From the NCBI GenBank assembly GCA_034006035.1, contig JAVETN010000008.1, positions 1 through 64,000 of the forward strand: a DNA stretch of 64,000 nucleotides. The letters run 5' to 3'. This stretch comes from Desulforegulaceae bacterium. GTDB taxonomy: Bacteria; Desulfobacterota; Desulfobacteria; Desulfobacterales; JACKCP01. A program made the translations under genes and the position numbers. The notes below the pieces were generated by a model. The model saw nothing but the letters and a program-made list of their open reading frames with translations. It searched no databases and was not told the origin of the DNA. Shown here one piece after another: positions 1-64,000 of this stretch (position 1 is its first letter; each line of letters starts with the position of its first letter).

Positions 1-120
1 ATCATCCCCTCTCTCCTGATATCTGGTCTTTGTATATTTTCAGATTATCAGAAGTTTTCTTTGGGTGGGTCAATTTTCAGCTGCAATTTTGTGCTTTAGT
101 GGGTCAATTTTAGGCTACCA
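1..120. mobile_element. Possible terminus of an insertion sequence (IS21-like)
   Basis: The 13-base motif GTGGGTCAATTTT occurs twice, at 65-77 and 99-111, 34 bases apart. Repeated short motifs close to the end are typical of IS21-family termini, and the stretch ends in CA at 119-120. It abuts the point where a methyltransferase-like reading frame breaks off at 124. No transposase is visible because the element would lie to the left of the window. The exact boundary between 120 and 130 cannot be fixed from one end. Confidence 0.4.
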
Positions 121-123
121 AAA

Positions 124-210
124 CTAGACGTTTTTTAGCATTCTTCCTTCTGAGGTGTATTTTTCTTCTTTTGAAAGTAATTTGGTTAAGTCTTCTAGTA
201 AATTCTGCAT
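124..210 (-). pseudogene. 5' remnant of a type III (Mod-like) DNA methyltransferase gene
   Basis: An ATG at 210 follows an AGAGGAA ribosome-binding site and lies 17 bases after the OLD-family gene, as expected for the next gene of an operon. The 28-residue product begins MQNLLEDLTKLLSKEEKY and ends GRMLKNV before TAG. The pattern 'LL..L..LL..DERY.SE.G.LLKN' is how Mod subunits of type III restriction-modification systems typically begin; in those the chain continues with several hundred more residues. Here it stops where the IS-like terminal repeats begin, so I infer an insertion cut the gene. The identification rests on 28 residues only. Confidence 0.45.
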
Positions 211-227
211 ATTGTTCCTCTGTTAAA

Positions 228-1967
228 TCAATCCTTCTCTTGGAGAAGATTGGTAATTTTGTCTTTCAAATCTTGTATTTTTTCTTCTGGTATTTCATCG
301 TTTGTCAGCTTTGATAAAGCTGTTAAAGGTTTAATGTCTTTCCGTTTAGGTGCTTCGTACCCGAGAAAAGACTCCATATCTACATCAAAGAAGGCTATTG
401 CGCATGTAAAATCATTTTTGTTTTCATTAATATATTTGTTAACTTCTTCCTGACCAATTTTTTCACCATCACCGTCGTAAAGTACAGAATGATTTATACC
501 AAGCTCTGAAAAAAGATTCATATATCGGTGTATATTGAATTTGCCCATGGAATCTAATACATAAATCTGCTTTTTTTGTAACTCTTCCCAAGAATTAGCT
601 ATAAGATAATCAAATATTACTTTTTCTGTTGCACCTTCACAAATCAATACATGTTTGGCGAAAAAAGCTGATGCCCTCTCAGTATCTAGCCATAAAGAAT
701 ACCGAAAACTTTCATCATCAATCTTCTTAAGAATATCCGGAGTTTCTTCACCAAGGTGTTTATCTTTTATAAATTTAATCAGTTTCGAATCACTACTATC
801 ATTTACTAATAAATCAGAAAAATACTTATACATGCCTGCATTCGTATTCCATAACTTTTCAAGAACTTCGTTCTTTATTTGATATACTGATGTTCTTCCA
901 CTGTTTTTGTTTACTTTTATTATAGATGGCAACTGATTGATATTCTTACTTACAAATGTTGTGGAATGCGTTGTTATCAAAATTTGATTTTCTTTGGAAA
1001 GTCTCTTTAAACTGAGATTTAAATATTCCTGTTGTGAAGGGTGTAAAAAAGCCTCTGGCTCTTCGAATAGCAACAATGTAAAATCAGGGTTAAAATCTTT
1101 TTTCTTCGGAGTTTTTTTATCGACATATTTACTGCTCAAACGAATGAGAGTATATATAATGTGTCTCTGTAATCCCTGGCCTAAATTATCAATATCGACT
1201 TCTGAATCCTGGAGGTTTCTATCAGTCACATAGTGGTTTAAAAGGTTTTTTACAATATCTTCCGGTTTTATTGCATTGATTTTAAAACCAAAATCTATTT
1301 CCCAATGAGAAATTTGCTCATTGATATCCTGAACAAGGCTGTTTAGTGAAAATTCGTTTCCTTCAGATTCAACTCTAAATTCTTTATTGAAATCTTCAAG
1401 AGCTGTGTTTAATTGCGAGTAGGAAGGGCTATTTGAAACAATTTTTTTGAAAACAAAGTTAGTTATGTCTCTTAATGGAGATGGTCCAGATAGTTTTAAA
1501 GTGTCAGATGTTTTGGACATTTCAGGGATGTAAATAGCAGAACCCAATTTAGCGGAAGATATGTTTTTCGCCCCATAGAATTGATTCTTAGATAATTCGC
1601 CTTTTTCATAAGCAAAAATATTGCTATTCTTCGAATCAATCAGTTCTTTATCATCAGATTTAAAATACCTTCTGACTTTCAGAACCTTATCAGCAGTTTT
1701 ATATTCTTCTTTGATAAGTTCATTTTCTTCATCTGACAAGATGAATGTTAATTCAATCCACGATTCTTTATCATTAGTATCGAATTTGGGAAAATCTTTC
1801 TTATCATTGTATTTAGTGCCACCTTCTTCATAAAAAACTCGAAGTGCGGAAATTACATTTGTTTTGCCAGCATTGTTTTCACCGACTAATAGACTAAAGG
1901 CATCAAGATCAAATGATTCTTCTTTAATTGACCTGAAATTATGGATTTTAACACTCTTTATTTTCAA
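228..1967 (-). CDS. OLD-family ATPase/TOPRIM nuclease
   Basis: The 579-residue protein has an N-terminal ABC-type ATPase domain with Walker A GENNAGKTN (29-37), a signature-like LGQGLQR (262-268) and Walker B LLLFEEPE (298-305). It ends in a TOPRIM domain with its acidic residue in LICEGATEK (E444) and a later DGD (498-500). This is the layout of OLD (overcoming lysogenization defect) nucleases, which act in defence against phage or other incoming DNA. The start is TTG at 1967: an in-frame TAA lies two codons upstream, and GGAGG sits 12 bases before it. Downstream is a methyltransferase remnant rather than the UvrD-like GajB helicase of Gabija, so it is either a stand-alone class 1 OLD protein or part of a broken restriction-type operon. 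Confidence 0.85.
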   Translation of the reverse strand: MKIKSVKIHNFRSIKEESFDLDAFSLLVGENNAGKTNVISALRVFYEEGGTKYNDKKDFPKFDTNDKESWIELTFILSDEENELIKEEYKTADKVLKVRRYFKSDDKELIDSKNSNIFAYEKGELSKNQFYGAKNISSAKLGSAIYIPEMSKTSDTLKLSGPSPLRDITNFVFKKIVSNSPSYSQLNTALEDFNKEFRVESEGNEFSLNSLVQDINEQISHWEIDFGFKINAIKPEDIVKNLLNHYVTDRNLQDSEVDIDNLGQGLQRHIIYTLIRLSSKYVDKKTPKKKDFNPDFTLLLFEEPEAFLHPSQQEYLNLSLKRLSKENQILITTHSTTFVSKNINQLPSIIKVNKNSGRTSVYQIKNEVLEKLWNTNAGMYKYFSDLLVNDSSDSKLIKFIKDKHLGEETPDILKKIDDESFRYSLWLDTERASAFFAKHVLICEGATEKVIFDYLIANSWEELQKKQIYVLDSMGKFNIHRYMNLFSELGINHSVLYDGDGEKIGQEEVNKYINENKNDFTCAIAFFDVDMESFLGYEAPKRKDIKPLTALSKLTNDEIPEEKIQDLKDKITNLLQEKD

Positions 1968-2169
1968 TAGTTAATATTTCCTCCAGCAATTGCAAATACA
2001 GTTTTAGTTAATGAATCTTTGAATTAAGTCTATTAATTCTGTTCACTTTTAATCAGGTTTAGAGAAAAATAAAACCATTAAATTCTTTATTGCAAGCAAA
2101 AACTAAAACATTTCTCTGATTTCCTTCAGTATCGATCTTAGTGAAAATCTTGGAAACTATCAATAATTC

Positions 2170-3246
2170 TTAACGGCAGAATTTACCCCATTCCTCCATC
2201 ATAGGTCTTCTTTCTTCCAAAAGTTCGTTTCTAGCGTAGGCTGCACTGGTTTCATCGCTATTTACGTGAGCTAAGGCAAGCTCAGATAATTCATCAGAGT
2301 AAAAAGGGTGATTATATTTTTTTGGCTGTCTTGCCCAATCTTTGAATGTAGACCTAAAGCCATGTGGGTTGATTAAATCATTTAATTTGGGATCAATATA
2401 TTTTTTTCCTTTTTTATCAAGATTTTTAATGATGCTGTTCATTGCACCATCAGATAAAGCCTTACCTCTTGGGCTGGGAAAAATATATTCATTAATCTTG
2501 GGTAAGTTTATTAACAGTTCTACAGCCTGTTCAGATAAAGGGATTCTTTGTCCTCTCTCATTTTTTTTCATCTTAAAGTTTGGTATTGACCAAACCTTTT
2601 GTGACAGATCTATTTCAGTCCAAATCAAACTGCGTACCATACCTGGTCTAGCTGCCGTTAATATTAAAAATTCAAGTGCCTTTGGAGCTATTCCTTTTAT
2701 ATCTCTTAAATCTTTTATAAATTGGGATACTTCTTCTGGAGGAAGAGCTTTGTAATGGCTTTTTGTTTTATTTTTATCAGGATTAGGCATTAAAGTGCTT
2801 AGATGCCCATCCCATCTTGCAGGATTAAATTTAGAAGGTAAGATTTCAGATGCTATTGCATAATCAAAAATAGCTTTTAATCTTTGCTGAACTTTTTTAC
2901 CCATATCTGCAGTTGTTAGCCAGATAGGATCAAGAATCTTTCGAATGTGATTTGTATCTATATCTTCAATGTTTAAATCACCAATAACCTTGAATGCATG
3001 ATTTTCAAGAGAATTAATCCAGCTTTTTCTTCCCTTATCATTTTTAAGTTCCGGACTAATTTTTGTTTTATGATAGTGGTATGCTATTTCAGAAAAACTC
3101 TTGAATTTTTTTGCTTTTTCTTTTTTTCTTTCTTCAATGGGATTTATGCCTTTATATATTTGATCTTTTATTTCTCTTGCTCTTTCCCTGTTGTCATAAT
3201 CAAGCCCTCCGCATTTCAACAACTTCACCAATTGATTTTTTACCAT
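2170..3246 (-). CDS. P4-type tyrosine integrase lacking the N-terminal arm-binding domain
   Basis: This 358-residue protein is a close paralogue of the integrase just upstream. It keeps the core-binding region (SEIAYHYHKTKISPEL) and the full catalytic domain: Arg in ILTAARPGM, HGFRSTFKDWAR, LALAHVNSDET and the tyrosine in AAYARNE. It lacks the roughly 70-residue DUF4102 arm-site domain that begins P4-type integrases; alignment with the neighbour starts only at its 'AREK' segment. The start codon lies inside the 3' end of the upstream integrase (47-base overlap) with no clear ribosome-binding site, so translation is probably coupled. It may be a partly deleted gene that still carries all catalytic residues, or a directionality partner. 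Confidence 0.85.
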   Translation of the reverse strand: MVKNQLVKLLKCGGLDYDNRERAREIKDQIYKGINPIEERKKEKAKKFKSFSEIAYHYHKTKISPELKNDKGRKSWINSLENHAFKVIGDLNIEDIDTNHIRKILDPIWLTTADMGKKVQQRLKAIFDYAIASEILPSKFNPARWDGHLSTLMPNPDKNKTKSHYKALPPEEVSQFIKDLRDIKGIAPKALEFLILTAARPGMVRSLIWTEIDLSQKVWSIPNFKMKKNERGQRIPLSEQAVELLINLPKINEYIFPSPRGKALSDGAMNSIIKNLDKKGKKYIDPKLNDLINPHGFRSTFKDWARQPKKYNHPFYSDELSELALAHVNSDETSAAYARNELLEERRPMMEEWGKFCR

Positions 3247-4468
3247 CGCAATATTTAGCCCAGTCTGACATTAAAGGCCGACGTTCTTCGAGTAGTTCAT
3301 TTCTTGCATAAGCTGACCTTGTGGCATCACTATTTACATGAGCAAGTGCAAGCTCTGATAGTTCATCAGAATAATTAACATGACCGTACCGCTGTGGCTG
3401 TCTTGCCCAGTCTTTAAAAGTACTCCTAAAGCCATGAGGAACAACAAGCCTTCCTGTTGTTTCGTCTGTGTATGTCTTTCCTTTTTTATCAAGTCTCCTG
3501 ATAACGTTATTTACTGCCGTATCACTTAAAATTCCGCCTCTTGGAGATGTGAAAAGATACTCACTCAACTTTGGTAGATCGGCTAACAGGTTTAATGCCT
3601 GCTCTGACAATGGCACTGTGTGAGGTTTTCCAGCTTTCATTCTGTCCGCTGGGATAGTCCAGACTTTATTCTTAAAATCAATTTCCTTCCATGTCGCAAG
3701 CCTTGCTTCCCCTGACCGGCAAGCTGTTAAAATAATAAATTCTAAAGCTCTTGCGGATATGCCTTTATAATCTTTAAGATCTTTTAAAAATTGATTTATC
3801 AGTTCAGGTTTTAACGCTGGTAAATGTTTATCCTGCTTTTTGATTTTTGGAAGTAACTGCTCTAAATTTCCTTTCCATGAGGCCGGATTAAAACCACGTT
3901 CCATAAGATTTGAAGCAATAGCATAATCAAAAATAACCTCTAAACGCTGTCTTATTCTTTTTGCTGTCTCATGCTTATCTGTCCATATTGGTTCAAGTGC
4001 TTTGATAATATGGTTTGTTTCAATGTCTTTAATATTGAAATCACCAATTACAGGGAATATATATTTTTCAATTTGTGATATCCAATTTTTAATATGCTTT
4101 TGATTTGTAAGTTCAGGAATGATTTTTATTTTATGATACTGATATGCTATTTCTGAAAATAAATTTATTTGTTCCGCTTTTGTTTTATATCGTTCTTTAA
4201 CTAAATCTACACCTTGACTTTGAAGGTTTAAAAGCTCCCTTACTTTTTCTCTGGCATCAGCTAATGAAATATTCGGATAGCTCCCTAAGCCCCAAACATA
4301 AAATCTACCTCCTTTTTTTATTCTAAATCTCCAACTTTTAGCCCCAGATTTAAAACACCTTATATATAAATATGGAACACCGCCAACGGCATAATCGGAA
4401 TTGCTTTGCCCTGGCTTTGGTTTTAAAGCTAATAATTGTTTATCTGTAATAGGGGTTTTTATTATCAT
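3200..4468 (-). CDS. P4-type tyrosine site-specific integrase
   Basis: A full-length (422-residue) integrase with an N-terminal DUF4102 domain (about 1-90, including GLGSYPNISLADAREK), a SAM-like core-binding domain and a C-terminal tyrosine recombinase domain. Catalytic residues are visible: Arg in ILTACRSGEARL, the box HGFRSTFKDWARQ, His in LALAHVNSD and Tyr in RSAYARNE. Its gene starts about 165 bases from the 3' end of ssrA, and tmRNA genes are frequent attachment sites for this integrase class. It is therefore the likely recombinase of the island that extends to the left. The C-terminus carries about 14 residues beyond the point where its paralogue ends, overlapping that gene's start. 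Confidence 0.93.
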   Translation of the reverse strand: MIIKTPITDKQLLALKPKPGQSNSDYAVGGVPYLYIRCFKSGAKSWRFRIKKGGRFYVWGLGSYPNISLADAREKVRELLNLQSQGVDLVKERYKTKAEQINLFSEIAYQYHKIKIIPELTNQKHIKNWISQIEKYIFPVIGDFNIKDIETNHIIKALEPIWTDKHETAKRIRQRLEVIFDYAIASNLMERGFNPASWKGNLEQLLPKIKKQDKHLPALKPELINQFLKDLKDYKGISARALEFIILTACRSGEARLATWKEIDFKNKVWTIPADRMKAGKPHTVPLSEQALNLLADLPKLSEYLFTSPRGGILSDTAVNNVIRRLDKKGKTYTDETTGRLVVPHGFRSTFKDWARQPQRYGHVNYSDELSELALAHVNSDATRSAYARNELLEERRPLMSDWAKYCDGKKSIGEVVEMRRA

Positions 4469-4487
4469 AAATATTATCTTTCTTTTT

Positions 4488-4510
4488 AAGGGTATCCATA
4501 AGGGTATCCA
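4488..4510. repeat. 11-base tandem repeat upstream of the integrase gene
   Basis: AAGGGTATCCA occurs at 4488-4498 and again at 4500-4510, a period of 12 bases. It lies 20 bases upstream of the integrase start, between that gene and the ssrA 3' end, where arm-type integrase sites or an autoregulatory site would be expected. The role is inferred from position only. Confidence 0.5.
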
Positions 4511-4632
4511 AAAAGATAAGATATTATGATATTTAATGCAACAAGAAGAGACAAAGATTTTCTAAGAAGTGCTTGTAATGTGTGTTTTTATTGGGTTTTT
4601 GATATTGTTTGAAATTGGATGCAACTATGATG

Positions 4633-4670
4633 TGGTGGAGGCGCCGGGAATTGAACCCGGGTCCGGAGAG
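4633..4670. other. Probable island attachment site (3' end of ssrA)
   Basis: The tRNA-like 3' end of tmRNA (T-arm and acceptor stem) faces two P4-type integrase genes. Islands of this kind usually integrate by recombination within this segment and keep the RNA gene intact. The second att copy would lie to the left, outside the window; I see no duplicate of this segment within 1-4500. Confidence 0.5.
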
Positions 4671-4978
4671 GTTCCACAAAGACTTCTACATGTTTAGTCT
4701 GTAGATTTAATCTCGCAGTCAAAGCCTTTTACAGACAGAAGTTTTTGACCGCCAGTCCGATTAATTTAATCTTTTTGTCAACGGACAGGACAAAAAGACG
4801 AGATTGCTGAGTCGACGCCCAGAACCAGAGACGCAATCTTACCCTGGCAGGACGGTAGCTTATGCTGCTACAGCGTAGTTATAATCGTCTGCGATTATGT
4901 TTGTTTCGCATTATACGGACTGCGAATCCGACATGCCGTCTTGGTTTCTATCAGCCCCGTCGAAACCAGATCGCCCCC
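4633..4978 (-). ncRNA. ssrA: Transfer-messenger RNA (tmRNA)
   Basis: Reading the minus strand, the RNA begins GGGGGCGAUCUGG and ends CGCCUCCACCA, so the 5' GGGGGCG pairs with the 3' CGCCUCC as the acceptor stem, with CCA encoded. The T-loop GGUUCAAUUCC precedes the acceptor strand. The tag frame at 4892-4860 reads GCA GAC GAT ... GCA GCA TAA and encodes ADDYNYAVAA, close to the usual ANDENYALAA-type degradation tags. Its function is rescue of ribosomes stalled on broken messages, with SmpB. It is intact despite the adjacent integrated island. Confidence 0.97.
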
Positions 4979-5011
4979 AAATTTTAAAAGAACTTCTTAA
5001 AAACTGTATAT

Positions 5012-5039
5012 ATTATAATGATTCCTATCTTTAAGTCAA
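5012..5039 (-). promoter_or_regulatory. Promoter of ssrA
   Basis: On the minus strand TTGACT (5039-5034) and a perfect TATAAT (5017-5012) are separated by 16 bases. The start would fall near 5005, about 27 bases before the mature tmRNA 5' end, leaving a leader for RNase P to remove. Confidence 0.75.
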
Positions 5040-5173
5040 TCAAATTTTTAAAATAAATTTAATATCGAGTTGGATTTCCATAGATTTGTTATCTAAATTT
5101 GTTAATAAAGATAATACCCCTTTGATTTAAATACAACCTTTAATAGTTAAAAAAATCAGTTAAGGTTTTAGTG

Positions 5174-5213
5174 TTGACAAAAAAGATTGGAAAGTATAGT
5201 TAGAGATATCTAA
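5174..5213 (+). promoter_or_regulatory. Promoter and DtxR-type operator of the iron repressor gene
   Basis: TTGACA at 5174-5179 is followed by TATAGT (5195-5200) or TAGTTA (5197-5202). Overlapping the -10 region is the inverted repeat TTAGA-GATA-TCTAA at 5200-5213. The same arrangement recurs upstream of feoA, which suggests that the downstream regulator represses itself. Confidence 0.65.
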
Positions 5214-5248
5214 TGATATTAAAGAGAATTGAAAATTATGGATAGAAA

Positions 5249-5806
5249 ATGAATACAAAAATATTAAAAAAAAATAAAAAGCCCCTTACTTCTTCCATGG
5301 AAGACTATCTTGAAGCTATTTACCAACTGAGCCAGGAAAAAAGATTTGTCAGGGTAAAGGATATTGCAAAACAAGTTGGTGTGAAAATGCCTACTGTAAC
5401 AAGTATGCTCAAAAACTTAAGGGACAGGGGGCATGTCTTTTATGAAAAATATGAGTTTGTAGAGTTAACAAAAGAAGGTGAAAAGGTTGGTCGTGAAATC
5501 CAAAGACGACACCAGATTCTTTTTAAATTTTTAACAAAAATTTTAAAGATAGATAATTTAACAGCCGACCAGGAAGCATGCAAAATGGAACATTCTTTAA
5601 GTCCATCAACCCTTCAGAGGGTGGTTGATTTTATGGAGTTTATTCAGATTTGCCCAAGGGCTGGAATGGAATGGCTTGATCATTTTGAAGAATTCAGGAA
5701 ATCAGGGAATAATCCTGGAAAATGTCTTGAAAGAGGAGAATCTGAAATTCCTTGCCAGGTAATTCAAGACAGGGTTGAAATTCTTTCAAAAATGGAAAAT
5801 AAATAA
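5249..5806 (+). CDS. DtxR/IdeR/MntR-family metal-dependent repressor
   Basis: The 185-residue protein has an N-terminal winged helix (SSMEDYLEAIYQL, then VRVKDIAKQVGVKMPTVTSM and a Tyr/Phe-rich wing ending in LTKEG) followed by the dimerisation and metal-binding region (IQRRHQILFKFL, C.MEHSLS, ICPRAGMEW). This is the layout of DtxR-family regulators that bind DNA when loaded with Fe(II) or Mn(II). There is no SH3-like third domain; the tail carries extra cysteines (GKCLERGESEIPC). It lies directly upstream of feoAB, and matching inverted repeats flank it, so it is most likely the iron-dependent repressor of ferrous iron uptake. Confidence 0.9.
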   Translation: MNTKILKKNKKPLTSSMEDYLEAIYQLSQEKRFVRVKDIAKQVGVKMPTVTSMLKNLRDRGHVFYEKYEFVELTKEGEKVGREIQRRHQILFKFLTKILKIDNLTADQEACKMEHSLSPSTLQRVVDFMEFIQICPRAGMEWLDHFEEFRKSGNNPGKCLERGESEIPCQVIQDRVEILSKMENK

Positions 5807-5814
5807 TTTAAGTA

Positions 5815-5853
5815 AAAGCTTGAATTGGTTTTTATAAATTCAGGCTTTTTATT
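5815..5853 (+). terminator. Rho-independent terminator after the DtxR-family gene
   Basis: AAGC-T-TGAATT (5816-5826) pairs with AATTCA-GGCTT (5837-5847), followed by a T run. It separates the repressor from the feo operon. Confidence 0.75.
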
Positions 5854-5864
5854 TGCAAGCAAAC

Positions 5865-5878
5865 TTAGAGTTGTCTAA
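5865..5878. promoter_or_regulatory. DtxR-type operator upstream of feo (distal)
   Basis: TTAGA-GTTG-TCTAA, a perfect 5-base inverted repeat with a 4-base spacer, has the same geometry as the site before the repressor gene. It resembles the DtxR/IdeR consensus half-site TTAGg. Confidence 0.6.
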
Positions 5879-5881
5879 CTA

Positions 5882-5927
5882 TTCTGGGTGACAGATTTTA
5901 CAAATTTACAGCTGTTAAAACCCAGAA
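5882..5927 (+). repeat. Inverted repeat in the feo leader region
   Basis: TTCTGGGT (5882-5889) pairs with ACCCAGAA (5920-5927), with an inner CAG/CTG pairing. It could form a long hairpin; no clear T run follows, so I cannot call it a terminator. The 347-base gap between the repressor and feoA otherwise holds the terminator, two operators and a possible promoter (TTGACT 5985-5990, TACTTA 6008-6013). Confidence 0.35.
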
Positions 5928-6029
5928 ATTTTAACCTTGACTAAAAAAATATCTTAAAGTTTTAAAAAAAATTATAAAATTTGTTTGACTTATAAAACAT
6001 CACCTGGTACTTAGCAGAAACTTTTTAAG

Positions 6030-6043
6030 TTAGACATATCTAC
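6030..6043. promoter_or_regulatory. DtxR-type operator upstream of feoA (proximal)
   Basis: TTAGA-CATA-TCTAC matches the other two sites with one mismatch in the last base. The 13-base core GTTAGAnATATCTA is shared with the site at 5200. It lies just downstream of a plausible -35/-10 pair, as expected for a repressor site. Confidence 0.65.
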
Positions 6044-6153
6044 CAACGCCTGACTTTATCCTTAAATTATAGTGAATATAGGAAGCTGGCATCGGAAAAA
6101 AATAAATTAAGTTTTATGGTTTTTTCGCAACTTTTTATTTGAAGGGATTTTCA

Positions 6154-6378
6154 ATGACTTTGGACAAAATTAAGCCGGGTAACAAGTGTAAAATAAAAGG
6201 TCTTTTGGTATCAAGCATGCTTGGTCAAAGACTTTTTTCCATGGGTATTTATCCAGGAGCAATTGTTGATGTTGTAAGAAATGCTCCGCTTGAAGATCCC
6301 ATGGAAATAAAAATGGATTCAACTCTTGTGTCTTTAAGACATGCAGAAGCAGGTTGTGTGGAGGTTGAACCTCTATGA
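6154..6378 (+). CDS. feoA: Ferrous iron transport protein A
   Basis: A 74-residue SH3-like protein: it starts MTLDKIKPGNKCKIKGL, has the conserved LGQRLFSMGIYPGA turn and ends with the DSTLVSLRHAEAGCVEVEPL segment typical of FeoA. It acts in the cytoplasm with FeoB. I chose ATG 6154 because GAAGGGA lies seven bases before it; an in-frame TTG at 6139 is weaker. Its stop overlaps the feoB start by four bases, so the two are translated together. Confidence 0.95.
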   Translation: MTLDKIKPGNKCKIKGLLVSSMLGQRLFSMGIYPGAIVDVVRNAPLEDPMEIKMDSTLVSLRHAEAGCVEVEPL

Positions 6379-8831
6379 GTCTTGTTAACATTGCATTGGC
6401 AGGCCAGCCAAACTGCGGAAAATCAACTCTTTTCAATGCTCTTACAGGAGCTTCTCAGCATGTGGCAAATTATCCAGGTGTAACAGTTGAGAAAAAAACA
6501 GGGAATTTTAAATCTAAGGATTTAACGTTTTGCCTTACAGATTTGCCCGGAACATATTCTCTTACCTCATTTTCTTTGGAAGAAAGAGTTGCCCGTGATT
6601 TTATTTTAAATGAGGAACCAAAAGTTTTAATCAATGTTGCAGATTCCATGGCTCTTAAAAGAAGTCTTTTTTTTACTTTTCAGCTCATGGAAGCAGGGCG
6701 GCCTGTTGTTCTTGTTCTTAATATGATGGATCTTGCCCAAAAAAACAAAGTAACAATAGATCATGAAAATCTTTCCTTAAGACTTGGTGTTGAAGTTGTT
6801 CCTGCATCAATGAAAACAGGGATGGGAAAAAAAGAAATTATAGATTCTGTTTATAATCTTTCCAAATCAGAAAAATTAAAAGTTCCTGCCCAGCTGGATT
6901 ATCTTCATATGGAACCTTATTTAAGAGAAATAGAAACCCTTCTTTCAAAAACATCATTTGCCCATAAAAAATTCCCCCTGAGATGGGCTGCCATAAAACT
7001 TATGGAAAGCGATGAAAATGTTGAAGAGCTTATTTTAGAAGAGGAAAATCACCTTGAAATCCTTGATTCTGTATCAGAATTAAGAAAAAATTTTGAAGAA
7101 ACTTATGATTTACAACCTGAAATGTATATTTCACAAAGAAGGTTTGAGGTAGCTGAGGATATTATTCGAACTTCAGTAACAAAAGAAGAAAATTCCAAAA
7201 GAAATATGACAGATATTTTAGACAGTTTTTTCTGCCATAAAATTATGGGACCGATTTTACTCATAGGAGTTGTTTATCTTCTTTATTATCTTGCCATTGT
7301 CCAGGGCTACAATTTAACAAATTATACTTGGCCTTTGCTTGCAAAAATAAGAACATTTACTGAAATTATTATGCCTGCTCCGGGATTTATTGAAGAGCCT
7401 CTTATCAGATCTTTTGCACTTTGGTTTGTTGACAGCATAAATGCCCTTTTAAACTATATTCCTATTTTCTTTATTCTTTTTGGACTTATAGCAATTCTTG
7501 AAGACAGCGGATATATGCCAAGAATGGCATTTATAATGGACAGACTTTTAAACAGATTCGGACTTCACGGACAATCAACCCTTCCCATGGTTTTAGGCGG
7601 GATTTATGTTGGAGGCTGTGCTGTTCCTGCAGTTATGTCTTGCAAAGGAATACCTGATGAAAGATCAAGGCTTTCAACAATTTTAATTATTCCTCTTTTA
7701 AACTGTCTTGCCAAAGTTCCTTTGTATGTTCTTTTAATAAATATTTATTTTTCCGCACATAAAGGACTTGCAATGTTTTTTATTTCAACAATAAGTCTTT
7801 TATTTGTTCTTCCAGTTTCAAAAATTCTTACAATGACAATTTTAAAAGATAAGGAAACAGCTCCTTTTGTAATGGAACTTCCTCCTTATCATATTCCTTC
7901 TTTTAAAACTATTTTCAGACGTGCAGCTGAAAGGGTGTGGCTGTTTTTAAAAAAGATTACAACCATAGTTGCAGCAGTTGCAGTGATTGTTTTTGTTCTT
8001 CTTTATTATCCTGGAATAAGTAATGAAAGAATGAACTATTATAAAAATATTGAAAAAAATGCAATTTCAGAATTTTTAAATTCAGCTGCAAATACTTCAT
8101 ATAAAGATGAGTTTGATAAAGAAAAAGTAGTAGAGCTTGCTAATTTTTACGATTCATATCGTTCTGCAAGAATGCAGGCTGGTTCTAATTTCAAGAAAAA
8201 AGAAAAAGCGTTTGAGCAAAAAAATCCTCTTTTTCTTTCAATTGTAAAACGATCTAAAGACAAAGATTTGAAAATACTTGGAAGGGAACTTAGGAAGCTT
8301 GTCAGAACAAGGAAAATGGCTACCATGGAAATGCAAAAAGAAAGAATAAACAATAGTTTCCTTGGGAAAGCCGGAATGGCAATGGAACCTGTTACAAAAT
8401 ATGCGGGGTTTAATTGGAAGGTAAATGTTGCCCTTTTAAGTGCACTTGCCGCAAAAGAAAGCAGTGTTGCAACCCTTGGAGCTCTTTATCAGCAAGATGA
8501 GTCAGGTTCATCTCTTGAAACAAGAATGGAAAAGGAAGAAAAAGGATTTACTTCTCTTCATGCACTTTCACTTATGCTTTTTATGGTTTTGTATCCACCC
8601 TGTGTTGCAACAGCAATTGCAGTTAAATTAATGTCTGGTTCAGCTAAAATTATGGTTTTTTCTGTAATTTATCCAATGGTTATAGGTGTTGCTGTTTCTT
8701 CTGGAGTGTTTTCTGTATCAAAGGCTTTTGGTTTAAGCGGTTTACAGGCAATGTTTTGGTTTTATGGAATTGCCTTGATTTTTACAATACTAATGGGGTT
8801 TGTAGGCAATGATAAAAGTTATCAAAATTAA
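6375..8831 (+). CDS. feoB: Ferrous iron transporter FeoB
   Basis: 818 residues: an N-terminal G domain with AGQPNCGKST, the switch segment NYPGVTVEKKTG, DLPGTYSL and the G4 motif NMMD, a helical spacer, then a multi-pass membrane domain with the gate repeats GGCAVPAVMSCKGIPDERSR and ALAAKESSVATLGALY. It imports Fe(II) across the inner membrane. Between two C-terminal helices (about 550-660) there is a charged, Lys/Glu-rich insert longer than in many FeoB proteins. The gene overlaps feoA and is followed after 11 bases by an exported protein, consistent with one operon under DtxR-type control. Confidence 0.97.
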   Translation: MSLVNIALAGQPNCGKSTLFNALTGASQHVANYPGVTVEKKTGNFKSKDLTFCLTDLPGTYSLTSFSLEERVARDFILNEEPKVLINVADSMALKRSLFFTFQLMEAGRPVVLVLNMMDLAQKNKVTIDHENLSLRLGVEVVPASMKTGMGKKEIIDSVYNLSKSEKLKVPAQLDYLHMEPYLREIETLLSKTSFAHKKFPLRWAAIKLMESDENVEELILEEENHLEILDSVSELRKNFEETYDLQPEMYISQRRFEVAEDIIRTSVTKEENSKRNMTDILDSFFCHKIMGPILLIGVVYLLYYLAIVQGYNLTNYTWPLLAKIRTFTEIIMPAPGFIEEPLIRSFALWFVDSINALLNYIPIFFILFGLIAILEDSGYMPRMAFIMDRLLNRFGLHGQSTLPMVLGGIYVGGCAVPAVMSCKGIPDERSRLSTILIIPLLNCLAKVPLYVLLINIYFSAHKGLAMFFISTISLLFVLPVSKILTMTILKDKETAPFVMELPPYHIPSFKTIFRRAAERVWLFLKKITTIVAAVAVIVFVLLYYPGISNERMNYYKNIEKNAISEFLNSAANTSYKDEFDKEKVVELANFYDSYRSARMQAGSNFKKKEKAFEQKNPLFLSIVKRSKDKDLKILGRELRKLVRTRKMATMEMQKERINNSFLGKAGMAMEPVTKYAGFNWKVNVALLSALAAKESSVATLGALYQQDESGSSLETRMEKEEKGFTSLHALSLMLFMVLYPPCVATAIAVKLMSGSAKIMVFSVIYPMVIGVAVSSGVFSVSKAFGLSGLQAMFWFYGIALIFTILMGFVGNDKSYQN

Positions 8832-8842
8832 AGGAGAAAAAA

Positions 8843-9160
8843 ATGGTTAAAAAGTTATCAGCTTTATTTGTTTTTTGTGCTTTGCTCTTTTTTACAGGGC
8901 AATCTTTTGCTCATACACCACTTTGTTCATGTTATGATGAGGGCGAGGGAAGTATTGTTTGTGAAGGAGGGTTTTCAGACGGCTCTTCAGCTTCAGGAGT
9001 TGAAATGCGTGTTGAAGATAAAAATGGAAAAATTGTTTTAAAAGGAAAGATGGATGATTTTAGTGAATTTTTGTTTCAAAAGCCTGAACATGATTATGTT
9101 GTAATTTTTAATGCAGGTCCTGGGCATGAAATAAAAATTGATGGCGATAAAATTTATTAA
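8843..9160 (+). CDS. Small exported protein of the feo operon
   Basis: 105 residues with a clear signal peptide (MVKKLSALFVFCALLFFTG, cleavage after SFA), then HTPLCSCYDEGEGSIVCEGG and a short beta-rich domain ending GHEIKIDGDKIY. The His and three Cys right after the signal peptide could bind metal; this is inference. I do not recognise a named family. Its place between feoB and a DUF4198 protein, with a GGAG ribosome-binding site 11 bases after feoB, suggests a periplasmic part in metal uptake. Confidence 0.75.
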   Translation: MVKKLSALFVFCALLFFTGQSFAHTPLCSCYDEGEGSIVCEGGFSDGSSASGVEMRVEDKNGKIVLKGKMDDFSEFLFQKPEHDYVVIFNAGPGHEIKIDGDKIY

Positions 9161-9270
9161 TAACTAAGAGGCAGGGTTTTAAAGTTAATCAGTTTTAAAG
9201 AAATTAATAACTGAAAGTAAATACTTTAAATAATGCCATTTTTTTAACTAAAAAAGTTAGAGGGGTCAAA

Positions 9271-10071
9271 ATGAAGAAGGGTTGTCTTGTTCTAGTGGGG
9301 TTGTTTGTTTTAATCTTTGCAGTGCCGGCATATTCACATTTTCAGATGATTTATACACCAGAGTCAGCTTTGACAAATGCATCTGAAATAGATCTTAAGC
9401 TTGTATTTACCCATCCCTTTGATGGGGGATATACAATGGATATGGGAAAACCAGTTAAGTTCTTTGTTGTAAAAAGAGAAAGAAAAACAGATCTTTTAAA
9501 AACTCTTAAGCCAATTGAGTGGAAAAGCTCTACAAATTCGGGGAAGGCCTATGAAGCAAAATTTAAATTAAGGGGAATGGGAGATAATGTTTTTTGCCTT
9601 GTTCCTGAACCATACTTTGAAAAAAATGAAGATATTTACATTCAGCAGATAACTAAAATGATTGTAAACACTGCTGGTTTTCCAACAGACTGGGATTTGG
9701 AAACAGATCTTCCAACAGAAATTGTTCCCCTTGATAAGCCTTATGCACTTTGGACAGGTAATGTATTTAGAGGAATTGTTAAAAGTAATGGAAAGCCGGT
9801 TCCTTATGCTGAAATTGAAGTTGAATACCTTAATCACCAGCCTTTAATTGACAAAAATGAGTTTGCAAAGGAGGGTGCAGTAGAAGCTCCCCAGGATTCT
9901 TTTGTAACCATGGGAATCAAGGCAAACTCAAATGGAGAGTTTACTTTTGGTATTCCAAAAGCTGGATGGTGGGGTTTTTGTGCTCTTGGATCCGGACCTT
10001 CAAAAAAATATAAAGGAAAGGAACTTTCCCAGGATGCTGTTATCTGGATCCAGGCAAGAGATATGAAATAG
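9271..10071 (+). CDS. DUF4198 family periplasmic protein, putative metal-uptake component
   Basis: 266 residues with a signal peptide (MKKGCLVLVGLFVLIFAVPA, cleavage likely after YS so that the mature chain begins HFQMIY). The fold pattern is two beta-sandwich halves, with NVFRGIVKSNGKPVPYAEIEVEY and the C-terminal FTFGIPKAGWWGFCAL characteristic of the DUF4198 family (also called nickel uptake substrate-specific region). A His at the mature N-terminus is a feature of such metal-binding proteins. Being in the feo operon, it may hand ferrous iron or another divalent metal to the membrane system. The substrate is not shown by the sequence. Confidence 0.8.
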   Translation: MKKGCLVLVGLFVLIFAVPAYSHFQMIYTPESALTNASEIDLKLVFTHPFDGGYTMDMGKPVKFFVVKRERKTDLLKTLKPIEWKSSTNSGKAYEAKFKLRGMGDNVFCLVPEPYFEKNEDIYIQQITKMIVNTAGFPTDWDLETDLPTEIVPLDKPYALWTGNVFRGIVKSNGKPVPYAEIEVEYLNHQPLIDKNEFAKEGAVEAPQDSFVTMGIKANSNGEFTFGIPKAGWWGFCALGSGPSKKYKGKELSQDAVIWIQARDMK

Positions 10072-10088
10072 TTTTGATTATAATTAAA

Positions 10089-10114
10089 GGCACAATGGCT
10101 TAGTCCATTGTGCC
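10089..10114 (+). terminator. Strong hairpin between the DUF4198 gene and the Cys-rich small gene
   Basis: GGCACAATGG (10089-10098) and CCATTGTGCC (10105-10114) form a perfect 10-base stem with a 6-base loop. The following bases are CGGTTAATAAAAA, not a T run, so it may be a processing or mRNA-stabilising hairpin rather than a true terminator. Confidence 0.5.
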
Positions 10115-10148
10115 CGGTTAATAAAAAAACAAACAAAAAGAGGATAAG

Positions 10149-10292
10149 ATGGGGGAGATTTTTGTATTTATTATTGTTGGAATATCAGTAGTTTATGTGG
10201 TCAGAAAGCTTTACCTTTCTTTTAAGAACGATTCTATAGATTCCGGTTGTCAGGGATGCTCAGGGTGTGAAAATCCCAAAATCAAAAAATAG
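10149..10292 (+). CDS. FeoB-associated Cys-rich membrane protein
   Basis: A 47-residue protein: one N-terminal membrane helix (IFVFIIVGISVVYVV), a basic stop (RK) and a tail with three cysteines spaced CQGCSGC. This is the pattern of FeoB-associated Cys-rich membrane proteins that follow feoB in many bacteria. AGAGGA lies six bases before the ATG. It closes the iron operon; the Cys cluster is likely to bind iron at the cytoplasmic side of the membrane, which is inference. Confidence 0.85.
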   Translation: MGEIFVFIIVGISVVYVVRKLYLSFKNDSIDSGCQGCSGCENPKIKK

Positions 10293-10487
10293 TCAATTGT
10301 AAAATAAGATTTTGCAAATCTGATTTTGATTTAAATGATTCTAGGCTTATCCATTTCAGGGTTGTATTTTTGTTTAATGAGTTATTTAATTGATTAATAA
10401 AAACTTTAGATTGAAAATATGATAAATTTGATTAATTTAAGTAATTGTCAGATTTAATATATTAACTTTTAAATAAAAAACTTGATA

Positions 10488-12053
10488 ATGGGAAATACTT
10501 TTAAATCAAAATGGAAATTAAAAGATCTTATTGACTTTGACTATTTTCTTTTTTTAAGAAAAAATAATGATAAGGATAGGAGATCTTCAGACAGGGAATT
10601 TTATCTGGACAAAATAGCTCCTTTTGCTAATTTTGAAAGCTCCAATTTTAATCAAAAGGATCTTTTATATTTATGGGCCAGTGCAAAAAAAACAGAACTT
10701 ATTAAAATTTCCAATCCCCAGCTTCCAGGTGAGTGGTCAGTATCTGCAGTAAAATTAATTGTATTGATATTTTCTGTCTTGTTTTTTTTAATTGGGCTTT
10801 TTACTGCTTTTGGATTTTTGTCATATTCAGGAGTTTCTCCTATTAATGTATTTTATTATTTTGGAATTTTTGCAGGATTTCAAATTTTAATTTTACCTTT
10901 TGCTTTTATTCCTTTCTTTTTTCGGAATGAGAAAAGTTTTTTTAAAAAATTTTCTTTGTTTTTACCAGTGGCTGGTTTTTTTAAAATAGCTTTCCAAAAA
11001 ATTTTCAAAAAATTCTTTCATAAATCTTCATCTGACCCAAGCGTTTTATATTCTTTTGATTTTTTAAAATACAGCCAGCCTTTGTTCTGGCTTTTTTTTA
11101 CAATTTCTCAAGGGATAATTGCTTTATTTAGTACAGGAGTATTGATAGGAACCCTTATTAAGGTAACTGGTTCTGATCTTGCCTTTGGGTGGCAAACAAC
11201 TTTAAATCCAGGGGCTGAATATATTTACAAAATTGTAAGTTTTATTGCTTCTCCCTGGGCATGGTTTATTCCAGAGTCCATGGCAAATCCTTCTATGGAT
11301 CAAATTATAGGCAGCAAAATTATTTTAAAAGAAGGGATTGCTTCACTTTCAACCCAAGACATGACTTCATGGTGGCCTTTTCTTTGTTTTTCTGTATTGT
11401 TTTATTCGATAATTCCAAGGTTTATAATTATGCTGGTGGCATATTTTAATTATAGCCGAACCATTAAAAAATATCCTAAAGACAGTTCAGAGTTAAGACA
11501 GCTTTCAAGATCTCTTTTAAGACCTGAATTCGATTTTAAACCCAGTGAAAAAAATTTAGAAAAAGATTTAAGATCTGTAACCAAGCCTGATTTTTTAAAA
11601 TCTGAAAAAATTAAAGAAAATTTAAATCCAACTTCAACAGGGGTAAGACTTATTTTACCAGAAGATATTTATAGTGAAGAAGTAATTGATTTTATAGAAA
11701 AAATAATAGCCAAAAAATTTGGATATCTTCTTTATCCTGTGATAAATTCAACTGGAGTATCAGAATTTGATCAGCCCTGGTTAGAGGAAAATATCAAAAA
11801 ATCAGGTAAAAAGTTTATAATTATGCTCTGTCTAGAAGCCTGGCAGCCTCCTTTAAAACAAACTATTGAATATATAGAAAATTTACGTAAAATATCAGGT
11901 AAAAACTGTGAGATCCTGGTTGCCCTTGTTGGGAAACCGGGAAAAGAAGATCTTTTTTTGGATGTAGAAAAAAATGACTTTGAACTATGGCAGTTTAAAA
12001 TTGATTCTATTAAAGATCCTCTTGTTTCACTTACTGAGCTGAAATTGGAATAG
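10488..12053 (+). CDS. DUF2868 family membrane protein
   Basis: About 521 residues. It begins with the KWKLKDLIDFDYFL motif of DUF2868, then has several hydrophobic segments (roughly 85-145, 190-240, 295-320) and a soluble C-terminal domain with a Rossmann-like core (VRLILPEDIYSEEVID, KFIIMLCLEAWQPPL, EILVALVGKPG). It lies five bases upstream of a DUF3482 GTPase gene; DUF2868 and DUF3482 genes are regularly paired, so the two products probably form one membrane-linked GTPase system of unknown role. I chose ATG 10488 over an in-frame TTG at 10482; neither has a good ribosome-binding site. Confidence 0.8.
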   Translation: MGNTFKSKWKLKDLIDFDYFLFLRKNNDKDRRSSDREFYLDKIAPFANFESSNFNQKDLLYLWASAKKTELIKISNPQLPGEWSVSAVKLIVLIFSVLFFLIGLFTAFGFLSYSGVSPINVFYYFGIFAGFQILILPFAFIPFFFRNEKSFFKKFSLFLPVAGFFKIAFQKIFKKFFHKSSSDPSVLYSFDFLKYSQPLFWLFFTISQGIIALFSTGVLIGTLIKVTGSDLAFGWQTTLNPGAEYIYKIVSFIASPWAWFIPESMANPSMDQIIGSKIILKEGIASLSTQDMTSWWPFLCFSVLFYSIIPRFIIMLVAYFNYSRTIKKYPKDSSELRQLSRSLLRPEFDFKPSEKNLEKDLRSVTKPDFLKSEKIKENLNPTSTGVRLILPEDIYSEEVIDFIEKIIAKKFGYLLYPVINSTGVSEFDQPWLEENIKKSGKKFIIMLCLEAWQPPLKQTIEYIENLRKISGKNCEILVALVGKPGKEDLFLDVEKNDFELWQFKIDSIKDPLVSLTELKLE

Positions 12054-12058
12054 ATATT

Positions 12059-13489
12059 ATGGGGAAAAATATAAATGAATCAAACTTTAAAATACCAGTA
12101 TTTGCCATTGTAGGTCATCCAAACGAAGGTAAATCTTCAGTTGTTTCAACTCTTGCTGAAGATGACAGGGTGAAAGTGAGCAGATACCCTGGTGAAACAA
12201 CAGAGTCTATGTCTTATCCTGTGATAATTGACAACCTGGAAATAATAAGATTTGTAGATACCCCTGGATTTCAAAATCCTGGAAAAACCCTTGCCTGGAT
12301 GAGAAATTACAAAGGGGATGCTTCAAATATTTTTAAAAATTTTATTGAAGAACACAAAGAAAACCCAGATTTTAAGGATGAAATTGAGCTTCTTACACCT
12401 ATCAGCCAAGGTGCTTGTATTATTTATGTTGCAGATGGTTCAAGACCAGTAAGATCCATAGATAAAATGGAAATGGAAATTTTAAGGCTTACAGGTCAGC
12501 CTAGAATGGCTGTTCTTAATGCCAAGGAAAATGAGGATAAATATCTTGATGAATGGAAACTGGAGTTTACAAAGAACTTCAATTCTGTTCGCATTTTTAA
12601 TGCACATACAGCAACTTACAAGGAAAGAATTTCTATTCTTGAATCCTTAAAAGCAATGCATCAAGACTGGCAGGAAGAAATAGCCAGGGTTGTTGATGCC
12701 TTTAAAAATGACTGGGACAACAGAGCTGAGGAAGCTGCAGAGTATATTTTGGAGTTTTTAAAAAAAAGCATTAGTTTTAAAATTAAAAAAACTTTTTCTT
12801 CCAGGTCAAAAACAGAGGAGTTTAAAGAAGAACTTGTTAAATCCTATAAGCAAAAACTTATAAGTTATGAAAAACAAGCCTGTCAAAAAATAAAGAAGCT
12901 ATATAAACACAATATTTTTAATTATTCTTTACCGCAATATTCAGTTTTAAATGAAGACTTGTTTGATGAGAAAAATCTTGAAATTTTAGGACTTAAATCA
13001 AGTCAGCTTGCAATTGCCGGAGGAATTGCCGGTGGTGTAATGGGTGCTGTTGCTGATGGAATTTTTCACGGAATAAGCCTGGGAGTATTTACAGCAATTG
13101 GGGGAGCCGCAGGTGCTGGTTATGCTTATTTTAACAAAAACAAAATTGCAGATGTAAAGCTGGCTGGAATGAAACTTGGGAAATTTGAAATTATAGTAGG
13201 TCCATGCAGAAATATTCAGCTTTTTTATGTGCTTATGGACAGAATTCTTATTTTTTATTCAAATTCAATTAATTGGGCCCATGGTAGAAGAGAGGAAAGT
13301 TTTTCGGACAATTTTGTAAAATCAAATAAAATTGGATTTTCTTCTCGTCTTGATAATGAAAAAAGAAAGATATTTGATAAGTTTTTTAGGCAGACAACCA
13401 AGCCAAAGTCGGTAAAAAAAGAAATGGTTTTGGAAAAAGATTTGATCATGGAAATTAAAAAAATCCTTCTTTCAATTTCAGGCAATTAA
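12059..13489 (+). CDS. Era-like GTPase with DUF3482 domain
   Basis: 476 residues. The N-terminal G domain has Walker A GHPNEGKSS, the switch ETTESMSYPV and DTPGF; the G4 position reads LNAKE rather than the usual NKxD, so nucleotide specificity may be relaxed. The C-terminal half (DUF3482) contains a long glycine-zipper stretch (about 320-360, GGIAGGVMGAVADGI and IGGAAGAGYAYF) likely to insert in or contact the membrane. It is translated right after the DUF2868 membrane protein, its usual partner. The cellular role is not known. Confidence 0.85.
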   Translation: MGKNINESNFKIPVFAIVGHPNEGKSSVVSTLAEDDRVKVSRYPGETTESMSYPVIIDNLEIIRFVDTPGFQNPGKTLAWMRNYKGDASNIFKNFIEEHKENPDFKDEIELLTPISQGACIIYVADGSRPVRSIDKMEMEILRLTGQPRMAVLNAKENEDKYLDEWKLEFTKNFNSVRIFNAHTATYKERISILESLKAMHQDWQEEIARVVDAFKNDWDNRAEEAAEYILEFLKKSISFKIKKTFSSRSKTEEFKEELVKSYKQKLISYEKQACQKIKKLYKHNIFNYSLPQYSVLNEDLFDEKNLEILGLKSSQLAIAGGIAGGVMGAVADGIFHGISLGVFTAIGGAAGAGYAYFNKNKIADVKLAGMKLGKFEIIVGPCRNIQLFYVLMDRILIFYSNSINWAHGRREESFSDNFVKSNKIGFSSRLDNEKRKIFDKFFRQTTKPKSVKKEMVLEKDLIMEIKKILLSISGN

Positions 13490-13585
13490 TTTTTTAAATA
13501 TATTTTGAGAGTTTGACTAAAACTGAAATTTTAAGTGATTTGTTTTTCGTAGACAAAAATTTATTATATTTAATAAGTAAAACAT

Positions 13586-13614
13586 AAAAGCCCGGTAAAA
13601 ACTACCGGGCTTTT
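13586..13614. terminator. Bidirectional terminator between the GTPase gene and fusA
   Basis: AAAAGCCCGGTA (13586-13597) pairs perfectly with TACCGGGCTTTT (13603-13614) around a 5-base loop. The T run on one strand and A run on the other let it serve both convergent genes. Confidence 0.93.
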
Positions 13615-13639
13615 ATAATTTAGAAATCAGATGTTTTTA

Positions 13640-15721
13640 TCAGTCTTTGTTAAGTCTTTCTTTTACTTCTTCTTCAACCTGCTCAATTATTTCTGCTGGA
13701 GCACGTTTGTAAAAACCAAACTCCATTGTAAATTGGGCCTTACCCTGGGTGCAAGATCTTAAGTCAGTTGAATATCCAAACATTCCTGAAAGGGGTGATT
13801 CTGCTTCAATTGTACACATAGGTCCGTCTTCGTGGACAGATTTGATTATACTTCTTCTCTGGTTAAGGGTTCCTATAACATTTCCCTGGAATTCGCCTGG
13901 AGTTTCAACAACAACCTTCATTATAGGCTCAAGTATAGTTGGTTTTGCTTTGTAGTAAACTTCAAGAAAAGCATCTCTTGCAGCAATGCGAAAAGCCATT
14001 TCAGATGAGTCAACTGCATGGGAGGCACCATCGTTAATTACCACTCTTACTCCTGTTAAAGGAAACTCAAGTCTTGGTCCTTTTGCAAGGCAGTCTTTGA
14101 ACCCAGCTTCACAAGCAGGAATGAACTGTCTTGGAATTGAACCGCCTTTAATAAGGTCAACAAATTCAAATTCTTCCTCAATTGGCTCAATATAGCCTGC
14201 AATTCGGGCAAATTGTCCTGAACCACCTGTTTGCTTTTTGTGTGTATAATTAAACTCAGCATGCTTGGTAATTGCTTCTCTGTATGCAACTCTTGGCTTT
14301 CCTGTTGTAACTTCAGCTTTATATTCTCTTTTCATTCTTTCAATATAAACTTCAAGGTGAAGCTCGCCCATACCTTCAACAATGGTTTCTCCTGACTCAT
14401 CATCTACAAAAGTGCGAAAAGTCGGGTCTTCCTTGGTAAATCTCTGGAGAGCCTTTGACATGTTCACCTGGGCTTTATTGTCTTTTGGTTGTACAGAAAG
14501 AGAAATAACAGGTTTGGGAATAAACATTGAAGTCATTGAAATATTGATTGCAGGATCACAAAACGTATCTCCTGAAGCACAGTCAACTCCAAAAATAGCT
14601 CCAATCATTCCTGAAGGAATTTCATTTATATCTTCCATTTGATCCGAATGCATTTTTACAAGACGGCCAATTTTAATTTTTCTTTTTGTTCTTACATTTA
14701 TAAGGGTGTCCCCCTTTTTTACACTTCCTTGATAAACCCTGATATAAGTAAGCTGACCATATGCTCCGTCTTCAAGCTTAAAAGCAAGAGCAACTGTTTT
14801 TGCTTCAGGGTCATTTGAAAGAATAATAATTTCTTCTTCATTATCCAGGTTAAGTCCTTCATTTTCTATCTGGGTGGGGTTGGGAAGGAAGAGTAAAACC
14901 GCATCAAGGAGTTTCTGGATTCCTTTGTTTTTAAATGCAGAACCCATTGCAACAGGAGTAAGCTCTCTTATTAAAGTACCTTTTCTTATTGCAGAGATAA
15001 GCATATCTTCGGTAATTTCGGTTTCTTCAAGAATTGCTTCAGTGAGTTCATCTGAAAAAAGTGAGGCAGCATCAATTAGTTCTTCTCTTTTTTCTTCTGC
15101 CATTTCAATAAGGTTTTCTGGAATTTCTTTTTCTATTAGATCGTCTCCATTAATGCCTTCAAAGTAATAAGCTTTCATTTGAATAAGATCCACCACACCT
15201 TCAAGTGAATCTTCAAGCCCTATGGGAATCTGGATAGCAACTGCATTATGCCCCAGTTTTGTGTTAAGTTGTTCAATAACTCTGAATGGGTCTGCTCCGA
15301 CTCTGTCGCATTTGTTAACAAATGCCATGCATGGAACGTTATATCTTTTCATCTGCTGATCAACGGTAATAGACTGGGACTGAACTCCACCAACTGAACA
15401 AAGAACAAGAATAGCACCGTCAAGTACTCTTAAAGATCTTTCTACTTCTATTGTAAAGTCAACGTGACCGGGGGTGTCAATAATATTTATCGGAGTATCT
15501 TTCCATTCACAGAATGTAGCTGCAGAGGCAATGGTAATTCCTCTTTCCTTTTCAAGCTCCATATGGTCCATAGTTGCTCCGACACCGTCTTTGCCTTTTA
15601 CTTCATGGAATGCATGAATCCTTTTGGTGAAATAAAGAATTCTTTCGGTGAGAGTAGTTTTTCCGGAATCGATATGAGCACTTATGCCTATATTTCTGAT
15701 TCTGTTAATGTCGTATTTCAT
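13640..15721 (-). CDS. fusA: Translation elongation factor G (mitochondrial/spirochete-type EF-G1)
   Basis: 693 residues with all five EF-G domains: G1 AHIDSGKTT (15-23), [13 protein letters not shown], then domain II and the C-terminal domains ([28 protein letters not shown], the latter in domain V). It drives ribosome translocation. The G1 loop has Ser where the classical bacterial factor has Ala (AHIDAGKTT), and GRL... insert regions are short, a pattern known from mitochondrial EF-G1 and the related spirochete/planctomycete/deltaproteobacterial factor. It stands alone, away from any rps/tuf operon. AAGGAACAGGAA precedes the ATG. Confidence 0.93.
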
Positions 15722-15847
15722 TTCCTGTTCCTTAAAATATAAAAAAATTGTTTAAACTAAAAAATTACCCGGTTTTCCCTGTACAAAATATTTATAATAT
15801 TTTAATTCAGGGTTGGTTGACCATAAATTTTTGATGAATAAAAATAC

Positions 15848-15880
15848 AAAAAAAATCGGCATTTAAGAAAAAATGCCGAT
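15848..15880 (-). terminator. Terminator-like hairpin in the fusA leader
   Basis: ATCGGCATTT (15855-15864) pairs perfectly with AAATGCCGAT (15871-15880). Read on the minus strand the stem is followed by a run of seven T (15854-15848). It lies about 130 bases upstream of the fusA start, between a promoter-like sequence and the gene, so it could attenuate fusA or end a very short RNA. Confidence 0.65.
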
Positions 15881-15901
15881 GTAAACTGACTAAAGCAATA
15901 A

Positions 15902-15930
15902 CAGATATACTGAAGTAGCTGGATTGTCAA
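15902..15930 (-). promoter_or_regulatory. Probable promoter for fusA or a short leader RNA
   Basis: On the minus strand TTGACA (15930-15925) is followed after 17 bases by TATCTG (15907-15902), or after 15 bases by TATATC (15909-15904). Transcription would begin near 15895 and meet the leader hairpin within about 40 bases. Confidence 0.5.
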
Positions 15931-16201
15931 CTAAAAAGCACATTTTTTTTAAATTTGCCTATAAAAAGTCTTATACATATTTTAGTGATAATAGTCCACC
16001 ACTATCTTTGTTTCTAGATTTAATATTTAGATAGGTATTTCTTTGTGAACAATATGAATAATAAATTGAGCAATTTTTAAGTTTGCCTTATATAATTGCA
16101 AATTGTCTCAGCTTAAATTCATTGTAATTTTTTAAAATTAATTCTGGTTTATATCAGCATAGTATTTTTTATTATCATCATAGAGAAAGGGATGCTTTTT
16201 A
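15931..16201. other. Rest of the fusA-nudix divergent spacer
   Basis: An AT-rich stretch without a credible reading frame. It should contain the plus-strand promoter for the nudix gene; AGAAAGGGATG just before 16202 is that gene's ribosome-binding region. I see no conserved RNA motif here. Confidence 0.4.
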
Positions 16202-16603
16202 ATGAAACCACAAACTCCTTTACTTGCAGTTGACGGGATTGTTGTTTACAAAAAAGGAATTATTCTTATTAAAAGAAAAAACAAACCAAAGGGATTTGCT
16301 TTGCCCGGAGGATTTGTTGATATTGGGGAAACAGTTGAAAATGCGGTGAAAAGAGAAGTTTTTGAAGAAACTGGAGTAAAGGTTGAAATTGAAAGGCTTT
16401 TTAATGTTTACTCAGATCCTTTTCGGGATGAAAGGGGGCATTGTGTAAGTATTGTTTTTGTATGCAAACCCCTGGATGAAAACTTTCTTCCCGTTGGAGG
16501 AGACGATGCAGCCAAAGCAATTGTCTTTGATTTAAAAAACCTTCCTTCAAATCTTTGCTTTGACCATAAAAAAATAATTTCAGATTTTATCAAAGGTAAT
16601 TAA
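16202..16603 (+). CDS. NUDIX hydrolase (ADP-ribose pyrophosphatase-like)
   Basis: 133 residues with an intact Nudix box, GGFVDIGE followed by AVKREVFEETGV (about 37-62), including the REVFEE metal-binding glutamates. The motif YSDPFRDERGHCVSIVF after it is common in small ADP-ribose/NADH-type Nudix hydrolases. It cleaves a nucleoside diphosphate linked to another group; the actual substrate cannot be read from sequence. It is directly followed (0 bases) by rsmG. Confidence 0.88.
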   Translation: MKPQTPLLAVDGIVVYKKGIILIKRKNKPKGFALPGGFVDIGETVENAVKREVFEETGVKVEIERLFNVYSDPFRDERGHCVSIVFVCKPLDENFLPVGGDDAAKAIVFDLKNLPSNLCFDHKKIISDFIKGN

Positions 16604-17302
16604 ATGAAAGATTTTAACCAGGAATGGGTTGAGTTTTTAAAAAAAGTATTTTTAGAAATCAATATAAATTTAACTGATACTCAAACCTCCCAATTCCAGA
16701 TTTACGCCAAAGAACTGGTGTTTTGGAATAAAAAAAAGAATTTAACTTCAATTTCAAACCCAAAAGACATTGCAGTTCTTCATTTTGTAGACAGCGGTTT
16801 TGTACTTCCCTTTATAAAAGATAAAAACAAAAAAATTGTAGATTTTGGTACAGGAGGGGGATTTCCTGGCCTGGTTCTTAAAATTTTAGATCCAGATCTT
16901 GATCTTACCCTGATTGATTCCTCAGGTAAAAAAATAAGCTTTCTTAAATTTATCGCAAGAGAACTTGGATTTAATGATATAAGCTGCATCAATCAAAGGG
17001 GTGAAGCTTTTTCTTCTAAGAATAAAAATCTGTTTGGATACAGCGTTTCAAGGGCATTTACTGCTATTGAGCTTTTTTATGAAATCATGCTTCCCTGTCT
17101 TGAAAAAACAGGGGTTTGTATAGCGATGAAAGGGCCTGATACTGAAAAAGAAATAAATGATTTTCACAAAAAGTCTTTCATATATAATGATAAAGTTTTT
17201 TCAGGAAAAGATGTTTTAATGGATATCCATGAATACAGACTTCCTGTTCTTGATCATCAAAGAAAAATCATATCCTTGACACATTCTGCAATTGTGAAAT
17301 AA
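16604..17302 (+). CDS. rsmG: 16S rRNA (guanine-527-N7)-methyltransferase
   Basis: 232 residues with the RsmG/GidB signature: KNLTSI near residue 47, the SAM-binding loop KIVDFGTGGGFPGL (about 81-94), LIDSSGKKISFL and the SRAF segment (VSRAFTAI). It methylates N7 of G527 in 16S rRNA. The gene starts immediately after the Nudix stop codon and precedes ileS, forming a small housekeeping operon. Confidence 0.93.
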   Translation: MKDFNQEWVEFLKKVFLEININLTDTQTSQFQIYAKELVFWNKKKNLTSISNPKDIAVLHFVDSGFVLPFIKDKNKKIVDFGTGGGFPGLVLKILDPDLDLTLIDSSGKKISFLKFIARELGFNDISCINQRGEAFSSKNKNLFGYSVSRAFTAIELFYEIMLPCLEKTGVCIAMKGPDTEKEINDFHKKSFIYNDKVFSGKDVLMDIHEYRLPVLDHQRKIISLTHSAIVK

Positions 17303-17349
17303 ACTTAAAGGATTTAACAAAATGACACTTATTTTATTCGGAGGAATAT

Positions 17350-20151
17350 ATGGATTATAAAGATACGCTTAATCTCCCTAAAACAGGTTTTCCTATGAAG
17401 GCAAGCCTGATTGCCAAGGAACCCAAACAGCTTGAAGAATGGGAAAAAATAAATCTCTACAAAAAAATCAGGGAAAAATCAAAAGGACGGGAAAAATTTA
17501 TTCTCCATGATGGTCCTCCTTATGCCAATGGAAATATTCATATTGGAACCGCACTTAATAAAATTTTAAAAGATATGATTATCCGTTCCAGACAAATGGC
17601 TGGTTTTGATGCTCCCTATGTACCGGGCTGGGACTGCCACGGGCTTCCAATTGAACATAATGTGGATAAAAAGCTGGGTTCTAAAAAGAAAGATATGTCT
17701 GCTTCACAGGTAAGGGATGAGTGCAGAAAATACGCAGACAGATTTATTGAAATTCAAAAGGATGAGTTTAAAAGACTTGGAGTAATGGGAGAATGGGACA
17801 ACCCATATCTTACAATGAATTATGAATATGAAGCCAGAATTGCAAGAGAGTGTATGCAATTTAGAATTGACGGCGGATTATATAAAGGTAAAAAACCTAT
17901 TCACTGGTGTTGTAATTGTAAAACAGCCCTTGCAGAAGCAGAAATTGAACATAAGGATAATAACTCTCCTTCAATTTATGTTAAATTCAAAGCTATTGAT
18001 AATTTAGATATGAAAGAGTTTGAAGGAAAAGAAGTTTTTGCAATTATATGGACAACAACTCCCTGGACAATTCCAGCTAACCTTGGAATTTGTGTTCATC
18101 CTGACTTTATTTATCAAGCTATTCAGGGCAAGAATGAAAATGAAGTTTATATTGTAGCAAAAGAGCTTTCTGAAAATCTTTGTGAAAAATTTGGAATTGA
18201 TTATAAGCCTTTAAAAGAATTTGAAGGCAGTGAAATTGAAAATAAAAAATGTCTTCATCCTTTTTATGACAAAGAATCCTTGGTTGTTTTGGGAGACCAT
18301 GTAACTTTGGAAACAGGTACAGGACTTGTTCATACATCACCGGGCCATGGTGCAGATGACTTTATTGTTGGACAAAAATACGGACTTGATGTGTTTGCTC
18401 CAGTAAAAGACAATGGAACTTTTACAAAAGAAGCAGGTGAAGATCTTGAAGGTCTTTTTGTTTTTAAAGCCAATGAAGTTATAAATGAAAAACTTGATAA
18501 ACTGGGAATGCTTGTTTTAAAAGAAGATTTATCCCATTCATATCCCCATTGCTGGAGATGTAAAAGACCTGTTATTTTCAGAGCTACTCCCCAATGGTTT
18601 ATATCCATGGAAACCAATGATTTAAGGAAAAGAGCTCTTGAAGAAATTGATCAGGTAAACTGGATTCCTAAATGGGGTCGTGACAGAATTTATAATATGA
18701 TAGAAAACAGACCTGATTGGTGTGTTTCAAGGCAAAGAGTATGGGGAGTTCCCATTCCTGTGTTTTATTGCGAAGAATGCGAAGAAACTTTTATAAACAA
18801 TGAAACCCTTGAAAATATTTATTCTCTTTTCAAAAAACATGGTGCTGGAATCTGGTTTGAAAAAGAAGCAGAGTTTTTCCTTTCTAAAGATGTAAAATGC
18901 AGTAAATGTGGTTCCAGCTCTTTAAAAAAGGAAACAAATATTCTTGATGTCTGGTTTGATTCAGGAGTAAGCCATGCTGCAGTTCTTGATGAAAGAAAAG
19001 ATGAGTTAAGATGGCCAGCTGATCTTTATCTTGAAGGAAGTGATCAGCATAGGGGCTGGTTTCACAGTTCTCTTTTAACTTCTGTTGCAAACTATGGAAG
19101 TGCTCCTTATAAGGCTGTTCTTACCCACGGGTTTGTTGTTGACGGAAAAGGCAAAAAAATGTCCAAATCCGTTGGTAATGTAATTGCCCCAAAAGAAGTA
19201 ATAAATAAATATGGAGCTGAAATTTTAAGACTTTGGGTTTCTGCTTCAGATTATCGTGATGATATAAAAATTTCAGACAATATTTTACGCCAGCTTTCAG
19301 ATGCTTATAGAAGAATAAGAAATACCTGTAGATTTTTGCTGGGCAATCTTTCTGATTTTAATCCTGATACTGAAAAAATAGATTATGAAAATCTTTCTCA
19401 GCTTGACAAATATATGCTTCACAGGCTGACTCAAGTTGTAAAACGGGTTAAAAAAGCATATGAAGAATATGAATTCCATTTGATTTATCACACTCTTTAT
19501 AACTTTTGCACTGTGGAACTTTCTTCTTTTTATCTTGATATTGAAAAAGACTCCCTTTATGTGCTTGGAAAAGATTTTACCGAAAGAAAAGCTGTTCAAA
19601 CTGTGATGTTTGAAATCCTTAATTCTCTTGCTTCCATGATGGCTCCAGTTCTTCCATTTACTGCAGAAGAAATTTATTCGTTTATGCCAAAAGGAGAGTA
19701 CAAAGAAGAAAGTGTTCATCTTTCATCTTTTCCAAAAGTTAATTCAGATTTTCTTAATAACGAACTAAGCGAAAAATTTCAAACAATGACCAAAATAAGA
19801 GAGGTTGCCCTTAGAGCTCTTGAAGAAGCAAGAATTAAAAAAATCATAGGTCATCCCCTTGATGCAGGAATTAATCTTTTTGCCTCAGGTAAAACCCTTG
19901 AAGCTATGAATTGGTATAAAGGAGATTTAAGCGAGTTTTTTATTGTTTCTCAATCTAGTCTTTCAGATATAAAAGACAAAACAGAAGATTCAATATCAAG
20001 CGAAGAATTGGAAGATTTCTTTGTAAGTGTTTACAAGGCAAAGGGTGAAAAATGTGCAAGGTGCTGGCATTATAGCGAAACAACTAATAAAGACAGCCAA
20101 TACAGCGATGCCTGCGAAAGATGTGTGAAAGTTTTAAAAGTAATCAGCTGA
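17350..20151 (+). CDS. ileS: Isoleucyl-tRNA synthetase
   Basis: 933 residues, standard bacterial length. It has the HIGH-type motif HIGT (64-67) in [14 protein letters not shown], the editing domain ([32 protein letters not shown]), the KMSKS loop (603-607, [10 protein letters not shown]), the anticodon-binding helices and a C-terminal zinc ribbon (KCARCWHY ... CERC). A GGAGGA ribosome-binding site lies six bases before the ATG. It is followed by lspA, a neighbour of ileS in many bacteria. Confidence 0.98.
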
Positions 20152-20173
20152 AATAAAAATTAAAATTGTTTAT

Positions 20174-20217
20174 AAACCCTTGTGTCTAAATATTTAGTTT
20201 ATTCACAGGGGTTTTCA
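20174..20217 (+). terminator. Terminator after ileS
   Basis: AACCC-T-TGTG (20175-20184) pairs with CACA-G-GGGTT (20204-20212) across a 19-base AT-rich loop and is followed by TTTT. The long loop makes it a modest terminator; lspA starts 42 bases beyond it. Confidence 0.55.
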
Positions 20218-20258
20218 TTGTTTAATTAAATCACACCCCTAGATACGGTTTAAAATAA

Positions 20259-20741
20259 ATGGATCACAGACTAAGATTTGTTCTCATAGTTTTGATTGGA
20301 GTTTTATTTGATCAGGCTTCTAAGATTATTGTAGTAGAGTATATTCCCCTATTTCAAAGTATTGAAATTATTCCAGGTTTTTTTGATCTCACCCACCTTA
20401 GAAACCCTGGAGGTGCTTTTGGGTTTTTTGCAGATAAATCTCAAAATATAAGAGTATTTGTATTTGTTTTCATGGCTTTTATCGCTCTTTTTTTAATTTT
20501 ATGGTTTTATAAAACAACGGATAAAAACCTTAAATGGCTTAGAATTTCATACTCAATGATATTTGCAGGAGCAGTGGGAAATCTAATTGACAGAATAAAG
20601 TTTGGATATGTAGTGGATTTTTTAGATATTTATATTAAAGACATGCATTGGCCTGCTTTTAATATAGCCGACTCATTTATCTCCATTGGAATGTGTATCA
20701 TAGTTTATCATGTACTTTTCAATAAAATTCCTGATTTTTAA
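20259..20741 (+). CDS. lspA: Signal peptidase II (lipoprotein)
   Basis: 160 residues, four membrane helices, and the conserved boxes FDQASK, LRNPGGAFG, GAVGNLIDR, VVDFLD and FNIADS; the aspartates in the last two boxes are the catalytic pair. It cleaves signal peptides from diacylglyceryl-modified prolipoproteins. It lies next to lgt, which acts one step earlier in the same pathway. Confidence 0.97.
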   Translation: MDHRLRFVLIVLIGVLFDQASKIIVVEYIPLFQSIEIIPGFFDLTHLRNPGGAFGFFADKSQNIRVFVFVFMAFIALFLILWFYKTTDKNLKWLRISYSMIFAGAVGNLIDRIKFGYVVDFLDIYIKDMHWPAFNIADSFISIGMCIIVYHVLFNKIPDF

Positions 20742-20772
20742 ATTATAACTGGTAAAATAAGAGGAAAGTAAA

Positions 20773-21546
20773 ATGCATCCTGTTTTTTTTGAATTCAAAT
20801 CCTTTGTTATTCATACATACGGAATAATGGCCGCTCTAGGATTTCTTTTTGCCATTATGGTTTCAGGTTTTCTTGCTAAAAAAGAAAATATCAAAAAAAA
20901 TGAAATTTCAGATCTTGCTGTTTATATTATTTTATCTGCAATTATTGGTGCAAGAGTGTTTTATTTTTTTGTGGAACCTGAATATTTTTTAAAAAATCCA
21001 ATAGAAATATTTAAAATATGGAAAGGCGGTCTGGTTTTTTATGGAGGCTTTGTTTTTGGACTGTTGGGAGCTTTTATTTTTATAAAAAAAAGGAAGCTTC
21101 CCTTTGGAAAAACTGCTGATATAATTGCTCCTGCCCTTGCTTTAGGACATGGAATAGGCAGGATAGGCTGTTTTTTTGCAGGTTGCTGTTATGGAAGACC
21201 AACTGAGCTTCCCATAGGAATAGTTTTTAAAAACCCGGAAGCTTTGGCCCCTTTAAATCTAAGTCTTCATCCTGTTCAAATTTATTCTGTTCTTTCAAAT
21301 TTCTTTCTTTTTGCTGTTCTTATTTTCTTCTATAAAAGAAAAAAAAATGATGGGGATGTTTTCCTTTTATATCTTTTTTTGTATGGAATATTAAGAATGA
21401 TAATAGAATATTTCAGGGGAGATAACAGGGGGGAATTTATTTTAGGCGTTTTTTCCTTATCTCAATTTATTGGGTTTTTGGCTGTTATCTCTGCTGTTTT
21501 GATTTATTTGTTTAAAATTATGAAACATAAGACTTTGGAAAAATGA
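20773..21546 (+). CDS. lgt: Phosphatidylglycerol-prolipoprotein diacylglyceryl transferase
   Basis: 257 residues, a multi-pass membrane enzyme with IIGARVFYF, GGLVFYGGF and the family signature GRIGCFFAGCCYGRP (about 133-147) including the essential Arg. It attaches diacylglycerol to the lipobox cysteine before LspA acts. GAGGAAAGTAAA precedes the ATG, and the stop overlaps the start of holA by four bases. Confidence 0.97.
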   Translation: MHPVFFEFKSFVIHTYGIMAALGFLFAIMVSGFLAKKENIKKNEISDLAVYIILSAIIGARVFYFFVEPEYFLKNPIEIFKIWKGGLVFYGGFVFGLLGAFIFIKKRKLPFGKTADIIAPALALGHGIGRIGCFFAGCCYGRPTELPIGIVFKNPEALAPLNLSLHPVQIYSVLSNFFLFAVLIFFYKRKKNDGDVFLLYLFLYGILRMIIEYFRGDNRGEFILGVFSLSQFIGFLAVISAVLIYLFKIMKHKTLEK

Positions 21547-22937
21547 GTGAAATAAATTTCTTTGATCTGAAAAAAAAAATTAAAACCTTAAACAACTCTG
21601 GTCTTTTTTATATTTACGGTGATTTATACCTGTGTGATCAGGCCAAAAAAACAATAATTGAATTTTTGCTTTCATCTCAAAACAATCAGTTTTCTGTTGA
21701 AGAATACGATGGGAATTTTAAAAGCATAGATGAAGTTTGTGAAAGTGTGTTTACCTATTCCTTTTTTTCGGATCAAAAAATAATTGTGTATGAAAATCCT
21801 TCTTTTTTTGAAAAAGCTCCTGAACCTAAAAACTCCCTTGAAAAAATCAAAAAGAATTACATTCAAAACAGGCTTGATTTAAGTGCTTCAGGACTGATTA
21901 GAATGTTTTCAGAAGATCCAGGTGATGATGACTCTTTCTATGACGAGCTTGGAGATAAAATTAAAAATGAATTTTTAAAGGAAGAAACTGATAATTCATG
22001 GATTGATCAGATAATTGCCTATGCAAAAGAAAATAAAGTAAAGATAAGCAGTAAAAAACAAGAAAATGATTTGTTTTTAGAATGGCTTGAAAAAGATTTT
22101 CCCGAAAACAATTATCTTATAATTCTATCTTCAAAAACAGATAAAAGAAGTAGAATTTATAAAAAGCTTGATAAAAAAGGTGAAATAATTAATTGTCTTC
22201 TTCCTTCGGGGCAAAGAAAAGCTGACAAGGATAAAAGAGATGCAGCAGCAAGAGAAATTGTATTAGCAGAGCTTGAAAAAGCAGGAAAAAATTTAACAAT
22301 CAACAATAATACTTTGAATTTATTGCTTGATTATTCAGGGGATGACTTGAGAACTCTTGTAAAAAATTTAAATCAGGTAATTGTTTATTCGGGTAACAAA
22401 AACAATATCAATACTGAAGATCTTAAAAAAGTGTTGGAAAGAACAAGGGAAGACCCTATTTTTGCTTTTACAGGTGCTGTCAGTGAAAGAAAAATTGAAG
22501 ATTCTCTTTTTTATATGTATTCTCTTATTTCCAATGGCTTTCATCCCCTGCAGATCCTTTCAGCCTTATACAATCAATTTTCAAACCTTCTTCTTGCATC
22601 AGAATTTTTAAATTCTCATTCACCGGGTTATTTGCCAACTATGAATTTTAATGTTTTTTTATCTGCAATAGCTCCGCAAATAGAAAATTATGAAAATAGT
22701 TTTTTAAAAAAAATTGAAGACTTAAGCTTAAAAAAATCCAAGGATAAAAAATATTTAATATCAAATGGGAAAAAAATTTCATATCCTGTTTTTTTTCTTT
22801 TAAAACATGCTTCTAATTTTAAAATAGGAGAGCTTAAAAAAGCATTAATTGAGCTTGGTGAGATTGATAATTCAATAAAAAACGGAGCAGAACCAATTAA
22901 AATAATTGAAAGTTTTCTTTTCAGATATATAAGGTAA
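21543..22937 (+). CDS. holA: DNA polymerase III delta subunit with an insertion
   Basis: 464 residues, clearly longer than the usual 330-350. The N-terminal part (GLFYIYGDLYLCDQAKKTI, YDG near 55) and the middle and C-terminal parts (NYLIILSSKTDKRSRIYK, LDYSGDDLRTLVKNLNQVI, FAFTGAVSERKIEDSL, YNQFSNLLL) follow HolA, the clamp-loader subunit that opens the beta ring. The excess is an acidic insert at roughly 85-175 (AKENKVKISSKKQ is near its end), placed inside the AAA+-like domain I. It is co-translated with lgt (ATGA overlap). Confidence 0.85.
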   Translation: MSEINFFDLKKKIKTLNNSGLFYIYGDLYLCDQAKKTIIEFLLSSQNNQFSVEEYDGNFKSIDEVCESVFTYSFFSDQKIIVYENPSFFEKAPEPKNSLEKIKKNYIQNRLDLSASGLIRMFSEDPGDDDSFYDELGDKIKNEFLKEETDNSWIDQIIAYAKENKVKISSKKQENDLFLEWLEKDFPENNYLIILSSKTDKRSRIYKKLDKKGEIINCLLPSGQRKADKDKRDAAAREIVLAELEKAGKNLTINNNTLNLLLDYSGDDLRTLVKNLNQVIVYSGNKNNINTEDLKKVLERTREDPIFAFTGAVSERKIEDSLFYMYSLISNGFHPLQILSALYNQFSNLLLASEFLNSHSPGYLPTMNFNVFLSAIAPQIENYENSFLKKIEDLSLKKSKDKKYLISNGKKISYPVFFLLKHASNFKIGELKKALIELGEIDNSIKNGAEPIKIIESFLFRYIR

Positions 22938-23005
22938 TGGATTTAAAAAATCATTGGTTAGCAACTCATTATTTTTTGGTTGGACTATGCAATTTAAGTT
23001 TTGTG

Positions 23006-23410
23006 CTAATCTTTTTTTGATTTTAAATCCTTGCTAAGTTTTTCAAACAAAAGTTTTTGTTTTTCCTTTTGTTTCTTTTGAAATTCCTCAATTTCTTTTG
23101 TTTTATTTTTTTGTTTTTCCTGAAAATGTTTAAGTTCATTGTCAAGTTTTGGAGGCTGTTTTTCCCTTGGGATCTCTTCAATTAAAGTGTGATCAATTAA
23201 ACAGATCTTAAAATTACGATCTTTTTCAATTAAATTAATTATATTTTTTTCTTCAAGTTTTCTTAAGACAAAGAGAGTTTCCTCCTGGGAAACATTTAAA
23301 AGTTCTGAAACTTCTTTAACAGAAGGTGGAAGTTTATTGTTTTTGTATTCAATGACCCTGGAAGCTGATATGAGAAGAAGAGCTTTATTATATAGGGACA
23401 TGTTTTTCAT
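23006..23410 (-). CDS. Small winged-helix protein with coiled-coil tail
   Basis: 134 residues. Residues about 8-72 (LLLISASRVIEYKNNKLP, VKEVSELLNVSQEETLFVLR, LEEKNIINLI) look like a winged helix-turn-helix. The C-terminal 50 residues are almost only Lys, Glu, Gln and Phe in a heptad pattern (FQEKQKNKTKEIEEFQKKQ), a coiled coil. I do not recognise a named family; a DNA-binding regulator is the natural guess. It is divergent from eno and shares with it a spacer that contains an inverted repeat at 23509-23528. Confidence 0.7.
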   Translation of the reverse strand: MKNMSLYNKALLLISASRVIEYKNNKLPPSVKEVSELLNVSQEETLFVLRKLEEKNIINLIEKDRNFKICLIDHTLIEEIPREKQPPKLDNELKHFQEKQKNKTKEIEEFQKKQKEKQKLLFEKLSKDLKSKKD

Positions 23411-23508
23411 TTATATTGGCTCCGTGTTTTTTTAGTTAACTTGACATAATAATTAAGTGAGAGTATCAATTCTCTTAAAAAAAAGTCAAATCTAAAGATT
23501 AAATTAAA

Positions 23509-23528
23509 GTAAATACTAATTTACTTAA
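23509..23528. promoter_or_regulatory. Inverted repeat in the eno promoter region
   Basis: AAGTAAAT-ACTA-ATTTACTT is a perfect 8-base inverted repeat with a 4-base spacer, 90 bases upstream of eno and about 100 bases from the divergent winged-helix gene. It is a candidate operator for that protein. Confidence 0.4.
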
Positions 23529-23551
23529 AGCAATATCTGGCTGGATTTTAA

Positions 23552-24889
<1,338 letters not shown>

Positions 24890-24907
24890 TTTAAACCAAG
24901 AACTGCG

Positions 24908-24924
24908 GCAGGATTGAATCCTGC
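24908..24924 (+). repeat. Hairpin after eno
   Basis: GCAGGAT (24908-24914) pairs with ATCCTGC (24918-24924), extended outward by TGC/GCA. No T run follows, so it may stabilise the eno 3' end rather than terminate. Confidence 0.4.
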
Positions 24925-24945
24925 TGCATCAGAAATTTGTTTAAT

Positions 24946-25752
24946 ATGAAAAAAGTAAAACACATTGTTTTATTGCTTGTTTTTTGTTTGTTTATCAGCC
25001 CCAATGTTTATGCCTTTGTTCCTGATGCCCCGAACCTGATTAATTATATGCTCAGGCAAAAAGGAAGGTGCAGCTCATATTTCAGTGCTGTAAATTCAGA
25101 CATATTTTCCTTTGGCGGTTCAAACATTTCTGAAACAAAAATAGATCTTTTTTATTCTTGTTCAGGTGATTTCAGGGCAGATTGGATAACAAGTGTTAAA
25201 ATGCTTTATATTGAATCTTTAACAGGATCCCTGACTTTATTTGGAGAAGAGATAGTTTCTGAAGACCCTTCGAAATATTTTCTTTTCAAAGATATTTTCT
25301 GGCTTTATGATTATGAAAGTTTAATGGGTTTGCTTGGAAAAAGGGGTTGTGAACTTTCAGAGGTCAGGCTTGACAAGATTGACGGTAAAATTTGTTATGT
25401 TGTTGGCAAAGTAAATGAAAATTCAATTAAAGATCAGGCTGAACTCTGGATAGACAAGGAGACTTTTCTTCCTTATTATTATAATCTTGTTTTTGAGGGT
25501 AAAAGCTGCTCATTTAAGTTCAAGCAATATTTCAAGACTAGCGGGTTGTTCTATCCAAAAACAACAGAGATTTTTATCAACAATGAATTAACCAGGAAAA
25601 TTGATGTTAAGTATTTGAAGTCTTCTTTTAAACCAAATTCAAATAGTTTTTTCAATTTGGATAAGATTAAAAAATTATACAAAAAATCTGACTCAGGTTT
25701 TGGAGATGATTTCCCCTGGAAAAGCGATTCCATTGATAAAATTTTTGAATAG
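24946..25752 (+). CDS. Exported LolA-like beta-sheet protein
   Basis: About 268 residues from ATG 24946, with a signal peptide (HIVLLLVFCLFISPNVYA). The mature protein is beta-rich; the C-terminal half (ELWIDKETFLPYYY, YFKTSGLFYPKTTEIFINN, RKIDVKYL) has the alternating pattern of the LolA/LppX superfamily, whose members carry lipids or lipoproteins in the periplasm. The match is by pattern only, so function remains open. Neighbours are eno and pyrG, which give no hint. An in-frame TTG nine bases upstream is a less likely start. Confidence 0.65.
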   Translation: MKKVKHIVLLLVFCLFISPNVYAFVPDAPNLINYMLRQKGRCSSYFSAVNSDIFSFGGSNISETKIDLFYSCSGDFRADWITSVKMLYIESLTGSLTLFGEEIVSEDPSKYFLFKDIFWLYDYESLMGLLGKRGCELSEVRLDKIDGKICYVVGKVNENSIKDQAELWIDKETFLPYYYNLVFEGKSCSFKFKQYFKTSGLFYPKTTEIFINNELTRKIDVKYLKSSFKPNSNSFFNLDKIKKLYKKSDSGFGDDFPWKSDSIDKIFE

Positions 25753-25804
25753 TTATAAGGACAATCAACTGGAAACTCAGGAATATCTGTTCCTGGATTT
25801 ATAA

Positions 25805-27493
<1,689 letters not shown>

Positions 27494-27520
27494 GCTTGTA
27501 AAATTTAATAATTGCAATAA

Positions 27521-27550
27521 AAAAAGCTCTGAATAATTCAGAGCTTTTTT
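27521..27550. terminator. Bidirectional terminator after pyrG
   Basis: AAAAAGCTCTGAA (27521-27533) pairs with TTCAGAGCTTTTTT (27537-27550) around a 3-base loop. It lies between convergent pyrG and the HMA-domain gene. Confidence 0.93.
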
Positions 27551-27613
27551 ATTTTGAATACTGATTTTTCAATGCTTTTTTAGTAAACGCTCAAGAAATC
27601 CTTGCAGGCCTTC

Positions 27614-27844
27614 TTAACTGTTTACTTTTGATTTGATAACATCAAAACCTAATTTGTTAATTGCACCTTCTATTTTTTCAATTGACACTAGATCTTCGTC
27701 AAAATCCAGTTTTACTTTGCTGGAGTTGAATAATATTTTTGCTGTATCTTGGTTTACACCGCCTAAAGATTTAAGTGCACCTTCAATTTTTTGAACACAT
27801 GATGGACATGTTAAAGTTTCTAATTGAATTGTTGCTGATTTCAT
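27614..27844 (-). CDS. Heavy-metal-associated (HMA) domain protein, putative metallochaperone
   Basis: 76 residues forming a single HMA ferredoxin-like domain with the metal-binding loop LTCPSCVQKIEGAL (Cys 13 and 16), then VNQDTAKILFNSSKVKLDF. Such proteins deliver a soft metal (Cu, Zn, Cd) to a P1B ATPase. AGGAGGAGGT lies upstream of the ATG. It follows the P-type ATPase gene on the same strand, and that ATPase lacks its own N-terminal HMA domain, so the two probably work together. Confidence 0.9.
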   Translation of the reverse strand: MKSATIQLETLTCPSCVQKIEGALKSLGGVNQDTAKILFNSSKVKLDFDEDLVSIEKIEGAINKLGFDVIKSKVNS

Positions 27845-27951
27845 ATTATTACCTCCTCCTGTTGTTTTTTATTGTAGTTTTCAAAGTTTTTATCTGACTG
27901 CTATATTACCCCATTTCACCTGATAAAGCTTTGACTTAGATCAAAAGTTTT

Positions 27952-29805
27952 TTATTTTAGATTATAACGTAATAATCTCATACCATTTAAGACAACAACC
28001 AAGATACTGGCTTCGTGCACTAACATGCCAATTGACATATTTACCCAATCACTAAATAATACGCCTGCTAATAAGACTAATACAACACCTAGGGCAATAA
28101 AAATATTTTGCTTCATGTTTCTAGCCGTAGCTTTTGTTAATCCAAGTGCGTGTGGTAAATGACTAAAATCTGAATTCATTAAAACAACATCTGATGTTTC
28201 AATAGCTACGTCTGTGCCACTTCCCATAGCTATACCAATATTTGCCAAAGCTAGTGAGGGGCTGTCATTAACACCATCACCAACAAAAGCAACTATTTGG
28301 CCTTGTTCTTCAATTAATGTCTTTATATACGCTGATTTGTCTTCAGGCAACATGTTCCCATGGGCTTTTGTTAAGCCTATCTCACGGCTAACCACGTCAA
28401 CTGTTCCCTGGTTGTCGCCCGATAACATAACAAGATTTTTCACTCCTAATTTCTTTAGTTTTAACAGAACCTCTTTAACGCCTGGACGTATCTGGTCACG
28501 AATACCCATTAAAATTTTTAGTTTTCCATCAACTGAAGTTAATACAAGTGAGTTCCCATTTTTTTCGAAACGAGTTAGATCGGCTTTTGTTTTTTCATTT
28601 AGTTCAACATTTTCCCTTTCCATTAAGGCAGCATTACCAACAGCTATTCTGTGCCCACTGACACTAGCTACAATTCCGCCGCCTTTTACAACCTCTGTAT
28701 TTTCAACTGGTGAGAATGTCGTTTCACCAATTTCCTCTAGTACTGCTTTTGCTAATGGGTGACCTGATTCTCTTTCAACACTTGCAAGGTATCCTAATGC
28801 TTCATCAATCTTATCTCCATAATATTCTTTTTCTGCAACCGATGGATTGCCTAGAGTCAGTGTTCCAGTTTTATCGAATACCATTGTATCCAACTTGCTG
28901 AAATCACTAATTACTTCACTACCTTTTAGTAATACCCCATTACGTGCTCCATTCCCTATACCAGCAACATTAGATACTGGTACACCAATAACTAAAGCAC
29001 CTGGACAACCTAGAACCAGAATAATAATTGCTAGTTCAAAATTTTGTGAGAATAACCATACTATAAAGGACAGGACAAGAACTCCTGGTGTATAATATTT
29101 CGAGAACCGATCTATGAAACGTTCTGCTTCTGATTTTGAGTCTTGTGCCTCTTCTACCAGTTCAATGATTTTACCAAAGGTTGTATCTTCGCCTACGCGG
29201 TCAGCAACAATTTGAAGAGTTCCATTATCCAGGATTGTACCAGCAAATACATTTGAACCCTTTTCCTTTCCAATGGGAATAGATTCTCCTGTAATACTTG
29301 CCTCATTAATACTACCTTCACCAATTAAAACTGTACCATCAACAGGAACCTTTGCACCAGTTTTAACAAGTAAAACATCTCCTATGTTAACTTCATCCAC
29401 TTCAACTTCTACAAACTCTCCATTTTCCATTTGCTTTAGTGCACTCTCTGGGGCCATTTCTGTTAATTCCTTTATGGCAGAGCGGGTTTTGTTTAAGGTG
29501 CGTTGCTCTAAAAAGGCACCGAATAAGAATAAAAATGTAACAATTGCCGCCTCTTCATAATTTCGAATTAAAAATGCACCAAAAACTGCGATTGTAACTA
29601 AAACATCAATACTAACCACTTTTACTCTTAAAGCTTGATATGCTTGAATAGCAATAGGCGCTACACCTAAGATGGATGCAACAATTAATGACCAGTTAAA
29701 GATGGTCATATTATCGATTGTCCATTTGCTTGAAAATCCAACGACAATCAAAAGACCACCAATTAATGCAATCTTATTTTTACTGTTTAAAATATACCGT
29801 TGCAT
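27952..29805 (-). CDS. P1B-type heavy-metal-transporting ATPase with CPG motif
   Basis: 617 residues: membrane helices, actuator domain with TGES (172-175), the phosphorylation loop DKTGTLT (Asp 311), HP in GHPLAKA and GDGVNDSP in the nucleotide domain. The ion-site motif in the sixth helix is CPG (267-269) where Cu and Zn/Cd pumps have CPC and Co pumps SPC. The last helix carries HEAS..VVVLNGMRLL. There is no N-terminal metal domain; a separate HMA protein is encoded 107 bases downstream. The pump moves a metal ion out of, or into, the cytoplasm; which metal cannot be settled. Base composition is visibly less AT-rich than the neighbours, suggesting transfer, perhaps from Firmicutes. Confidence 0.9.
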   Translation of the reverse strand: MQRYILNSKNKIALIGGLLIVVGFSSKWTIDNMTIFNWSLIVASILGVAPIAIQAYQALRVKVVSIDVLVTIAVFGAFLIRNYEEAAIVTFLFLFGAFLEQRTLNKTRSAIKELTEMAPESALKQMENGEFVEVEVDEVNIGDVLLVKTGAKVPVDGTVLIGEGSINEASITGESIPIGKEKGSNVFAGTILDNGTLQIVADRVGEDTTFGKIIELVEEAQDSKSEAERFIDRFSKYYTPGVLVLSFIVWLFSQNFELAIIILVLGCPGALVIGVPVSNVAGIGNGARNGVLLKGSEVISDFSKLDTMVFDKTGTLTLGNPSVAEKEYYGDKIDEALGYLASVERESGHPLAKAVLEEIGETTFSPVENTEVVKGGGIVASVSGHRIAVGNAALMERENVELNEKTKADLTRFEKNGNSLVLTSVDGKLKILMGIRDQIRPGVKEVLLKLKKLGVKNLVMLSGDNQGTVDVVSREIGLTKAHGNMLPEDKSAYIKTLIEEQGQIVAFVGDGVNDSPSLALANIGIAMGSGTDVAIETSDVVLMNSDFSHLPHALGLTKATARNMKQNIFIALGVVLVLLAGVLFSDWVNMSIGMLVHEASILVVVLNGMRLLRYNLK

Positions 29806-30048
29806 GTCTTCACCATTTTTTTATTGTTTTTTGTTTTACGATTTTAGAGCAGTTTAATAATAAAATCCACAATGCTGTTCAATGTTATATTTTTATTGCA
29901 CAATTTTCTCTATCTTTGAAGGTGTAGATTTTTTTAAAAATTCCCCTAAAACGGCCCAAAATACCAGATGTATCTACATGATTTCAAGAAAGAGACGAGT
30001 TTATATAACTGCTGTGCTTAGAAAATAATCCTTGAGTTTTGAGTTCAA
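29806..30048. other. Leader region of the P-type ATPase gene
   Basis: No reading frame is supported. On the minus strand TTGAAC (29882-29877) with TTATTA 16 bases later is a possible ATPase promoter. I could not recognise a MerR-, ArsR- or CopY-type operator with confidence. Confidence 0.35.
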
Positions 30049-30085
30049 AATGAGTGGATTCGTTTTGAACGGGAATCCACTCATT
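30049..30085 (-). terminator. Long hairpin terminator after kdnB
   Basis: AATGAGTGGATT (30049-30060) pairs perfectly with AATCCACTCATT (30074-30085); the loop contains a second small CGTT/AACG pairing. On the minus strand TTTTGAAC follows. It lies 45 bases beyond the kdnB stop and ends the long minus-strand run. Confidence 0.7.
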
Positions 30086-30129
30086 AATTCGTTGTTTTTT
30101 TAAATCAATTTTGATCTATAATTTGTAAA

Positions 30130-31194
30130 TTAAATTTTTTTATAAAGGCCAAGTACTTTTTCCTTGGTCATTATTTTTTTCCAGTCTTTACCAAGGGCAT
30201 TTTCCCAAAGAGGATCAAGGCCAAGACAGATTTCAGCCATCTGGTCAAATTGTTCGCTGGTAAGATTTTTAGTTATATTGACTGGAAGCTCGATTTTATG
30301 CTTATCCATCATTTTTTTAAACTTTTCAACACCTTCAGGATAAAATTCTCCAAGCTGATTGAATGCAAGACAATTGCCTATTCCGTGCTTTACACCAAGA
30401 ACAAAGGCAAGGCCATATGAAAGTGCATGACAGGCTCCAACCTGGGAGTAAGCAATTGACATTCCTCCAAAATAAGAAGCCATCATCAGCTTGTCGTCTG
30501 AATCTGGATGATCTTCCAAAAATACCTGTTCGCAAAGAGCCTGGGATTTTTCTCCAAAAGCCCTTGCAAATTCATTTATAAAGGTCCCTTTAAGAGCTTC
30601 TATATTGTGGATAAAGCAATCCATTCCTGTATAAAACCATTGATCTTTTGGAATGTTTTTAATCAGTTCAGGATCAAGAACCATTTGATCATAAACTGTA
30701 TGATCAGAGTTAAGACCAAGTTTTCTTACAGGGCCTGTTAAAACGCAAGTTCTTGATACCTCAGCACCTGTTCCGGAAAGAGTGGGGATTCCAACTTTAT
30801 AGACTCCTGGTTTTTTAATCAGATCCCAGCCCTGATATTCATGGGACTTTCCTTCGTTTGTAAGCATAAGGGAGACGGCTTTGGCAACATCCATTGTACT
30901 TCCTCCGCCTATACCTATGATTCCATCGGGGAAATTATCCGAATCTGAAATTAATTTATCTCTTAATTTGTCTACATCTGAAGTTGTGGGTTCATAGGTT
31001 ACATCAATGAAAATCAATTCGTCATTACCTTGGAGAGGTATTCTTTTTTCAAGGTCTTTTCCTTTGAAGAAATGATCAACCAGAAAAACCATTTTTTTGG
31101 AACCAGTTCTTTTTTCTTTTAAAATATCGGCCAATTGATCAAAGCATCCGCGGCCAAAAACCACTCTTGATACTTGTTTGAAATTTCTATGCAT
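30130..31194 (-). CDS. kdnB: 3-deoxy-D-manno-octulosonate 8-oxidase
   Basis: 354 residues of the iron-containing alcohol dehydrogenase family: nucleotide loop GIGGGSTMDVAKAVSLM, TLSGTGAEVSRTCVL, and metal ligands in MDCFIHNIEAL and ACHALSYGLAFVLGVKHGIGN. Within this family it matches KdnB of Shewanella, which oxidises C8 of Kdo to an aldehyde. The decisive support is the neighbour 16 bases upstream, a KdnA-type aminotransferase that would use the product. Together they make the 8-amino sugar Kdo8N for LPS core. Confidence 0.85.
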   Translation of the reverse strand: MHRNFKQVSRVVFGRGCFDQLADILKEKRTGSKKMVFLVDHFFKGKDLEKRIPLQGNDELIFIDVTYEPTTSDVDKLRDKLISDSDNFPDGIIGIGGGSTMDVAKAVSLMLTNEGKSHEYQGWDLIKKPGVYKVGIPTLSGTGAEVSRTCVLTGPVRKLGLNSDHTVYDQMVLDPELIKNIPKDQWFYTGMDCFIHNIEALKGTFINEFARAFGEKSQALCEQVFLEDHPDSDDKLMMASYFGGMSIAYSQVGACHALSYGLAFVLGVKHGIGNCLAFNQLGEFYPEGVEKFKKMMDKHKIELPVNITKNLTSEQFDQMAEICLGLDPLWENALGKDWKKIMTKEKVLGLYKKI

Positions 31195-31210
31195 TATGCT
31201 TTCCTTAAAT

Positions 31211-32389
31211 TTAAATGTTTACGCTTTTTTTCAATGCTTCAACTCTTTTTTCCATTTCTTCTTCAGTCCAGCTAAGTTTTATCAGCATTGACAAGGTTCT
31301 TTTCATTATTTCATCAGATTTTTTAATATTTATTGTTTCAGGGTTAAAAAATTCTGAAAACTCAGTTTTGTACAAACTAACCTTTTCTTTGAAATGATCC
31401 CATTTTCTAAGATAATGCCAATTATTATCATACCAGTAAAATGTACCGTCTGCTTTGTTTTTGTTAAGATTTTCCAAGATTTTTCTAGCAGCATTTTCGT
31501 CTTCAGTAAAAAAAGAGAGGAAACCTCCATTATCTCCTTTTTCATCGATAATTTGTCTAAGCTCAATGTTTTTTAAATCTTTAAGTTCGTTTTTAAGAAT
31601 TTGTTTGTTTTTTCTTTGAATGGAAATTATTTCATCAAATCTTTCAAGCTGGGCAACCCCAACAGCTGCATTAAGTTCGCTTATTCTGAAGTTAAGCCCT
31701 GGGAAAGGGTGGTTTTCTTTTCCTCTGTCATTGCCGATATGATCATGACCATGATCAGAAAATGCGTGTGCATTTTCATAAAGCTCTTTTTTGTTTGTAA
31801 CAACAGCCCCGCCTTCTCCGCAGGTTATTGTTTTAACAAAATCAAATGAAAAACAGCCCATGTCTCCAAATGTTCCTGCATAAACATTGTTTATTGAGGC
31901 TCCAATTGCCTGACATGCATCTTCAATAAGAATCAGGGAGTTTTTCTCACAAATATTTTTTATTTTATTAATATCTGCCATTGCTCCGCACATGTGGACA
32001 GGCATGATTGCTTTTGTTTTTTTGGTGATTTTAGATTCAAGAAGATCAGGATCAAGACAAAGGGTTTTGTCAATATCTGAAAAAACAGGCATAGCTCCGG
32101 CTGCAATTATTGCTTCAATTGTTGCAACAAAAGTGAAAGGAGGAACAATAACCTCATCTCCTTTGCCAATCCCACATGAGGCAAGAGCTATTGAAAGGGC
32201 TGCTGTTCCGCTTGAGCATAAATGGGTAAAATCAACGTTTAGTTTTGATGATAGTTTTTCTTCAAATTCTTTTGCTTTCCAGTGTCCGTTTCTCATTGAA
32301 TCAAAATTGTAACGCATGAGAATTCCTGATTCCAGGACATCTGAAACATGTTTTTTTTCTAGGTCTCCGAATAACTCAAAGCCAGGCAT
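31211..32389 (-). CDS. kdnA: 8-amino-3,8-dideoxy-D-manno-octulosonate transaminase
   Basis: 392 residues of the DegT/DnrJ/EryC1 aminotransferase family. It starts MPGFELFGDLEKKHVSDVLE, a KdnA-like opening, and has SSGTAALSIALA, DEVIVPPFTFVATIEA, EDACQAIGAS and the PLP lysine in FVKTITCGEGGAV. Segments FSDHGHDHIG and FYWYDNNWHYL also match what I know of KdnA. It is a PLP enzyme that aminates C8 of oxidised Kdo with glutamate. It lies in an lptD-headed run of envelope genes, which fits a role in LPS. Confidence 0.87.
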   Translation of the reverse strand: MPGFELFGDLEKKHVSDVLESGILMRYNFDSMRNGHWKAKEFEEKLSSKLNVDFTHLCSSGTAALSIALASCGIGKGDEVIVPPFTFVATIEAIIAAGAMPVFSDIDKTLCLDPDLLESKITKKTKAIMPVHMCGAMADINKIKNICEKNSLILIEDACQAIGASINNVYAGTFGDMGCFSFDFVKTITCGEGGAVVTNKKELYENAHAFSDHGHDHIGNDRGKENHPFPGLNFRISELNAAVGVAQLERFDEIISIQRKNKQILKNELKDLKNIELRQIIDEKGDNGGFLSFFTEDENAARKILENLNKNKADGTFYWYDNNWHYLRKWDHFKEKVSLYKTEFSEFFNPETINIKKSDEIMKRTLSMLIKLSWTEEEMEKRVEALKKSVNI

Positions 32390-32409
32390 TTGGCCTCCTT
32401 AATTTATAT

Positions 32410-33708
32410 TTAGAAAAGGTGACTAAAATAATTTGCTATTAATTTTCTTGCAAATTCAGATGACTTGGTTCCTATAAACTGACCATGGCCAATTAACACA
32501 GAAAAAACAATTGCTTTTTGTGAATCATTGTCTATTGCATAGCCTGAAAACCAATCATATTTAACTTCTTTAGAATAATCAGAAATTGAGCCGGTCTTTC
32601 CTCCTATAATTATATTTTTCATGGTTTTGCCATTTCTATAAGCATTAAATGAGTTTTTTGCTGTACCGGCTTTTACTGTTCTTTCCATCATTTCTGCTAA
32701 TTTTTTTGATGTTGATTCATTTATAATTTTTTCCTTGATAGAGGAAATATTTTCATATCTTGTATTTTGGCCATCATCTATTATCTTTTCAACAAGCAAA
32801 GGATTTATAAAAAAACCTTTATTAGTTATGGGCATACTTAAAAAAGCTGAATGGAGAACAGAAATTTTGGTTGAATTATTATACCCTGATGCTATTTCAG
32901 CCCAATTGTACTTTTTATCACTTATATTTACAACCCCGGTAGTTAATGGAATTTCTGTATCTGCTTCTTTGTTTAAAAGGAAATCGCTTGAAAATTTTAT
33001 AAGATTGTCTTTTTTAAGTTCAAAAAAACCAATTTTTCCAAACACAGGATTTACAGACTGGGCAAAAGCATCTTTAAGTTTTATATAATTTGTATATTTA
33101 GTTGTTGAATTTGAAAGCTGCTTTTTATAAAGAGTATACTTTCCCCCGTTAAAAGCCATTTTCTGATTTGGGGTATAGTTTTTTGTTTCAATCACAGCAG
33201 CCGAGGATATTATTTTAAAAAGACTGGCAGCCGGGTATAAAGTTTTTGTACATGGAGAAATATTTTCTGAAGTTTCAAAATTGTATCCCTTTAGGCCAAG
33301 TACTTTTCCTGAATATGCATCTGCAATGGCAAAGCATATTATTTTAGGAGCCCCATGACCACAGTTTAAAGCGGCTTGAATTTCCATCTCAAGATAATTT
33401 TGAAGATTTTCATTTATAGAAGTATGAAAAACAATAGTTTCGTTTTTTAGCTTTGAAACAAAGTATTTTTTTGTAAATTCTGACTCAGGGATGTCTGTTA
33501 ATATTTCTCTTATTTCAGTTTTTGAAATTAATTTTGGTTCAAAAACAGGAGAGTCAACTTTTTTGCTGCTGAGTTTGAAAATTGAAAATATTGATAAAAA
33601 CAAAAAAACCATTAAAAAAACAAATTTAAATATTTTTTTTAAATTTGTTTTTTTTGTTTTTTTCTTATCAAAACGATTTCTTTTACCTTTATCAATATAA
33701 TCGTACAT
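32410..33708 (-). CDS. Penicillin-binding protein, transpeptidase domain
   Basis: 432 residues: a basic cytoplasmic N-terminus, one membrane anchor (about 28-48, FVFLMVFLFLSIFSIF) and a transpeptidase domain with all three active-site motifs, SLFK (162-165), SVN (218-220) and KTG (371-373, GGKTGS). It is short for a class B PBP and lacks the usual dimerisation and PASTA parts. It therefore resembles the divergent PbpA/MrdA-like proteins common in anaerobic deltaproteobacteria. It should cross-link peptidoglycan in the periplasm. Confidence 0.85.
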   Translation of the reverse strand: MYDYIDKGKRNRFDKKKTKKTNLKKIFKFVFLMVFLFLSIFSIFKLSSKKVDSPVFEPKLISKTEIREILTDIPESEFTKKYFVSKLKNETIVFHTSINENLQNYLEMEIQAALNCGHGAPKIICFAIADAYSGKVLGLKGYNFETSENISPCTKTLYPAASLFKIISSAAVIETKNYTPNQKMAFNGGKYTLYKKQLSNSTTKYTNYIKLKDAFAQSVNPVFGKIGFFELKKDNLIKFSSDFLLNKEADTEIPLTTGVVNISDKKYNWAEIASGYNNSTKISVLHSAFLSMPITNKGFFINPLLVEKIIDDGQNTRYENISSIKEKIINESTSKKLAEMMERTVKAGTAKNSFNAYRNGKTMKNIIIGGKTGSISDYSKEVKYDWFSGYAIDNDSQKAIVFSVLIGHGQFIGTKSSEFARKLIANYFSHLF

Positions 33709-33733
33709 TTAAATGCTTTAAACAACCTTTTGG

Positions 33734-34549
33734 CTACTTTGAAATTGATTTTAAATCCCTTAAATCAAATATTGTTTCATATCCTTCTTCATTTGAAACT
33801 CCTACTCTTTGTTTAAGGGGGAGATGTTTTGTAACAACTCCAGGCCCATTTGGTGTTTCCACTTCTTTGCCTAATTCAGGAAGTTTGTTGTGTAAATATT
33901 TGTATGTATCATTTTCATAGTGAAGGCAACACATAAGTCTGCCGCAGACTCCAGAAATTTTTGTGGGATTGAGAGACAAACCCTGAACCTTTGCCATTTT
34001 GATTGAAATGGGTTCAAAGTTTTCAAGATATGATGAGCAGCAGATCTCTCTTCCGCATCTTCCAACACCTCCGCAAAGTTTTGCTCTGTGTCTTATTCCA
34101 ACCTGCCTCATTTCAATTCTTATATGATATTCTCTTACAAGTATCTTGACAAGTTCTCTAAAGTCAACACGACCGTCGGCTGTGAAGAAAAAAGTTAGCT
34201 TTTTTGCATCAAAGGTGCTTTCAACCTTAAAAAGGTTCATTTCCAAGCCTAGTTTGATTACCTGGGTTGAACAAAAGTCAAAAGCTGTTTTTTCATGTTG
34301 ATTGTTTTTTTCAATGAGTTTTTTATCTTCATCTGTAACAATTCTTAATACAGATTTTATTTCCTGTTCATCAGGATCCAATGTCCTGGGTGAAGGAGGG
34401 TGAATAACCCTTGCCACACCAAGACCTTGTTCTGTTTCAACAACAACAAGGTTTCCCGGTTCAAGCTCTTTAATTTGAGTTTCAAAATCATATATTTTAC
34501 CGGCGGGCTTAAATCTTACTCCGGTTATTATTATTTCATTTTTATTCAT
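33734..34549 (-). CDS. ricT: PSP1-domain protein RicT
   Basis: 271 residues with the PSP1 signature: VRFKPAGKIYDFE, FFTADGRVDFRELVKILV and two Cys clusters, CGGVGRCGREICC and GVCGRLMCCLHYE. RicT (YaaT) is part of the iron-sulphur RicAFT complex that in Bacillus adjusts RNase Y cleavage. It follows holB with an 8-base overlap, the same order as holB-yaaT in Firmicutes. The partners RicA and RicF are not in this window. Confidence 0.88.
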   Translation of the reverse strand: MNKNEIIITGVRFKPAGKIYDFETQIKELEPGNLVVVETEQGLGVARVIHPPSPRTLDPDEQEIKSVLRIVTDEDKKLIEKNNQHEKTAFDFCSTQVIKLGLEMNLFKVESTFDAKKLTFFFTADGRVDFRELVKILVREYHIRIEMRQVGIRHRAKLCGGVGRCGREICCSSYLENFEPISIKMAKVQGLSLNPTKISGVCGRLMCCLHYENDTYKYLHNKLPELGKEVETPNGPGVVTKHLPLKQRVGVSNEEGYETIFDLRDLKSISK

Positions 34550-35456
34550 TTATTGCTGCCTGAATTTTTAAAAGTGATGATTTGATTAAAATTTTTGTAT
34601 TAACGTTTCCTTTAAGTCTTGATTGAGCTAGATAAATTGTTTCAATAATTTTATCTAAAGTTTTATTGTCAAATTTTTTATTGTTTTCTGCAATCAAAAT
34701 CTTGGATTCATCAAAATAAACTTTATCTTCTAAATATTTCCCTGCAATGAGATCTCTGAAAAACACCAGCATATAGGTGAAAAAAGATTCTATTGTTTTT
34801 TTCCCTGAGATTAATTCTCCTGCCAGAAATATCATATTAAAGTTTTCAAAATTATCTTCTAAAAGTTTTTTAAAAATATTTGAACATAATTCAAAGTTCT
34901 TTTGTGAAATTCCAGACTCATTTTTAATCTGCTCTGATGAATAAAGATCTTTTTTTTCTAAATCATCTAAGTCAGTTAGATTGAATCTGAAAACCTGACA
35001 TCTTGACCTTATGGTTTTAAGAACACTAGATGAGTCCGGAGCCGTAAGCACAAAATGGGTGGCTGCAGGAGGTTCTTCCATCATTTTTAAAAGGGCATTT
35101 CCTGATTGAAGATTTAACAAAGATGCGTCTTTAATATAAACTATTCTTTTTTCAGCTTCATAAGGTCTGAACGAAAGAGAGGCTTTAAGATTTCTGATCT
35201 GTTCAACCTTGATACCATTGCCCTTGGCTTCAACTATAATAAAATCAGGATGGATGTTTTCCTTGATTCGCCTGCAGTTTCTGCATTTACTGCAAAAGCT
35301 GAAAATGTTTTCTTTATTTTCAATACAATTTAGAGCCATAGAAAGATTAATAGCAAAATCTTTGTTTTTACTTTCTTTTTCCCCTGTAAAAAGCATTGAA
35401 GGGGGAATGGCCCCCTTTTTTATTATATTGTTAAAACATTCAATGATAAAATTCAA
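34542..35456 (-). CDS. holB: DNA polymerase III delta-prime subunit
   Basis: 304 residues with an AAA+ fold: a degenerate P-loop region (PPSMLFTGEKESKNK), the zinc module CSKCRNC (about 57-63), the sensor-like segments EKRIVYIKDA and LLKMMEEPP, and the SRC-motif (TIRSRCQVFRF). It is a clamp-loader subunit. The absence of an intact Walker A is usual for delta-prime. Confidence 0.88.
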   Translation of the reverse strand: MNFIIECFNNIIKKGAIPPSMLFTGEKESKNKDFAINLSMALNCIENKENIFSFCSKCRNCRRIKENIHPDFIIVEAKGNGIKVEQIRNLKASLSFRPYEAEKRIVYIKDASLLNLQSGNALLKMMEEPPAATHFVLTAPDSSSVLKTIRSRCQVFRFNLTDLDDLEKKDLYSSEQIKNESGISQKNFELCSNIFKKLLEDNFENFNMIFLAGELISGKKTIESFFTYMLVFFRDLIAGKYLEDKVYFDESKILIAENNKKFDNKTLDKIIETIYLAQSRLKGNVNTKILIKSSLLKIQAAINE

Positions 35457-35488
35457 TTTTTATCCATGGCATCTGAGTGAACAGATTC

Positions 35489-35770
35489 TTAATTCATTTT
35501 GTCAACTCTTTCCTTAAGCTCTTTGCCGCATTTGAAAAAAGGAAGTTTTTTTGGAGGTATTTTAACTTTTTCTCCAGTTTTTGGATTTCTTCCTGTATAG
35601 CTTTTGTATTCCTTGATATAAAAGCTGCAAAGTCCTCTTATTTCAACTCTTTCGTTGTTTGCAAGGGCTTCAGTCATTGAATCAAAAAAAATTTGCACTA
35701 TTTCTGAAGCTTCACTTTTAGTAAGATTTGCTTCTTTTTTTAGTTTTGAAATCAGTTCCAGTTTATTCAT
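35489..35770 (-). CDS. HU/IHF-family DNA-binding protein
   Basis: 93 residues, standard for the family: MNKLELISKLKKEANLTKSE at the start, then RVEIRGLCSFYIKEYKSYTG and the arm GRNPKTGEKVKIPPKK with the conserved Asn-Pro turn, ending in a helix. The IRG.CSF segment is closer to IHF than to HU. It bends DNA as a dimer. AACCTCC complement (GGAGGTT) lies just before the ATG. Confidence 0.93.
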   Translation of the reverse strand: MNKLELISKLKKEANLTKSEASEIVQIFFDSMTEALANNERVEIRGLCSFYIKEYKSYTGRNPKTGEKVKIPPKKLPFFKCGKELKERVDKMN

Positions 35771-35835
35771 TTAACCTCCAGGGTAATAAGTTCTTTAAAA
35801 TCAGATGCATTACATAAATGGCAGATAAGAATAAG

Positions 35836-36372
35836 TCAAGTAATGATAGTAGTTGAGTCCAAAAATTCTATGTCGGCTTCATTAACTTCTGTATATGCAT
35901 ACCTGCCTAAAATATCTATTTGGACAATTACTCTCATTTTTCCAGTTTCTTTTTCAAAGATACCTTTAACACCTGTCATCCCACCTTTTGTTATAATAAC
36001 AGGCTGCCCTTTTTTATAGCCATGGCCTGTGAAAATTTTTTCTTTAGACTTAGAAAGTAAAATTAAAGATTCAACTGCCTCGGTTTTTACAGATACAGGG
36101 CCTTTGTTTGTTCCTATCAGTTTTACAGCTCCTATGGTTTTGAGAATTTTAAGTCTGCTTTCTGGAGAAGAATCACATTGAACAAAAACATAGCCAGGAA
36201 ACATAGGAACTTCAATTGTTTTTTTTCTGTCTTTTCTTTTGCTCAGCTTCAGAATTAAAGGAAGAAAAACATTAATATCTTTTTTTAAAAGCTGATTTTT
36301 TACAACATTTTCAAACTTGCTTCTTGTATGGAGTACATACCATTTTTTTTCTTTAACCTGATTGCAACTCAT
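35836..36372 (-). CDS. NusG/RfaH-like transcription factor
   Basis: About 178 residues. The NGN domain is clear (KKWYVLHTRSKFENVV, INVFLPL, FPGYVFVQCD), followed by a KOW domain (GQPVIITKGGMTGVKG) . This is a specialised NusG paralogue of the RfaH/UpxY type rather than the housekeeping NusG, which sits in the secE-rpl operon. It lies immediately downstream of lptD in an envelope-gene run, so it may help RNA polymerase read long surface-polysaccharide operons. I chose ATG 36372 because GGAAG lies five bases before it. Confidence 0.85.
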   Translation of the reverse strand: MSCNQVKEKKWYVLHTRSKFENVVKNQLLKKDINVFLPLILKLSKRKDRKKTIEVPMFPGYVFVQCDSSPESRLKILKTIGAVKLIGTNKGPVSVKTEAVESLILLSKSKEKIFTGHGYKKGQPVIITKGGMTGVKGIFEKETGKMRVIVQIDILGRYAYTEVNEADIEFLDSTTIIT

Positions 36373-36498
36373 TTTATCTTCCATTGTAGTAATAGTCAAT
36401 TTAGGTACAAAGTGTTAGTAACCAAAGATTGATTAACCTCATACTGAATTTTATAATCTTTGTTGTTTTAAAAAACTTAAATTTAAAACCCTTGCTTT

Positions 36499-38715
36499 TT
36501 AATTTTTTGAGGATTCAGTAATGCTTGGGTAAATTCCCCCAAAGTTTTTAAGGTTTATAATAAAAGAAACCCTTTTTTCTTTTTCATCTTCTGAGTAAAA
36601 GATTCCCCCATCCCAACACTGTGAAATATAATGAAACCCAATTTTTTTATCATATTCATTTTTTTCTATATCATCTTCCATATAGATTCTTTCATAAGAA
36701 GCATAGAGATTTAAGGAAGGCGAAACAACAATTTCTCCAGAAATTACAGCTGACTTGTTCTCTTCGTGGGTATATCTATGTTCTAGCCTGAGCTTTGAAC
36801 CTTTATCAGATAAAATATTTAGGGCAAAATTTCTTTTGTTTATCATATATTGATAATGATCATACTCTCCTGTAAATTCAAAATTTAACTGGCTAAAAGG
36901 AGTAAACTTAAGATATGCACTAAGTGGCTGGAATCTTCCGTGTTTATACTCATCACCTGTATTATATATAATTCTATCATCAGCCATTTCATATTTTTGA
37001 GAAAGGCGAAACCTTAAAAACTCATGGTAATTATATTTGTTTTCATTAGAGTTATCAATTGATGGAAGAATATTTTTGGAAGTAAGTGTCTGAGTTAAAG
37101 CAAATTCAAATTCATTTTTTTCTTCTATTCTGTCAAAGTCTTCAAATTTAGGTAAGTCTCTTTGATCCTTTTCAGGAATAAAATGATAATTGAGTTCGGG
37201 AACTATTGTATGTCTTATTTTTTTGATTTTATCCCCATAAATATTATAGACTTTGTAAACTGAAGAAGAAGTTTTTAATTCAAGGCCATAGAGCTGCCTG
37301 AATGATTTTTCAAAGTCTTCATTTTTATCGGGATTTTCTGTGTACCATAAAGTTTCATTTATATAGGCTCCAGGCTCAATATATAAATAGTTGCCTAGAT
37401 TAAAAGGAAGATAAACTGAAGGAGTAAGGTTTATCCTATGACCTTTTTCACCGTTTATTCGGTGGAAATAATTGTAATCAGTAGCAAAAGATGTTTGTAA
37501 GGGCATGAAATCATAGGTTGTTCTTGGGCTGTACAATGAAAGTCTTGGAAGTTTTTGTACTGTAGAATTCTTTTTGTCTGTTTCCTTTACTATAAGGTCG
37601 TCCATCCATAAAAATTCAGCTTCAAAAATGTTTTTACCAAAATTTTTTGAAGAATATATTCTGTTTGTTCTTTTCATTTCATCATCTGGTTCAATATTTC
37701 TGCTGAAATTTTTAGTAAAGACTTTTTCTGTGAAATCATAACTCATATAACCACTGTCAAAATCTTTTAAATAATCGGGATCACTTGCCAGATCTATATC
37801 AATGCTTGTTTTAAATCCCGACTTGGATAAAAAATCAGATTTCATTCTAAACCAGTATCTGTCGTGATTTTCAATTTCAGGATCTTTAAACCTTTTTTCA
37901 TTATATAAATAAGGGTCATTATTTATCTGGTCGTAAAGAATTTGGCTGAAACTATGGGCTGAATGCTTGTATCTGAATTCAGCTCCTGTCCTGTTGGATC
38001 TTTTTTCCAAAAAATTATAATATAAGGTAAGATCTGCTTGATCTGAAAGCACAAGATAAAGAGGCTGGTTATAATCAAGTCCGTCTGTGCTTGAATAGTC
38101 AACCTGGGGAATCAAAAAACCTGATTGTCTTTGTGTTTTTACCGGGAAATATAAAAAAGGGAAATAAAACAAAGGCCTGTCCATTGTGTTCAGCCTCATA
38201 TTAAATGCATAGCCATATCCGTCTATTTCAGCCTTGATTTTTTTTGCTTTAAATTCCCAGTCTTTTTCAGGATTATCACACGAACTTATTGAGGCATCTT
38301 CAAAAACATAGGTTTTTTCAGATATTTTTTCTATTTTAGACCCTTTGATGTAAAAATTAAGGTCGCTTATAAATATCTTTCCATTTCTTATTATTCCTTT
38401 ATTTGTAGAGTAGTTGAAAAAAATCGAATCTCCGGTAAGTGTTTCATTTTTAGTTTTGAAAAGGGCATTGCCTGTAACACTTACTATAGTTGAATTTTGA
38501 TCTATAAAAACATGGTCACCTTTTATTTCTTTATCTTTTCCTTTAACAACAACATTTCCTGACGCTTTGACAATCTTAAGTTTTGTATCGTAATAAACAA
38601 AATCTGCATTGGTGTTTATTTTTTCACCTTTTTCAAATAAAGTTTGAGTAAAACCGTAGTTTTTAAAGAAAATGAAGATAAAGATGTAAAATGAAATTAT
38701 ACTTTTCTTTGCCAT
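36499..38715 (-). CDS. lptD: LPS assembly outer-membrane protein LptD
   Basis: 738 residues: a signal peptide (about 1-25), an LptA-like N-terminal domain (VKASGNVVVKGKDKEIKGD, GDSIFFNYSTNKG), the conserved SSCDNPEKDWEFKAK segment and the barrel with FYFPFLYFPVKTQRQSGFLIP. The C-terminal region has SQCWDGGIFY, typical of LptD. It inserts LPS into the outer leaflet together with LptE. It heads the minus-strand run that ends with kdnAB. Confidence 0.95.
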   Translation of the reverse strand: MAKKSIISFYIFIFIFFKNYGFTQTLFEKGEKINTNADFVYYDTKLKIVKASGNVVVKGKDKEIKGDHVFIDQNSTIVSVTGNALFKTKNETLTGDSIFFNYSTNKGIIRNGKIFISDLNFYIKGSKIEKISEKTYVFEDASISSCDNPEKDWEFKAKKIKAEIDGYGYAFNMRLNTMDRPLFYFPFLYFPVKTQRQSGFLIPQVDYSSTDGLDYNQPLYLVLSDQADLTLYYNFLEKRSNRTGAEFRYKHSAHSFSQILYDQINNDPYLYNEKRFKDPEIENHDRYWFRMKSDFLSKSGFKTSIDIDLASDPDYLKDFDSGYMSYDFTEKVFTKNFSRNIEPDDEMKRTNRIYSSKNFGKNIFEAEFLWMDDLIVKETDKKNSTVQKLPRLSLYSPRTTYDFMPLQTSFATDYNYFHRINGEKGHRINLTPSVYLPFNLGNYLYIEPGAYINETLWYTENPDKNEDFEKSFRQLYGLELKTSSSVYKVYNIYGDKIKKIRHTIVPELNYHFIPEKDQRDLPKFEDFDRIEEKNEFEFALTQTLTSKNILPSIDNSNENKYNYHEFLRFRLSQKYEMADDRIIYNTGDEYKHGRFQPLSAYLKFTPFSQLNFEFTGEYDHYQYMINKRNFALNILSDKGSKLRLEHRYTHEENKSAVISGEIVVSPSLNLYASYERIYMEDDIEKNEYDKKIGFHYISQCWDGGIFYSEDEKEKRVSFIINLKNFGGIYPSITESSKN

Positions 38716-38762
38716 ATCCTTGCTTTTTTTTAGTTTAAATAATAATTTAAAACGTCCTTATC

Positions 38763-38795
38763 AGCTTGGTAAAAGATTAATTACCAAGCTTTTTT
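38763..38795 (+). terminator. Terminator-like hairpin just upstream of tmk
   Basis: AGCTTGGTA (38763-38771) pairs perfectly with TACCAAGCT (38782-38790) and is followed by five more T. It lies in the divergent lptD-tmk spacer, only 35 bases before the tmk start, so it would either attenuate tmk or end plus-strand transcripts coming from within lptD. Confidence 0.65.
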
Positions 38796-38829
38796 GTAAA
38801 GAACAATTATTTCAATTAGGAGGTGCTAA

Positions 38830-39486
38830 ATTAACAGCGGTAAATTTATAACACTATGCGGGGGCGAAGGTACAGGAAAGTCTACCCAGGCAAAAAAATT
38901 ATTTGATTTTTTTCAAGAAAAAAACATTCCCTCTGTTCTTACAAAAGAGCCTGGAGGTACAAAAATTGGGATGATGATAAGAAAAATCCTTCTTTCGCCT
39001 GAAAATTCAGAAATTGGAAATAAGACCGAGCTTCTTTTGTATCTTTCAGACAGAGCAGAGCATTTTGAAAAGATTGTTTTACCTTCACTTGAAAAAGGTG
39101 AATTGGTTGTTTGTGACAGATTTATTGACAGCACTTTAGTTTATCAGGGAAAAGTAAGAAAAATGGGAACCAGGTTTATAAACTCAGCCCATGAATATAT
39201 TTTAGGAGATTTTCTTCCTGATTTGACCTTGATTCTTGACAGTAGACCTGAACTTTGTCTTGAAAGAATAAGTTTAGATAAAAATTCAGGAATCAGAAAT
39301 GAAGATGAATCAAGATTTGATAATGAAAAGCTTTCATTCCATAAAAAAATTAGAAAAGGTTTTTTAGAGCTTGCTGAAGAAGATAAATACAATAGATTTG
39401 TTCTTATAAATGCAGAAAAAACAGCTGATGAAGTTTTTGAACAAATCAAATCTGTAATTTATGAAAAAGGAATTGTTAAAATTTAA
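38830..39486 (+). CDS. tmk: Thymidylate kinase with an AUU start codon
   Basis: 218 residues: P-loop GGEGTGKST near the N-terminus, TKEPGGTKIG, the DR(Y/F)-motif in VCDRFIDSTLVYQG and the lid region. It phosphorylates dTMP to dTDP. The conserved opening GKFITLCGGEGTGKST can only be reached if translation begins at ATT 38830: an in-frame TAA stands directly before it, and no ATG, GTG or TTG occurs in frame before 38971, which would delete the P-loop. AGGAGGTG (38818-38825) is ideally placed six bases before ATT. A base substitution in the assembly is the alternative explanation. Confidence 0.88.
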   Translation: MNSGKFITLCGGEGTGKSTQAKKLFDFFQEKNIPSVLTKEPGGTKIGMMIRKILLSPENSEIGNKTELLLYLSDRAEHFEKIVLPSLEKGELVVCDRFIDSTLVYQGKVRKMGTRFINSAHEYILGDFLPDLTLILDSRPELCLERISLDKNSGIRNEDESRFDNEKLSFHKKIRKGFLELAEEDKYNRFVLINAEKTADEVFEQIKSVIYEKGIVKI

Positions 39487-39488
39487 TT

Positions 39489-40274
39489 ATGATCAGTCTT
39501 ATTTTTCCATACACTAGGTTAGAAAATCCTGTGATTGATAAAGCAGCAGATGATTTTTCTAATCTTTCATTGATATCTTTTGATAAAAATTCAATTGAAA
39601 TTGACGGGCTTTATTCAAAAATTTTTAAGTTGCCCCAAAGTTTATTTGAAAATATCAAAAGACTTGAAAAACATTATCTTTTAAACGGGATTTACGATAA
39701 AAACTTTGATTTTTATCAGTTTAAATTTAATGAAGAAAATGAATCCGAGCTTCCCGAGTTAATAGTAAAAGAACTTAAGTCCGGAATTTTAAATAAAAAT
39801 TTAAAAAAAATAGAAGACAAACTAGTTTTATCAGGACTTTTTTTAAAATTGTTTGAAAAATATGAATTAGACAAAAAACATATAAGCTCATCTTTTGCCA
39901 GTATTCAAAAAAAAGAACAGGAACTTTTTAATTCTCTTAGAAACAATAAAAATGAAAAATTTATAATACCTGAAAAAATCAATAATAAAATTTCACCAGA
40001 TTTGATTGAAAAACAAATTAAATCATGGCTTGATTTTTATTTTTATCTTGATTTTCCATCTTTTAATTTAATTACAGATAAAATTGAAAATATAAATATT
40101 CTTTTAGAAAATGGATTTAAACTTGAAAGCCAGGGTTTGGATTCAAAAGGCTTTAATACCTGGATTTTGTCATTTGATTTAGAATATTTGAACAATAAAA
40201 ACTTGGTTTTTCAATCAAAATCCCAGATATTTGATCATAAAAAAGGGAAATTGAAAATCAAGGTTGTCAGATAA
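39489..40274 (+). CDS. Protein of unknown function after tmk
   Basis: 261 residues, no signal peptide or membrane segment, rich in Lys, Asn, Phe and Glu. It begins MISLIFPYTRLENPVIDKA and has a mainly helical middle. I recognise no domain or motif. It starts two bases after the tmk stop, so it is co-transcribed with tmk; co-translation with a replication-precursor enzyme says little about its job. Confidence 0.7.
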   Translation: MISLIFPYTRLENPVIDKAADDFSNLSLISFDKNSIEIDGLYSKIFKLPQSLFENIKRLEKHYLLNGIYDKNFDFYQFKFNEENESELPELIVKELKSGILNKNLKKIEDKLVLSGLFLKLFEKYELDKKHISSSFASIQKKEQELFNSLRNNKNEKFIIPEKINNKISPDLIEKQIKSWLDFYFYLDFPSFNLITDKIENINILLENGFKLESQGLDSKGFNTWILSFDLEYLNNKNLVFQSKSQIFDHKKGKLKIKVVR

Positions 40275-40418
40275 GACAGCCTAACTTTTTTTATATTTTA
40301 AAACTTGGCAAAATGATTGACAAAAAAGAAAAAGAGAGTATAGCTTCAAATAAAAATTTAAATACTTTGAGGATTTAAATTCAAAATATAAAAACTTTGG
40401 CTTAAAATTTAATTTGTG

Positions 40419-40446
40419 TTGACATGGGGTTTTTAAAAATTATAAA
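40419..40446 (+). promoter_or_regulatory. Promoter of the ferredoxin gene
   Basis: TTGACA (40419-40424) and TATAAA (40441-40446) with a 16-base spacer: a near-consensus sigma-70 promoter, fitting an abundant electron carrier. Confidence 0.75.
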
Positions 40447-40519
40447 GAACCCTTGAAAAAGCACCCTTTAAATTATGGGTCAGAATATAAAACAATTTTT
40501 AAGAAGGAGGAAGAAGGTT

Positions 40520-40708
40520 ATGAGTTTTAATCCAGTAGTTGATCAGGAAAAGTGCACAGGTTGCGAAGAATGTGTAGATATCTGCCCAGTAGATGTTTAT
40601 GAGATTGTTGACGGTAAATCAGTTCCTGTTAACGCAGAAGAGTGCGTTGGATGCGACAGCTGTGTTGAGGTTTGCCCTGAAGGTGCAATTACAATAGAAG
40701 AATTATAA
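40520..40708 (+). CDS. 2x[4Fe-4S] ferredoxin
   Basis: 62 residues with two four-cysteine clusters, CTGCEECVDICP and CVGCDSCVEVCP, the pattern of low-potential clostridial-type ferredoxins. It carries electrons between cytoplasmic redox enzymes. The start at 40520 is set by AAGGAGG about eight to nine bases upstream; an in-frame ATG at 40475 lies before that site and is unlikely. Confidence 0.95.
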   Translation: MSFNPVVDQEKCTGCEECVDICPVDVYEIVDGKSVPVNAEECVGCDSCVEVCPEGAITIEEL

Positions 40709-40713
40709 AAATA

Positions 40714-40760
40714 TTCCCGGAGTTTATTTGATTTTTAAATGATTTTTAAATTCCGGGGAA
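40714..40760 (+). terminator. Possible terminator after the ferredoxin gene
   Basis: TTCCCGGA (40714-40721) pairs with TCCGGGGAA (40752-40760), one G bulged, across a 30-base AT-rich loop. The T run is poor, so it may only be a 3'-end stem. Confidence 0.45.
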
Positions 40761-40808
40761 ATTATAATCTAATCAGATAAATTTTATTATTTTCAGTGTT
40801 ACAAATTT

Positions 40809-41141
40809 ATGAAAAGTTATGTTGTAGATTCTTTAAACCACAAAGATATTTCATCAATTAAAAAGGTTTTAATAAAAAGATTTGGAAATCCTTTCCTGGA
40901 TGAAGTTTTCCAGGTAACCTTAGACTCTTCAGTTTTATCTTCCGAACAAAACAAACATAGCAACTGCAGTCCTCATTTTTTTTCTTTGAGTCTTGAAAAA
41001 GACAAACTTGTAGCTGAAACTCTTGTCCGCTCCAAAAAAACAATGAGATGTTCTTGTATGGGTTATGCTGACAGCCCTCAGATTTTATGGCTTATTGGAC
41101 TTATTAATGATATCCTTTCCGAAGCTGGAGTCAGAATTTAG
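40809..41141 (+). CDS. Small protein of unknown function with Cys cluster
   Basis: 110 residues, soluble. Conserved-looking features are HSNCSPHFFSLSLEKD, TMRCSCMGYADSPQI and the C-terminal helix LWLIGLINDILSEAG. The cysteines (CSC) could bind metal. I do not recognise a family. It lies alone between the ferredoxin and RNase J genes. Confidence 0.65.
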   Translation: MKSYVVDSLNHKDISSIKKVLIKRFGNPFLDEVFQVTLDSSVLSSEQNKHSNCSPHFFSLSLEKDKLVAETLVRSKKTMRCSCMGYADSPQILWLIGLINDILSEAGVRI

Positions 41142-41143
41142 CC

Positions 41144-41161
41144 AAACTGAATCAGTTTTTA
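41144..41161 (+). terminator. Short AT-rich hairpin
   Basis: AAACTG (41144-41149) and CAGTTT (41153-41158) with a 3-base loop, then TT. It follows the small protein gene by two bases; a weak terminator. Confidence 0.4.
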
Positions 41162-41278
41162 TAAACTTTCGTGTTTAATATATTCTCCCAAGCTTATTTT
41201 TATCTTTCAGTTAAATAAAATTTAGAACCTGACTTTTAAGGTTTTATTTTGATTTTTTTGAATAGATAAAACTATATC

Positions 41279-41295
41279 ATTAGCGTAATGCTAAT
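41279..41295. promoter_or_regulatory. Inverted repeat before the RNase J gene
   Basis: ATTAGC-GTAAT-GCTAAT, a perfect 6-base inverted repeat 31 bases before the start codon. It could be an operator or an mRNA stem near the ribosome-binding site. Confidence 0.35.
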
Positions 41296-41325
41296 TTATT
41301 ATCAAAAACTTTGAAAGGATTTAAA

Positions 41326-42975
41326 ATGCTTAAAATAGTTCCTCTAGGGGGGCTTGGAGAAATCGGACTTAATATGATGACTGTCGAGTACGGCGGCAGG
41401 ATATTAATTATTGATTGCGGCTTGATGTTTCCAGAAGATTATATGCTTGGGGTAGATATAGTAATTCCCGACTTTACCTATATTCGAGAAAATATAAACA
41501 AAATTTCAGCCCTTATCCTTACCCATGCACACGAAGATCATATAGGAGGAATTCCCTATCTTTTAAGAGAGGTAGATTGTCCTATTTATGGAACTCCTTT
41601 TACTATTGGTATTGTCAAAAACAAGCTTGATGACTTTAATCTTCCGATTGATTATGATTTGAGAAAAATCGATATTCATTCAACCCTTGAAATTGATGAT
41701 TTCAAAATTGAGTTTGCCAGAGTATCCCACTCCACCATTGACGGGGTGGGAATGATGATTGAAACTCCTTTGGGCAGAATAGTTCATACAGGAGATTTTA
41801 AAATCAATCCTTCTGTTATCAATGACATGTCAACTGATATCAATAAGTTTGCCTCTTTTGGAGAAAAAGGGGTTTTATGTCTTTTGTCTGATTCAACAAA
41901 TGTTGAAAAAGAAGGGCATACCATTTCTGAGGCTGAGGTGGGAGAAAGCCTTGAAACTCTTATTTCAGGAAGTCAGGGCAGACTGATTGTGGCTCTTTTT
42001 GCTTCAAATGTTGCAAGAATCCAGCAAATAGTGAATATTGGCAGGAGATATGGAAAAAAAATTGCTTTCAATGGAAGAAGCATTGAAACAACTGTAAAAG
42101 TAGCTAAAGAAAATGGATATTTAAGAATCCCTGTTGATATGGAAGTTGATATTCATGAGATTGGCTATATTAGCAATTCTTCAACAATGATAGTTACAAC
42201 AGGAAGCCAGGGAGAACCCATGTCTGCCCTTGCAAGAATGTCTGAGGGAAGTCATAAGCAGCTCAAAGTACAAAAGGGCGACACAGTGATTTTGTCGTCA
42301 AAGTTTATACCTGGAAATGAAAAGGCTATTAATTATATAATTAATAACCTCTATAGACAAGGGGCTCATGTTGTATATGAAAAAATAGCCAAGGTTCATG
42401 TATCAGGTCATGCTTATAGAGAAGAACTGAAGATGATGCTCAATCTTGTAAAACCCCAGTATTTTATTCCAATTCATGGAGAATACAGGCATCTTTTTCA
42501 TCACTCAGCTCTTGCTGCAGGAGTTGGAGTTTTAGAATCAAATATTTTTCTTGTTGAAAACGGTCAGGAAATAATTTTTGATGAATTAGGTGGAAGGCTT
42601 GGCCAAAATGTTTCAACAGGAAGAGTTCTTATTGACGGCAAGGGAATTGGTGATGTAGGAAGAAGCTTGTTAAGGGAAAGAAGGGTGTTATCAGAGGACG
42701 GAATAGCTGTTGTGACTATGGTTATTGACGAGGAAACCGATGCTATTCTTTATGGGCCTGAACTTGAGTCAAGAGGGTTTGTTTTTTGCAATGAAACAGG
42801 ACATCTTCTTCAGGATGCCCAATGTGTTATTCTTGAAGTTGTAGAAGATATAGAAGCTGGCACTCCAAACAGAACAGAACTTATTAAAGCCAGACTTCAA
42901 AAATCTTTAAGGCAGTATTTCTATTTTGCTATCAGAAGAAAGCCGGTTATTATTATAAAAATAATGGAGGTTTAG
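41326..42975 (+). CDS. rnj: Ribonuclease J
   Basis: About 549 residues. A metallo-beta-lactamase domain carries HAHEDH (67-72), the beta-CASP domain includes LLSDSTNVEKEGHTISE and the C-terminal part HVSGHAYREELKMMLNLVKPQYFIPIHGEYRHL is diagnostic for RNase J. It has both endo- and 5'-3' exonuclease activity on RNA. With RicT elsewhere in the window it points to Bacillus-like mRNA turnover elements. ATG 41326 follows GAAAGGA; a TTG 15 bases upstream is less likely. Confidence 0.95.
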   Translation: MLKIVPLGGLGEIGLNMMTVEYGGRILIIDCGLMFPEDYMLGVDIVIPDFTYIRENINKISALILTHAHEDHIGGIPYLLREVDCPIYGTPFTIGIVKNKLDDFNLPIDYDLRKIDIHSTLEIDDFKIEFARVSHSTIDGVGMMIETPLGRIVHTGDFKINPSVINDMSTDINKFASFGEKGVLCLLSDSTNVEKEGHTISEAEVGESLETLISGSQGRLIVALFASNVARIQQIVNIGRRYGKKIAFNGRSIETTVKVAKENGYLRIPVDMEVDIHEIGYISNSSTMIVTTGSQGEPMSALARMSEGSHKQLKVQKGDTVILSSKFIPGNEKAINYIINNLYRQGAHVVYEKIAKVHVSGHAYREELKMMLNLVKPQYFIPIHGEYRHLFHHSALAAGVGVLESNIFLVENGQEIIFDELGGRLGQNVSTGRVLIDGKGIGDVGRSLLRERRVLSEDGIAVVTMVIDEETDAILYGPELESRGFVFCNETGHLLQDAQCVILEVVEDIEAGTPNRTELIKARLQKSLRQYFYFAIRRKPVIIIKIMEV

Positions 42976-42985
42976 TAAAATTCGT

Positions 42986-45151
42986 ATGAAAAGGGAAATC
43001 GCAGGTCTTTTTTTGTTTTTTTTATCTGTGTTTATCCTTCTTGGATTTTTAAGCTATTCCCCTTATGATCCTTCCTTTAATAACTCCGTATTTTCAATTA
43101 AAATCAAAAATTATGTGGGAATTGCAGGGGCTTTTTTCTGTGGTTCTCTTTTTGATTTTTTTGGACTTGGGGCCTTGTTTATTCCTGTTTTTTTATTTAT
43201 TAAATCTTTTTCCATGTTTAACAAGGATTTTAAGTTTTTATCCACTCCTATAAGTTTGTTTGGGAGTTTTATTCTTGTTGTTTCCTCGGGCTCTTTATTT
43301 ATTGGATTTAATTCTTTTTTAAAAATACCGGACTATCCAATTTTTTGCGGATTTTTAAAGGCTTTTCTTGAGAAATATTTAAATTCTGCTGGCTCTTTAA
43401 TTTTTCTTATTTTTCTTTTTCTTACAGGAATTTTAATTACAACAGGACTTAGTGCAAAAATTTTTTTATATATCCCAGTTTTTTTTGCTAAAGTTCTTTT
43501 TTACATAAAAAAATGGGGCTTTTCTTTTACCTTGTTTTTAAAAGAAAAATTAAAGTTTAAAAAGAAACCAAAAATTAATCATCCAATAGTTTCTCCAAAA
43601 ACAAATTCTCCAAAAAAAGAAGTACAAAAGAAATCTTTGCCAAAAACTATAAATAAAAAAGAAAAATCAGATAAAAACAAAAGTTTTACCCTGGAAAAAG
43701 GAGTTCTTCTTCCTTATTCTTTTCTTGAAAAAGTTGAAAATATCGACAATCTGGAGTCTGCTTCTGAAGTTGAGAAAAAATCTGAAATTTTGGTAAAAAA
43801 GCTTCTTGATTTTGGAATTAACGGTGCAGTGGTAAATGTTTTAAGAGGTCCTGTTGTAACAACCTTTGAGTTCAAGCCTGCTCCTGGTGTTAAAATAAGC
43901 AAAATTTCAAATTTGGCCGATGATCTTGCTCTTGTTTTAAAAGCAATGAGTATAAGAATTGTAGCTCCTGTTCCTGGTAAGTCGGTAATAGGAATTGAGG
44001 TTCCAAATAAAAATAGATCCTCTGTTTCTTCACGTGAAATTTTGCAGACTAAAGAGTTTATTGAAAGTAGTTCTCCTTTGAGTATAGGTCTTGGAAAAGA
44101 TATTGAAGGAACTCCTGTGGTGGTAACTCTTGAAAAAATGCCACATCTTCTTATTGCAGGGGCAACAGGAGCTGGAAAAAGTGTTTGTTTAAATATGATG
44201 ATCACCAGTTTTTTGTACAAATCGTCTCCAGAGCATGTTAAAATGCTGATGATAGACCCTAAAAGAATAGAGCTTTCAGTTTATGAAGGAATCCCCCATC
44301 TTCTTGCTCCAGTTGTTACAGATATGAAAAAGGCAAAAAATGTTCTTTTTTGGGCAGTAAGGGAAATGGAAAGAAGATATGAGCTTCTTGCCCTGGAAAA
44401 AGCCCGTAATATTGGACAATATAATTTAAAAATTCAAAAGAAAATAGAAGATGAAAAAAATAAAATAAAAAATGAAAAATCAGACAAAGTTTACGAAAAA
44501 CTTCCTTTTATAGTAATTATAATTGATGAACTTGCAGATCTTATGATGGTTTCTTCAAAGGAGATTGAGTTTGCTCTTATACGACTTGCACAAATGGCAA
44601 GGGCATCTGGAATTCATATGATAATTGCAACTCAAAGACCTTCAGTTGATGTTCTTACCGGAATAATTAAAGCAAATTTTCCCACAAGAATTGCTTTTAA
44701 AGTTTCTTCAAAGGTAGACTCAAGAACAATTCTTGATGCTAATGGTGCTGAAAAACTTTTAGGTCAAGGGGATATGCTTTTTTTACCGCCTGGAGTTTCA
44801 GGTATAAGAAGAATTCACGGTTCTTTTATCTCTGACAATGAGCTTGAAAAAGTTATAGAGTTTATTTGTGACTCAGGAGAACCTGAGTATAATGAAGAAA
44901 TTATAAACAGTGATTTGGAAACTTCTGAAAATGTATTTGGAGGTGGCTTGAATGAGGCTTCCAATGATGATGATAAAAAATACATGGAGGCTGTTAAGCT
45001 TGTCCGGGAAAAGAAAAAAGTTTCTATTTCAATGGTTCAAAGACATTTAAGAATAGGCTTTAACCGGGCAGCAAGAATGATAGAGCAAATGGAAAAAGAT
45101 GGGATAGTTTCCAAAGGAGACGGTTCCAAACCCCGTGAAGTTATCAATTAA
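42986..45151 (+). CDS. ftsK: DNA translocase FtsK/SpoIIIE
   Basis: 721 residues: an N-terminal membrane domain with about four helices (residues 5-180), a Lys-rich linker, the motor domain with Walker A GATGAGKSV (about 391-399), IDELADLMM and QMARASGIHMIIATQRPSVD, and a C-terminal winged-helix gamma domain (KYMEAVKLVREKKKVSISM onward). It pumps chromosomes apart at the division septum by reading KOPS-type sequences. The gene starts ten bases after RNase J. Confidence 0.95.
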   Translation: MKREIAGLFLFFLSVFILLGFLSYSPYDPSFNNSVFSIKIKNYVGIAGAFFCGSLFDFFGLGALFIPVFLFIKSFSMFNKDFKFLSTPISLFGSFILVVSSGSLFIGFNSFLKIPDYPIFCGFLKAFLEKYLNSAGSLIFLIFLFLTGILITTGLSAKIFLYIPVFFAKVLFYIKKWGFSFTLFLKEKLKFKKKPKINHPIVSPKTNSPKKEVQKKSLPKTINKKEKSDKNKSFTLEKGVLLPYSFLEKVENIDNLESASEVEKKSEILVKKLLDFGINGAVVNVLRGPVVTTFEFKPAPGVKISKISNLADDLALVLKAMSIRIVAPVPGKSVIGIEVPNKNRSSVSSREILQTKEFIESSSPLSIGLGKDIEGTPVVVTLEKMPHLLIAGATGAGKSVCLNMMITSFLYKSSPEHVKMLMIDPKRIELSVYEGIPHLLAPVVTDMKKAKNVLFWAVREMERRYELLALEKARNIGQYNLKIQKKIEDEKNKIKNEKSDKVYEKLPFIVIIIDELADLMMVSSKEIEFALIRLAQMARASGIHMIIATQRPSVDVLTGIIKANFPTRIAFKVSSKVDSRTILDANGAEKLLGQGDMLFLPPGVSGIRRIHGSFISDNELEKVIEFICDSGEPEYNEEIINSDLETSENVFGGGLNEASNDDDKKYMEAVKLVREKKKVSISMVQRHLRIGFNRAARMIEQMEKDGIVSKGDGSKPREVIN

Positions 45152-45179
45152 TATTAAATAATTAAGGAAAATTACGCTG

Positions 45180-45848
45180 ATGTATAATCTGGAAGTTATA
45201 GAAAAAACCAAAGGTTTTCTGGATTTGGAGGAAGGTGAGCTTTTATATGAATATGCTCAAAAAGCTTCGGCTGAACTTGGTCTTCCAGGACTTGAAATAG
45301 GAAGTTATTGCGGAAAATCGTCTTTGTATCTTGGAGCTGGATGCAAGAATGAAAACAATCTTATGTTTTCCATTGATCATCACAGAGGTTCAGAAGAACA
45401 GCAAAAGGGCGAAGAATATTTTGACGAAGACCTTTTTGATAATAAAACCCAAAAAATTGACACCTTGCCTTTTTTTAGAAGAGCTTTGAATGATTCAGAG
45501 CTTGAAGGCACAGTAGTTCCAATTGTGGGTGATTCCCATTTGATTGGAAAATTTTGGACAACTCCTCTTTCTTTTTTGTTTATAGACGGAGGACATTCCC
45601 TTGAAACAGAGTTTGGAGATTATCTTATCTGGTCATCCAAAATTGCCTGGGGAGGTTATCTTTTTGTTCATGATATTTTTGACTCTATCCATGAAGGAGG
45701 GCAGGCTCCAAGGTTTGTTTTTGAAAAAGCTATTGATTCAGGCCAGTTTGAGTTTGTTGAAAGAGTTAAAACCCTTGGAATATTAAGAAGAACCAATGGA
45801 TTAATAAGTGAAAAAATAAATAAAGATTATTTAGAAATCATATCTTAA
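45180..45848 (+). CDS. Class I SAM-dependent methyltransferase
   Basis: 222 residues. The SAM loop is LEIGSYCGKSSLYLGAG (about 38-54), followed by SIDHHRGSEEQQ and a later acidic motif LFIDGGHSLETEFGDYL and FVHDIFDS. The layout fits the Methyltransf_24 group. The substrate is unknown. It lies 28 bases after ftsK. Its last 18 bases overlap the 3' end of the convergent outer-membrane protein gene. Confidence 0.8.
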   Translation: MYNLEVIEKTKGFLDLEEGELLYEYAQKASAELGLPGLEIGSYCGKSSLYLGAGCKNENNLMFSIDHHRGSEEQQKGEEYFDEDLFDNKTQKIDTLPFFRRALNDSELEGTVVPIVGDSHLIGKFWTTPLSFLFIDGGHSLETEFGDYLIWSSKIAWGGYLFVHDIFDSIHEGGQAPRFVFEKAIDSGQFEFVERVKTLGILRRTNGLISEKINKDYLEIIS

Positions 45849-46613
45849 AATAAGGTTTAAAGCCTCCTGGGCATCGTTGGAGGCTTTAGTCTCATCAGAA
45901 TAGGGCTCAGCCACTTTAAAATTTTCTGTTTCATTAAGCCAGGTCTCCCAGCTGTAAATAAGACCTGCACTAAAAGAGTCGCTGATTTTTTTTCTTAAAC
46001 CAATTGATAATGCCATTGCATTACCTTCGTATCTGTACCTGTTTTCAACTTCTCTTGTTCTATGATCTTTGTCTCTTACTTCAAAATCTTTTTGATAAAA
46101 GGTAAGGTTTGAATCAATATAGATGTCTTTGTTAATTGCATAGGAAAGATCCATTCCTATGTAAATTGAATTGGTTAAAGACGATGAGGCAGAAACTGAA
46201 GAAGGAACCAGCTTTTCTGAGTCTGCTGAGTCCACATTAACTGATGATTCAGACTGAAAATCATTTTTTCCCCTTGAGATTTTGTCTTCAAGAACTCTTT
46301 TGAACCTAAGTTTTGGAACAATTTCAAGCTTTTTATCATTGATATTAAAATCAAACTTATGTTTTATTTTTGCATCATAACTTCCATGGGGATTGATCTT
46401 GTATAATTCTTCATTTTTAAAGGGCTCTGAAGGTGGGTGAAATTTAGGTAAAAAACTATCAGGATCAAAAGGATTTACAAAAAAACTGTCTTCATTTTTA
46501 GCAGTTGTTTCGTCATAGAAATAGTTCTCACCTCTAAATTCTTCTGCAAAGCAAAAGAAAGATAGGTTTATTGTAATTAATATAAATGCTATAGCAGAAG
46601 TCAATTGTTTCAT
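45831..46613 (-). CDS. Putative outer-membrane beta-barrel protein
   Basis: 260 residues with a signal peptide (MKQLTSAIAFILITINLSFF, cleavage after CFA). The second half alternates hydrophobic and polar residues in strands (IGMDLSYAINKDIYIDSNLTF, ALSIGLRKKISDSFSAGLIY) and the chain ends LNLILRYDF with the terminal Phe recognised by the BAM complex. I recognise no named family; size suggests an 8- to 10-strand barrel. Confidence 0.65.
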   Translation of the reverse strand: MKQLTSAIAFILITINLSFFCFAEEFRGENYFYDETTAKNEDSFFVNPFDPDSFLPKFHPPSEPFKNEELYKINPHGSYDAKIKHKFDFNINDKKLEIVPKLRFKRVLEDKISRGKNDFQSESSVNVDSADSEKLVPSSVSASSSLTNSIYIGMDLSYAINKDIYIDSNLTFYQKDFEVRDKDHRTREVENRYRYEGNAMALSIGLRKKISDSFSAGLIYSWETWLNETENFKVAEPYSDETKASNDAQEALNLILRYDF

Positions 46614-46795
46614 TTTGTTTCTTAAATTTAAATTTTTACTAATAAAATTATTATAGTGTTTTCTGTAAAAAAAACAAGTCTCAATATAAAAAAATCAACA
46701 GCTGATCAATAATAATCAAGGTTTAGAGGTTTTTGAAATTTCAAAATTGATTCAGATTGCATAGGGGTTGATTCTACCCTATACAATTTGTTTTC

Positions 46796-47722
46796 TTAAA
46801 TTTTTAAGCTGTCAATTAAGTTTTTAATAGCTAAAGCTGATTTTTCAAGGGCTTTTTTTTCATCTGGTTCAAGTCTTATTTCAATGATTTCTTCTATTCC
46901 GTTTTTCCCAAGTTTTACAGGAACTCCCATAAAAATTCCGCTTATCCCATATTCACCTTCAAGGTAGGCGGCACAGGGCATAATTTTTTTCTTGTCAAAT
47001 AAAATAGCCTTTGTCATTTCAACTGCAGAAGAAGCAGGGGCGTAGTAGGCACTTCCTGTTTTGAGAAGACTTACTATTTCAGCTCCTCCAGTTCTTGTTC
47101 TTTCTACAATTTCTTCAAGCCTTTTTGGTTCAATCAGTTCTGTTACAGGAATTCCTGCTATGGTTGTAAATCTTGGAAGAGGAACCATTGTATCCCCATG
47201 CCCGCCTAGAACAAAAGCTTCAATGTTTTCAACTGAAACATCAAGCTCCATTGAAATAAATGTCTTAAATCTTGCTGAGTCCAGAACTCCAGCCATTCCT
47301 ATCACCTTGGTTTTTTTAAAACCGCTTGTTTTAAGAGCAATTTGGCACATGGCATCAAGTGGGTTGCTTATAATAATCAGGGTTGAATCAGGAGAATTTT
47401 CAGAAATTTTTTCAGTAACTTCCTTCATTATTTTTGAGTTAGTTTCAATCAGTTCATCTCGGCTCATTCCAGGTTTTCTTGGGATACCAGCAGTTATAAT
47501 AACAACATCAGAGTTTTTGGTGTAAGAATAATCCGAAGTTCCCATTATTTTTGAATCATGGCATTCAATGGGAGCAGCCTGGCTGAGGTCAAGAGCTTTT
47601 CCTTTTGGCATCTCTCCATTAACATCAACAAGCACAACATCGGATAATTGTTTTTCCGCAAGTCTTTGAGCCGCTGCAGCCCCCACATTCCCTGCTCCGA
47701 CTATGGTAACTTTTCTATTCAT
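46796..47722 (-). CDS. mdh: Malate dehydrogenase (LDH-like)
   Basis: 308 residues from ATG 47722: Rossmann motif [10 protein letters not shown] (about 8-17), the loop [12 protein letters not shown] whose Arg binds substrate, NPLDAM and the catalytic [12 protein letters not shown]. It oxidises malate to oxaloacetate with NAD. AAGAGGGGAATA before this ATG favours it over an in-frame ATG 54 bases upstream. It belongs to the LDH-like tetrameric branch common in anaerobes. Confidence 0.95.
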
Positions 47723-47859
47723 TATTCCCCTCTTAAAGTTTAATTTTACAGATATTTTTATTTTATGAACTCTCATTATATAAAATGGAATGAATTGGCA
47801 AGGTTTGCTATTGTTTTAAGATTGAAAATATATTAATTGTTATTTAACTTTCACAAAGC

Positions 47860-48765
47860 ATGGAGTTTAATAATTTTATGACTCTAAAGAAAAAAATATA
47901 TTCAATCAACAAAGAAGCCTTGCTTTATTATTCTCAGGGAATGTATGAAGAATCTCTTTTGAAATACAAAACCCTTCTTAAGCTTGTTTCTAAAATTAGA
48001 GGTTTGAAAAATAAAGAGGAAATTAAAAAAAAGATTGATGAAAAAACAGTAGAAATAAAACAAAAGCTTAGTTTTTATGAAAGAGAAGGGGTTAATACTG
48101 AACTTTCAGATTCTAAAAAAGAAATAATTAAAAAACTTTTTTCTGATGCGGAAGATGATCCTGAGCATAAAAAATTTGAAGAAGCTCTTGCACTTGCAAA
48201 GTTTGGGCAATTCAGTGATTCAATAAAAGAAATGACCCCTTTTCTTGAAAATAGAAAGCTGAAAATAGATGCTGGGAGAAATATAATCAGATGTTATGAG
48301 GCCATGGAAAAAATTGAAGATATAATTCCTCTAGTAAATAAGTGGAAAGAAAAATCTTTGTTTTCTGAAAAAGAAGTTCTTCATTTCATAGAATCTTCAA
48401 AAGCAAATGCTCTTGTTGAAGCTGATTCAGATTCCAATGAATATTTAGAAGATTCCTGCTCACCAGAAATAATGGAAATCGATTCTGTGGGAATTAAGTT
48501 CAGCGGAAGCGAAAGGTTTGACTCTGATCCCATTGAACTCGATGTAAGTTTTCAAACAGGAAACCATCTCAGCCTGATTATCTCCAGCAAGGAAAAGGGA
48601 ATTATTGATAGCCTTGATGTAGGCGTAAAGCTAAAAGATATGTGTTTTTATTCTCCAATAGCTGTTTTTAAAAGCACAGGTATTATTTTATCAAAACATC
48701 AGATAGGCAGCGGGCCTAAAAAAGGTGACTGGTGTTTGGATCTGGAAATTAAAAACCCCAGTTAA
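47860..48765 (+). CDS. TPR-like protein upstream of a small GTPase
   Basis: 301 residues. The first 190 are helical with tetratricopeptide-like pairs (NKEALLYYSQGMYEESLLKY, EALALAKFGQFSDSIKEM, GRNIIRCYEAMEKI); the last 100 are beta-rich (IMEIDSVGIKFSG, LDVSFQTGNHLSLII) with no motif I know. It is the first gene of a run that continues, 13 bases later, with an MglA-like GTPase, so it may be a partner or effector of it. Confidence 0.65.
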   Translation: MEFNNFMTLKKKIYSINKEALLYYSQGMYEESLLKYKTLLKLVSKIRGLKNKEEIKKKIDEKTVEIKQKLSFYEREGVNTELSDSKKEIIKKLFSDAEDDPEHKKFEEALALAKFGQFSDSIKEMTPFLENRKLKIDAGRNIIRCYEAMEKIEDIIPLVNKWKEKSLFSEKEVLHFIESSKANALVEADSDSNEYLEDSCSPEIMEIDSVGIKFSGSERFDSDPIELDVSFQTGNHLSLIISSKEKGIIDSLDVGVKLKDMCFYSPIAVFKSTGIILSKHQIGSGPKKGDWCLDLEIKNPS

Positions 48766-48778
48766 AGGAATTAGTTAA

Positions 48779-49393
48779 ATGGCTGTATTTAATATTCAAA
48801 CTCGGGAAATTGAATGTAAAATTGTTTTTTACGGGCCTGGGCGCGGTGGTAAAACAACCAATCTTGAATATATTCATAAAACATTTAAAAAAAATATCAC
48901 CGGAGATCTGGTTTCAATAGATACCCAGGGTGATCGAACTTTGTTCTTTGATTTTTTACCTATAGGTCTAGGTAAAATAAGGGGTTGTGAGGTAAAAGTT
49001 CAACTTTTTACAGTTCCGGGTCAACCCCAGTATGCATCAACAAGAAAGCTTGTTTTAAAGGGAGCAGATGGGATAGTTTTTGTAGCTGATTCTTTAAAAG
49101 TTCAGAGAAAAAATAACATCTTATCCCTCCAGGATCTTCACGACAATCTTAAGGAATACGATAGAAATATTTTTAAAGTTCCCCTGGTCCTTCAATATAA
49201 TAAACGAGATCTGCTTGACCAGGGTTTACCTCTTCTTGAGGTGGAAACAATGGAAAAAGATTTAAACAGGCAGCTTAAGGTTCCCTCATTTCCAGGAAGT
49301 GCAATCAGAGGTGACGGGGTTGGTCAAGCTTTAAAAAAGTGTCTTGAACTCACCCTTGAAAATCTTCAAAAAGAGCTTAATTGGGCTGGTTGA
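48779..49393 (+). CDS. MglA-like small GTPase
   Basis: 204 residues, a Ras-like G domain: P-loop GPGRGGKTT (19-27), FDFLPI, TVPGQPQY in place of the usual DxxG, and NKRD as G4. The TVPGQ substitution is typical of MglA, the GTPase that sets front-rear polarity in Myxococcus. A paralogue with the same motifs is encoded at 61711. Here the neighbours are a TPR-like protein and a DUF4388/cNMP protein, and there is no roadblock gene, so its activating partner is not obvious. Confidence 0.9.
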   Translation: MAVFNIQTREIECKIVFYGPGRGGKTTNLEYIHKTFKKNITGDLVSIDTQGDRTLFFDFLPIGLGKIRGCEVKVQLFTVPGQPQYASTRKLVLKGADGIVFVADSLKVQRKNNILSLQDLHDNLKEYDRNIFKVPLVLQYNKRDLLDQGLPLLEVETMEKDLNRQLKVPSFPGSAIRGDGVGQALKKCLELTLENLQKELNWAG

Positions 49394-49398
49394 TAAGT

Positions 49399-50541
49399 AT
49401 GATCGTAACTAATTTATTATCTGGCAGTCTTGGCTTTATATCTTTTGCAGATGTTTTGCAGCTTCTTGGATCAACTGCTTCAAGCGGTATTCTTGAAATT
49501 ACTGATGATAAAGACTTAAAAGTAAAAATTTTTTTTGAAAAAGGCGAAGTTGTTCATGCACAGACAAAAGAACTAAAAGGCGAGCCAGCCTTTTTTCTGC
49601 CTTTTTCATGGAAGAAAGGCTATTTTAAATTTTTATTAAATAGTACAGATTTTGAAAAATCCATAGAAAACAATCTTACAGGACTGATACTTGAAGGCTT
49701 AAGATTGCTTGACGAAGGAAAATTATCACCTAAATCAGATATCACTGACTTTGGTGAAGATATTCCTTTCTTAAAGGGCAGGTTTATTGATTATAGTGAA
49801 ATAGTGGATGAAGAATATTTTGAAAAAGATGAAATGATTGTAAAAGAAGGCAGGTACGGTTCTTGGATTTGGGTGATTCTTGACGGGATTGTTCAAATTA
49901 ACAAAAGTTTTTCAGGAAAAAGCATTCCCATTGTCCAGCTTGGCAGAGGCGGATTTATTGGAAGCCTTTCTTCATTTTCAAGGGGGGACAGACCAAGAAG
50001 TGCCACTGTAAAAGCAATTTCACCGGTTCAGCTTGGAGTGCTTGATGCCCAGTCTCTTTCCAAAGAATATTCAACATATTCTGATTTACTGAAAGCATAT
50101 TTTATCTCAATAGATAATAGACTGAGAAAGATAACAAACGTTTGTGCCCGAATTTACGCCAATGGAATAAGAGAGGTTTCCAACAAAGAACAATTAAAAA
50201 ACATTATTCCTGAAAAGCTTAAAAATAGAAATCCGGGAATAGTAAAGTCTGGAACAGCACAGCTTTATTTAGAGTGTTCCGGTAAATTTCTTGATCTTGG
50301 CAAAATTGTAAAAGGTGAAATTGTTGGAGAACTTCCTTTTGTAGAAACAAAAAATGATTATAGTTTTTATCTTGAAGGTGACAAGGATTTTTCCATAGAA
50401 ATTCTTGATAAAAACGAGCTTAATAAAGAGTTTTCAATAATGTCTGAAAACATAAAAAAAATGGCGGAGTTTACAGGCTCAAGCTTATCAACCACAACTT
50501 TGAGACTGGCTTCAAAACTTACGGTATTATGCAAAAGATAA
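49399..50541 (+). CDS. DUF4388 and cyclic-nucleotide-binding-domain protein
   Basis: About 380 residues. The N-terminal part (LLSGSLGFISFADVLQLLGS, SGILEITDDKD, KVKIFFEKGEVVHAQ) is a DUF4388 domain, often found with MglA-type GTPases. The middle (DEMIVKEGRYGSWIWVILDG, GRGGFIGSLSSFSRGDRPRS) is a cNMP-type beta-barrel, although the phosphate-binding cassette is weak. There is no DNA-binding motif. It probably senses a nucleotide or protein signal for the adjacent GTPase. ATG 49399 lies five bases after the GTPase stop. Confidence 0.8.
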   Translation: MIVTNLLSGSLGFISFADVLQLLGSTASSGILEITDDKDLKVKIFFEKGEVVHAQTKELKGEPAFFLPFSWKKGYFKFLLNSTDFEKSIENNLTGLILEGLRLLDEGKLSPKSDITDFGEDIPFLKGRFIDYSEIVDEEYFEKDEMIVKEGRYGSWIWVILDGIVQINKSFSGKSIPIVQLGRGGFIGSLSSFSRGDRPRSATVKAISPVQLGVLDAQSLSKEYSTYSDLLKAYFISIDNRLRKITNVCARIYANGIREVSNKEQLKNIIPEKLKNRNPGIVKSGTAQLYLECSGKFLDLGKIVKGEIVGELPFVETKNDYSFYLEGDKDFSIEILDKNELNKEFSIMSENIKKMAEFTGSSLSTTTLRLASKLTVLCKR

Positions 50542-50558
50542 ATTAAGGCAGGTTGAAA

Positions 50559-50906
50559 ATGAAAGTGGAAAGAAGGAAATATCCCCATAGGTCAGAATCA
50601 GCTAATCTTGTATATTTTGCAATATTTTATCCTGATAAAACTTTAAAACAACAGGGCATGGGAAAAACTATCAATATAAGTGAGGGCGGAATTCTTCTTG
50701 AAACCCATGAAAAACTTATTGATGATCAATTAATTTCTTTAAGTCTTGGACTTAATAATGAAACTGTTGATTTAGAGGCAAAACTTGTACATTTCACCAA
50801 AAATAAAGAAGGACTTTATCATTCAGGCCTTTCTTTTATAATAGATTCAATTAAAAAAACTGAAGCAATAAAAAAATACATAACTATATTTGAACAAATG
50901 AAATAA
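50559..50906 (+). CDS. PilZ domain protein
   Basis: 115 residues. The N-terminal RRKYPHR gives the RxxxR box and NISEGG the (D/N)xSxxG box that bind cyclic di-GMP. The remaining strands complete a single PilZ barrel. ATG 50559 is preceded by AAGGCAGG at a good distance. In this run it would connect cyclic di-GMP to the GTPase and DUF4388 protein. Confidence 0.85.
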   Translation: MKVERRKYPHRSESANLVYFAIFYPDKTLKQQGMGKTINISEGGILLETHEKLIDDQLISLSLGLNNETVDLEAKLVHFTKNKEGLYHSGLSFIIDSIKKTEAIKKYITIFEQMK

Positions 50907-50914
50907 ATTAAATT

Positions 50915-51475
50915 ATGAAAACTATTCTCGGTGTTATTTCCGATACCCATATGTACAAAGCTGACAAAGAGCTTGAGTTTTTAAATGAAATTGTTTTTAA
51001 AAATGCATCAAAAATCATTCATTGTGGAGATCTTGTTTCTCTTAATGTTCTTGATGGGTTTTCAAATAAGAAAGTAATAGCTGTTTCTGGTAATATGGAT
51101 GGTTCCAATGTTAGAAATGTTTATCCTTTTATTGAAAAAATAACTGTTTCAGGAGTTAATTTTCTTATTCTTCATGGAAACGGGTACTATTCAAACTTTT
51201 TTAATTCACTCCAAAATGAATTTCCAGACTTCAATGTTTTTTTATATGGACATACCCATAAACCTTTAATAAATAAAATCGGCAAAAATATTTTTTTTAA
51301 TCCAGGTTCTTTTTCATATAACAGAGTCAAAGACCCTTCAAGAAGTGCAGGGCTTATTGAAATTGAAGATGAAAAAGCAGTTTTTAAAATTATTGATCTT
51401 TCAAAGATTTCACAAAAAAAATTTACAATTAAAGAGGTTTTAGATGTCAGACACAATAAAGGAAACTTTTTTTAA
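50915..51475 (+). CDS. YfcE/MJ0936-type metallophosphoesterase
   Basis: 186 residues with the full metal-site set: SDTHMY, HCGDLV, SGNMDG, LHGNG and YGHTHKP, then [10 protein letters not shown]. These small enzymes cleave phosphodiesters such as model substrates or cyclic nucleotides with two metal ions. The gene lies 8 bases after the PilZ gene, and its end overlaps purC by 32 bases. Confidence 0.88.
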
Positions 51476-52340
51476 GGATTTGAATCTTGTAAACCAGGGC
51501 AAAGTCAGGGATCTTTATGACCTTGGTGATTCAATTCTTATGGTAGCAACAGACAGAATTTCTGCATTTGATGTGATTTTACCAAATCCTGTGCCAGAAA
51601 AAGGAAAGATTTTAACCCAACTATCATTATTCTGGTTTGATTTTTTAAAAGACATTGTGCCGAATCATCTTATTTCAGCAAATATAGACGATTATCCAAA
51701 AGAGTGCCTTAAATACAAAGCTCAGCTTGAAGGCAGAAGTATGCTTGTAAAAAAAGCTAAGCCCTTTCCTGTGGAATGTGTTGCAAGAGGTTATATTTCA
51801 GGTTCGGGCTGGAAGTCATATTTAAAGACCAAAGAAGTTTGTAAAATTAAATTGCCGGATAATTTAAAAGAATCAGACAAACTTCCTGAAGTGCTTTATA
51901 CACCTTCAACAAAAGAAGAAGTGGGCACCCATGATGTAAATATTTCCTTTGAAGAGTCCGCAGCTCTTATAGGAAATGAAAATGCAAAAAGATTAAAAGA
52001 GCTTACCCTTGAAATATATAAAAAAGCTTCTGATTATGCTCTTACAAAAGGGATAATAATTGCAGACACTAAATTTGAGTTTGGAATTTATGATAATGAA
52101 ATAATTTTAATTGACGAGGTTTTAACTCCTGATTCTTCACGGTTTTGGCCAAAATCAAAATATTTACCAGGCGGTTCCCAGCCAAGTTTTGATAAGCAGT
52201 TTGTAAGAGACTATCTTGAAAAAATAAATTGGGACAAAACTCCTCCAGCCCCTTATCTTCCTGATGATGTTATAAATAAAACTGCAGATAAATATAAAGA
52301 AGCCCTTTTAAAAATTGCAGGTGAAAAATATGCAGTTTAG
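51444..52340 (+). CDS. purC: Phosphoribosylaminoimidazole-succinocarboxamide synthase
   Basis: 298 residues, the longer (yeast-like) form of SAICAR synthetase: [67 protein letters not shown] and [20 protein letters not shown]. It catalyses the eighth step of purine synthesis. Its ATG lies inside the preceding gene (32-base overlap). Confidence 0.96.
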
Positions 52341-53310
52341 AGATATCTCTATTAATGATATTGACTTTAACTATAGTTTGTTCAGGCTTTTTCCTGTGGA
52401 AACAAAAACTTTTAATAATCTTTTTTTAAATATTGAAAAGCTAGGGGTTTTATCTCCTCCTATTCTTATTGAAGATAAAAATTTAAAAAAGTTTATTGTG
52501 GTAGATGGTTTTAAACGTTTGCTTTCAGTCCTAAAATCAGAGAAAAAAAATTGCAGCTGTCTTGTTATGGATTATAGTGCTGACTCTTTTTTAAAAGGAT
52601 TTTATTTAAAGTTTTTAGATAAAGAGATTGAAAATTTTGATGAATCTTTAAACTTTTACGCTAAATCAAAACTTTATAAAATTCTTTCAGGAATAAATGA
52701 AATTTTTCCAAAAATTAATATTAAAGCTGAAAAAGATTTTTGGTTTGGCAAAAATAAAGACTTTATCAATAAAATCATTTCTTTTTCAAAAGCCCCTTTT
52801 TATATCCAAGATGCTTTTTTAAAAGGAGTAATTGCTCTTCCCCTTTTATTTGATCTACTAAATCATGAAGAAGATGAAATAAAAAGCATCTTGATCTTTT
52901 TTAAAAACTTATCACCCAACCTAAACAGACAAAGAGAACTTCTTAATCTTTTGGAAGAACTGGCCCATATTGAAGATAAGGATATTTCTGAAATTATAAA
53001 TCAAAATAGAATAAATCAAATTATTTTAGATGAGAAATTGTCTAAACCCCAGAAATTAAACATTATTATTAAGTTTTTGACAGAAAAAAGATATCCTGAA
53101 ATGATAAAATTGAAAGATAAATTTCAATTACTTGCTAAAGAATCTGGATTTGAAAAAAATCCTAAAATAATTCCTCCTAAAAACTTTGAAAACATTGATT
53201 TCAAAGTTGAACTTAGCTTTAATAGTCTTGAAACTTATATTAATTTATGTGAAAAGATGAGTGAAAATATAAAAAAAGGCTATATAGAAAAGTTTGTCAA
53301 TCTTACTTAG
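52330..53310 (+). CDS. ParB-like nuclease-domain protein
   Basis: About 326 residues. The N-terminal 90 residues follow the ParB/sulfiredoxin fold: [30 protein letters not shown] and [15 protein letters not shown], where the GFKR segment corresponds to the GERR box of ParB. The rest is helical and lacks a recognisable ParB centromere-binding motif. It is probably not the chromosomal ParB, since no parA is nearby. ATG 52330 is used; it overlaps the purC stop by 11 bases. Confidence 0.7.
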
Positions 53311-53413
53311 TCTTTTTTAATTCCGATTTTAAAAGATATTTTTACAATCGAAAATTTGATTTCATGGGTTTAATTAAATTTATTTACAATTTTAAAGAAA
53401 GAAGGGTAGGAAA

Positions 53414-53839
53414 ATGAAAAAAAGTTTTATTTGTTTTTCATTGGCTTTTACCTTGTTCTTTGGGTCAGCAACTTTTGCTTTAGCTTCAGACATTCTTATT
53501 ATTGCAAACAAAGGAGTATCTGAAAGTTCTTTATCAAAAGATCAGCTTCAAAGAATTTTTTTGGGTAAAATGTCAAGATGGGAAAATGGAGACAGGGTTT
53601 ATTTTTGTCTCTTAAAAAATGAATTACTTGATGAATTTACCCAGGATTATCTGGGACAAAATTCTTCAAACTTTGTAAGATATTGGAAAAAAGAAGTTTT
53701 TACAGGAAAAGGCTCAATGCCTCCTTTTTATGAAAAAGATGAAGATTTAATTCAATATGTATCCCAGAAAAAGGGAGCAATAGGCTTTGTTTCATCTGGT
53801 GCAAATACAGACAGTGTTAAAGTTATCAGTGTGAAATAA
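53414..53839 (+). CDS. Small PstS-like periplasmic binding protein
   Basis: 141 residues with a signal peptide (CFSLAFTLFFGSATFALA). The mature chain, ILIIANKGVSESSLSKDQLQ, IFLGKMSRWENGDRVY and KGAIGFVSSG, resembles one lobe of phosphate-binding (PstS) proteins. Such short versions often sit beside a porin and no ABC transporter, as here (the porin-like gene starts 31 bases later). The ligand could be phosphate or another oxyanion. Confidence 0.75.
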   Translation: MKKSFICFSLAFTLFFGSATFALASDILIIANKGVSESSLSKDQLQRIFLGKMSRWENGDRVYFCLLKNELLDEFTQDYLGQNSSNFVRYWKKEVFTGKGSMPPFYEKDEDLIQYVSQKKGAIGFVSSGANTDSVKVISVK

Positions 53840-53870
53840 TTTTGTAAGAAATTTTTTAAGGAGGTAAGCA

Positions 53871-55136
53871 ATGAAAAAATATATTAAATATTTGCTGGCA
53901 ATTTGCATTGTATTTACAGCTTTTTCTGTGTCTGCAGTTGAGTTTGGTGATATTTCAATGGGAAGTAATGTTGAAATTCATGGCTTTATTTCTCAGGGTT
54001 ATATGCAGTCCAGTCATAATAATTTTTTTGGTGAAACTGATGATGGAACAGCAGAATTTTCTGAGGTAGGATTTAACCTTGGTACTGATTTAGGTGATAA
54101 TCTTCGTTTAGGTATTCAGATTTTTTCAAGAAAACTTGGTGAGTTTGGAAAAGGTGAAGTTGAAATAGACTGGGCCTATGGTGACTATAGGTATAAAGAC
54201 TGGCTTGGTATCCGTGCAGGTAAAATGAAGCTCCCCCACGGACTTCATAATACAACAAGAGATATTGACTTTTTAAGAACAAATATTTTTTTACCCCAGT
54301 CTGTATATAATGAAGCCTGGAGAGATTCAGTTGCAGCAATTCAAGGTGGAGAAGTTTATGGTGATATCTACCTTGGAAAAGCTGGAAACTTTTCATATCA
54401 GTTCCAGGGGGGGATTTGTGAATTTGATGTAGATTCAGGAGTTGTTACTACCACAAAAGATCAATTAAAACTTAAGGGGATGGATTTTGATATTAAAGAC
54501 TCAACCTCTCATTATGGAGCAGCTACTGGTTTGGTTTGGTCAGCTCCTGTTGATGGATTAAAGTTTTCCTTAACTGGATGGGTGGTAAATTTCACACTTA
54601 AGGGCGAGACAACTGTCGTTTCAGATGAGACGCTTAAGTTTGAAATGGAAATGGAAACAAAATCAAGACAATGGACTGGTTCAATTCAATATGAAATAGG
54701 GGATTTTATAATTTCAGGGGAATATTCAAGAAATTATTATGATTTCTGGAGTGAAGCCGATAAAATTGGAAATTCTCATGATAAATTGGAAACAGAAGGT
54801 TATTATGGAGCTGTTTCATATAGATTTACAGACTGGATGGAAATAGGGACCTATTATTCAGTATATTATGCTGATATAGATGATAAGGACGGAAAGTCGA
54901 ATACAATAGATTCTAATCCTAGTAAAGCAGCTGGTTACAAAGATCATGATGCATGGCTAAAAGATCTTTGTCTTTCCTTTAAATTTGATCTTTCAGACAA
55001 CTGGGTATTAAAAGTTGAAGGTCATAAAATGGACGGTGCTGCTATTTTGATGAAAGGAATAAATACTTTTGACGGTAAGCTTCAGACAGAACAAGATTGG
55101 TATCTTGGAGCTGCTAAATTAACATTCAGTTTCTAA
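53871..55136 (+). CDS. Outer-membrane porin-like protein
   Basis: 421 residues with a signal peptide (YLLAICIVFTAFSVSAVE). The body is a succession of amphipathic strands (HGFISQGYMQSSHNNFFG, IRAGKMKLPHGLHNTTRDID, YYGAVSYRFTDWMEIGTYY) ending LTFSF with terminal Phe, as in porins; length fits a 16-strand barrel. The RAGKMKLPHGL.N..RD segment is typical of a group of deltaproteobacterial porins paired with PstS-like proteins. A GGAGG lies just before the ATG. Confidence 0.8.
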   Translation: MKKYIKYLLAICIVFTAFSVSAVEFGDISMGSNVEIHGFISQGYMQSSHNNFFGETDDGTAEFSEVGFNLGTDLGDNLRLGIQIFSRKLGEFGKGEVEIDWAYGDYRYKDWLGIRAGKMKLPHGLHNTTRDIDFLRTNIFLPQSVYNEAWRDSVAAIQGGEVYGDIYLGKAGNFSYQFQGGICEFDVDSGVVTTTKDQLKLKGMDFDIKDSTSHYGAATGLVWSAPVDGLKFSLTGWVVNFTLKGETTVVSDETLKFEMEMETKSRQWTGSIQYEIGDFIISGEYSRNYYDFWSEADKIGNSHDKLETEGYYGAVSYRFTDWMEIGTYYSVYYADIDDKDGKSNTIDSNPSKAAGYKDHDAWLKDLCLSFKFDLSDNWVLKVEGHKMDGAAILMKGINTFDGKLQTEQDWYLGAAKLTFSF

Positions 55137-55146
55137 AAAATCATAT

Positions 55147-55178
55147 AAATCCGCTGAGTTTTTCAGCGGATTTTTTTT
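55147..55178 (+). terminator. Terminator after the porin gene
   Basis: AAATCCGCTGA (55147-55157) and TCAGCGGATTT (55163-55173) form a perfect 11-base stem followed by eight or more T. It separates the porin pair from the next three genes. Confidence 0.95.
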
Positions 55179-55198
55179 AAGCTGCTGGAGGTGGATTA

Positions 55199-56380
55199 AT
55201 GAATAAGCTCATTAAAGTTTTTATGGGCGGTTTAATTTTTTGTTTTATTTTCATATCAACTTCATTTTCAATCCCTGTAAATTCAAATTCTGAAATCGGA
55301 AAAGCTCTTGATTTAACTGAAGCTCAGCTTGAAAAAGCTTTAAGTGAAATTGATAAGGCACTTGATGTTGTTTCAAAAAATGAAGAAAAAAAGAAAAGAA
55401 AAATAAGTTTTTTAGACCCTGTAAAAGTTTTTGATTTATGTGACAAATACTCAATGATTGCATATAAATCAAAGTATGAATCAGGAGAAGATGCAATTGT
55501 TGGTTTTTTGGTAATTAAAAATGATGAAGGCATTGAAATACATAGTTCTGTTCCACATTTGATCTGGAGGGGCAGTGCAAATATAAACTCTTTTAATTCA
55601 ATAACTGATGATGTTTTATGTAAATATTTTAGAGATTATGGAATAAAAGATGTTTACCCAATTTACTCACAAATAAAACTTCGAGAAAAAATCAATTTAA
55701 AAGCAGATAAAAACCATACACATAGCGGCAATGATATAGTGGAGGGAATTATCAATGAAAAATTTATTGATGATTCAATAACAAGGGATTCTGAACTTGA
55801 AGAAGCTTTATCTAAAAAAGCTGATATTGCTATGATTGTAAGTTTAAGACAAGGTGATAAATCAGCAAGTGTGGATTCAGCTATAGTAAATCAGCTTCAG
55901 TCAAGAATAGCCCAGCTGGAAAAACAAATAGAAAAGCTAAATCTTATTTTAAGCGGTGTTGTTAGAAAAGATAATGAGATTTTTTTTAACAATGTAAATA
56001 TCCATCTTGTTAATGGACTGGGTAAAACCGAATCTTCAAATTCAACAGGTAATTTAATAGTTGGCTATAATGAAAAAGGTAATATTTCTGGCTCCCATAA
56101 TATAGTTGCAGGAACTTCAGTTAAAGCCAGCTCCTATGGAGGCTTGGTTACAGGTAAAAACAATAGTGTATCAAAACCCTATTCTGTGGCTGCAGGAGGA
56201 AACAATAACAAAGTAAGCGGTAATTTTGGAGTAGCAATAGGTGGCAGCTCAAATACTGCCTCAGGTATATATTCCACTGTGGCTGGCGGAGAAAAAAATA
56301 ATGCAAAAGGCGATTTTTCAATAATTGCAGGTGGAAAAAATAGAAGTGTAGTAAATGAAAATCCTCATTTTATTCAATAG
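55199..56380 (+). CDS. Exported protein with YadA-head-like repeats and no membrane anchor
   Basis: 393 residues with a signal peptide (VFMGGLIFCFIFISTSFS). An N-terminal domain of unknown type (about 30-190) is followed by a stalk-like part (HSGNDIVEGIINEKFIDDS), a coiled coil (NQLQSRIAQLEKQIEKLNLI, about 230-249) and a C-terminal series of 14-residue repeats such as GSHNIVAGTSVKAS, SKPYSVAAGGNNNKV, GNFGVAIGGSSNTA and GIYSTVAGGEKNNA. These match the left-handed beta-roll of YadA-type trimeric adhesin heads. The order is inverted relative to YadA (head last) and no C-terminal barrel is present, so it is probably secreted or held by other proteins. Confidence 0.8.
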   Translation: MNKLIKVFMGGLIFCFIFISTSFSIPVNSNSEIGKALDLTEAQLEKALSEIDKALDVVSKNEEKKKRKISFLDPVKVFDLCDKYSMIAYKSKYESGEDAIVGFLVIKNDEGIEIHSSVPHLIWRGSANINSFNSITDDVLCKYFRDYGIKDVYPIYSQIKLREKINLKADKNHTHSGNDIVEGIINEKFIDDSITRDSELEEALSKKADIAMIVSLRQGDKSASVDSAIVNQLQSRIAQLEKQIEKLNLILSGVVRKDNEIFFNNVNIHLVNGLGKTESSNSTGNLIVGYNEKGNISGSHNIVAGTSVKASSYGGLVTGKNNSVSKPYSVAAGGNNNKVSGNFGVAIGGSSNTASGIYSTVAGGEKNNAKGDFSIIAGGKNRSVVNENPHFIQ

Positions 56381-56409
56381 GATTTTTCTTTAGTTCTGGG
56401 GGAAAGTTT

Positions 56410-58446
56410 ATGAAAAGCTGTAAATATCTTTTAATTATTTTTTTTCTAATTTATTCCTCTTTAGTCAGTGCTGGGGAGTACCATGCTTTTTTAATTGGAG
56501 TTGATAATTATCATGATTCCATGATCAAAGGACCTGGGACAGCAGCAAATGATGCCAAAGGACTTGGGGAGGTTTTAAACAAAAAATATGGGTTTAAAAC
56601 AAAAGTTTATTCAGGAGAAAAAGCAACTAAAAAAAACATCTTGAATAAACTTGATAATTATTCAAAAACACTTTCAAAAAAAGATACTCTTTTTATTTAT
56701 TTCAGCGGTAAAACCGAATATGATGCTTTTAGCAATGATTCATGGTGGATTCCCTATGATGCTTTTTATGGAGATACCTTATCATATATTGATTATTCAA
56801 AAGCTTCAGAAATTTTAAAAAAAATAAAATCAAATACTTTAATTGCAACAAATTCATCTCTTCCTCAAAACTATCCTTCGTATAGATATGGTAACTCTTA
56901 TTCAGACTCAGGACTTGGAATTAAATTGATTTTAAATTCATCTGGAAATCAATCAGCTTCTTCTATTTCCCCGGAGTTCAGCATCTTTGGTTATTCTTTG
57001 ATTCAAGCTTTAAAAGATTCAGATACAAAAGAAGTTTCTGTGCGTTCTTTATCAGAAACTGCAAGTAAAAATTCATCTGCCCAGGGGCTTAAGCTTGAAT
57101 TAAAAGTTCTTGGTATTTCTCCTGTACAAAAAGGAGAAATCAAATTTGCCAATTTCTCTTATAAAAATCAAAAGGATCAGGTTCCTTTAAAAAAAGAGAA
57201 AATCAAATCTCAGGAGAAAAAACCTTCAGTTATAAATATTTTCACAAATCCAGGTGAGGCAAGTCTTTTTATAGATAATAAATTCAAAGGTAAAACTCCT
57301 GTTGAAAACCTTATTCTTCAACCTGGCTCATACAATTTAAAATTATCTAAGAAAGGTTATAAGGAAAAGATTGAAAATTTAAAAATTGATGAAAACAGAG
57401 ACAAAAAACTAGAGTTTTTTCTTGATAAACTTATACCTGAAAAAGGAAGCCTTAGTATCAACCTAATTCCAGATACAGGCTCAATTAAATTTAAAAACAA
57501 GGAGATTAAATACAAAAACAAAATAAAACTTGATCCAGGTAAATATGAGCTTGTTTTGTCTTCTCCTTTTTATTTGGAAAAAAGTATAAAAGTTGAAATT
57601 TTGGAAGGACAAAATCTTGAAATTGATGAAAAACTTTCTCCTTTAATGAATTTTACAAATTCCATTTCCCAAAAATTTGTAAGAATAACAAAGGGCGAGT
57701 TTCAAATGGGTACTCCAGACAATGAACTTAGAAGAGATCCAGATGAAAATATTTTTGAGGTTAAAATCTCAAAAGATTTTTTTATAATGGAAAAGGAAGT
57801 CAGTCTAGGGGATTGGAAAAAATTTATTGAAGAAACAAATTATAAAACAGATTCTGAAAAAGAGGGCGGAGCTTTGGTTTGGATCGGATATAAATGGGAT
57901 AAAAGCTGGAAATATTCATGGAAAAATCCTGGATTTGATCAAACGGACAAAGAGCCTGTAACCTGTGTCAGCTATAACGACGCTGCTGAATTTGCCAAAT
58001 GGGTTTCTCAAAAAGAAAACTTAAATTATTCACTTCCAACAGAAGCTCAGTGGGAATATAGTTGCCGAGGCGGGAGCCAATCAACCTTTGCCTATGGAAA
58101 TTGTCTTTTGGATACCCAGGCTAATTTTGCAGCAAATTCAAAAAGAGGGAATTGTCCTGAAGGTAAAAACAGAAACAGAACAATTGAAACCGGAAAACTT
58201 CTTCCAAATAAATTTGGACTTTATGATATTCACGGAAATGTAATGGAGTGGTGTCTTGATTTTTACTCTGAATATCCAAAAGGAAAAGTTGTTAATCCCT
58301 CAGGGCCGGCCACAGGTAAATTTAAAGTGGTAAGGGGCTGTGGATGGGAAACTGATATAAATAATTGCAGGGCAGGTAATAGATTTACTGAAAAGCAAAA
58401 TACCTCTAAAAACAATCTAGGGTTCAGATTGGTTCTTCACCCATAA
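56410..58446 (+). CDS. Exported pseudo-caspase with PEGA and SUMF1 domains
   Basis: 678 residues with a signal peptide (about 1-21). Residues 23-230 have the caspase (peptidase C14) fold: EYHAFLIGVDNYHD, ANDAKGLGEVLNKKYGF, LFIYFSG. Both catalytic residues are replaced: the His of the usual GHGE is Lys 101 (SGKTE), and the Cys of DSCFSG is Ser 150 (TNSSLPQ). Residues about 275-345 form a PEGA domain (FTNPGEASLFIDNKFKGKTP). Residues 420-678 form a formylglycine-generating-enzyme-like (SUMF1) domain with FQMGTPDNE, SLPTEAQWEYSCRGG, GNVMEWCLD and NNLGFRLVL. The genes on either side are 16-29 bases away. An envelope binding or scaffolding role is inferred. Confidence 0.88.
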   Translation: MKSCKYLLIIFFLIYSSLVSAGEYHAFLIGVDNYHDSMIKGPGTAANDAKGLGEVLNKKYGFKTKVYSGEKATKKNILNKLDNYSKTLSKKDTLFIYFSGKTEYDAFSNDSWWIPYDAFYGDTLSYIDYSKASEILKKIKSNTLIATNSSLPQNYPSYRYGNSYSDSGLGIKLILNSSGNQSASSISPEFSIFGYSLIQALKDSDTKEVSVRSLSETASKNSSAQGLKLELKVLGISPVQKGEIKFANFSYKNQKDQVPLKKEKIKSQEKKPSVINIFTNPGEASLFIDNKFKGKTPVENLILQPGSYNLKLSKKGYKEKIENLKIDENRDKKLEFFLDKLIPEKGSLSINLIPDTGSIKFKNKEIKYKNKIKLDPGKYELVLSSPFYLEKSIKVEILEGQNLEIDEKLSPLMNFTNSISQKFVRITKGEFQMGTPDNELRRDPDENIFEVKISKDFFIMEKEVSLGDWKKFIEETNYKTDSEKEGGALVWIGYKWDKSWKYSWKNPGFDQTDKEPVTCVSYNDAAEFAKWVSQKENLNYSLPTEAQWEYSCRGGSQSTFAYGNCLLDTQANFAANSKRGNCPEGKNRNRTIETGKLLPNKFGLYDIHGNVMEWCLDFYSEYPKGKVVNPSGPATGKFKVVRGCGWETDINNCRAGNRFTEKQNTSKNNLGFRLVLHP

Positions 58447-58462
58447 ATCAGGAATAGAAATA

Positions 58463-59665
58463 ATGAAAAAAAAACTTATAATTTTACTTTTATTCTTATT
58501 ACCGGCTTCAAATTTATTTTCTAAATCTTTTGATGAATTTAAAAAACTTTCAACTTCAGATTTCAAAACTTATTCTAAAGGTGTTGAAAAAGATTTTGAT
58601 AAATATAAAAAAGAGATTGAGGAAGCTTTTAAAGAATATAAAACAAAAGTTGCTAAGGTATGGGGAGAAAAAAATTCTGTTGTTTCTGATAAAAAGCAAT
58701 ATGTAAGTTATTTTAATAAATTAAGGGAAAGAAATATAATAGATTTTGAAGAGGGCAGGGTTAAAATTGAAATTGTTTTATCTTCTGATCAAAAAAATGA
58801 CAAAAATATAAAGAGCAAATTAAAAGAGTCGCTTAAAAACGCTATAATTCAAAAGCCTGATACCAGATCAATAACTGAAATATCAAAATCTCCAGATACA
58901 ATTCAAAATGATAATTCTGATTGTCTTCTTAAAGATCAAATCAAGGATAAAAATGGCAATCCTGTTGACTTAGAGAATGCAGAGCTGTTTGCTTTGGAGG
59001 TTCTGGAACAAAATAAATTTGAATCAATTACAATAAAAGATGATGAAAACAATGAAAAAACTATTGTTTCAATAGATTTTCCCCTTGCTGAAGATCACAT
59101 AAAAAAAAGAGCTCTTAGATATATTGATTTTGTTATTCCTGAAGCTGAAAAAAGAAATATAGATCTTGAACTTATTTTTGCAATTATGGAAACTGAGAGT
59201 TCTTTTAATCCCCTGGCAAAATCTCCTATACCTGCTTTTGGGCTTATGCAGCTTGTACCTACGACTGCTGGAAGAGATTCGTTTCGGTTTATTTATAAAA
59301 AAGATCTGGCACCAAGTGATAAATTTCTTTATCAACCAAAAAACAATATTGAGCTTGGCTCAGCCTATCTTTATATTTTGTTTAACAGGTATCTTGATGA
59401 AGTTGAAAATATGGACTCAAGACTTTGGTGTGTTGTTGCTGCATATAATACTGGAATAGGCAATTTGTTTCAAACATTTGTCGGAGAATACTCTGAAACA
59501 AAATTTGGTACAAGACAGCTGTGGAAACTAACTGCTTTTAAAAAAATCAACGGGATGTCGCCCGATGAAGTTTACGATTATCTTTATGCCAATCTCCCTT
59601 ACAAAGAAACTAGAAACTATATTGAAAGAGTTAAAACTAGGATGCCAAAATATAAAATAAATTAA
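58463..59665 (+). CDS. MltC-like lytic transglycosylase
   Basis: 400 residues with a signal peptide (MKKKLIILLLFLLPAS..FS) but no lipobox cysteine, unlike E. coli MltC. The N-terminal region (FKTYSKGVEKDFDKYKKEIE, KVAKVWGEKN) follows DUF3393 of MltC. The SLT domain has the catalytic Glu 245 in METESSFNP, then AFGLMQLVP, PKNNIELGSAYL and VVAAYNTGIGNL. It cuts peptidoglycan glycan strands. The gene lies 16 bases after the pseudo-caspase gene, suggesting it opens the wall for, or helps assemble, the trio's surface product. Confidence 0.88.
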   Translation: MKKKLIILLLFLLPASNLFSKSFDEFKKLSTSDFKTYSKGVEKDFDKYKKEIEEAFKEYKTKVAKVWGEKNSVVSDKKQYVSYFNKLRERNIIDFEEGRVKIEIVLSSDQKNDKNIKSKLKESLKNAIIQKPDTRSITEISKSPDTIQNDNSDCLLKDQIKDKNGNPVDLENAELFALEVLEQNKFESITIKDDENNEKTIVSIDFPLAEDHIKKRALRYIDFVIPEAEKRNIDLELIFAIMETESSFNPLAKSPIPAFGLMQLVPTTAGRDSFRFIYKKDLAPSDKFLYQPKNNIELGSAYLYILFNRYLDEVENMDSRLWCVVAAYNTGIGNLFQTFVGEYSETKFGTRQLWKLTAFKKINGMSPDEVYDYLYANLPYKETRNYIERVKTRMPKYKIN

Positions 59666-59713
59666 AAATTTATTTTATTCCTGATATAGATCAAATTTCT
59701 TTTAAATTATTCA

Positions 59714-60886
59714 TTATAATGGAGAATATTTGTAAACATCTTTAAGTGAAATTATGGGTGAAAGGAATCCCCCTGGTCCAATCTGGGTAAAATAAGTTTT
59801 AACAGAACCTGTGGCTTTGTTTTCTTTAAAGTCAAATACAAAACCTCCAAGATTTACTGAAGGCATTTCATGGGCTTTTTTAATAAAGCCTTCTCTTGTA
59901 ATTGGTTCTTCGCAGTCTGAAAGAATTGTAGTCAGTGCTCTTGCAGAGATAAAGCCTTCAAATCCCTTGAATGAAGCAGTTTCTTCAGGATAAAATCTGG
60001 AAGATAATCTTTTGTAAAGATTGGTGATTTGATATCTTGTTTGGAAGGGAAAAGGAACAACCTGACTTACAATAACCCCAATTCCTTGATTCATAAGAAG
60101 TCCTGAAAGCTTTGACCCATCAACTTCAGAAGCTGCCATTATAATTATGGAGGGGTTAAGTTTTCTAAGTTCTTTAATGAATAAAGCCGCAATTTCAGCT
60201 TCCGAGGCTATAATTACAGCATCTGGAAATCCAGAGTTTATTTTTTTTGCTGCAAATTTAAAGTCTGGATTTTTTGTTTGTACTGATGCTGATGAAAAAA
60301 TTTTAAGATTTTTTTCTTCAAAGCTCCATTTGGCACCTTTATAAAAACTTTCTGCCCAATTGCTGTCTGAATAAAAAAAAGAGATTTTATTTTTTTTATT
60401 TTCAATAAGAAGATCAACCATACTAGCTGTTTCTCTTCCATAATCTGGACGGGTAAAAAAAGCGTTTGGCTCAGAAAACTCATGGAGTTCAGTTGAACCG
60501 GTTGCGGCTCCAAAAAAGGCAAGCTTGTTTTTTTTGGAAAGCTCATAGCTCTTCATAGCTGAATCATAACCCAGATAACCATAAAGAACCAAAATATCGT
60601 CAAGAATAAAGTTTTCAGTTATTTTTAAGGCTGTTTCTGAATTACCTTTATCATCTTTTGTTATCAATTCTATTTGTTTTCCGTTTATACCTCCCCTTGA
60701 ATTAATATAGTTAATCCAGGAAAGACTGCCTTTTTGAAATTCCTGTGCTGATTTTTCCATTTCACCAGTTAAAGGTAAAGATTGTCCTATTTTTATTGTT
60801 TCTGCAAAAATTTTTGGTGTTATGCTAAAACTTAAGATAAGCGGGAAAAGAACCAATAAAGTTTTTTTGAATAAATTGTTTCTCAT
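59714..60886 (-). CDS. Leu/Ile/Val-type ABC transporter substrate-binding protein
   Basis: 390 residues with a signal peptide (LLVLFPLILSFSITPKIFA). The mature chain opens ETIKIGQSLPLTGEMEKSAQ, continues SWINYINSRGGINGKQIEL and has the two-lobe pattern of periplasmic binding proteins of type 6 (branched-chain amino acids, amides). No permease or ATPase gene is adjacent, so it may act as an orphan binding protein or as a sensor partner. Confidence 0.87.
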   Translation of the reverse strand: MRNNLFKKTLLVLFPLILSFSITPKIFAETIKIGQSLPLTGEMEKSAQEFQKGSLSWINYINSRGGINGKQIELITKDDKGNSETALKITENFILDDILVLYGYLGYDSAMKSYELSKKNKLAFFGAATGSTELHEFSEPNAFFTRPDYGRETASMVDLLIENKKNKISFFYSDSNWAESFYKGAKWSFEEKNLKIFSSASVQTKNPDFKFAAKKINSGFPDAVIIASEAEIAALFIKELRKLNPSIIIMAASEVDGSKLSGLLMNQGIGVIVSQVVPFPFQTRYQITNLYKRLSSRFYPEETASFKGFEGFISARALTTILSDCEEPITREGFIKKAHEMPSVNLGGFVFDFKENKATGSVKTYFTQIGPGGFLSPIISLKDVYKYSPL

Positions 60887-61091
60887 TTTAATCCTTAATT
60901 TGTCTGTAACTCAAAATAAAGTTATTTAACTTAGACAATAGCTTTGCTGGTTTAGGGGTTAAACTCAATCATCTCTTCGGCCATTGGCAGAAAAAGCTTA
61001 CATTTTTTAATCTCAGTTATTATTTGATAAAGAACTTGATTTAGCAATGTCTCGATTCAATTAACCTTATATAAAATAAAGTTTTAAAAAT
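60887..61091. other. Divergent spacer, no gene seen
   Basis: An AT-rich stretch between the binding-protein gene (minus) and the roadblock gene (plus). It contains no credible reading frame and no riboswitch I recognise. TATATAAAAT near 61068 may be a -10 element for the plus strand, without a good -35. Confidence 0.35.
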
Positions 61092-61117
61092 GGTCAACCT
61101 AAAGGTTAGCCTTTTTT
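61092..61117 (+). terminator. Terminator-like hairpin upstream of the roadblock gene
   Basis: GGTCAACC (61092-61099) pairs with GGTTAGCC (61104-61111) with one mismatch and a TAAA loop, followed by six T. No plus-strand gene ends here, so it may attenuate the downstream operon or end a short RNA. Confidence 0.55.
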
Positions 61118-61292
61118 AAAATTTTATAAGTAATGGCTAAATTAGCTGACAATGGAATCCATAATGAACAACTACAATCATTGTCTTGAACAATGATATT
61201 AAATGGGTTATAAAAATTGGTGCTTATATTTGATCGGAAAGTTTTGATTTGTTGGAAAAATATAAAACACATTTACCTTAAGGACAGATTTC

Positions 61293-61685
61293 ATGGAATT
61301 CACTTTGGACCTAGGAAAAAACCAAATAGATCAGATTGAAAAGGTTTTGAATGAAGAGTTGATTGAATTAGGGGTTACAAATGTCATTCTCCTTGATCTT
61401 GCCGGCAATGTCATTGTCAATCTTGATAATGGTAAAACAAACCATGATGTTTATTCCCTGGCAGCTCTTGCAGCAGGAAACTTCGGGGCAGTAAGTGCAA
61501 TGGCAAATCTTATTGGAGAACAGGAATTTTCCCTTTTATTCCATAAAGGAGAGATTGAAAGCATACATTTTAGCAAGGTCACTCAGGACATGCTCTTGCT
61601 TACAATATTTGAGAAGTCAGTTTCTTTGGGTTTTCTCAGGCTTAAGGTAAGTGAAGCTGTGAAAAAAATAAAATCTTTGTTTTAA
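61293..61685 (+). CDS. Roadblock/LC7-domain protein (MglB-like)
   Basis: 130 residues forming one roadblock fold: VLNEELIELGVTNVILLDLA, GNVIVNLDNGK, SLAALAAGNFGAVSAMANLI and FSLLFHKGEIESIHFS. In Myxococcus the roadblock protein MglB is the GTPase-activating partner of MglA. The next gene, 25 bases downstream, is an MglA-like GTPase, so the same pairing is expected. Confidence 0.88.
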   Translation: MEFTLDLGKNQIDQIEKVLNEELIELGVTNVILLDLAGNVIVNLDNGKTNHDVYSLAALAAGNFGAVSAMANLIGEQEFSLLFHKGEIESIHFSKVTQDMLLLTIFEKSVSLGFLRLKVSEAVKKIKSLF

Positions 61686-61710
61686 TTTAATTTTACCCGG
61701 AGGAACTAAA

Positions 61711-62319
61711 TTGGCTTTAATAAATCCTAAGAAAAAAGAAGTGCAGGTTAAAATAGTTTATTACGGACCAGGAAGGTGTGGTAAAACTACAAATCTTGAA
61801 TTCATAAACAATAAATTTAAAAAAAGAATCCAAAATGAAATGGTCACCATAAAAACTTATGGAGACAGAACTCTTTTTTTTGACTTTTTACCTTTAGATA
61901 TAGGTACTATTTCAGGGCATAATATTAAGGTTCAGTTTTATACAGTTCCAGGTCAGGTTAAATATAATGCTACCCGAAAACTTGTTTTAAGAGGGGTAGA
62001 TGGGATTGTTTTTGTAGCTGATTCAATGGCTTTGAGAAGAGATATGAATATGCGCTCACTAAAAAATCTACATGAAAATTTATTGTCATTTAATAAAGAT
62101 ATAAGGAAAATTCCCCTTGTTATGCAATTTAATAAAAGAGATCTTGGGGAGCAGGGTATTGAGCTTTTAGATATTGAAACAATGAATAATGATCTTAATA
62201 AAGTTATAAAAGCTCCTTACTTAGGTGCCAGTGCAATATCAGGGGAAAATGTGGCATTAACAATGAAAAAAATAATTTCTCTTACAATCTCTTCATTAAA
62301 GAAAAAACTGGAGGCCTAG
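61711..62319 (+). CDS. MglA-like small GTPase
   Basis: 202 residues. P-loop GPGRCGKTT (19-27), FDFLPLDIGTISGHN, TVPGQVKYNATRKLVLRG and NKRD as G4. It is a paralogue of the GTPase at 48779 (about half of the residues identical by eye). Start is TTG 61711, with CGGAGGAAC just before it. It follows a roadblock gene and precedes two unknown genes and a zinc-ribbon gene, suggesting a self-contained polarity or signalling module. Confidence 0.92.
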   Translation: MALINPKKKEVQVKIVYYGPGRCGKTTNLEFINNKFKKRIQNEMVTIKTYGDRTLFFDFLPLDIGTISGHNIKVQFYTVPGQVKYNATRKLVLRGVDGIVFVADSMALRRDMNMRSLKNLHENLLSFNKDIRKIPLVMQFNKRDLGEQGIELLDIETMNNDLNKVIKAPYLGASAISGENVALTMKKIISLTISSLKKKLEA

Positions 62320-63009
62320 TTGAACTCTAAAAAAGATAATCTCACTCAGGAGCTTGACACTAAACTTGAAAATCTTTTTGATGAAGATACTCTTTTTGAT
62401 GAAAACGAAGTTGAGCCTGAGTCATTAATCAGAAATCCGGTAAAACCAGAACTTCGAGTGGATGAAAGTTTAAATACAGAAACTGCTAAGTTAAATAAAA
62501 AATCCAATGTCTCTCTTCTGGATAATTTAAATGCAATTCTTTTATCCCTGGACTGGGAAATCACTGATGAGCTCATAGATAACTACACTTCTGAAATTAA
62601 TAATCTTAAATCAAGTTATGGGGAAGACAAATATTGTGGTTATTTTTATCGAATACTCGAAAATCTAGGAAGATATATTAAAAAACATCTTGGGGAAGCA
62701 CATCCTGAGTCAGTTTTAATGATGCAGTCAATTCATAAAAGCCTTGAAAATATTTTTCTTAATTCAGATTTAACTGAAGTTCAAAAAAAAGATATATTTT
62801 ACAAAGAATACAATAAATATACAAAATTTAAAGAAAAAGTAAGTCTTAAAAAATCAAGAAAACCTTCAAAAAAATCATCAGACAGCAACCTTGGAACAGG
62901 AAATATTTCTGAAGCTTTAATTTTAAGACTTTCTGAAGTTTTGAAGACAACAATTAAAGAAGAGCTTGAAATAGTAAAAAAAGAAATAATTGAAACTTTA
63001 AAAAAATAA
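62320..63009 (+). CDS. Protein of unknown function in the GTPase cluster
   Basis: 229 residues; an acidic N-terminus (LENLFDEDTLFDENEVEPE), a helical middle (LDNLNAILLSLDWEITDELI, GYFYRILENLGRYIKKHLGE), a basic linker (SLKKSRKPSKKSS) and a C-terminal helix. I recognise no domain. The TTG start at 62320 directly follows the GTPase stop and is served by GGAGG inside that gene, so expression is coupled to the GTPase; it is a candidate effector. Confidence 0.75.
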   Translation: MNSKKDNLTQELDTKLENLFDEDTLFDENEVEPESLIRNPVKPELRVDESLNTETAKLNKKSNVSLLDNLNAILLSLDWEITDELIDNYTSEINNLKSSYGEDKYCGYFYRILENLGRYIKKHLGEAHPESVLMMQSIHKSLENIFLNSDLTEVQKKDIFYKEYNKYTKFKEKVSLKKSRKPSKKSSDSNLGTGNISEALILRLSEVLKTTIKEELEIVKKEIIETLKK

Positions 63010-63026
63010 TTTTTCAGGATTTATAA

Positions 63027-63515
63027 ATGGTGGATATTGGCAGCCTGGATGAAATTAAATCAATAAACATTAAAGATTTTACTAAGATAACCAAGTTTAC
63101 CTGTTCTGGGGAAGAACTTGAATTATTGTTAATCTTAATTGAGAATAATAATTTGCCTGAAATTTCTGCTCAGTTTAAAAACAACAAAGACAAGCTTTTA
63201 TCTTTAATTTTAAATCTTCATTATTTGAACCTTATTGATTTCAAATTAAAAGATATAGTTTCAAAGCCTCCTTTAATTGATTTGGGTTTACTTATTCAAT
63301 TTATTTTAATCAGCTTTCTTGAAGCTGTAGGACCAATTGCCAACTTTATCCTTGATGATACAATAAATGAGATGGGCGAAACTAAGGAAAATTTTACTTT
63401 AAAAAGAATTCCTGAACTTATAAATATTTTGTCCAGGGAAATTCCAAGGAAAGATAAGAAAATTAAGTTCCAAAAAGCTATGATAGAAAAACTAAAAGAG
63501 ATTAAAATGGTGTAA
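63027..63515 (+). CDS. Helical protein of unknown function, DUF8082-like C-terminus
   Basis: 162 residues. The N-terminal half looks like a small winged helix (KITKFTCSGEELELLLILIE, KDKLLSLILNLHYLNLIDF). The C-terminal half (EAVGPIANFILDDTINEMG, IPELINILSREIPRKDKKIK) resembles the DUF8082 pattern found at the end of signalling proteins. The assignment is tentative. It lies 17 bases after the preceding gene of the GTPase cluster. Confidence 0.65.
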   Translation: MVDIGSLDEIKSINIKDFTKITKFTCSGEELELLLILIENNNLPEISAQFKNNKDKLLSLILNLHYLNLIDFKLKDIVSKPPLIDLGLLIQFILISFLEAVGPIANFILDDTINEMGETKENFTLKRIPELINILSREIPRKDKKIKFQKAMIEKLKEIKMV

Positions 63516-63698
63516 ACAGATTTGAAACCATTGCTTTGTTGATTGAAATTGATAAAATCAAACCCCGGGAAATTGGGAGTAAAAAACCAGATACTTATTT
63601 CTTAAAAAGTCTGCAGCCAGGCAGTTTTGGTTGAAAAACTTTGATGTTCAGATAAATACCAAATCAATAATAATCACTAAATTTCAGGAGTCCTGATT

Positions 63699-64000
63699 AT
63701 GGCCCTTATATGCGAAGAATGTGGAAAAATTTATCATATTGATAAAGAAAAACTGGAAAAACAGCTAAAAGGTGACTTTGCAAGAACAAAGTGCCGTATT
63801 TGCGGTCATATAATTCAGATCTCAAAGGAAGATATTGAAAACTTAGTACCTGAAAAAGATTTTAATATTTTAGAAGAGATATCAAATTCAGACAATGGAA
63901 CTCAAGAGAATAGCTTTGATTCTTTTGATGAAGAGAAAACTGAAAGTTTTAAAGAACCTCAAAATAAAACTTTAGTTGAAGATAGCAAACTAAAAAAACA
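63699..64000 (+). CDS. Zinc-ribbon protein, cut by the window end
   Basis: The first 100 residues are visible. CEEC (5-8) and CRIC (32-35) form a zinc ribbon of the MJ0042-like kind, followed by an acidic, probably disordered segment. CAGGAG lies nine bases before the ATG. In related genomes such ribbons precede membrane or receptor domains, but the rest of this gene lies beyond 64000. The 183-base gap before it shows no gene I can support. Confidence 0.75.
   Translation, partial: MALICEECGKIYHIDKEKLEKQLKGDFARTKCRICGHIIQISKEDIENLVPEKDFNILEEISNSDNGTQENSFDSFDEEKTESFKEPQNKTLVEDSKLKK

Follow-up and report, generated by a model that had tools for sequence, protein, structure and literature searches.

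Rare start codons in bacteria

The initiation factor IF3 discriminates against non-canonical start codons, and the gene infC, which has a rare start, is autoregulated by this discrimination (PMC5472188, PMC13009471). The rare-start genes of E. coli are infC and pcnB (PMC9410913), while in S. aureus four cases are described: cvfC1 with AUU, and ccpN, citZ and infC with AUA (PMC13009471). An extended Shine-Dalgarno (SD) sequence is predicted for cvfC1 (AUU), ccpN (AUA) and infC (AUA) in S. aureus, and the rare starts of cvfC1, ccpN and citZ give about 10% of the expression obtained with AUG in poor medium (PMC13009471). Listeria has six fixed rare-start cases, its rnhC starts at ATC, and its rsbW gains ATT or ATA starts under selection (PMC13068326). 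In Streptomyces, sigR starts at GTC and is repressed by IF3 (PMC5472188), and for lepA of Borrelia burgdorferi and Bacillus licheniformis an AUU start has been predicted from sequence (PMC1780047).

A genome is expected to carry about one to a few genuine rare-start genes. In a preliminary description of the locus considered here, infC and pcnB were named as the few bacterial genes known to use AUU. Both are documented, but the list is out of date, since AUU or other non-canonical starts are now also described for cvfC1, ccpN, citZ, rnhC and sigR and predicted for lepA. Starts of the AUU type, rare as they are, are thus already known, and the thymidylate kinase gene tmk of a Desulforegulaceae bacterium is a credible further example. 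Among the papers searched, none joins thymidylate kinase with an AUU start codon.

The start region and product of tmk

The gene lies in a stretch of 64,000 nucleotides (the window), and all positions given without a contig name are counted from its first nucleotide. On the + strand, direct reading of the start region gives CAATT AGGAGGTG C TAA ATT AAC AGC GGT AAA TTT ATA ACA CTA TGC GGG GGC GAA GGT ACA GGA AAG TCT, with the following features in and around it.

38763..38796, + strand: terminator-like hairpin, a 10 bp stem and then T6, in the 114-bp gap between the divergent genes lptD and tmk, facing tmk
38818..38825, + strand: extended SD sequence AGGAGGTG (8-mer), with its AGGAGG core at 38818-38823
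38827..38829, + strand: in-frame stop codon TAA, directly 5' of ATT
38830..38832, + strand: ATT, the proposed AUU start codon, on position 1 of TIGR00041
38830..39486, + strand: tmk, thymidylate (dTMP) kinase, 218 codons and TAA at 39484-39486, matching TIGR00041 and PF02223
38860..38883, + strand: P-loop GGEGTGKS, residues 11-18, lost with a start at ATG 38971
38971..38973, + strand: ATG, the first in-frame canonical start (codon 48), within the domain and without an SD match

ATT lies 6 nt past the AGGAGG core, a spacing that becomes 4 nt when the end of the 8-mer is taken as reference. As the TAA abuts ATT, an upstream start in the same frame is ruled out, and further downstream the frame has no ATG, GTG or TTG ahead of ATG 38971, which itself lies 3' of the P-loop. 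The stop codon next to ATT 38830, the SD sequence six bases ahead and the lack of ATG, GTG and TTG before 38971 had all been pointed out before, and direct reading confirms each of them. When translation starts at ATT, the predicted N-terminal peptide is (M)NSGKFITLCGGEGTGK. The RNA of the start region can fold into a weak hairpin whose stem includes ATT; at -5.1 kcal/mol it is no better than the folds of shuffled sequences (z 0.06), and the region is without unusual RNA structure.

The 218-residue product matches TIGR00041 with 172.4 bits (cut-off 83.25) and PF02223 with 158.7 bits (cut-off 27). The TIGR00041 match takes residues 1-206 over positions 1-196 of the 196 in the profile, and it follows that the residue encoded by ATT is profile position 1. 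The 171-residue form that starts at ATG 38971 covers only positions 49-196 and is 48 profile positions short at its N terminus, where the P-loop lies. The D-R motif of the product, CDRFIDS, corresponds in the alignment to CDRYIDS in solved dTMP kinases, the chains of which align to the product from their residue 3, and its best relatives among solved structures are all thymidylate kinases. PF02223 is matched only once in the genome, which measures 2.64 Mb in 31 contigs and is 97.7% complete. Judged by these family matches, the window holds a dTMP kinase gene of the ordinary bacterial type.

Two bases past the tmk stop there begins a gene for a 261-residue protein (39489-40274, + strand) without a Pfam or NCBIfam match, and the same holds for a 110-residue ORF at 40809-41141.

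Start codons in the genome and in relatives

All 31 contigs were collected, and 2,042 coding frames were called by a codon-usage score, with chosen canonical starts in the proportions ATG:TTG:GTG = 1597:321:115. An SD match of 8 nt occurs at just 40 of about 2,030 gene starts, and the whole 2.64 Mb genome contains AGGAGGTG 39 times, counted on both strands; the SD sequence ahead of the ATT of tmk is more than chance. An independent census of AGGAGG gave 156 sites at canonical gene starts, and among the AGGAGG sites near the beginnings of coding frames tmk alone has no canonical start upstream or at normal spacing, while two other sites that lack an upstream start have an ATG at spacing 12. The frames were also ranked by the coding score 5' of their first canonical start. 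Those that are coding there are mostly otherwise explained (prfB, selD, a peroxiredoxin, broken or edge genes), the case of prfB (contig C1, - strand) by its known frameshift. The clear cases of a non-canonical codon behind an SD match of at least 7 nt are tmk, with ATT behind AGGAGGTG, and infC, with ATA behind TAAGGAG (L043 2017-2019, - strand; contig C1, about 45.4 kb). Other sites in the genome where AGGAGGTG is combined with ATT or ATA are mostly inside long genes with canonical starts upstream, and two belong to short frames that do not look like genes (C3 68121 and C3 199446). The selD-like gene (C11 6342, + strand) and the peroxiredoxin-like gene (C4 65382, + strand) have an in-frame TGA and are probable selenoproteins; a tRNA-Sec is present on contig C5.

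In this genome IF3 has its full length, and its alignment with IF3 of E. coli and other bacteria extends over the whole protein. The initiator tRNA has the anticodon CAU, the GGG/CCC pairs of the anticodon stem and a mismatched first acceptor pair, and an altered meaning of this tRNA was rejected in view of its CAU anticodon and normal initiator features. Nothing in the sequences of IF3 or the initiator tRNA suggests an altered initiation system. The 3' end of 16S rRNA, which carries the anti-SD sequence, was not found in the genome sequence, in which masked stretches are present.

To place the ATT codon among relatives, tmk was searched in 58 and in 390 genomes of the same order, a comparison at order level in which the relatives have at most 49% identity to the gene in the window. 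A canonical start is available in all 49 of the tmk genes that were read as DNA, and none of them needs ATT. In 46 an ATG stands directly before the F-I-T motif (with a GTG between in one of them) or at the equivalent position, and the remaining 3 have canonical starts further upstream. The gene in the window is a few residues longer ahead of F-I-T (I-N-S-G-K), a length that falls inside the bacterial range, given the alignment of solved dTMP kinase chains from their residue 3. Named genome contigs gave only distant matches, with up to 40% identity, and the viral contigs and plasmids searched gave none. Whether relatives keep ATT had been put forward earlier as a check on the AUU start, and the answer at order level is that they do not, the canonical start in its place usually being ATG. 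From the uniformly canonical starts of these relatives we conclude that ATT is a lineage-specific state, at the resolution available.

The same comparison bears on the thought that the true codon is ATG, one base away from ATT, and that an otherwise ordinary gene has been disfigured by a sequencing or consensus error or by a very recent mutation. This would agree with the canonical start, mostly ATG, in every relative inspected, and also with the single in-frame stops that interrupt a few conserved frames of the assembly (e.g., C20 32608, C4 (-) 184759 and C3 100029). From these few interrupted genes follows a small but real chance of a base error or a fresh start mutation at tmk. By a rough estimate, however, a handful of nonsense events corresponds to 0.1-0.2 expected losses of a start codon among 2,042 genes, and a victim hit at random would have an 8-nt SD sequence with a likelihood of only about 2% (40 of about 2,030). 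An extended SD sequence is, furthermore, typical of genuine rare-start genes, and error or mutation is on balance quite unlikely. Translation from ATG 38971 to a 171-residue protein would correspond to the longest ORF with a canonical start, which is the one that an automatic caller would list, but such a protein is without profile positions 1-48 and the P-loop, its ATG has no SD match, and the region upstream has both coding character and homology. As the genome would in this case be left without an intact dTMP kinase of the TIGR00041/PF02223 family, initiation at ATG 38971 is very improbable. Hardly any weight can be given to a start in another frame from which an indel or a programmed shift would lead into tmk. 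The frame that begins with TTG 38720 and ends with the TAA at 38849 (38720-38851, + strand) may serve as example: its 43 codons span the gap without a stop, and it overlaps the first 22 bases of tmk. This frame lacks coding character (score -1.8), no SD sequence is visible before its TTG, its use would need reading through the terminator-like hairpin, and relatives with Met directly before F-I-T have no such extension.

Initiation at AUU is favoured because no canonical start keeps the P-loop, the family match is full length from ATT, the gene is present in a single copy, and the SD sequence extends over 8 nt; translation of tmk thus very probably starts at AUU 38830. The original proposal of a thymidylate kinase translated from AUU accordingly stands as the best reading, with the open frame, the TAA, the SD sequence, position 1 of TIGR00041 and the sole dTMP kinase match on its side, and the absence of ATT from order-level relatives and the few nonsense interruptions of other frames in the assembly against it.

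Concerning the interrupted frames, the stop at C20 32608-32610 (+ strand) is a TAG in a hisA-like frame (...AWPKGM*VGGGIN...), and as no tRNA-Pyl is listed, it is an error, a pseudogene or a mutation. In-frame stops with coding character on both sides are found at C4 (-) 184759 and 185500 and at C3 (+) 100029. The stops fall in the frame of a probable substrate-binding protein, in a region that precedes an outer-membrane-efflux-like protein, and in the frame of a UvrD-like helicase; they may mark interrupted genes or assembly errors, and some may simply separate adjacent genes.

Proposed AUU initiation at tmk and the known systems

Thymidylate kinase is an essential type of enzyme. Consider, then, how its gene compares with infC, which starts at AUU in E. 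coli and at AUA in S. aureus as well as in this genome, and which shares with tmk an AUN start, a good SD sequence and the status of an essential gene. The infC start is widely conserved, whereas the ATT of tmk is absent from order-level relatives, and since infC encodes IF3, its start gives autoregulation, a feedback that tmk does not have. E. coli pcnB resembles tmk in having AUU in a gene outside the initiation machinery, where it limits pcnB translation (PMC9410913, PMC13009471), and differs from it in being non-essential (PMC9410913). In cvfC1 and ccpN, as in tmk, a rare start is combined with a predicted extended SD sequence at proper spacing (PMC13009471). The starts of these two genes are conserved in relatives, unlike the ATT of tmk at order level, and the starts of cvfC1, ccpN and citZ have been proven by retapamulin profiling and reporters, while that of tmk is predicted from its sequence. 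Another gene that, like tmk, has a rare start without being infC is sigR, but it encodes a regulatory sigma factor, its dependence on IF3 has been demonstrated, and its codon is GTC instead of ATT. In lepA, finally, the AUU start that the full-length protein would need was deduced purely from sequence, as here, for a different protein (PMC1780047).

When tmk is translated from AUU, the weak pairing between this codon and the CAU anticodon of the initiator tRNA would be offset by a near-perfect SD sequence at optimal spacing, and fMet would be placed at AUU. By analogy with the rare starts of S. aureus, initiation would be weaker than with AUG. Known biochemistry suggests that the expression of tmk would drop when IF3 is abundant, as it does for infC, so that translation of tmk is possibly sensitive to IF3. 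A further and rather unlikely extension is that the AUU start makes the supply of dTTP answer to IF3 and to the availability of ribosomes. Then infC (AUA) and tmk (AUU) would form a small IF3-sensitive set, by which translation capacity is coupled to the synthesis of DNA precursors, possibly with attenuation at the hairpin 38763-38796.

If the AUU start is confirmed, an essential metabolic enzyme joins the short list of AUU-start genes, and it will be clear that one lineage can acquire an AUU start even though its relatives retain a canonical one. Gene callers limited to ATG, GTG and TTG would in that case truncate an essential enzyme and drop its catalytic loop. A scan for a strong SD sequence, an in-frame stop, no canonical start and a full domain is a simple route to more cases.

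A scan of 38500-39000 for promoters of sigma-70 type found none, and Rfam gave only sub-threshold chance matches. The terminator-like hairpin is unique in the genome and lies about 20-30 nt 5' of the SD sequence. It is possibly an attenuator, or just a palindrome, and if the promoter is located upstream of it, tmk may be attenuated at this hairpin.
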